A stretch of 24,015 nucleotides of DNA from IMG/VR virus record IMGVR_UViG_3300009684_000172, positions 1 to 24,015 of that record; one strand, 5' to 3'. Below the pieces are notes generated by a model. It saw only the letters and a list, made by a program, of their open reading frames with translations, searched no databases and was not told the origin of the DNA. A program made the position numbers and the translations under genes. Every line of letters starts with the position of its first letter. Position 1 is the first letter of the stretch. This DNA comes from a virus. Below, one piece after another: positions 1 to 24,015 of the stretch.

Positions 1-50
1 AGCGTGTGTGTGTGGCCGCAAAACGGCAAAGTATTTTGAAATAACGCAAA

Positions 51-518
51 ATGCCAAGAAAAGCAGAACCCACAAAACTCAAGATCATGCGTGGCGATCC
101 CGGCAAACGGAACGCCAAAAAGAAACTCAAGTCGGAACCGCAGCCGGAACTTTCCGCGCTCGACGCGCCGCCCAGTTTGTCGGAAGTCGCGCTGGCGGTT
201 TGGCGTCGCAAGGCCCCGGCCCTTGCCCGCTGCGGAATTCTCACGGTCTCCGATCGCGATGCACTGGAGCGCTACTGCCACACCACGGAGATGTGGCACG
301 AGTGCCGCGAGTCGATCAAGGCCAACGGGCTTTCGAGTGCGACGGCGGCCGGCGGCAGTAAAGGAAACCCAGAGGTGGCGGCGCTGCGTGGCTTCTCCGC
401 AGATCTCTTGGCAATCGAAAGGGAATTCGGGATGACCCCGAGCGCCCGCAGTGGAATGGTGGTGCAACGTGAAGAAAAAGCCGACCCGCTCGACGAGTTC
501 ATGCGAGCCAAAGCCTAA
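51..518 (+). CDS. Terminase small subunit, P27 family
   Basis: DNA-packaging initiator that recognises the phage genome and recruits the large terminase subunit. The 155-residue product has the P27-family pattern: a basic N-terminus with KLKIMRGDPGKR (residues 10-21), an EPQPE/PPSLS linker, then a helical part with W.RKAPAL...GILTVSDRDALERYC. The C-terminus (FGMTPSARSGM) also matches the family. Length is normal. The ATG is the first possible start because an in-frame TAA lies 9 bases upstream (42-44). No convincing Shine-Dalgarno sequence is visible. It overlaps the next gene, the large subunit, as expected for a terminase pair. A cos or pac site could lie just upstream, but the 50 visible bases show only a short GT run (4-13). 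Confidence 0.9.
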   Translation: MPRKAEPTKLKIMRGDPGKRNAKKKLKSEPQPELSALDAPPSLSEVALAVWRRKAPALARCGILTVSDRDALERYCHTTEMWHECRESIKANGLSSATAAGGSKGNPEVAALRGFSADLLAIEREFGMTPSARSGMVVQREEKADPLDEFMRAKA

Positions 519-2112
519 GCGCCGGCGTGCAACTGCCGCACCGAAGCGCACCGAAGCCGTGCCGGGCTTCGCCTACGATCAGGCCCGGCCCGATCGCGTG
601 ATCAAATTCATCGAGACGTTTTGCCAGATGAGCAAGGGCGAGTGGGCCGGGCGTCCCATGCATCTGCTCGACTGGCAGAAGCGCGACATCATTGAGCCGC
701 TGTTTGGCTGGCACGACGACCAGGGCAGGCGTCGCTACCGCACTGCTGCCATCTTCACGCCGAAAAAAAACGGCAAGTCGACCCTGCTCTCTGCGCTGGC
801 GTTGTATTTTCTTCTTGGCGACAACGAGCCCGGCGCCGAGGTCATCTCGGCAGCGTCCGACCGGGCGCAGGCAGGGATCATCGCCCGTGAGGCAGCGCAG
901 ATGGTGCGGGCTTCGCCTCACCTGTCGCGCGTGCTTGAGGTCATCGACTCGCGGAACACCATTCTGCACCGGGCCAGCGGGTCACGTTACACCGTGATCA
1001 GTGCCGACAGTTTTCGGGCTGAAGGTCTCAACGCCTCTGCGGTGCTGCTCGACGAGACGCACAGCCAGCGAGACACAAAATTATACGACGCCCTCCGCTA
1101 CGCTGGCGCGGCGAGACGATCGCCAATGGTTATTTCGATCAGCACGGCCGGTTACGACCGCTCTCCCGGTTCGCTCTGGTGGCAACTGTGGCAATACGCC
1201 GAGCAGGTGCAGGCAAACCCCGCGCACGACCCGACGTTCTTCGGCCGCATCTACAAAGCCGACGACGACCCGGCGAAGTGGTTCGACGAAGAGCAGTGGT
1301 ACAAGGCAAACCCGAGTCTCGGGCACACGATCTCGCTGGAGTCGTTCTGCGCCGACGCCGTGCAGGCCCAAAAGAACCCGGCTGCACTGAACCAGTGGGC
1401 GCGGTATCGAATCAACGTGCCGACTGAATCGGATTCACGCTGGTTCCTGCCTGACGTCTGGGCAGCGTGCGGCGCCGGGCCGCCCGAGCCGCTAGCCGGC
1501 AGGCCCTGCTGGATCGGTCTTGACCTTGCAAGCAACCGGGATTTCACGGCCGCCGTGGCGATCTTCAAGGGGCCAGACGGCAGCTACGACCTCGACTGCC
1601 TTTTCTGGTTTCCCGAAGACGCCGTGGCCGAGCGCGAATCGAAAGACAGAATCCCGCTCACGCAGTGGATTCGCGAGGGCTGGATACGCACAACGCCCGG
1701 CGTGCGCCTCGACCATGACGCCGTAGCTGCCGACATCGTGGCGTATGCCCAGACGCACCAGGTCAAGAAGATCGGCGCTGACCCGTGGAACCTTGGCGGC
1801 ATCGCGTCGCGGCTTCAATCGGAGGGGCTGGAGATTGTAGGAATAGGGCAGAACGTCGGAAGTCTCAGCCAGCCCAGCAAGCTCCTCGAAAGTCTCATTT
1901 ACGAGCGACGCATACGGCACGGCGGGAACCCGGTTCTTTCGTGGATGGCTGGCAACGTGCAACTCCTGACTGACTCCAACGGCAACATAAAGCCGGACAA
2001 AGGCAGATCGAAAGAGAAAATCGATGGGATTGTTGCAACAATCTGCGGCCTGGCTGTCGCGTCTACCGACGACGATGACGGACCTAGCGACTGGTCGATC
2101 ACGATCCTTTGA
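451..2112 (+). CDS. Terminase large subunit (ATPase and nuclease)
   Basis: Motor that pumps DNA into the prohead and cuts the concatemer. Visible motifs, numbered from the 451 start: an adenine-binding-like LLDWQKRDII (72-81), Walker A TPKKNGKST (103-111), Walker B AVLLDE (197-202), coupling motif STAGYD (231-236). The RNase H-like nuclease domain has candidate metal ligands in GLDLASNRD (D358), IGADPW (D443) and KIDGIVA (D525). Total length, 553 residues, is normal for the Terminase_1 family. The start is uncertain: ATG 451 overlaps the small subunit by 68 bases, GTG 469 also fits, and neither has a clear ribosome site. The first ~35 residues are basic and low in complexity. The portal gene follows with overlap. 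Confidence 0.93.
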   Translation: MEWWCNVKKKPTRSTSSCEPKPKRRRATAAPKRTEAVPGFAYDQARPDRVIKFIETFCQMSKGEWAGRPMHLLDWQKRDIIEPLFGWHDDQGRRRYRTAAIFTPKKNGKSTLLSALALYFLLGDNEPGAEVISAASDRAQAGIIAREAAQMVRASPHLSRVLEVIDSRNTILHRASGSRYTVISADSFRAEGLNASAVLLDETHSQRDTKLYDALRYAGAARRSPMVISISTAGYDRSPGSLWWQLWQYAEQVQANPAHDPTFFGRIYKADDDPAKWFDEEQWYKANPSLGHTISLESFCADAVQAQKNPAALNQWARYRINVPTESDSRWFLPDVWAACGAGPPEPLAGRPCWIGLDLASNRDFTAAVAIFKGPDGSYDLDCLFWFPEDAVAERESKDRIPLTQWIREGWIRTTPGVRLDHDAVAADIVAYAQTHQVKKIGADPWNLGGIASRLQSEGLEIVGIGQNVGSLSQPSKLLESLIYERRIRHGGNPVLSWMAGNVQLLTDSNGNIKPDKGRSKEKIDGIVATICGLAVASTDDDDGPSDWSITIL

Positions 2113-3427
2113 CCTCTCGCGTCTGCACCCCGACGACGTGATCACGCTGCGTGCCCTTGACGCTCTTGCCCCGCAATACTGGGGCATTGAGCCGATGGAC
2201 AAGCTGACGGCGCAGACCGCCGCCCGCGTGACGGCGATCCTCGCCTGCCTGCGATTCTTGGCTCAATCGATCGCGTGTATGCCGCTGGAGGTCTTGCACG
2301 CGGGCGATCGGCACAAGCGGCCGGCCATTGATCTGGCTTGCTATCCGGTACTGCGCCGCCAGCCCAACGGCTGGATGTCGACCTATCAGTACATCGAAAC
2401 GACCGTCTACCACACGGGCCTGTATGGCAACGCTTACAGCCTGATTAAGTCGGGCAAGCGCGGGTTCTGCAGCGAGCTTTGGCCACTGCACCCGAGCCGA
2501 ATGGTGGTCAAACGGATGTCTGATAACTCGCTCAAATACAACTACATCAACCCGTTTGGTGGGCAAGAGGAATACTACCAAGAGCAGATCGTTCACTACA
2601 GGTGGCTGAGCGACAATGGCTACATGGGCATGATGCCGGCCGACCTCTGCGGCACGTCGGTCAGCCTCGCGCGGAAGTTGGACATTGCAGCCTCCGCATT
2701 CTGGGACAACTCGGCCCGCCCCGACATGGTGCTGGAGACAACGGAAAAGATTCCCGACGAGGGCAAGACTGCCCTGCAGAACGGCTGGCGCGACGCATAC
2801 GGCGGGCCGCGCAACCGTGGCAAGGTAGCTGTGCTACCGAAGTCGGTAACCGCCAAGGTGCTCGATGGCAACTCGCTGGAATCAAGCCAGTACATGCAGC
2901 AGCGGGCCGGGATCGTGGGCGAGATTGCCCGTATCTACGGCGTGCCGAGCACGCTGATTGGCGACACGGCGGCGATGAAATGGAGCACGGTAGAGCAGGA
3001 GTTCATTTCCGCGCAAGTGTTCTGCCTGCTGCCGTGGCAGCACCGGATTGAGAGCGCCATCGACATTTCGATCCTCGGCACCTACGGCCCCGGCGTCTAC
3101 AGCAAGCTAGACAACCGTGGGTTGCTGAGGGCCGACACGGCGACCCGGTCGCAGCTGTTTCAGACGCTTTTTAATCTTGGCGCGATCACGCCCAACGAGA
3201 TCCGCGAGATCGAAGACCTTCCCCTTCTCGATGAGCCCGCTGCCGATCTGACCTACTTGCAGCTGGGCTTCTCGACGCTCAAGCAGGCAGCCGCGCAGAA
3301 GCAGCTACCGCCGCCAATTGACCCAAACACCGTACCGCCCGACGCACCAGGCACCCCGCAGTCAGTGCCATCGGAAGGCCCGGGCCAGCCATTCTTAGGA
3401 GATCCAGATGCGACCTCTATCGGTTGA
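2075..3427 (+). CDS. Portal protein, HK97 family
   Basis: Forms the dodecameric ring at one capsid vertex through which DNA enters and leaves, and on which the tail connectors dock. The 450-residue product matches the HK97 portal family: an N-terminal segment AARVTAILACLRFLAQSIACMPLEV, then QIVHYRWLSDNGYMGMMPAD, then NRGKVAVLPKSV and ARIYGVPSTLIGD. The C-terminus is Pro-rich and probably disordered (PPPIDPNTVPPDAPGTPQSVP). I chose the ATG at 2075 because it leaves a 38-base overlap with the terminase gene. An ATG at 2024 would add 17 residues. The stop codon overlaps the protease start (ATG 3408), so the two are probably translationally coupled. Confidence 0.92.
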   Translation: MTDLATGRSRSFDLSRLHPDDVITLRALDALAPQYWGIEPMDKLTAQTAARVTAILACLRFLAQSIACMPLEVLHAGDRHKRPAIDLACYPVLRRQPNGWMSTYQYIETTVYHTGLYGNAYSLIKSGKRGFCSELWPLHPSRMVVKRMSDNSLKYNYINPFGGQEEYYQEQIVHYRWLSDNGYMGMMPADLCGTSVSLARKLDIAASAFWDNSARPDMVLETTEKIPDEGKTALQNGWRDAYGGPRNRGKVAVLPKSVTAKVLDGNSLESSQYMQQRAGIVGEIARIYGVPSTLIGDTAAMKWSTVEQEFISAQVFCLLPWQHRIESAIDISILGTYGPGVYSKLDNRGLLRADTATRSQLFQTLFNLGAITPNEIREIEDLPLLDEPAADLTYLQLGFSTLKQAAAQKQLPPPIDPNTVPPDAPGTPQSVPSEGPGQPFLGDPDATSIG

Positions 3428-4397
3428 AAAGCGCGTGCTGGCCGTGGCCTCCATGCCAAAGAAGTTGGCTTTCGTCAAGTCTCGCGCCTCTGGCGGCGGA
3501 ATGAAATTCAAGGGCTACGCGGCCCGCACCAACTCGATGTCTGGCGATCTCGGTGGCTTCCGCGAGGTACTGGCGCGTGGCGCTTTCGACGCCGTGCTGG
3601 CGCGTGGCGCCGACGTCGTGCTCAACCTCAACCACGACAACGGGCAGCTCTTGGCCCGCACATCCTCCGGCACGCTCCGACTCGCAAGCGATGAGCAGGG
3701 CCTGCGGTTCGAGGCCGACGCACCCGACACGCAGCTGGCCCGCGACACGGCCACGCTCATGCGGCGCGGCGATCTCACCGCCGCGAGCTTCGCGTTCACA
3801 GTGGCGCCGAAGAACGAAGCCTGGTCGGCCGACGAGCAAGGCCCGGTACGCACGATCCGCGAGGTCAACGACCTGTTTGACGTCAGCATCGTCACCAGCC
3901 CGGCCTATCCAGAGGCCAGCGTAGGCCTGCGGTCGCTTGAGGCATGGCGCAGCGCGCGGGCGCTGATGGTGCCCACCGACAACGAAGCGGGCGAGATGGG
4001 CTACCCGAGCATGACCATCAGCATCGACTACGACGGCACCTTTGCGGCGGCGCCCGGTCTGTGGCTGTCGTTCATCGAAGAGGCTACGGAGGACGGCTGC
4101 ACCGTGATCATGACCAGCCGGCGCGAGGACACGCCCGACAACCGCATGGAGATCCAAGCGGCCCTGGGCGAAGACTCCGACGTTGCAGCGGTGATCCTCT
4201 GCGGCCCAGCGTCCACCAAGCGCGACGCGGCCACGGCAGCCGGTTTCACGGTCGACGTCTGGATCGACGACACGCCGGCCACGGTCGACTCCGTGCCGGC
4301 CCAGCGGTCTGCGGTCCGCGTCGGCACCAAGCTGGCTGCCGCCCGGGCCTTGGGCGCTCTTGCCCGTAGGAGGCTTCTTGATGTCTGCGGCGGCTAA
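3408..4397 (+). CDS. Prohead protease fused to a HAD-type phosphatase domain
   Basis: Residues 1-185 are an HK97-type (U35) prohead serine protease, which matures the capsid by cleaving the N-terminal delta domain of the major capsid protein. It has KFKGYAAR, the NLNHD histidine (H76), the AASFAF serine (S127), and LFDVSIVTSPAYPEA, where D158 sits at the usual acidic position. Residues 203-290 look like a small capless HAD hydrolase: motif I DYDGT (D207, D209), motif II TSR (236-238), motif III K271, motif IV WIDD (D287, D288). At 329 residues it is longer than a typical stand-alone protease. The reading frame is continuous, with no stop between domains. An internal ATG at 3996 or 4011 could make the HAD part separately, but neither has a strong ribosome site. 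The start has AGGAG ten bases upstream. The substrate of the HAD part is unknown. Confidence 0.88.
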   Translation: MRPLSVEKRVLAVASMPKKLAFVKSRASGGGMKFKGYAARTNSMSGDLGGFREVLARGAFDAVLARGADVVLNLNHDNGQLLARTSSGTLRLASDEQGLRFEADAPDTQLARDTATLMRRGDLTAASFAFTVAPKNEAWSADEQGPVRTIREVNDLFDVSIVTSPAYPEASVGLRSLEAWRSARALMVPTDNEAGEMGYPSMTISIDYDGTFAAAPGLWLSFIEEATEDGCTVIMTSRREDTPDNRMEIQAALGEDSDVAAVILCGPASTKRDAATAAGFTVDVWIDDTPATVDSVPAQRSAVRVGTKLAAARALGALARRRLLDVCGG

Positions 4398-4545
4398 CTG
4401 CACCCAGTGTGGCGAGCGTCTGCGCGTGGAATCCTCGCGCCGGTGCGGTGCCGCGCAGCAGTTGCAGTACACGTCGTGCCCGGCCTGCCGGGCTAAGGGG
4501 CGCAGGATCGTCAGCCTACAGGCCATCTGGAGACGCAAACGATGA
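4381..4545 (+). CDS. Small zinc-ribbon-like protein
   Basis: A 54-residue basic protein with two CxxC knuckles, C7-TQ-C10 and C33-PA-C36, plus C22 between them, consistent with a zinc ribbon or treble-clef-like fold. It ends in a basic tail (WRRKR). A perfect AGGAGG lies seven bases before the ATG, which decides the start. The gene overlaps the end of the protease gene by 17 bases. Its stop overlaps the next start in an ATGA. Zinc ribbons of this size often bind nucleic acid or act as protein adaptors, but no function can be assigned. It opens the unusual block between protease and capsid genes. Confidence 0.7.
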   Translation: MSAAANCTQCGERLRVESSRRCGAAQQLQYTSCPACRAKGRRIVSLQAIWRRKR

Positions 4546-4889
4546 GCACAATCGAAGATATGGCCGGGCAGGTCCGCGCGTTCCTCGACGACGCCAGGGC
4601 GAAGGCTGCCGGCGGGCTCACGGTGGCCGAGTTCGGATCTCTGCTGGTCGCCCTGCTGCGGCTGGCGGTTGCCGAGCTCGACGCTGTGCAGCAACTGGCA
4701 GGGCCAGAGAAAAAGGCAATCGCCCTTGAGGCCGTGGCGGCGCTCTTCGATAGCGTCGCCGTCTACTGCGTGCCGATGGCTACCTACCCCGTGTGGCTGG
4801 CGTTCCGGCCGCTGATCCGCTCAACCGTGCTGGCTCTCGCCAGCGGTGCTCTTGAATCGCTCCTGCCTCTTGTGAGGGCCAACGCATGA
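4542..4889 (+). CDS. Unknown helical, possibly membrane-associated protein
   Basis: A 115-residue protein of unknown function, almost entirely helical by composition. A hydrophobic amphipathic helix covers residues 31-50 (FGSLLVALLRLAVAELDAV). A conserved-looking GPEKKAIALEAVAALFD follows at 54-70. The C-terminal half (71-112) is rich in hydrophobic residues with PVWLAFRPLI and VLALASGALESLL. It could be a peripheral membrane protein or an oligomeric helical bundle; strongly hydrophobic uninterrupted spans are short, so true membrane insertion is unclear. It is coupled by ATGA overlaps to the zinc-ribbon gene upstream and to the membrane-anchored gene downstream. Confidence 0.65.
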   Translation: MSTIEDMAGQVRAFLDDARAKAAGGLTVAEFGSLLVALLRLAVAELDAVQQLAGPEKKAIALEAVAALFDSVAVYCVPMATYPVWLAFRPLIRSTVLALASGALESLLPLVRANA

Positions 4890-5152
4890 TCTGGCTTTGC
4901 ATTGCAATCGCCGCTGCCGTGTATTTCTGGCCCGGCGCTCCTAAAGAGCAACCGTCGCTGTTCGCGTCCGTCTCGGCGCCCCCGGCGGGGCCGGCGTCAC
5001 CAGCCGCCAAGAAGCCCGGCTTCCGCGACGCGCAGGACGCCATGGCCGTGGTGCGCAACCGGCTGGCATCGACTGAGTGCCTGACCGAGCCCGTCGCGCA
5101 GGCGATCAACGTGCTCACGCTGGCTCTCATGGCCGGCTCTGACAAGGAGTAG
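4886..5152 (+). CDS. Small N-terminally membrane-anchored protein
   Basis: An 88-residue protein of unknown function. Residues 1-16 (MIWLCIAIAAAVYFWP) form a short hydrophobic anchor with no cleavage site that I can be sure of. A Pro/Ala-rich linker (17-42: KEQPSLF...PPAGPASPAAKK) leads to a small helical domain (45-84) with DAMAVVRNRLASTECLTEPVAQAINVL. The architecture of anchor, flexible linker and small helical head suggests a protein tethered to the inner membrane with its head on one side. The start overlaps the previous stop (ATGA). The next gene begins two bases after the stop. Confidence 0.65.
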   Translation: MIWLCIAIAAAVYFWPGAPKEQPSLFASVSAPPAGPASPAAKKPGFRDAQDAMAVVRNRLASTECLTEPVAQAINVLTLALMAGSDKE

Positions 5153-5154
5153 AC

Positions 5155-5616
5155 ATGGACCGTAGACACGTTTTCGCGGCTGCGCTGGTCGCCTGCGGGC
5201 TTGTGGCCTACGCCATCGAGCACCGCCCGGCACCAGTACCTACGCCGGAACCCGGTCCGGCGCTGCTGAACCTGCGCGGCAAGGCCATCGGCCCGACTGC
5301 GTCAGCCGATCTGACCACGTTTTCCGCCCTCTGCGAGGAGATCGCGGCATGCCTTGAGTGGGACGGCAGCCAGCCCGAAGAGCAGCGCCGTATCAAGACC
5401 GGCGCCGCCCTGGAGGATCTGCGAGTAGCGGCCCGGGAGGCCCGCTGCCGTGGCGTCAGTCTGGGCGCAAAGCAACCGCACATCCGCGACGCCGTCAAGA
5501 AATTCCTCGACGAGGCTGCCGGCACGTCTGGCGATTCGTTGACGCCCGAAGAGCGGGCGCTGTGGGTCAATGCGTTCCGCGAAGTCGGGAGGGCCGCCGC
5601 TGATGCAGCCAAATAG
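5155..5616 (+). CDS. Membrane-anchored or secreted helical protein, unknown
   Basis: A 153-residue protein of unknown function. It starts with a signal- or anchor-like stretch: basic DRRH, then the hydrophobic VFAAALVACGLVAYAI (6-21), followed by a Pro-rich spacer (PAPVPTPEPGPA). The remainder is helical and charged, with EEQRRIKTGAALEDLRVAAREARCRG and a C-terminal segment LTPEERALWVNAFREVGRAAADAAK. Its layout of anchor, Pro-rich linker and helical domain repeats that of the preceding 88-residue protein. An AAGGAG lies just before the ATG. The last 14 bases overlap the start of the papain-like peptidase gene, so the two products are probably made together. Confidence 0.68.
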   Translation: MDRRHVFAAALVACGLVAYAIEHRPAPVPTPEPGPALLNLRGKAIGPTASADLTTFSALCEEIAACLEWDGSQPEEQRRIKTGAALEDLRVAAREARCRGVSLGAKQPHIRDAVKKFLDEAAGTSGDSLTPEERALWVNAFREVGRAAADAAK

Positions 5617-6715
5617 CCCAAGGCCCTACGATCCTCTCTCATGGCGGGCCATCGCCGGCGGCATCCTCGTCGCCTGCTGCGCGTGGCTGGCAACTCGCGC
5701 CCTGTGGCATGCCGAGCGGGCGATTATCGCTGACGGCCAGTTTGGATACGTTCCCGATCCAGCCGGCACGCAGCAATTCTTGGCGCAGCTGGAAAAGCCG
5801 ACGTTCCGCCAGGCGGCGGCCGAGGTCATCGCCGGGGCCAGGCAGAAGGATACCTACCTGTATCGCGCTGCCGACAAGGCTCACAGGGCCGTCTACGGCA
5901 AGTCGTTTGGCCCGTGGAATCAAGGGGCTGCCGGCACCTGCGTGAGCTTTGGGTGGGGCATGGGGGCCTACATAGGGCAGTCGATCGAATGGCAGACCGG
6001 CGAGCAGGAGCGCCCGCCGCTGCTGGTGGCCACAGAGCCTATCTATGGCGGCAGCAGGACGGCAGCACGGATGCCACCGGTGCGGCTGGCTGGATATTCC
6101 GACGGCTCCTACGGCGCTGCCGCAGCCCGGTGGGTGAGCGGTTTGAAGAACGGCAGGGGCGGCATCCTCTACCGCGAAAAATATGGCAACGTCGACCTCT
6201 CGACCTACTCAATCCCGCTTTCCCGCGAGTGGGGGAATAGTGGCGTGCCAGACGCCCTGGCGGTGCTGGCGAACGACCACACGGCACGGGCCGTGGCGCT
6301 GATCGAGACATGGGAAGGGCTGTGCGCGTCGCTGGAATCGGGCTACCCGGTGCCGATCTGCAGCAACGTGGGTTTCGCCGCAACCACCACGCGAGACGCT
6401 GATGGGTTCCTACCAAGAGGCGGGCAATGGAATCATTGCATGGTGGCCGTAAGCGTGAAATACGCCAAGAACTCTGGCGCGAACGGTGAGCCTGCAATGA
6501 AGCACCCGCGCGACGGCGTTCTAATTATGAACTCGTGGGGCGCGACTTGGTGCGGCGGTGGCAAGCACCCTGTCGACCAGCCTGACGGGTCATTTTGGAT
6601 CACGCGCCAAGACTCCGAGGCGATCATTCGCCAGGGCGACAGCTTCAGTATCGGCGGCGCTACCGGATTTCAGTATCGGGATCTGCATAACGGCAACTGG
6701 ATGATGGCACTATGA
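5603..6715 (+). CDS. Membrane-anchored papain-like (C1-type) cysteine peptidase
   Basis: A 370-residue protein with an N-terminal membrane segment (about 15-31: WRAIAGGILVACCAWLA) and a papain-fold domain. Catalytic elements appear in the correct order: the oxyanion glutamine and nucleophile in NQGAAGTCVSF (Q107, C113; papains have NQGxCGSCWAF), the histidine in WNHCMVAVSVKY (H278), and the asparagine in IMNSWGATW (N310), followed by GSFWITRQ. The usual disulphide Cys two before GSC is replaced by Ala. The Cys-to-His distance (165 residues) fits a C1 peptidase. The start at 5603 is preferred over 5570 because GGGAGGG precedes it. It lies among membrane-protein genes in the head cluster. It could be a lysis enzyme, a surface-layer or host-protein protease, or a virion processing enzyme. 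The substrate is unknown. Confidence 0.8.
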   Translation: MQPNSPRPYDPLSWRAIAGGILVACCAWLATRALWHAERAIIADGQFGYVPDPAGTQQFLAQLEKPTFRQAAAEVIAGARQKDTYLYRAADKAHRAVYGKSFGPWNQGAAGTCVSFGWGMGAYIGQSIEWQTGEQERPPLLVATEPIYGGSRTAARMPPVRLAGYSDGSYGAAAARWVSGLKNGRGGILYREKYGNVDLSTYSIPLSREWGNSGVPDALAVLANDHTARAVALIETWEGLCASLESGYPVPICSNVGFAATTTRDADGFLPRGGQWNHCMVAVSVKYAKNSGANGEPAMKHPRDGVLIMNSWGATWCGGGKHPVDQPDGSFWITRQDSEAIIRQGDSFSIGGATGFQYRDLHNGNWMMAL

Positions 6716-6966
6716 ACCAGAAAACTTTGATTGCCTGCGTTCTCTGCGCCGCCGCCGGCTGGTGGCTGGCCTCCTCACCTGCGTCTCCGGTGCGGCCTGA
6801 GCCACAGCCACAGCGGCCGGTGCTGAAGTTCCTGTCTCGCATGGCCAGACTCGGGCTATGGGTGATGCTGGCCGGCGAGCAGGCGCCGCAGCCGGTCGAA
6901 CAACTGGTCAAGGCACCGCCGCGCGACGCTGACGGCAACCCGATCCTCGATAATGGGAGATGGTGA
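6712..6966 (+). CDS. Small protein with N-terminal signal or anchor
   Basis: An 84-residue protein of unknown function. Residues 1-20 (MNQKTLIACVLCAAAGWWLA) look like a signal peptide or membrane anchor. A Pro-rich spacer follows (SPVRPEPQPQRPV), then a short hydrophobic amphipathic helix (LKFLSRMARLGLWVMLAG). The end reads PPRDADGNPILDNGRW. The start overlaps the stop of the peptidase gene in an ATGA, so translation is coupled to it. A Cys at position 9 or 12 could in principle be lipidated, but the surrounding residues are not a clean lipobox. Confidence 0.62.
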   Translation: MNQKTLIACVLCAAAGWWLASSPASPVRPEPQPQRPVLKFLSRMARLGLWVMLAGEQAPQPVEQLVKAPPRDADGNPILDNGRW

Positions 6967-6970
6967 TCAA

Positions 6971-7150
6971 ATGAAAAAATACGTTGGTGGAATGCTCTGC
7001 GCTCTTATCCTCATGTCGGCCGCGCTGGCGGTGGCTGGCATTTGGGGAGCCGTCGACGAAGAGACTGTCTGGCAGATGATCTTCACGTTCGGCGTGGTAG
7101 CCGCCGCATCTGGAGCCCTCGGGAAGGCCACGGAGATTTATTTCCCATGA
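6971..7150 (+). CDS. Holin-like protein with two membrane segments
   Basis: A 59-residue protein with two predicted membrane spans, about residues 5-24 (YVGGMLCALILMSAALAVAG) and 35-52 (MIFTFGVVAAASGALG), separated by a short acidic turn (AVDEET). A basic start (MKK) precedes span one. Size and topology are those of small class II-like phage holins, which form pores in the inner membrane at lysis. The family could not be identified. The ATG at 6971 is preferred over 6953 because GGGAGA precedes it. It lies directly after the papain-like peptidase cluster and overlaps the next gene (ATGA). No other holin candidate is visible in the window. Confidence 0.6.
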   Translation: MKKYVGGMLCALILMSAALAVAGIWGAVDEETVWQMIFTFGVVAAASGALGKATEIYFP

Positions 7151-7356
7151 CGCTCTTGGAATCAATCGTCGCACTACTGACGTCGTTCTCCGCTGACCCA
7201 CACGCCGAAGCGCTGGAGCACCCACGCGCAGCAGCTGCTGTCGCTGTGGCATACGCGAGTCTTGCGCCTGAGCCTGCGAAGGCGAAGGAAGAGAAAAAGG
7301 CAGTGCCATGTACCACGGGCACCTGTAAGCCGGCGCCGGCGTCCGTTCTACGGTAG
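7147..7356 (+). CDS. Small protein with a C-terminal cysteine motif
   Basis: A 69-residue protein of unknown function. It starts with a short amphipathic helix (MTLLESIVALLTSFSA), then an Ala-rich segment (HPRAAAAVAVAYASLA), a Glu/Lys patch (AKAKEEKKA) and a tail containing PCTTGTCKPAP. The two cysteines five residues apart could form a disulphide or bind metal. The start overlaps the stop of the holin-like gene (ATGA). The stop is followed by a 72-base gap before the major capsid gene, so this is the last gene of the inserted block. Confidence 0.55.
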   Translation: MTLLESIVALLTSFSADPHAEALEHPRAAAAVAVAYASLAPEPAKAKEEKKAVPCTTGTCKPAPASVLR

Positions 7357-7428
7357 TACGTTGGCTTCAACGGTAGCCACTCGATCGGGATAGTGATAGT
7401 CGTCACGCACACCCCGAGGGACTCCAGA

Positions 7429-8646
7429 ATGTCTAACGCGCTCCGCCTGCTCCAGGACGACGCCGCATCGATCGCCACGCAGATCGATGAACTCCGCCAG
7501 CTGACGCCGGCCAACGAGACCGAATCGGCTTCCATTGCCGAGCGGATCGACGGGCTTGTGACTCGCTCCGAGAAGATCCTGCCGCAGATGGAGCGGGAAA
7601 AGGCCCTCGACGACCGGATCAAGAACCTTCGGTCGACCGTGGTCGACGCCTGCGAGCACCGCGACGCCCTGGCCGCCAACGAGGTTCCGACCGTTGAGGC
7701 TGCCGGATCGGTGGCGAAGCGGGCATTCGGCAGCACTGCCGAAGCTCGCAAGGTGGGCTTGGGCCTGCGGGCAATCGCCCGTGGCGAAACTCGCACGATG
7801 GGCGAAGGAAACACCAACTACGGTTCCGACTACGTCGTGACCCAGTTGTATGGAGCGGTGATCAACCTGCTGAAGTACACGTCGCAGGCGTTCCAGGTGG
7901 CGCAGACCTTCGAGACCAACAGCAACGTGATCACGCTGCCGAAGGTCGGGGAAATCACTGCGGCTTTCGTGGCCGAAAGCACCGACAGCACTGACCAAGA
8001 CATCGCGACCAGCGGTGCGACTTGCACCGTGCGTGATATGCGGGCCAGCGTGCCAGTGTCCAACAACCTAATCGAAGATTCGCCGGTCGATGTGGCTGGC
8101 CTGATCGCTTCCCGTATCGCGTATGGCTACGCAAAGGGGATCGACGGCGTGTGGCTCAAGGGGTATTCCTCAGGCGGCATCTCGGTCACGGGCCTCTACG
8201 ACGCCATCACCGGCTACAACTCCGGCAGCAACGTCGTGACCGTGGCCAAGACGGCGGCCACCACGGTTGGTAACTTTGCCGACCTCGTCGGCAAGATCGA
8301 TCCCTACGCCATCAATCCTTCGTGGGTTGTCGGCAGTCTCGGCTGGGCTGAAATCATGAAGGTCTCGGCCACGCTGCTCTCTGCGAACATCTCGCAGGGC
8401 ACGGTGGCCAGCCTGTGGGGCGTGCCGGTTCGCAAGGCGTACAACATGCCCGCGAATGTCTACGCGATTTACGGTGATTTCGGGTTCACATCCGCCATCG
8501 CCTACAAGCCCAACGGGCTGCAGATCACTGCTGCCCGCGAGTTGCTGATCAAGAAGAATGCGACCCTGTTCGTGGGCATCCAGCGGTTCGGCGTCGCGAA
8601 TCACGCGCCCGAATTCGGTGGCGCTCTCGTCAAGGCCACTGTCTAA
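7429..8646 (+). CDS. Major capsid protein, HK97 fold
   Basis: Shell protein of the head, 405 residues. Residues 1 to about 95 are a charged helical delta-like scaffolding domain (LQDDAASIATQIDEL...IKNLRSTVVDACEHRDAL) that the upstream prohead protease should remove. The mature part has the usual HK97 pattern: ITLPKVGEITAAFVAEST, RASVPVSNNLIEDS, YAKGIDGVWLKG, INPSWVVGSLGWAEI, LWGVPVRKAYNMP and a C-terminal LFVGIQRFGVANHAPEFGGALVKATV. I chose ATG 7429 over GTG 7393 because GAGGG lies nine bases upstream. The 72-base leader contains a short inverted repeat (TGGCT/AGCCA, 7362-7379). A separate promoter or processing site there is possible but not clear. Confidence 0.94.
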   Translation: MSNALRLLQDDAASIATQIDELRQLTPANETESASIAERIDGLVTRSEKILPQMEREKALDDRIKNLRSTVVDACEHRDALAANEVPTVEAAGSVAKRAFGSTAEARKVGLGLRAIARGETRTMGEGNTNYGSDYVVTQLYGAVINLLKYTSQAFQVAQTFETNSNVITLPKVGEITAAFVAESTDSTDQDIATSGATCTVRDMRASVPVSNNLIEDSPVDVAGLIASRIAYGYAKGIDGVWLKGYSSGGISVTGLYDAITGYNSGSNVVTVAKTAATTVGNFADLVGKIDPYAINPSWVVGSLGWAEIMKVSATLLSANISQGTVASLWGVPVRKAYNMPANVYAIYGDFGFTSAIAYKPNGLQITAARELLIKKNATLFVGIQRFGVANHAPEFGGALVKATV

Positions 8647-8647
8647 C

Positions 8648-8666
8648 TCACAGTCCTCCCCTGTGA
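8648..8666 (+). other. Hairpin directly after the capsid gene
   Basis: TCACAG (8648-8653) and CTGTGA (8661-8666) form a perfect 6-bp stem with a 7-base pyrimidine loop, two bases after the major capsid stop codon. It could protect the 3' end of a processed capsid mRNA or contribute to attenuation together with the next hairpin. No U-tract follows. Confidence 0.5.
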
Positions 8667-8678
8667 TTGGCTCCAACG

Positions 8679-8713
8679 GGGCCGGGCCGGCGCCTCTCCC
8701 GCCTGCCCGGCCC
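8679..8713 (+). terminator. GC-rich hairpin, possible partial terminator
   Basis: GGGCCGGGC (8679-8687) pairs perfectly with GCCCGGCCC (8705-8713), a 9-bp all-GC stem with a 17-base loop. Only TTG follows, so it is not a full intrinsic terminator. Lying between the abundant capsid gene and the low-abundance connector genes, it is well placed to reduce downstream transcription or stabilise the upstream message. That role is inferred. Confidence 0.45.
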
Positions 8714-8736
8714 TTGCCATATAGAGAGGTGACGGA

Positions 8737-8943
8737 ATGAAGGTCAGATTTACGCAACCCTACCGGGGCTACAAACGCGGCGACGTCGTCGAGGTCACGC
8801 AGCGACTCGGCACGATTCTGCAGGAACACGGCTTTGCAATCGCTGACCACCAGGCGGCGCTAATTGAGGGCCTGCCGGTACAGCTGCCTACCGAGCGTGG
8901 CATCGCACCACAGCCTGAGATCCGCACCGCCACGACTCGCTAG
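8737..8943 (+). CDS. Small head-region protein, unknown
   Basis: A 68-residue protein. The N-terminal part (MKVRFTQPYRGYKRGDVVEV) looks like a small beta-barrel module, followed by TQRLGTILQEHGFAIA and a Pro/Thr-rich tail. GAGAGGTGA precedes the start. Small proteins of this type often lie between the major capsid and connector genes in siphoviruses. A head decoration or connector-accessory role is possible, but I cannot assign one. Confidence 0.65.
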   Translation: MKVRFTQPYRGYKRGDVVEVTQRLGTILQEHGFAIADHQAALIEGLPVQLPTERGIAPQPEIRTATTR

Positions 8944-8951
8944 GAGGCCCG

Positions 8952-9614
8952 ATGGTCTATCCCTACATGTATCCAGTGCAGATGGGCTACGGCGTGCCCT
9001 CGCCACGGCACCCCGTCTCCACTGTCAGGATCACGCTGCCAACGGTCGAGCCGGTCACGCTGGCCGAGGCCAAGGGTCAGCTGCGGATCATGTCGGATTT
9101 CACCGACGACGACGCCCACGTGACCGGGCTTGTGGCCGCCGCCCGCCGCCTGGTTGAGCAGAGACTGGGCCAGCCGCTGATGGCAACGCAGTTTCGTGCC
9201 ACGTTCGCAGACCCGCTCGACCTTCTCAGCAACCGCCACGAATCCAACTGGTGGGGATGGAGCGACACGCTGGAGCTGCCCTACGCGCCGCTGCTGGTGG
9301 GCGGCAGCTATCCGATCGTGGTGACCTCCGCTGGCGTCACGCTGGCCAGCACGGCCTACACAGTCGATAGCGACAGCCGGCCCGGGCGTATCCGGTTGGC
9401 CAGCCCAAGCACCAACGCACAGGTGATCGTCACCTACTGGGCCGGGGCCGCCACGATCGACGCCGTGCAGCCGACCATAAAGGCAGCGATCAAGCTCCTC
9501 GTGGGCCACTGGTGGCTGCACCGCGAGAGCACGGTTGTCGGCACGATCAACAGCGCGCTTAATGAAGGCCTCGACATGCTGCTGGCCTCTGAAACGCTCA
9601 CGGGGTTTTATTGA
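8952..9614 (+). CDS. Head-tail connector (adaptor), gp6-like
   Basis: A 220-residue protein in the position and with the pattern of the gp6-like adaptor that binds below the portal ring. The core reads VEPVTLAEAKGQLRIMSDFTDDDAHVTGL then VAAARRLVEQRLGQPLMATQF, which matches the DNA-packaging/connector helical family (also called phiE125 gp8-like). A beta-rich insertion with LELPYAPLLVGG follows, then AIKLLVGHWWLHRE and the C-terminal LLASETLTGFY. The start has TAGGAGG seven bases upstream. The stop overlaps the next ATG (TGATG). Confidence 0.85.
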   Translation: MVYPYMYPVQMGYGVPSPRHPVSTVRITLPTVEPVTLAEAKGQLRIMSDFTDDDAHVTGLVAAARRLVEQRLGQPLMATQFRATFADPLDLLSNRHESNWWGWSDTLELPYAPLLVGGSYPIVVTSAGVTLASTAYTVDSDSRPGRIRLASPSTNAQVIVTYWAGAATIDAVQPTIKAAIKLLVGHWWLHRESTVVGTINSALNEGLDMLLASETLTGFY

Positions 9615-9943
9615 TGCTGCCAGCCGGCGACCTGCAGGAATTCGTAGTGATCGAATACCCGGTCGAGGTGCGAAACGACCTCGGGGAAGCTACGCAGACG
9701 TGGCGTGAGTTTGCCAAGCGGTGGGCCAGTATTGAGGGGATCAGCTTCGCGGAGCAGGAACGCCGCAAACAGCTGGTGACCAGCGCCACGCATGTGGTCC
9801 GTATCCGGTTCGTCAACGGTATCACGGGCACCATGCGGGTTCGTTGGGCCAGCCGTGGCAACAGGCTCCTGTACATCTCCAGCGTGGTCGAAAAAGGCCG
9901 GCGCGAAGAGCACGAATTAACGTGCGAGGAGCAGGGTGTATGA
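9614..9943 (+). CDS. Head closure (stopper) protein
   Basis: A 109-residue protein of the phage head-tail joining family (SPP1 gp16-like), which closes the head-tail channel after packaging. Visible signs are an opening beta-strand DLQEFVVIEYPVEVRNDLGEA, TWREFAKRWASIEGISFAEQERRKQL, a central THVVRIRFVNGI, and a final NRLLYISSVVEKGRREEHELTCEE, all typical of this fold. The ATG at 9614 overlaps the previous stop by one base. A TTG at 9611 is less likely. The stop overlaps the next start (ATGA). Confidence 0.85.
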   Translation: MLPAGDLQEFVVIEYPVEVRNDLGEATQTWREFAKRWASIEGISFAEQERRKQLVTSATHVVRIRFVNGITGTMRVRWASRGNRLLYISSVVEKGRREEHELTCEEQGV

Positions 9944-10431
9944 GTGAGCGGGGCATTTTTTTCCGCTACAACTACCGCGAGACCGAGAAGGAATTCAACT
10001 CCCTTATTCGGCGCTATGCTGCGCTGCCCGCCTACGTCGGCCGCCAGCAGCTGCGGCAAGCAGTTTCCCGGGCGATCACGCCATTTAAGTCTGCCGTGCG
10101 GGCTGCGGCCCCGGTCAAGACCGGCGGCCTACGGCGGTCGGTCGCGTCGAAGGTCAAGTTTTACAGCCGCACCTACCCGGCCGTTGTGGGCGTCGTGGGG
10201 TTTGCCCGCAAGAAGGACAAACGCCAGATGGGCTACCACGCGGCGATCGTCGAGCAGGGCACGAAGGACCGGGTCAGGAAAAGCGGGGGCAGAACAGGAC
10301 GCATGACGCCCCACCCGATCGTGCGCCCTGTGCTCCAGGCCTACCGCTCCGCGATCCTTGCCAACGTGATGCGGGAAATGGCCACGGGGCTTGAGAGATC
10401 AGCGGCGAAACTGGGCATGGGGAAAATCTAA
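9940..10431 (+). CDS. Head-tail or tail completion protein, HK97 gp10-like
   Basis: A 163-residue basic protein with the HK97 gp10-like pattern. A helical N-terminus (LIRRYAALPAYVGRQQLRQAV) leads to AAPVKTGGLRRSVASKVKFY, where APxxTGxLRxS is the family signature. Then come YHAAIVEQGTKDR and TPHPIVRPVLQAYR, the usual C-terminal signatures. It is probably required for joining head and tail. The start is fixed by an ATGA overlap with the previous gene. Its stop overlaps the next ATG (TAATG). Confidence 0.85.
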   Translation: MSERGIFFRYNYRETEKEFNSLIRRYAALPAYVGRQQLRQAVSRAITPFKSAVRAAAPVKTGGLRRSVASKVKFYSRTYPAVVGVVGFARKKDKRQMGYHAAIVEQGTKDRVRKSGGRTGRMTPHPIVRPVLQAYRSAILANVMREMATGLERSAAKLGMGKI

Positions 10432-10820
10432 TGGCATATCCCGAGTCGTGGATTAAGGCAGCCTGTGAGCTGGCAACCGGCCGCAGCGCCTACCCGATGG
10501 CGGCGCCGAAGTCGGCCCAGCTGCCCTACATCGTGTTCGGACGAAATGGCACCGAACGCGAGTTCGGCCTGGGCGGGATTGTCACAGCCCCGCACGGCGC
10601 GTTTGAGGTCGACATATTCGCGGCCGGATACGCCGACGTGAAGGCGCTGGCCGACCAGGTGCGGGTGGCAATGCACGGCTTCAACGGCACAGCCTCGGGC
10701 GTCACAATCACAAGCACGATTCTCACGGACGAGGCCGACACAGACCCGGTCTACTTCGACGGGCAGGACGTCCCAACCTACTGCGTCTCCCAGACCTACG
10801 CTATTCGCTGGAGTGAATGA
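10431..10820 (+). CDS. Tail terminator or tail completion protein (DUF3168-like)
   Basis: A 129-residue protein in the position of the tail terminator, which caps the tail tube and stops its growth. The pattern SAQLPYIVFGRNGTE, then FEVDIFAAGYADVKALADQVRVAMHGFNG and a final CVSQTYAIRWSE, resembles DUF3168-type tail completion proteins. Length is normal. It is coupled upstream by a one-base overlap and downstream by an ATGATG at its stop codon. Family assignment is by pattern and order rather than by a catalytic motif. Confidence 0.75.
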   Translation: MAYPESWIKAACELATGRSAYPMAAPKSAQLPYIVFGRNGTEREFGLGGIVTAPHGAFEVDIFAAGYADVKALADQVRVAMHGFNGTASGVTITSTILTDEADTDPVYFDGQDVPTYCVSQTYAIRWSE

Positions 10821-11185
10821 TGCCAGATACCACGCCAACGCCAGTTGTCGACTCGCAGGGCCTGACGTTTTCGTTTGGCGGCGCCAGCTTTGAGGCGATC
10901 CTTACCAACACGAAGCGCAAGTCCTCGGTGCCCATGATCGACGTGACTCCGCTGTCGCAGGCCTCTGGCACGGCGCGGAAGCTGCAGCCGGGTCCGCTTG
11001 TCGATGGCGACGAGATCACGGCTGAGTTCATGGGGTCTGGATCGTTCACGGTCGGGGCATACGGCGCGCTCTCTTGCACCAAGCTGGCGATCTCTGGCCT
11101 CAATGGCTGGATCACCGACCGCGAGATCACTGCCGCGCGCGGCGAGATCCTCATGGGTACGATCACGATCAAGGTCACCGGCTAA
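10817..11185 (+). CDS. Tail tube-like protein, first copy
   Basis: A beta-rich protein of 122 residues (121 from the second ATG at 10820), with the size and position of a siphovirus tail tube subunit. It opens TPTPVVDSQGLTFSFGGASF and ends GEILMGTITIKVTG, and similar opening and closing elements recur in the next gene. The central part includes DVTPLSQASGTARKLQPGP and a GSGSFTVGAYGAL strand. Both ATG codons overlap or abut the stop of the terminator gene. Tail tube is the best guess. One of the two copies may instead be a specialised tail protein. Confidence 0.65.
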   Translation: MMPDTTPTPVVDSQGLTFSFGGASFEAILTNTKRKSSVPMIDVTPLSQASGTARKLQPGPLVDGDEITAEFMGSGSFTVGAYGALSCTKLAISGLNGWITDREITAARGEILMGTITIKVTG

Positions 11186-11200
11186 GCCCCGGAGGCTGCG

Positions 11201-11608
11201 ATGCCTGCGCCGACTCCAATCGAAGACTCGCAGGGCGCGACCGTCTACTGGAACGGCGGCAGCATCGGCACATACGTCAGCCTTTCGGGCGGTATGGCCG
11301 TGGCGCAGGTCTACGAAACGACCAGCGTCGACAACGCTGTGATCGGCACCGGTGGCAACTCTCGCATAGTCAAGACCTACGACGCCACCAGCGTTGAGCC
11401 CGGGTCCATGACGGTTCGCTATCTCGGCACCCCGGGCGGTTCCGGCGGCTCGATCAGCCGGGCCGACGTCGGAAAAAACGGCACGCTCTACATCGCGTGG
11501 GCTTCATGGTCGATCGAGGCGCAGGCATTTATCAACGATTTTCAGTTTGAGTTGGCGCGCGGAGAGCTGGTGCAGTGCGCCGTTTCGTTTCAGTTGACCG
11601 GCAACTAA
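11201..11608 (+). CDS. Tail tube-like protein, second copy
   Basis: A 135-residue beta-rich protein that looks like a paralogue of the preceding gene: it opens PAPTPIEDSQGATVYWNGGSIG and ends FELARGELVQCAVSFQLTGN. The middle is Gly/Ser-rich (GTPGGSGGSISRADVG). It has its own strong ribosome site (CCGGAGG, six bases before the ATG), consistent with abundant expression. It directly precedes the tail-assembly chaperone genes, the usual place of the major tail protein. Which copy builds the tube cannot be decided here. Confidence 0.65.
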   Translation: MPAPTPIEDSQGATVYWNGGSIGTYVSLSGGMAVAQVYETTSVDNAVIGTGGNSRIVKTYDATSVEPGSMTVRYLGTPGGSGGSISRADVGKNGTLYIAWASWSIEAQAFINDFQFELARGELVQCAVSFQLTGN

Positions 11609-11617
11609 GGGGGAGAC

Positions 11618-11980
11618 ATGGGCCTAGCAGCAGACCTTCTGGCGATTGATGACATCCGCAAGCCTTTGCGGCTCACGGTGCGGGCGTGGAAACGCGACGT
11701 GTGGCTGGCAGACCCGACCGCCGCCATGCGCGACGAATGGGAAATCTTCTGCCAAGCAAACGCGCTGAAGCCGGCCCAGTGGCGGGCCAAGCTGGCCAGC
11801 CTGATCCTCTGCGACGAGGAGGGGAACCGGCTGTTCAACGAAAAAGACATCGTGGCGTTGTCGAAGAAGAGCGCGTCGGCCCTGCAGGAAATTTGGCTGG
11901 CCGGCGTGAAGCGGATGTCGGTCTCTGATTCTGAGGTCGAGGAACTCGAAAAAAACTCCGAAGCCCCGGCGGCAGCGTAG
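11618..11980 (+). CDS. Tail assembly chaperone, G-type
   Basis: A 120-residue helical acidic protein immediately before the tape measure gene, the position of lambda gpG-type chaperones that coat the tape measure during tail assembly. The sequence includes LRLTVRAWKRDVWLADPT, ANALKPAQWRAKLASLIL, and the C-terminal SEVEELEKNSEAPAAA. A strong AAGGGGGAG lies before the ATG. Near its end is a heptanucleotide A AAA AAC in the correct phase for -1 slippage. A longer G-T fusion of about 224 residues should therefore also be made. Confidence 0.82.
   Translation: MGLAADLLAIDDIRKPLRLTVRAWKRDVWLADPTAAMRDEWEIFCQANALKPAQWRAKLASLILCDEEGNRLFNEKDIVALSKKSASALQEIWLAGVKRMSVSDSEVEELEKNSEAPAAA
11950..11956 (+). 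other. Programmed -1 ribosomal frameshift site, A AAA AAC
   Basis: The seven-base sequence fits X XXY YYZ: A11950, AAA 11951-11953, AAC 11954-11956 in the zero frame of the upstream chaperone. Slipping back by one puts the ribosome into the frame of the 11983-12291 ORF, with no stop between. The downstream ORF has only a GTG and no ribosome site of its own. I did not find a clear downstream pseudoknot by eye. Frameshifting between the two tail chaperones is a well-known conserved feature of long-tailed phages. Confidence 0.85.
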
Positions 11981-11982
11981 AC

Positions 11983-12291
11983 GTGTTCCTCTACCGGCTC
12001 GCCCTAGAGCACGGCATTTGGGACGTCGAGGCGTGGAAACAACAGATCACGCTGGGGCAGGTGAGGCGGTGGATGGCCTACTGGCGAGTCGAGCCATTCG
12101 GCGATCAGTGGCGCCGGGCGGGCCGGGCGGCGTTGGTGGCCAGTGGCGGCAAGGTGGAGCCGAGCGCAGAGGAAAAGTTTCTGCCGAGCTACAAGGCACC
12201 GGAACCACGGCAGATGAGCGATGAAGAGCAGATGGCCGAGTTGATGTCGATTCCGGCTTTTGCCAAGCAACTGAAAGCGCAGGGCTACTGA
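11983..12291 (+). CDS. Tail assembly chaperone, T domain (made by -1 frameshift)
   Basis: A 102-residue frame that supplies the T domain of a G-T fusion. The pattern LYRLALEHGIWDVEAWKQQITLGQ then RRWMAYWRVEPFGDQW matches the tail-chaperone T domain, where AYxxxEPFG is characteristic. The T domain normally recruits the tail tube protein to the chaperone-coated tape measure. The listed GTG start is nominal; the ORF is in the -1 frame relative to the G gene and is open back through the slippery site, so translation from 11956 onward by frameshift is expected. The stop overlaps the tape measure ATG (TGATG). Confidence 0.82.
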   Translation: MFLYRLALEHGIWDVEAWKQQITLGQVRRWMAYWRVEPFGDQWRRAGRAALVASGGKVEPSAEEKFLPSYKAPEPRQMSDEEQMAELMSIPAFAKQLKAQGY

Positions 12292-14711
12292 TGGCGACGA
12301 TCGGCAAAGTAGCTGCAGTGTTCTCAGCCTCAACGTCTGGGCTGACGGCCGGCGTGCGCGACGCCTCAAGATCGTTCCGGCAGCTGGGCGGCGACGCCTC
12401 TTCTTTGGGTGCTGCATTCGCCAAGCTGCAAAACATCTCTGGCCGTGGCGTTGGCGAAGTCGGCCCAGCGGCAGGGATCGCGGCGGCCCGGCTGCAGGTG
12501 ATGCAGGGGCTGGCCGAGCGGCTGCAGTCGTCGCTCGCATCGGGATCGATCTCGGCCGAGGAATTCGCCCGCAAGATGGAGTTGATCCGCTCTTCGGCTG
12601 AAACGCTGGCTGGCACTCTGGTGCGAGGGGCTGCTGTCACGGAGCAATTTCGCACGGCCCAAGAGATCCACGCGGCGACAACCGCAGAGCTGTCGCAGTT
12701 GATGCAGGCCGGCGCCATCTCGGGCGACACCTACGCCCGTGCGATGGCTGCCGCCGGGCTTGAGCTTGCGAACCAAGATGGTTCAGCGAAGCGGGCCGCC
12801 GAGTCGGCAGCCGCCGTGGCGGCATCACAGGCCAAGGCACAATCGGAACTCGACGCCAAGATGGAGCGCGGCCGGTCGATCTCGGAAGAGGTGGCAACCG
12901 CCCAAGAGAAGCACGCGGCGACGACCCGCGAGCTTACGCAGCTGCTGGGCGTCGGCGCTATCTCCGAGGAGGCCTTTGACCGCGCCGTTGCCAACGCTGC
13001 CGCTACGCTCTCCGACGCCACAGGCGAGACCAGGGCGATGGCGGCGGCGATGGACGATCTGACGGCCATGCACCGCGAAGGTGCCAGCGTAACGCAGAGC
13101 GTAGCCACAGCAGAGGAACGGCACGCGGCGACCGTGGCAAACCTCGACCGGCTCCTGCGTGCCGGGGCGATCGGGCAGGAGGCCTACAACCGGGCCGTGA
13201 GCAAGTCGGAAACCGAGATGGCCGGGGCGGCCACCGGCGCCAGAAAGATGGCCAGCGCGATCGGCACGGCCGACAACGCCCTTTCAAAGATCAACAGCAA
13301 GCTCAATGCTCTGATCACCATCCAGGCGGCGCAGCTGTTCGGCTCGATCGCGTCGGCCGCGAGCAACGCAGTCCGCTCGCTCATCGGCATGGGGCAGGCC
13401 GAGTCGGAGGTGATTGACCGCACCAGCAAGCTAGCCGACCGGCTTGGCATGACCTACGGCGAACTCTCCGGGCTCAGTCTCGCTGGGCAGCTGGCCGGCG
13501 TCAGCCTTGAGTCGATCGGCAAGGCGGCGACGAAGGGCGACATCGCCTTCGCCAAGCTGGCCGAGGGCTCTGCTGTAGCGCAGGCGGCGTTTGGCCTGGT
13601 GGGCCTGACCTTGGAAGACCTCAACGGCAAGACCTCTGCGGAGCGATTCGCGGCGATCTCCGACGCTATCGCAGCGCTGCCCACCGAGGCAGAGCGTGCC
13701 CGGGCCGCCGTCTCGCTCTTTGGCAAGGCCGGTGCCGAACTGCTGCCGCTGTTCAACGAAGGCAGCGCCAGCGTAGCCGAGACGGCCAAGCAGGCCGAGC
13801 GCCTCGGGATCGCTCTCACCAACGAGCAGAGCGCGTCGGTCGAGGCCATGAATGATTCGTTTGACCTTGCGGGCGCGACGATCTCAGGCGTGATCGGGCA
13901 GGTTACGGCCTACCTCGCCCCTGCCCTGCAGTCTGTATCCGACACGTTCGTCAAGCTGGTGGGCGACGTCGGAGGCGCCACGATTGGGCAGACGATTGGT
14001 GCCGGAATCCTGCGTGGGGCTGAGTATCTCGCGACGATTGCTGACGCATTCATCGCCAGCGGCATTGAGCTTTGGAACTACGCCTCGTCTGTCGGAGCAG
14101 ACTGGACGGCTATTTGGGATTACGCGCAGCGGACGGCAGCGTTTTTCGCTGGCGTGGGCGACGCATTCCAAGCCGGTGTCGGCTTCGCCATGCTGGGCAT
14201 CACCGGCCCGATGGAGTTGATCCTGACCGGTATCAAGGCGGCAGCAGGCCTGCTGGGCTTTGAGTCTGCGGCGCTTGATGCTGCCGTCGCGGGAATGAAT
14301 GGCTTCAACCAGGGGATCGCCAACGGGATCACGGACAACATTGCGAGCGCTTCGGCAAACTTTGGCAAGGCCTTTGGTGATGAGCAGCAGAAGGCCAGCG
14401 CCGGAGCCGCCGGTCCTATCGCCTCTGGCCTGCGTGACGCGATCGCCAAGGCCAAGGCCGACGCAGCTGCCCCGAGCACGGCCAAGCCGGTGACGTTGCC
14501 CGGCAAGGAAGAGAAGACATTCACCGGCACAAGCGCGTCAGAACTCAAGGCGACCGACAGCAGGTCGAAAGAGGGCATCTCCGAGATGTTCCGGCTGATG
14601 CGTGGCGAGAAGGACGACGTCCCGCAGAAAAGCCTTGAGATGCTCACGCAGATCCATATGGATCTCGTCGACTCCCAAGAGTTCCAGATGATTGAGATCG
14701 GAGCTAACTGA
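12291..14711 (+). CDS. Tail tape measure protein
   Basis: At 806 residues this is the longest product here, in the right place after the chaperones. It sets tail length and is ejected ahead of the DNA. The N-terminal third (1-330) is Ala-rich and helical, with a repeated ~40-residue unit. Residues 335-365 (LNALITIQAAQLFGSIASAASN) and 640-685 (FAMLGITGPMELILTGIKAAAGLLGF) are hydrophobic and could insert in the host membrane. In between, the pattern LADRLGMTYGELSGLSLAGQLAGVSLESIGKA and AAVSLFGKAGAELLPLFNEG is typical of siphovirus tape measures. The C-terminus is charged and helical. By the usual rule of about 0.15 nm per residue, a tail of roughly 120 nm is inferred. Confidence 0.92.
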   Translation: MATIGKVAAVFSASTSGLTAGVRDASRSFRQLGGDASSLGAAFAKLQNISGRGVGEVGPAAGIAAARLQVMQGLAERLQSSLASGSISAEEFARKMELIRSSAETLAGTLVRGAAVTEQFRTAQEIHAATTAELSQLMQAGAISGDTYARAMAAAGLELANQDGSAKRAAESAAAVAASQAKAQSELDAKMERGRSISEEVATAQEKHAATTRELTQLLGVGAISEEAFDRAVANAAATLSDATGETRAMAAAMDDLTAMHREGASVTQSVATAEERHAATVANLDRLLRAGAIGQEAYNRAVSKSETEMAGAATGARKMASAIGTADNALSKINSKLNALITIQAAQLFGSIASAASNAVRSLIGMGQAESEVIDRTSKLADRLGMTYGELSGLSLAGQLAGVSLESIGKAATKGDIAFAKLAEGSAVAQAAFGLVGLTLEDLNGKTSAERFAAISDAIAALPTEAERARAAVSLFGKAGAELLPLFNEGSASVAETAKQAERLGIALTNEQSASVEAMNDSFDLAGATISGVIGQVTAYLAPALQSVSDTFVKLVGDVGGATIGQTIGAGILRGAEYLATIADAFIASGIELWNYASSVGADWTAIWDYAQRTAAFFAGVGDAFQAGVGFAMLGITGPMELILTGIKAAAGLLGFESAALDAAVAGMNGFNQGIANGITDNIASASANFGKAFGDEQQKASAGAAGPIASGLRDAIAKAKADAAAPSTAKPVTLPGKEEKTFTGTSASELKATDSRSKEGISEMFRLMRGEKDDVPQKSLEMLTQIHMDLVDSQEFQMIEIGAN
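12639..13211 (+). repeat. Three ~40-residue coding repeats in the tape measure gene
   Basis: Residues 117-155, 197-237 and 267-307 share the consensus VATAxExHAAT..L..LL..GAIS.EAYxRAV and recur about every 70-80 residues. A degenerate half-copy (SLASGSISAEEFARKMELI) sits at 81-99. The second half of the unit resembles a SHOCT-like short helical hairpin. The DNA repeats are diverged, so this is an old duplication. Confidence 0.75.
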
Positions 14712-15610
14712 TGGCTGTAGTTTCCTCGCATCGCGTGACGATCGGAACTGGCCTGACCGGCAAGTTTGGGGAGTCGTTTGTATTCACGGAGAAATGGAAA
14801 ATCCGCGTCGACTCTCCTGCGACGTCAAAGGTGCTGATCTCGCGCGCGCCGGGCGTAAAGTTTGGCGATGGCCACTGGGATTTTTCCGATCACAAGGCCA
14901 TGGAATTCTCGCTCGATGAGGCCTCGGGCGATGGCATGGCGTGGGTGTTGAGCGTCACCTTTTACATTCCCCCAAAGCAAAACACGCCAGACCCCACGAC
15001 AGGCATCCCCAAGGACTACTGGGCAGCCAGCGGTGGAACGGCGACGATCCCGGCATGGAGGGACAACGCAGGAGTCGTGATTGCCAACAGCGCTGGCGAT
15101 CCGCTGGAAGGGCTGGAGGTCGAGTCTTCCGACTACGGGCTGACGCTCACCCGCTGCTACACGTCGTGGTCAGGGTGGGCTACGCAGGCGGCGGCGCTGT
15201 CGAACTACGTCAACAATGCGACGTGGCCAAACGGAGGCAGCGGCGGCGCAGCCAGGACGTGGCGGGCGATCTTCAAGGGAGCGACTCCCAAGGAGCTGGC
15301 GGTGACGGCGGCCACCGGCGACAACACTACGCAGAAATACTGGGAAGCGACGTGGGAATTTCTGTACCGCGCCGACACATGGGATCTGAAACCTTGGGAC
15401 GTCGGGTTTAACCAGCTGGTGAACTCCAGCGGCGCGCCTACGGCGGGCGGCACGCTGCGCGCTGCGGTTCTTGGTGCCGATAAAAAGCCCGTCAAACAGC
15501 CGGTAGCGCTTTCCAGCGGCATTGCCAAAACGGCGGGATCAAAGCCCGACGCGCTGACGTTTCAAGTCTATAAGACCGCAGACTTCTCTCCGTTTGGGAC
15601 ACCCGGCTAA
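14711..15610 (+). CDS. Distal tail or baseplate-region protein, unknown
   Basis: A 299-residue beta-rich protein following the tape measure, where distal tail proteins are found. The N-terminal half contains Trp-rich strands and a Pro-rich turn (YIPPKQNTPDPTTGIPKDYW). The C-terminal third reads WEATWEFLYRADTWDLKPWDVGF, then KKPVKQPVALSSGIAKTAG and LTFQVYKTADFSPFGTPG. This KPVxQPVxLxxG...LxFxVYxxxDF pattern recurs in distal tail proteins that I recall from other phages, but I cannot name the family. It is coupled to the tape measure by TGATG and to the next gene by TAATG. Confidence 0.7.
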   Translation: MAVVSSHRVTIGTGLTGKFGESFVFTEKWKIRVDSPATSKVLISRAPGVKFGDGHWDFSDHKAMEFSLDEASGDGMAWVLSVTFYIPPKQNTPDPTTGIPKDYWAASGGTATIPAWRDNAGVVIANSAGDPLEGLEVESSDYGLTLTRCYTSWSGWATQAAALSNYVNNATWPNGGSGGAARTWRAIFKGATPKELAVTAATGDNTTQKYWEATWEFLYRADTWDLKPWDVGFNQLVNSSGAPTAGGTLRAAVLGADKKPVKQPVALSSGIAKTAGSKPDALTFQVYKTADFSPFGTPG

Positions 15611-15939
15611 TGGCACGCAAAAGCACAGGCAAACGCGCCGGTTTTACTGAGGCGAGCGCCAAGCGGATTGCCCGCGCCGTGATCTCCAGCGAGGGCGGCA
15701 ACCGTAACATGGGGCCGACGACGTTTAACACGGCTGGCGGCGACGACGCGATTGTGCGCGGCACGTTTACCGCCCCCTGGTCGAAGGGCTCGACAGTGAC
15801 CGTCACCGACGCGACGCTCTCGGCCGTGACCTACCAAGCAGTGAACTACTTCGGCTCGATCACCAGCACCGGCACGAAGGCCTGCGCGATCGGCTACGCG
15901 AACGGCGAGTGGATCCTCCTCGCTGCGGAGTGTACCTGA
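15610..15939 (+). CDS. Small tail protein, unknown
   Basis: A 109-residue protein with a basic N-terminus (MARKSTGKRAGFTEASAKRIARAVIS) and a beta-rich C-terminal part (FTAPWSKGSTVTVTDATLSAVTYQAVNYFG, then ACAIGYANGEWILLAAECT). Its place between two distal tail genes, with one-base overlaps on both sides, suggests a baseplate or fibre-attachment component. No family was recognised. Confidence 0.65.
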   Translation: MARKSTGKRAGFTEASAKRIARAVISSEGGNRNMGPTTFNTAGGDDAIVRGTFTAPWSKGSTVTVTDATLSAVTYQAVNYFGSITSTGTKACAIGYANGEWILLAAECT

Positions 15940-17273
15940 TGTTTATTCCGGGCTGCCCGTGCTGCGGGGGAGGGTCTACAACGGACTGCCCGTGCGCGTG
16001 CGCAAATGGAATCCCGCCGTTCTATATTCGGGTCGTTCCAGGATCGCCGACGTCGTCTACTGGCCCGACTCCATCGTCTACTGAGCTATTTGACATCAAC
16101 TATTGGCTTACCGCTCGTTTCTGCGGAAGTGCCTTTAGCCCAGACGGATGTGGCTGGCTGTTTAATAGTTTGTTGTACCGTGGGACTAACGTCAGGAAGA
16201 TGACTGCCATTAACTACGGGCAGTACACATCGGCTGTCGGAACATACACTGCGAACGCATGCACTGCGTGGGACATCCGCTTTATTATGGAGAGTACGCC
16301 GGTTGTCTACCCTGCGGAATGGATCACGTTTGGCGAGGCTGAAGGCAGCACATACTACAGCGGTGGCGCAACTACCTTCGGCGGCTTTAAGGTCGACATT
16401 CATTCAAACGACCAGACAAAAGACCTTAACGCATTAGGGCAGATGTGCTCCATAACGGGAGAAGCGGAACTGCCTTTTTGGTCTGCAAGCGAAGCCAATT
16501 TTACGGTTACTATCCGAAGAGAATATTCCGACGAAAGAACTGTCCTGCAGTACGGTAACGCTAAGTTCTACAGAGGCCCAGGCTGTCCCATCTGCGCCTG
16601 CGTCTCCCCTTGCAGCAAGCACGCCACGCTTAACGGAGTGACCTACGACTGCCTGCCGCCAGAAATAAACGTCAGCCTATCGCTACTCAACAACGAAGGC
16701 ACGTTCCCAGACGAGGGAGTCAGCGGAAAGGGGGCGGCATTTGTCGGATCTGTGTCGACGGCAATCAACAACCTGCCGGGAATGACTCTTCCGCTGGTCT
16801 CATGGGACGGCAACGCAGCCACCTATCGCTACGACTATCCGGTCTACACGACGACTCACCTGCGCTATGAAGTCACTCTCTATTGCTCGACCGTCTGCCA
16901 GCCTGCGCAAAGCCTTAACTCTGCCTGCGTGAAGGCGTGGCTCGTCAACAAGAGCACGGCCACTCCAACACCAGACCCAGCGTGGCCGGTCAGCTCTTTT
17001 ACAGCCGGTTACGGCAGCTTCTCGAAAACAGTGAGCGACCTGCGGATTTACTACTCTGGCAATTGGGTCAGCGGCGATCAGATCGCGACCCCGACGCTGA
17101 CGATCAACTCCCTCTGTACCAACGGCGCCGCCACTAGCACCTACGACGCCTCGGGGGCGCAGGATCTGGTCAGCGGAACAAGCGCCACGGCAGGCCTATT
17201 CAGCGTGGGCGGGAACAATATTCCGATCACGATCTACTACGACGTCGCGCACCTGACGGTCTCCGTCCCATGA
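15939..17273 (+). CDS. Cysteine-rich tail tip protein, unknown
   Basis: A 444-residue protein with a dense cysteine cluster at the N-terminus (CPCCGGG...DCPCAC, Cys 6, 8, 9, 17, 19, 21), a second cluster in the middle (GPGCPICACVSPC), and further pairs later (YCSTVC, NSACVKAW, SLCTNG). The rest is beta-rich with many Thr, Ser, Tyr and Gly, consistent with an extracellular structural protein. The clusters could bind metal or be cross-linked by disulphides. The start overlaps the previous stop (TGATG). The DNA of the first half is visibly richer in A and T than neighbouring genes. Confidence 0.7.
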   Translation: MFIPGCPCCGGGSTTDCPCACANGIPPFYIRVVPGSPTSSTGPTPSSTELFDINYWLTARFCGSAFSPDGCGWLFNSLLYRGTNVRKMTAINYGQYTSAVGTYTANACTAWDIRFIMESTPVVYPAEWITFGEAEGSTYYSGGATTFGGFKVDIHSNDQTKDLNALGQMCSITGEAELPFWSASEANFTVTIRREYSDERTVLQYGNAKFYRGPGCPICACVSPCSKHATLNGVTYDCLPPEINVSLSLLNNEGTFPDEGVSGKGAAFVGSVSTAINNLPGMTLPLVSWDGNAATYRYDYPVYTTTHLRYEVTLYCSTVCQPAQSLNSACVKAWLVNKSTATPTPDPAWPVSSFTAGYGSFSKTVSDLRIYYSGNWVSGDQIATPTLTINSLCTNGAATSTYDASGAQDLVSGTSATAGLFSVGGNNIPITIYYDVAHLTVSVP

Positions 17274-17572
17274 CCACATGCACATTTGCCACCATTGAGC
17301 CTGGCCTCCAGCAATGCACAGTGTGCGGCCGGATGGCGCGCCACGCGACGACCAACGTACATGCTGAGTGCCGAGGCCCGCAGCCGATGGGGCTGGGCGA
17401 CATGGTCAAGGCCGGGCTCTCCGCTGTAGGCATGACTCAAGAGCGCGTGGCCGCCGTCCTCGGCAGCTGCGGCGGCTGCGAGCAGAGGCAGGAGACGCTC
17501 AATCAGTGGGGGCAGGCCATCGGCATCGGTTTGCCAGCTAGGCCGGATTCCGCACAATCGGAGGCACCATGA
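17270..17572 (+). CDS. Small protein with zinc-binding cysteine motifs
   Basis: A 100-residue protein with C16-TV-C19, C34, and a second element SCGGCEQRQETLN (C67, C70) preceded by GLGDMVKAGLSAVGM. The GLGD...GI...CxxCxxRxxxLN arrangement is one I recall from small phage proteins in tail clusters; the CxxC pairs probably bind metal. It may help fold or assemble the neighbouring cysteine-rich tail protein, but that is inference. It overlaps both neighbours by four bases (ATGA). Confidence 0.68.
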   Translation: MTTCTFATIEPGLQQCTVCGRMARHATTNVHAECRGPQPMGLGDMVKAGLSAVGMTQERVAAVLGSCGGCEQRQETLNQWGQAIGIGLPARPDSAQSEAP

Positions 17573-17919
17573 GCGTTACCTATGAGCAGATTCCCGGTGA
17601 GGTCTCTATCTCCTGCGTGCAAGGGGACGAAATCAACATCGGCGTTAACTGCCACCAATCACTGGTCGGCTACACGCTGTCTTCGGTCGTCTACGCCGAG
17701 GTCAGCAGCGGCGGCGGCGACGCGATCGGCGCGACCGTGGCGACGATCGCCGTGGGCGCTGTCTCACTGGCGGCCGGGACCGTAACGCTCACGCTCACCG
17801 AGACGCAGACCGGCGCCCTCCAGGCGGGCACGCGCTACCGCTGGTATCTTCGCTGGACCGATACGGCGGGCTTCACGCAGACGATCCTCGCAGGCCCATT
17901 TGTTGTGAGGGTTCCATGA
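17569..17919 (+). CDS. Small beta-sandwich tail protein (BppU N-domain-like)
   Basis: A 116-residue beta-rich protein. The pattern (ISCVQGDEINIGV..., VSLAAGTVTLTLTETQTGAL, AGTRYRWYLRWTDTAG, ILAGPFVVRVP) resembles small immunoglobulin-like or BppU N-terminal domains that attach fibres to baseplates. It lies just before the tail fibre gene and overlaps it by four bases, which fits an adaptor role. Family membership is a weak call. Confidence 0.65.
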   Translation: MSVTYEQIPGEVSISCVQGDEINIGVNCHQSLVGYTLSSVVYAEVSSGGGDAIGATVATIAVGAVSLAAGTVTLTLTETQTGALQAGTRYRWYLRWTDTAGFTQTILAGPFVVRVP

Positions 17920-19808
17920 GTGTCTCGGTTTCCATCGTCGGCGCCGCAGCCAACGTGATCACGGCCACCAGCGGCGACGTGATCAGCGTCACAGTCTCGC
18001 CTGCGGGCACGCCCGGCGCGACCGGGGCCGCTGGTCCGACCGGCCCGCAAGGACCGGCAGGCCCGGCCGGCGGCGCCTACACGCTCCCAGCGGCTACCAG
18101 CACGATCCTCGGAGGGGTCAAGGTCGGCAGCAACCTGAGCGTGACTGTCGACGGGACTCTCTCCAGCACAGCCAGCAGCGGCGCGTGGGCAGACATCACC
18201 GGCAAGCCATCCACATTCGCCCCCAGCGCCCACGCGACCAGCCACGGCTCTCTGGGAGGCGATCCGATCACGGTGGCTGTCTCGCAGGTCACCGGCCTGC
18301 AGACGGCGCTCGACGCCAAGGCCTCGACCTCGTCTCTGGCGACGGTCGCGACCACGGGGGCCTACAGCGATCTGAGCGGGAAACCGACGATCCCGGGGGC
18401 CTACAGCCTGCCCGTCGCGACATTGGCAGTCCTCGGCGGGGTCAAGCAGGGATCCAACACCACAATCGCAGCCGATGGGACGATCTCTGTCGCTGCCCCT
18501 GTGACGACGCTCGCAGCCTCTGCGATCACGGGGCTGGCAACCGTCGCGACGAGCGGGAGCTATGCCGATCTCAGCAATAAGCCCTCGATCCCTTCTGCCT
18601 ACACGCTCCCAAACGCCACAGCCTCGGTCCTCGGGGGAATCACTGTCTCGACTGGGCTAGCTGTCAGCAGCGGGGCGGTGAGCGTCTCCTATGGGACGAC
18701 AGGCAGCACGGCATGCGCAGGGAACGACTCCCGACTCAGCGACACGCGGACGCCTGCTGACGGGACCGTGACCGACGCGAAGATCGCCACGGCCGGCCTG
18801 TCGCCGGGATCAATCGCATGGGCGGCGATCGCCCCTTGGGCTGCCAGCACGGCCTACGCCAAGGGAGACCTAGTCAGCTACCTCGGAGTGACCTATCGGC
18901 GCACCGCTGCAGGCACCAGCGGAGCGACCTTTAGCTCTTCGATGTGGACGCAGATCAGCCCAGCGATTGCCTACAGCGATCTAAGCGGCACTCCGTCTAC
19001 GTTCTCGCCCAGCTCACACGCCAGCAGCCACGCCAGCGGCGGGGCGGATGCGATCGCGATCGCAGCAAGCCAGATCACCAGCGGGACGCTGGCAACGGCG
19101 AGGCTGGCGAGCGGCACGGCCGACTCTACAACCTACCTGCGAGGCGACCAGACCTGGGCGACCGTCACGGCGGGATCGACTGACGCATCGACGCTGACCA
19201 GCGGAACGCTTGCGGACGCGCGATTGAGCGCAAACGTTGCACTTTCTGCAAACGTGCAAACGATGCTGAATCAATATGACGCTTCCGCTTCAACGACATT
19301 CGTCGAGACGGCGCCACGCTTTTTTTCTTCCTCTAACAGTACGCAGGGTTCAGGAACAGGCGTCTGGTCGTTTTTTACGCCGGTGAAAACAATCACAATC
19401 AACCGAATCGCTTTTATTTCTGGTTCTGCCGCAAGCGGATTGACGTTGGCAAGGTTTGCACTTTTTACTTACGACGAAACAACAGCGACGATGGTGGCTA
19501 GGACGGATTCGGATACGACTCTTTTTGCAGCCGCAAACACTTCCTACGCAAGAGCGCTTTCGACCACCGGCAGTTATCCAGCCAGTTACACGTTGCAAGC
19601 GGGCACGCGCTACGGTGTTGCGGTTTTGCAAGTTGGTACAACTGTGGCGTCGATTCAAGCATGCAACCTCGGCGCAATTGTTATTTCACAAGTTCTGCCA
19701 AAGATGCAGCGTTACGCTAGCGGGTTGTCCGACCTGGCGACAATCAATCTTTTAACCAGTGGCTCCGGCAATCAGGGATTCCTTTACGCGAGGCTTTACT
19801 ACGCATGA
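17916..19808 (+). CDS. Modular tail fibre (receptor-binding) protein
   Basis: A 630-residue fibre likely to form a trimer and carry the receptor-binding tip. Modules in order: a short N-terminal attachment segment; eight Gly-X-Y triplets (31-53, GTPGATGAAGPTGPQ...), which are collagen-like; repeated fibre units LPxATxxxLGGVKxGS at 57-83, 165-192 and 231-258; the related [AS]YxDLSxKPSIP repeats at 150-160 and 215-226, with variants at 90-101 and 352-363. Residues 307-348 (STAYAKGDLVSYLGVTYRRT...SSMWTQIS) resemble a CBM5/12-like binding module. The last ~190 residues form a different beta-rich domain encoded by more A/T-rich DNA. It has phage fibre family repeats but no chaperone-domain signature that I can see. 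Confidence 0.88.
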   Translation: MSVSVSIVGAAANVITATSGDVISVTVSPAGTPGATGAAGPTGPQGPAGPAGGAYTLPAATSTILGGVKVGSNLSVTVDGTLSSTASSGAWADITGKPSTFAPSAHATSHGSLGGDPITVAVSQVTGLQTALDAKASTSSLATVATTGAYSDLSGKPTIPGAYSLPVATLAVLGGVKQGSNTTIAADGTISVAAPVTTLAASAITGLATVATSGSYADLSNKPSIPSAYTLPNATASVLGGITVSTGLAVSSGAVSVSYGTTGSTACAGNDSRLSDTRTPADGTVTDAKIATAGLSPGSIAWAAIAPWAASTAYAKGDLVSYLGVTYRRTAAGTSGATFSSSMWTQISPAIAYSDLSGTPSTFSPSSHASSHASGGADAIAIAASQITSGTLATARLASGTADSTTYLRGDQTWATVTAGSTDASTLTSGTLADARLSANVALSANVQTMLNQYDASASTTFVETAPRFFSSSNSTQGSGTGVWSFFTPVKTITINRIAFISGSAASGLTLARFALFTYDETTATMVARTDSDTTLFAAANTSYARALSTTGSYPASYTLQAGTRYGVAVLQVGTTVASIQACNLGAIVISQVLPKMQRYASGLSDLATINLLTSGSGNQGFLYARLYYA

Positions 19809-20149
19809 TATCTCGCCACATTGGGATAGTTGATGGTTTTGACACATGGGAAGTTCTCAACGAAGATGGGGTTGTTGTCGGGCTAAATCAGTCGATCACT
19901 GCTGCCGTTCCAGATTCGCTGACAGCCGTACAGATTCGCCTGTGGCTCGTCGCCCATGGGATCACACTTGAGCAGGTGGCCGATGCTATCGCATCGTTGC
20001 CCGAAGAGACGCGGGAAGCAACGCGGATTGAGTGGGAATATTCCGCGACGATCCACCGAAGCAGCAGCACGCTTGTGGCAATGGCGGCGTCGTTCGGCAT
20101 GGACGCCTCCGCGATCGACGCGGCTTTCACGGAGGCGGCCGGCCTGTAA
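19805..20149 (+). CDS. Fibre-linked small protein, possible fibre assembly factor
   Basis: A 114-residue protein immediately downstream of the tail fibre, overlapping it by four bases. The C-terminal half (EETREATRIEWEYSATIHRSSSTLVAMAASFGMDASAIDAAFTEAA) matches a small phage domain with the pattern ALIEWEYxxxIxRxxPLVxALxxxLGLxxxxIDxLF, which I recall next to tail genes in many phages. Its function is not established. It may assist fibre folding or attachment. The first ~100 bases share the A/T-rich character of the fibre tip, so the two may have moved together. Confidence 0.65.
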   Translation: MISRHIGIVDGFDTWEVLNEDGVVVGLNQSITAAVPDSLTAVQIRLWLVAHGITLEQVADAIASLPEETREATRIEWEYSATIHRSSSTLVAMAASFGMDASAIDAAFTEAAGL

Positions 20150-20162
20150 TAAGGGAGACCGC

Positions 20163-20360
20163 ATGGCAAATCGCAAGGGTGCCCGTGGCGACCTCGACGC
20201 CGACGAGGATTTGATCGAGGGCGGCGGAATTCCCGACGACGACGGCATGGTTTACCTACGACGATCCAAGGAGAGCGCCGATGCCCAAAGCCCAAAAGCC
20301 CAAGGCGAAGAACGACGCATGGAGCGTCGAAAGCCTCGACGGCGGCGTGACGCGAGTTAA
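20163..20360 (+). CDS. Small acidic protein overlapping the next gene
   Basis: A 65-residue protein of unknown function. The N-terminal half is acidic (RGDLDADEDLIEGGGIPDDDGMVYL) and the C-terminal half basic (EERRMERRKPRRRRD). An AAGGGAG precedes the ATG at a good distance, which supports translation. The last 80 bases overlap the metallophosphoesterase gene in another frame. The basic tail is encoded inside that overlap, so it may be a by-product of the overlap rather than a selected domain. Confidence 0.5.
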   Translation: MANRKGARGDLDADEDLIEGGGIPDDDGMVYLRRSKESADAQSPKAQGEERRMERRKPRRRRDAS

Positions 20361-21183
20361 TTTTGCAAAGCGCTGCTGGGTCTACCTCTCCAGTGACTGG
20401 CACTGGGATAGCACGCACTGCGACCGCGAGCGGCTGGCGTCAGACCTTGCGACGGCGAAGCGAATCAACGCCTGCGTGTTATCGCTGGGCGATCTGTTCG
20501 ACTGCATGGGTGGCAAGTACGACCCGAGGTCAAACGGCAAGAACGACGTCAGGCACGAACTGCAGGGCGGCAATTATTTCGACTCGCTGGTCGACCAGTG
20601 CGCCGCCTGGCTAAAGCCTTACGCTTCGCAGATCGGACTGATTACGCCGGGCAACCACGAGACGTCGATACGCAAGAGGCAGGAGACGTGCCTTACCACG
20701 CGACTCGTCGAGCAGCTGCGGTCGGCAGGCTCTCCGGTGCGGCAGAGCGGTTACGCCGGCTGGGTGATCTTCCGAGGCGGGCAAGGCAAAAGGGTGGCGC
20801 TGCACAGGCTGTGGTTTCATCACGGCTACGGCGGCGGCGGCCCGGTTACGCGCGGTGTGATCGATTTCTCACGCTACCTATCCGACGTAGACGCCGACAT
20901 CGTCGTGGCTGGCCACGTTCACCAACGCACCTTGATTGAGGCCAGCCGGCAGAGGCTGTCGCCCAACGGGATCGCGCGGGTCTCCCCCATTTTTTTGGTG
21001 AGGTCTGCGAGCTACAAACAAGAATCGTTGACCGATGGATGGGCTGTTGAGAAGGGAATGTCTTCGCGCCCTCTCGGCGGCTGGTGGGTGAGGCTGCGAA
21101 TGGGCAAAGACACCGGGATGATCTCAGCAAGTTTTCACGACAGACCCACGGAGGAGGAGAGCTATGGAGACGACGATGAATGA
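20281..21183 (+). CDS. Calcineurin-like metallophosphoesterase
   Basis: A 300-residue two-metal phosphoesterase. All five metal-ligand motifs are present in order: SDWHWD (D39, H41), GDLFD (D71), PGNHE (N125, H126), FHHGY (H180, H181) and AGHVHQ (H212, H214). Such enzymes cut phosphodiester or phosphomonoester bonds in nucleic acids, nucleotides or proteins. The phage substrate is not known. AAGGAGAG precedes the start. It overlaps the following nucleotide-pyrophosphatase-like gene by 20 bases, so a shared nucleotide- or DNA-metabolism role is plausible. No Mre11/SbcD-type C-terminal domain was seen. Confidence 0.85.
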   Translation: MPKAQKPKAKNDAWSVESLDGGVTRVNFAKRCWVYLSSDWHWDSTHCDRERLASDLATAKRINACVLSLGDLFDCMGGKYDPRSNGKNDVRHELQGGNYFDSLVDQCAAWLKPYASQIGLITPGNHETSIRKRQETCLTTRLVEQLRSAGSPVRQSGYAGWVIFRGGQGKRVALHRLWFHHGYGGGGPVTRGVIDFSRYLSDVDADIVVAGHVHQRTLIEASRQRLSPNGIARVSPIFLVRSASYKQESLTDGWAVEKGMSSRPLGGWWVRLRMGKDTGMISASFHDRPTEEESYGDDDE

Positions 21184-21763
21184 CGTGCTTGACCGCGCCG
21201 AGCAGCTGGAGCACAGCGACCACGTTGAGGCAGCAGAGCGGCGGGCGCAGCGTTTCGCCGGGGCGCTCACGGGCACCAGCGGGACGCTGGCGGCCGACGT
21301 CCTACGCCTGGTGCAGCGCATCAAGCAGTTGGAGGCCGAGCCGCAGGAACGCATCTACAGCTCTATCGATCGCCCCTGCCCGGTCGACGGCGCCGAGGGG
21401 ACTACCACCAAATTCGGCACCGGGGCCGTGCGGTCCGACTCGGTCGAGGCGTTTCGCTACGACCTTATTTCCCCGATCGGCCTGCGCGAGGTGGCCCGCA
21501 CCTGCGCCGAGGGGGCCGCAAAATATGGCGATTGGAATTGGGAAAAGGGAATGCCGGTGGGCGACCTTCTCAACCACGCTCTCGCGCACGTCTACACCTA
21601 CTTGAGCGGAGACCGTAGCGAGCCGCACTTAGGGCACGCGGCGTGGAATCTCCTCGCGGCGATCCACAGTGACGAGCTTTGGCCCCGGCTGAATGACGGC
21701 ACTCTCAGGGCGCCGGGCTGCGCGCCGCCGGATGCAGCGTTTCGGCATTCTATTTCTGGCTGA
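21164..21763 (+). CDS. dATP/dGTP diphosphohydrolase-like protein (DUF5664 type)
   Basis: A 199-residue protein. The C-terminal two thirds match the phage dATP/dGTP diphosphohydrolase N-domain (DUF5664) pattern: FGTGAVRSDS, then RYDLISPIGLREVARTCAEGAAKYGDWNWEKGMP, then LLNHALAHVYTYLSGDRSEPHLGHAAWNLLAAI. The invariant-looking E, H and W residues around a helical bundle are typical of all-alpha nucleotide pyrophosphohydrolases. The first ~60 residues are a helical extension (LDRAEQLEHSD...RIKQLEAEP). GAGGAGGAGAG precedes ATG 21164. An inner ATG at 21176 is possible. It is the last gene of the long + strand operon and ends 30 bases before the convergent integrase gene. Confidence 0.75.
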   Translation: METTMNDVLDRAEQLEHSDHVEAAERRAQRFAGALTGTSGTLAADVLRLVQRIKQLEAEPQERIYSSIDRPCPVDGAEGTTTKFGTGAVRSDSVEAFRYDLISPIGLREVARTCAEGAAKYGDWNWEKGMPVGDLLNHALAHVYTYLSGDRSEPHLGHAAWNLLAAIHSDELWPRLNDGTLRAPGCAPPDAAFRHSISG

Positions 21764-21793
21764 TTGCGTCTGGGGCAACTATCCGCAAATGGG

Positions 21794-22750
21794 CTACCCG
21801 GCTGGCGGCGGCGACGGCGCCGCCCCGAGTTCGAGCTTTGGCAGAAACTCCAGCCCGCTCTGCCTGCCCGTGATGCGGGGATCGAAATAATGATCCCGAG
21901 TCGTTGTTGGCGAAGCGTGTCCCAAATGTTCCTGCGCCGCAGCGTTCCCGCCGGCCGCTGCCATGTAGCTGGCTGAAGCCTTACGCAGGGCATGAAAGCC
22001 CGTCACCTTGATTCCGGCCCGCCGGCACAGGAGCCGCAGGCTGGGCCACAGGCTGTATTGATTCCGATCCCGGCACCAATCCCAGACCAGATCGGCGTCG
22101 GCTTGGCGCCGGGGCCGCATCTCCTCGGCAACCTCGGCCGGGATCGCCCGCTGGATGTCGCGGGCACGTCCCTTGCGGGTCTCGGCCAAGAACGTGACCA
22201 CCCGGCCATCAAGGTCGACCTGACCCCACTGCAGGGCTAGCAGGGCGCCGATACGCTCCCCGGTGGCGAAAGCCGTCTGGATCAGTGTGCTCCAGAACCA
22301 GCCCGCTGGCTGCCCGCCGACGTCGCCCTCACGCTGCCGGGCCAGCACCACCAGGCGGGAAATTTCGTCCGACGTGTAGGCCACCGGAATCTTGAGCGCC
22401 GGCGGCCTGCTTTTCAATTCGAGGAACTGCACCGGACCTTCACCGGCGGTGGCCTCCATGCGTTTTCTCGCCGCAAAAGTTGACAACGCCAGCAGGCAGG
22501 CCCTGTCTTTCCGCAGCGTCTCAGGCGAGGGTTTCCGCCCGTGGTGGATCGTCTGGGCGCGCCACCGCAAAAAACGCATCACGACCAGGTCTTCCAGATC
22601 GGCCAGCGTCGGCTCGGGATCACGGCCCGGCGAAGTGTCTCGCAGGAAATCGCGGAAGCGGTCAATCGTGAAGTCGAACTTCTTGACCGTGATCGGGGCG
22701 AGGTCTCGCAGGACGGCATATCGTTCGTGGAGCAGGGTTCGGAGGAGCAT
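21794..22750 (-). CDS. Tyrosine recombinase (phage integrase)
   Basis: A 318-residue tyrosine integrase that would insert and excise the phage genome. All catalytic residues are present: R166 in ATGERIGALLAL, K193 in ETRKGRA, H253 and R256 in FHALRKAS, H278 in HLGHAS, and the nucleophile Y288 in TRDHYFDP. The N-terminal part (about 5-95) is a core-binding SAM-like domain (ERYAVLRDLAPITVKKFDFTID...). I chose ATG 22750, with AAGGG upstream on its own strand. The frame is open further upstream to 22972, but that part runs across the control region and is probably not translated. The gene converges on the late operon and diverges from the excisionase-like gene. Confidence 0.9.
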   Translation of the reverse strand: MLLRTLLHERYAVLRDLAPITVKKFDFTIDRFRDFLRDTSPGRDPEPTLADLEDLVVMRFLRWRAQTIHHGRKPSPETLRKDRACLLALSTFAARKRMEATAGEGPVQFLELKSRPPALKIPVAYTSDEISRLVVLARQREGDVGGQPAGWFWSTLIQTAFATGERIGALLALQWGQVDLDGRVVTFLAETRKGRARDIQRAIPAEVAEEMRPRRQADADLVWDWCRDRNQYSLWPSLRLLCRRAGIKVTGFHALRKASASYMAAAGGNAAAQEHLGHASPTTTRDHYFDPRITGRQSGLEFLPKLELGAAPSPPPAG

Positions 22751-22798
22751 GGCAGGCCCTTTTTCTGGAGGCCTCCATGCCTGGCTGCCGGGCGGTCC

Positions 22799-22827
22799 AG
22801 CATACCCAACGGATGTACACTTGTACA
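22799..22827 (-). promoter_or_regulatory. Candidate integrase promoter
   Basis: On the - strand, TGTACA (22822-22827) as a -35 and TATGCT (22799-22804) as a -10 are separated by exactly 17 bases, each matching the sigma70 consensus at 4 of 6 positions. It points into the integrase gene, whose start is at 22750. The -35 lies inside an inverted repeat, so a bound repressor or activator would control it. Prediction only. Confidence 0.4.
22814..22827. promoter_or_regulatory. Inverted repeat TGTAC-N4-GTACA, possible operator
   Basis: TGTAC (22814-22818), four bases, then GTACA (22823-22827) form a perfect inverted repeat in the control region between integrase and excisionase-like genes. It overlaps the candidate integrase -35. 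It could be an operator or an integrase/excisionase arm site. Confidence 0.45.
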
Positions 22828-22851
22828 GTCCTCTCTCGGGCATTCGACATT

Positions 22852-22891
22852 CCGGTCGCCCAACGATACGCAGTTGGGGACCGGGTTTTTT
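22852..22891 (+). terminator. Strong rho-independent terminator
   Basis: CCGGTC-G-CCCAAC (22852-22864) pairs with GTTGGG-GACCGG (22873-22884), a 12-bp stem with one bulged G and an 8-base loop. One G and six Ts (22886-22891) follow. It stops rightward transcription. It stands between the integrase gene (- strand) and the excisionase-like gene, so it would end late transcripts that read antisense through integrase and insulate the excisionase promoter. Terminator stems can also be part of phage attachment sites. Confidence 0.85.
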
Positions 22892-22897
22892 ATGGAT

Positions 22898-22926
22898 TTC
22901 TTTGGGGCTATCTGCGGCGTTAGAAT
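22898..22926 (+). promoter_or_regulatory. Candidate promoter of the excisionase-like gene
   Basis: TAGAAT (22921-22926) is a good -10 box, with a weak -35 at 22898-22903 and 17 bases between. Transcription would start near 22933, at or very close to the first ATG of the next gene, which suggests a leaderless or nearly leaderless message. The -35 is poor, so an activator may be needed or the call may be wrong. Confidence 0.35.
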
Positions 22927-22932
22927 AGGGGC

Positions 22933-23178
22933 ATGAACGCAACCATGGCCGATCTACCCAAGGGCAAGACACTTGTTTCGACCCGTGAAGCAGCCGAGAT
23001 TCTCGGCGTCACGATGGGCCGCATCCGGCAGCTGGCAAGGCTGCCCGAGGACGAGGGCGGGCTGTGGTCCTTCCACGTCACGCCCAACACGTTGGTGCTG
23101 GACAAGGCCCAGGTGTTGAAGCGGGCCAAGAACAAGCCAAAAACAGGCCGCCCAGCTGGCGGGTTCAACGCGAACTGA
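22933..23178 (+). CDS. Excisionase-like helix-turn-helix protein
   Basis: An 81-residue DNA-binding protein. Residues 14-35 (LVSTREAAEILGVTMGRIRQLA) form a MerR/excisionase-type helix-turn-helix, with a short wing-like segment (GGLWSFHVTPNTLVLDKAQV) and a basic tail (KRAKNKPKTGRPAG). Divergent placement next to the integrase supports a role in excision or in controlling integrase expression. An AGGGG lies only one base from ATG 22933; the alternative ATG at 22945 gives 77 residues. It could equally be a repressor or antirepressor. No other obvious CI-type regulator is present in the window. Confidence 0.72.
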   Translation: MNATMADLPKGKTLVSTREAAEILGVTMGRIRQLARLPEDEGGLWSFHVTPNTLVLDKAQVLKRAKNKPKTGRPAGGFNAN

Positions 23179-23254
23179 ATTTCTTTCAGCGCCGCCAGTT
23201 CTAACGCCGAAGCTATCCTTGTCGTGGCATGATGTCACGCACGGGAGGCTCTCG

Positions 23255-23389
23255 ATGCGATACGACGCTCTAATCCGCTGCTTGGTCCTTATTCGTCTAG
23301 GGCAGGAATTAGGCAGCGAAACGCCTCTGGCGCATGCCGTCTACACAATTCTTGCCGCCCTCCAGTCATTCCCTATTGACTGCTTCTAA
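23255..23389 (+). CDS. Small hypothetical protein (44 residues)
   Basis: A short ORF reading MRYDALIRCLVLIRL... and ending FPIDCF. It has a strong GGGAGG eight bases before the ATG, which is its main support. The product looks helical and moderately hydrophobic (LIRCLVLIRLGQEL; HAVYTILAALQSF), so a small membrane-associated or regulatory peptide is possible. A 76-base gap separates it from the excisionase-like gene. A promoter candidate overlaps its 3' end. Confidence 0.45.
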   Translation: MRYDALIRCLVLIRLGQELGSETPLAHAVYTILAALQSFPIDCF

Positions 23390-23404
23390 CGCTTGCGGTA
23401 AGGT
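23376..23404 (+). promoter_or_regulatory. Candidate sigma70-type promoter for early genes
   Basis: TTGACT (23376-23381, five of six consensus bases) and TAAGGT (23399-23404, three of six) are 17 bases apart. It points to the GTG-started gene at 23556 and lies at the end of the 44-residue ORF. The 23390-23555 interval otherwise has no gene and contains an inverted repeat and a hairpin, consistent with a regulated leader. Confidence 0.4.
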
Positions 23405-23443
23405 TTGCGACGCCTTCCGGTCGGGGGGCAGAAAAAAACTTTG

Positions 23444-23457
23444 CGAAATCAGTTTCG
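23444..23457. promoter_or_regulatory. Inverted repeat CGAAA-N4-TTTCG, possible operator
   Basis: CGAAA (23444-23448) and TTTCG (23453-23457) are a perfect inverted repeat with a 4-base spacer, about 40 bases downstream of the candidate -10. Arms of 5 and a spacer of 4 match the layout of the TGTAC-N4-GTACA site at 22814, although the sequence differs. A regulator-binding site is possible. Confidence 0.35.
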
Positions 23458-23522
23458 ACCGTGTTTTAGGGGGATTGGTGGCAAAAAATTCGGTGGTACA
23501 ACCCCACTAGACAACAATGGAC

Positions 23523-23539
23523 GGGCGTACACGACGCCC
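23523..23539 (+). other. Leader hairpin just before a ribosome-binding site
   Basis: GGGCGT (23523-23528) and ACGCCC (23534-23539) form a 6-bp stem with a 5-base loop, ending a few bases before the AGAGGAGG ribosome site of the 23556 gene. It could help keep the site open or mark a 5' processing point. Confidence 0.35.
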
Positions 23540-23555
23540 CTGAGAGGAGGGATCG

Positions 23556-23831
23556 GTGGAGTTCAGTGAGATTCAGGTTGAGTGGTGCCGGCGGCTGATC
23601 GACAGCGGCAAGAGCGTGGGGCAGGTGGCGTTGATCATGAGCCTGCAGCAGCACCAGGCGGCGCTGCTCATGCGGCAGTGCGGGCACGAGGTTGACCTCG
23701 CACCGAGCGAGGAGGAAATCCGGGAAATCTGCCTGCGGATTCGACGTCGGGAAATTGTTATTCCCGGCTCCGACAGGCAGAAGAGGGAGTTCGGTTTTTG
23801 GCTTGAGGAGGCTTCAAACAATGGCACATGA
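23556..23831 (+). CDS. Small HTH-like early protein
   Basis: A 91-residue protein beginning with GTG, chosen because AGAGGAGGG lies at the ideal distance. Residues 5-41 (EIQVEWCRRLIDSGKSVGQVALIMSLQQHQAALLM) have a helix-turn-helix-like rhythm, with GKSVGQVALIM similar to sigma-factor or resolvase HTHs. The C-terminal half is charged (PSEEEIREICLRIRRREIVIPGS). It is probably DNA-binding and may be an early regulator, but no family was recognised. It overlaps the next gene by 11 bases. Confidence 0.6.
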   Translation: MEFSEIQVEWCRRLIDSGKSVGQVALIMSLQQHQAALLMRQCGHEVDLAPSEEEIREICLRIRRREIVIPGSDRQKREFGFWLEEASNNGT

Positions 23832-24015
23832 ACGCGAATACGCCGGTGCGGTGGCAGGAATGCTGGAGACGTCGCAGCCGCCGTTCGCGGTTGGCGATCT
23901 GGTCTCGGGCCGGTCGGTCGGCAAGTCGTGGACGGGCACGATCTGCGGGATCGACGGCGAGTGGCTCAACCTGACGGTCGACAGCGGGCTCCTGCGGGTG
24001 CCTGTTGGCGACGTC
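23821..24015 (+). CDS. Partial gene with a KOW/SH3-like small beta-barrel, cut by window edge
   Basis: An open frame of at least 65 residues running off the right end. After an N-terminal segment (MAHEREYAGAVAGMLETSQ), the pattern FAVGDLVSGRSVGKSWTGTICGIDGEWLNLTVDSG suggests a small KOW- or SH3-like beta-barrel, where VGDxVxG...GTIxGI is typical. GAGGAGG lies a short distance before the ATG (23806-23812). Function is unknown. It is probably cotranscribed with the HTH-like gene. Confidence 0.55.
   Translation, partial: MAHEREYAGAVAGMLETSQPPFAVGDLVSGRSVGKSWTGTICGIDGEWLNLTVDSGLLRVPVGDV

Follow-up and report, generated by a model that had tools for sequence, protein, structure and literature searches.

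Seven tightly packed genes (g2–g8, positions 4542–7356), located between the prohead protease and major capsid protein genes of an environmental phage, probably constitute a lysis (host-exit) cassette of Planctomycetota phages in which a papain-like peptidase, g5, replaces the murein hydrolase. This reading is drawn from genomic context and from the exclusion of other roles. The window, that is, the whole stretch of DNA analysed here, is a 24,015-bp IMG/VR fragment of an HK97-type phage, with genes for packaging, head, and tail. Eight tightly packed ORFs (4381–7356) separate the S78 prohead protease from the HK97 capsid gene, just as the original prediction had described. The features of this region are as follows.

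3453..4397, + strand: S78 prohead protease, left flank (PF04586, 5.1e-42; phrog_80), with a phrog_4919-like C-terminal extension
4381..4545, + strand: g1, zinc ribbon, head-module neighbour outside the cassette, kept directly after S78
4542..4889, + strand: g2, 115-aa helical protein, common to cassettes I and II
4886..5152, + strand: g3, 88-aa single-TM protein, optional member
5155..5616, + strand: g4, 153-aa protein with an N-terminal TM segment and a C-terminal domain
5603..6715, + strand (start at 5570 or 5603): g5, N-terminally anchored papain-like cysteine peptidase; predicted catalytic residues Q107 (5921–5923), C113 (5939–5941), H278 (6434–6436), and N310 (6530–6532)
6712..6966, + strand: g6, 84-aa single-TM protein with a conserved RPVL..RLAK..LW region
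6971..7150, + strand: g7, small two-TM protein, holin-like by architecture only
7147..7356, + strand: g8, small protein with a Cys-containing tail
7429..8646, + strand: HK97-type major capsid protein (MCP), right flank (PF05065, 5e-25)

The zinc ribbon g1 adjoins S78 with either type of cassette (I, as in the window, or II, described below), and also in genomes where the cassette sits elsewhere. Since it stays behind S78 regardless of the type or position of the cassette, g1 is assigned to the head module, and the cassette thus consists of the seven genes g2–g8; of the eight-gene block recognised at first, these seven stand as a unit and the zinc ribbon does not belong. The block had also been called inserted, correctly so, because the S78–MCP gap is nearly empty (~210–250 nt) in phages that carry the cassette elsewhere (L013, L057, L232, L245). 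Of the ORFs in the block, the zinc ribbon is the only one for which Pfam, PHROGs, NCBIfam, and PADLOC gave a meaningful family match, even a marginal one. The C-terminal extension of S78 (window 3993–4397) appears HAD-like by eye and matches phrog_4919 (1.7e-15), a family of unknown function; the S78 proteins of relatives occur both with this extension (~320–345 aa) and without it (~210–245 aa).

The AlphaFold2 model of g5 (pLDDT 90.3, pTM 0.84) was compared with the PDB using Foldseek, with xylellain (3ois, E 1.1e-8) as the best match, followed by cathepsin proenzymes. A second aligner, VIA, superimposed g5 on xylellain over 244 residues (Z 22.9, rmsd 3.4) and on Cwp84, the S-layer protease of Clostridioides difficile, with a Z of 17.7. 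Residues Q107, C113, H278, and N310 follow the papain order and are invariant in an alignment of 30 sequences. The model, its C1A matches, and these invariant residues confirm that g5 has a papain-like fold with the papain catalytic residues, as had been proposed earlier, with proteolysis itself being predicted. No Pfam, PHROG, or NCBIfam model matches g5, and 12 members of its family gave no Pfam match at E ≤ 1 and no relevant match among PDB sequences, which weakens the assignment of g5 to the C1A sequence family but leaves its papain-like fold standing. While g5 shares the fold and the order of Q, C, H, and N with C1A peptidases (xylellain, the proenzymes of cathepsins B, K, and L, and Cwp84), it is only 12–18% identical to them, lacks a Pfam match, is phage-borne and membrane-anchored, and belongs to a multi-gene membrane cassette. 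Solitary, non-anchored homologues of g5, with 35–38% identity and no evident phage context, are present in Mucilaginibacter chromosomes (L015, 9857–10780; L016, 9974–10885). In one planctomycete prophage (L301, 8215–8622), a thioredoxin-like CPYC protein is encoded near the papain-like peptidase and could keep such an exported cysteine protease reduced.

In IMG/VR, a profile search retrieved at least 576 relatives, most of their records being fragments; tblastn against INPHARED found none. The gene order of the cassette recurs in dozens of independent contigs, and its arrangement is thus not due to chance. In the 67 well-flanked loci (at least 2.5 kb on each side of g5; genes in the GC-rich DNA of relatives were called with a hexamer model), g4 is present in 64, g6 in 62, g8 in 59, g2 in 58, and the optional g3 in 28, a degree of conservation that speaks against passive, unconserved placement. 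The gene preceding g5, almost always g4, overlaps it in 63 of these 67 loci; g4 is also found in prophages L299–L301. The g2 family, which has no match in Pfam, PHROG, or NCBIfam, is present in 73/92 papain loci, as well as in cassette II and in planctomycete prophages. Homologues of g7 are found in L011, L023–L025, L136, and other loci, and its best match among PHROG holins is not significant (E 0.32). Many relatives carry in its place a three-TM protein, g7b, which matches PF04226 (Transgly_assoc/GlsB-YeaQ-YmgE) above the cut-off (3.7e-6), and some, such as G012, have neither. PF04226 is a cellular family linked to stress response, and we know of no member that forms part of a phage cassette.

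The position of the cassette varies among relatives. Sampling based on the capsid gene, independent of the presence of the peptidase, gave 79 loci, with cassette I upstream of MCP in 59, cassette II in nine, less than 300 nt in ten, and neither cassette in one (L175, with 759 nt upstream). Three slots are used, namely the protease-capsid interval, the far end of the tail genes behind a dATP/dGTP-diphosphohydrolase-like (dGTPase-like) gene, and the position upstream of TerS. At least 12 changes of slot are seen on the g5 tree, which was built by a quick method with SH-aLRT as the sole support measure, and L075 and L081 have near-identical g5 in different slots. The cassette is thus compact, portable, and present once per genome, as lysis cassettes are.

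Cassette II was first seen in the same slot of eight capsid-sampled loci. It comprises g2, a 91-aa protein, a 79-aa protein with one TM segment, a 125-aa exported protein, a 289-aa protein, a 258-aa protease, and two membrane proteins of 106 and 102 aa. The secreted 258-aa protein is a trypsin-like protease (Trypsin_2, 6.7e-20). A search with the 289-aa protein returned 64 loci, located between the protease and the capsid, after the dGTPase-like gene, or elsewhere. Among the loci retrieved, g5 (147 loci) and the 289-aa protein (71 loci) never overlap, and such mutual exclusion in shared slots argues that cassettes I and II are functionally equivalent, without indicating which function they share. 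The 77-kb IMG/VR record G014 (L047, L094–L097, L362) has both cassettes, but it is not taken as a case of co-occurrence: the 30 bases at its start are repeated at 36.7 kb, which suggests a concatenation of two related phages. With its motif-like segments NQ.PTHECTCHS and GHAVPW, the 289-aa protein is a tentative candidate for a second papain; its AF2 model reached a pLDDT of only 35, a profile comparison was negative, and no relevant PDB match was found.

In five bridge cassettes (L212, L217, L232, L245, L252), g5 is found together with the membrane partners of cassette II. Bridge g5 is untethered, with no TM segment, wherever its N terminus is visible (L212, L232, L245), and a small lipobox lipoprotein comes after it in four of the five. 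In L212 and L245, TM-less g5 is accompanied by both the lipoprotein and a TM-coiled-coil protein, an arrangement resembling that of an endolysin with spanins; a two-component spanin pair is not evident in the window.

The search for ordinary lysis genes bears out the original observation that no wall hydrolase is visible in the 24 kb, as no family of murein hydrolases turned up in the window. Among records of relatives, Amidase_2 (PF01510), Phage_lysozyme (PF00959), SLT (PF01464), and NLPC_P60 (PF00877) were found in 0/30, and M23 (PF01551), M15_4 (PF13539), and CHAP in 0/16. Five relatives assemble circularly, their ends overlapping by 87 or 127 bp, and profile searches, which a divergent enzyme could escape, revealed none of these seven common families in them; a normal endolysin cassette lying just outside the window thus has no recognisable counterpart in the circular relatives. 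One of the latter, G012 (28,979 bp), carries g2-g4-g5-g6-g8 between the protease and the capsid as its sole cluster of small membrane proteins. Its protein-by-protein Pfam scan showed no wall hydrolase among 25 of 29 families listed, and ten of its unassigned or tail proteins matched no lysis family in PHROGs. No canonical lysis genes were seen in the S78–MCP gaps of L207, L237, and L248. The gap of L207, a fragment and a close TerL relative, encodes small TM and secreted proteins and no protease (4754–6921), and is possibly a reduced or different cassette; this protease-free slot counts against the lysis reading, as does the fact that no cassette member is recognisable as a holin by profile.

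The nearest genome match is a viral contig within a Planctomycetota MAG. Homologues are present in 12 of 392 Planctomycetota genomes, in three of which g2-g4-g5 lie near a terminase-like gene on large contigs, and in several others amid phage genes, whereas 395 Bacteroidota genomes yielded a single clear homologue, itself solitary, plus two marginal matches. Because of this difference, Planctomycetota are the probable host phylum of the phage family, an assignment made at the family level. The family is widespread and undescribed, and most likely infects Planctomycetota, bacteria with an unusual wall.

Of the three roles considered originally, protease-based lysis is the best supported. A lysis module is the closest likeness, because the cassette is compact, near-universal, single-copy, mutually exclusive with its alternative, and endowed with one hydrolase, in phages without a recognisable endolysin. 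What was computed comprises the fold and catalytic residues, the conserved order of overlapping genes, movement as a unit among three slots, exchange with cassette II, and no recognisable hydrolase in circular relatives. Late in infection, g5 would act in the periplasm, tethered by its N-terminal signal anchor, with g4, g6, g8, and the small two- or three-TM protein as partners, whereas the divergent untethered versions would be released by a small membrane protein. By cutting protein components of the planctomycete envelope, g5 could cause the cell to rupture. Instead of murein, its substrate may be a protein of the wall or envelope, since planctomycetes appear less dependent on peptidoglycan than other bacteria. 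In Planctopirus limnophila, many peptidoglycan-synthesis genes are dispensable, and Cys-rich YTV proteins have been suggested to influence wall rigidity (PMC10632474), which makes a protease plausible as a lysin. We tentatively propose that exported proteases, papain-like in cassette I and trypsin-like in cassette II, form a new class of phage lysis system that would breach a protein-dependent planctomycete envelope from genomes without a murein hydrolase.

Papain-fold murein hydrolases do exist, the NlpC/P60 and CHAP enzymes of the papain superfamily among them, and g5 might likewise be a papain-fold enzyme turned to murein cross-links, a peptidoglycan endopeptidase within a lysis cassette. 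The contextual evidence is the same for this alternative. Peptidoglycan is part of the planctomycete sacculus, which lysozyme can attack (PMC4432640), so that murein may be a target and its hydrolase would also be useful to the phage. The nearest structures of g5 are, however, protein-cleaving C1A enzymes (xylellain, cathepsins, Cwp84) and not NlpC/P60 or CHAP, and the interchangeable cassette II bears a trypsin-like protease, which makes this alternative unlikely. Somewhat less likely still is envelope remodelling or superinfection exclusion, with the exported protease cutting host surface receptors or secretion components. Export and membrane anchoring of the proteases and the occurrence of the cassette in prophages would suit such a role, but exclusion genes are typically patchy, while the cassette is near-universal in the capsid family as one of two equivalent versions; none of the eight block proteins matches PADLOC defence models, and the phages would be left without any recognisable lysis module. 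An extra virion-processing or entry protease tied to the head or tail, a role that would fit the location in the window, with the prohead protease gene on one side and the capsid gene on the other, is highly improbable, as in many relatives the cassette is far from the head genes with the S78–MCP gap empty, and its parts include proteins with a TM segment at the N terminus and small partners that span the membrane several times.

The proposed lysis cassette resembles holin-endolysin-spanin cassettes, including those with SAR endolysins, in being compact and co-directional, in combining one hydrolase (anchored or untethered) with several small TM proteins, and in being portable between slots and present once per genome. 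It differs in having no murein hydrolase, a hydrolase of protein-protease fold, and no profile-recognisable holin. It can also be likened to the pseudomurein endoisopeptidases PeiW and PeiP, viral lysins of cysteine-peptidase type acting on a non-standard wall, although these belong to another family and to viruses of archaeal hosts. To our knowledge, no lysis system built on protein-cleaving proteases has been described earlier, and a literature search on planctomycete phage lysis and phage papain-like lysins found nothing relevant. Neither papain-like enzymes nor planctomycetes come up in the main text of a 2025 survey covering viral lytic proteins (PMC12596118).

Environmental viromes contain the cassette in abundance, although its core proteins lack Pfam, PHROG, and NCBIfam models, and it provides a marker for phages of the under-sampled phylum Planctomycetota. 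If it is indeed a lysis system, it would offer an independent biological probe in the long-running debate on what holds the planctomycete wall together, as well as a means of lysing hosts for which few genetic tools exist. Elsewhere in the window, the tape measure protein (12291–14711) contains internal repeat segments that are ~39% identical.
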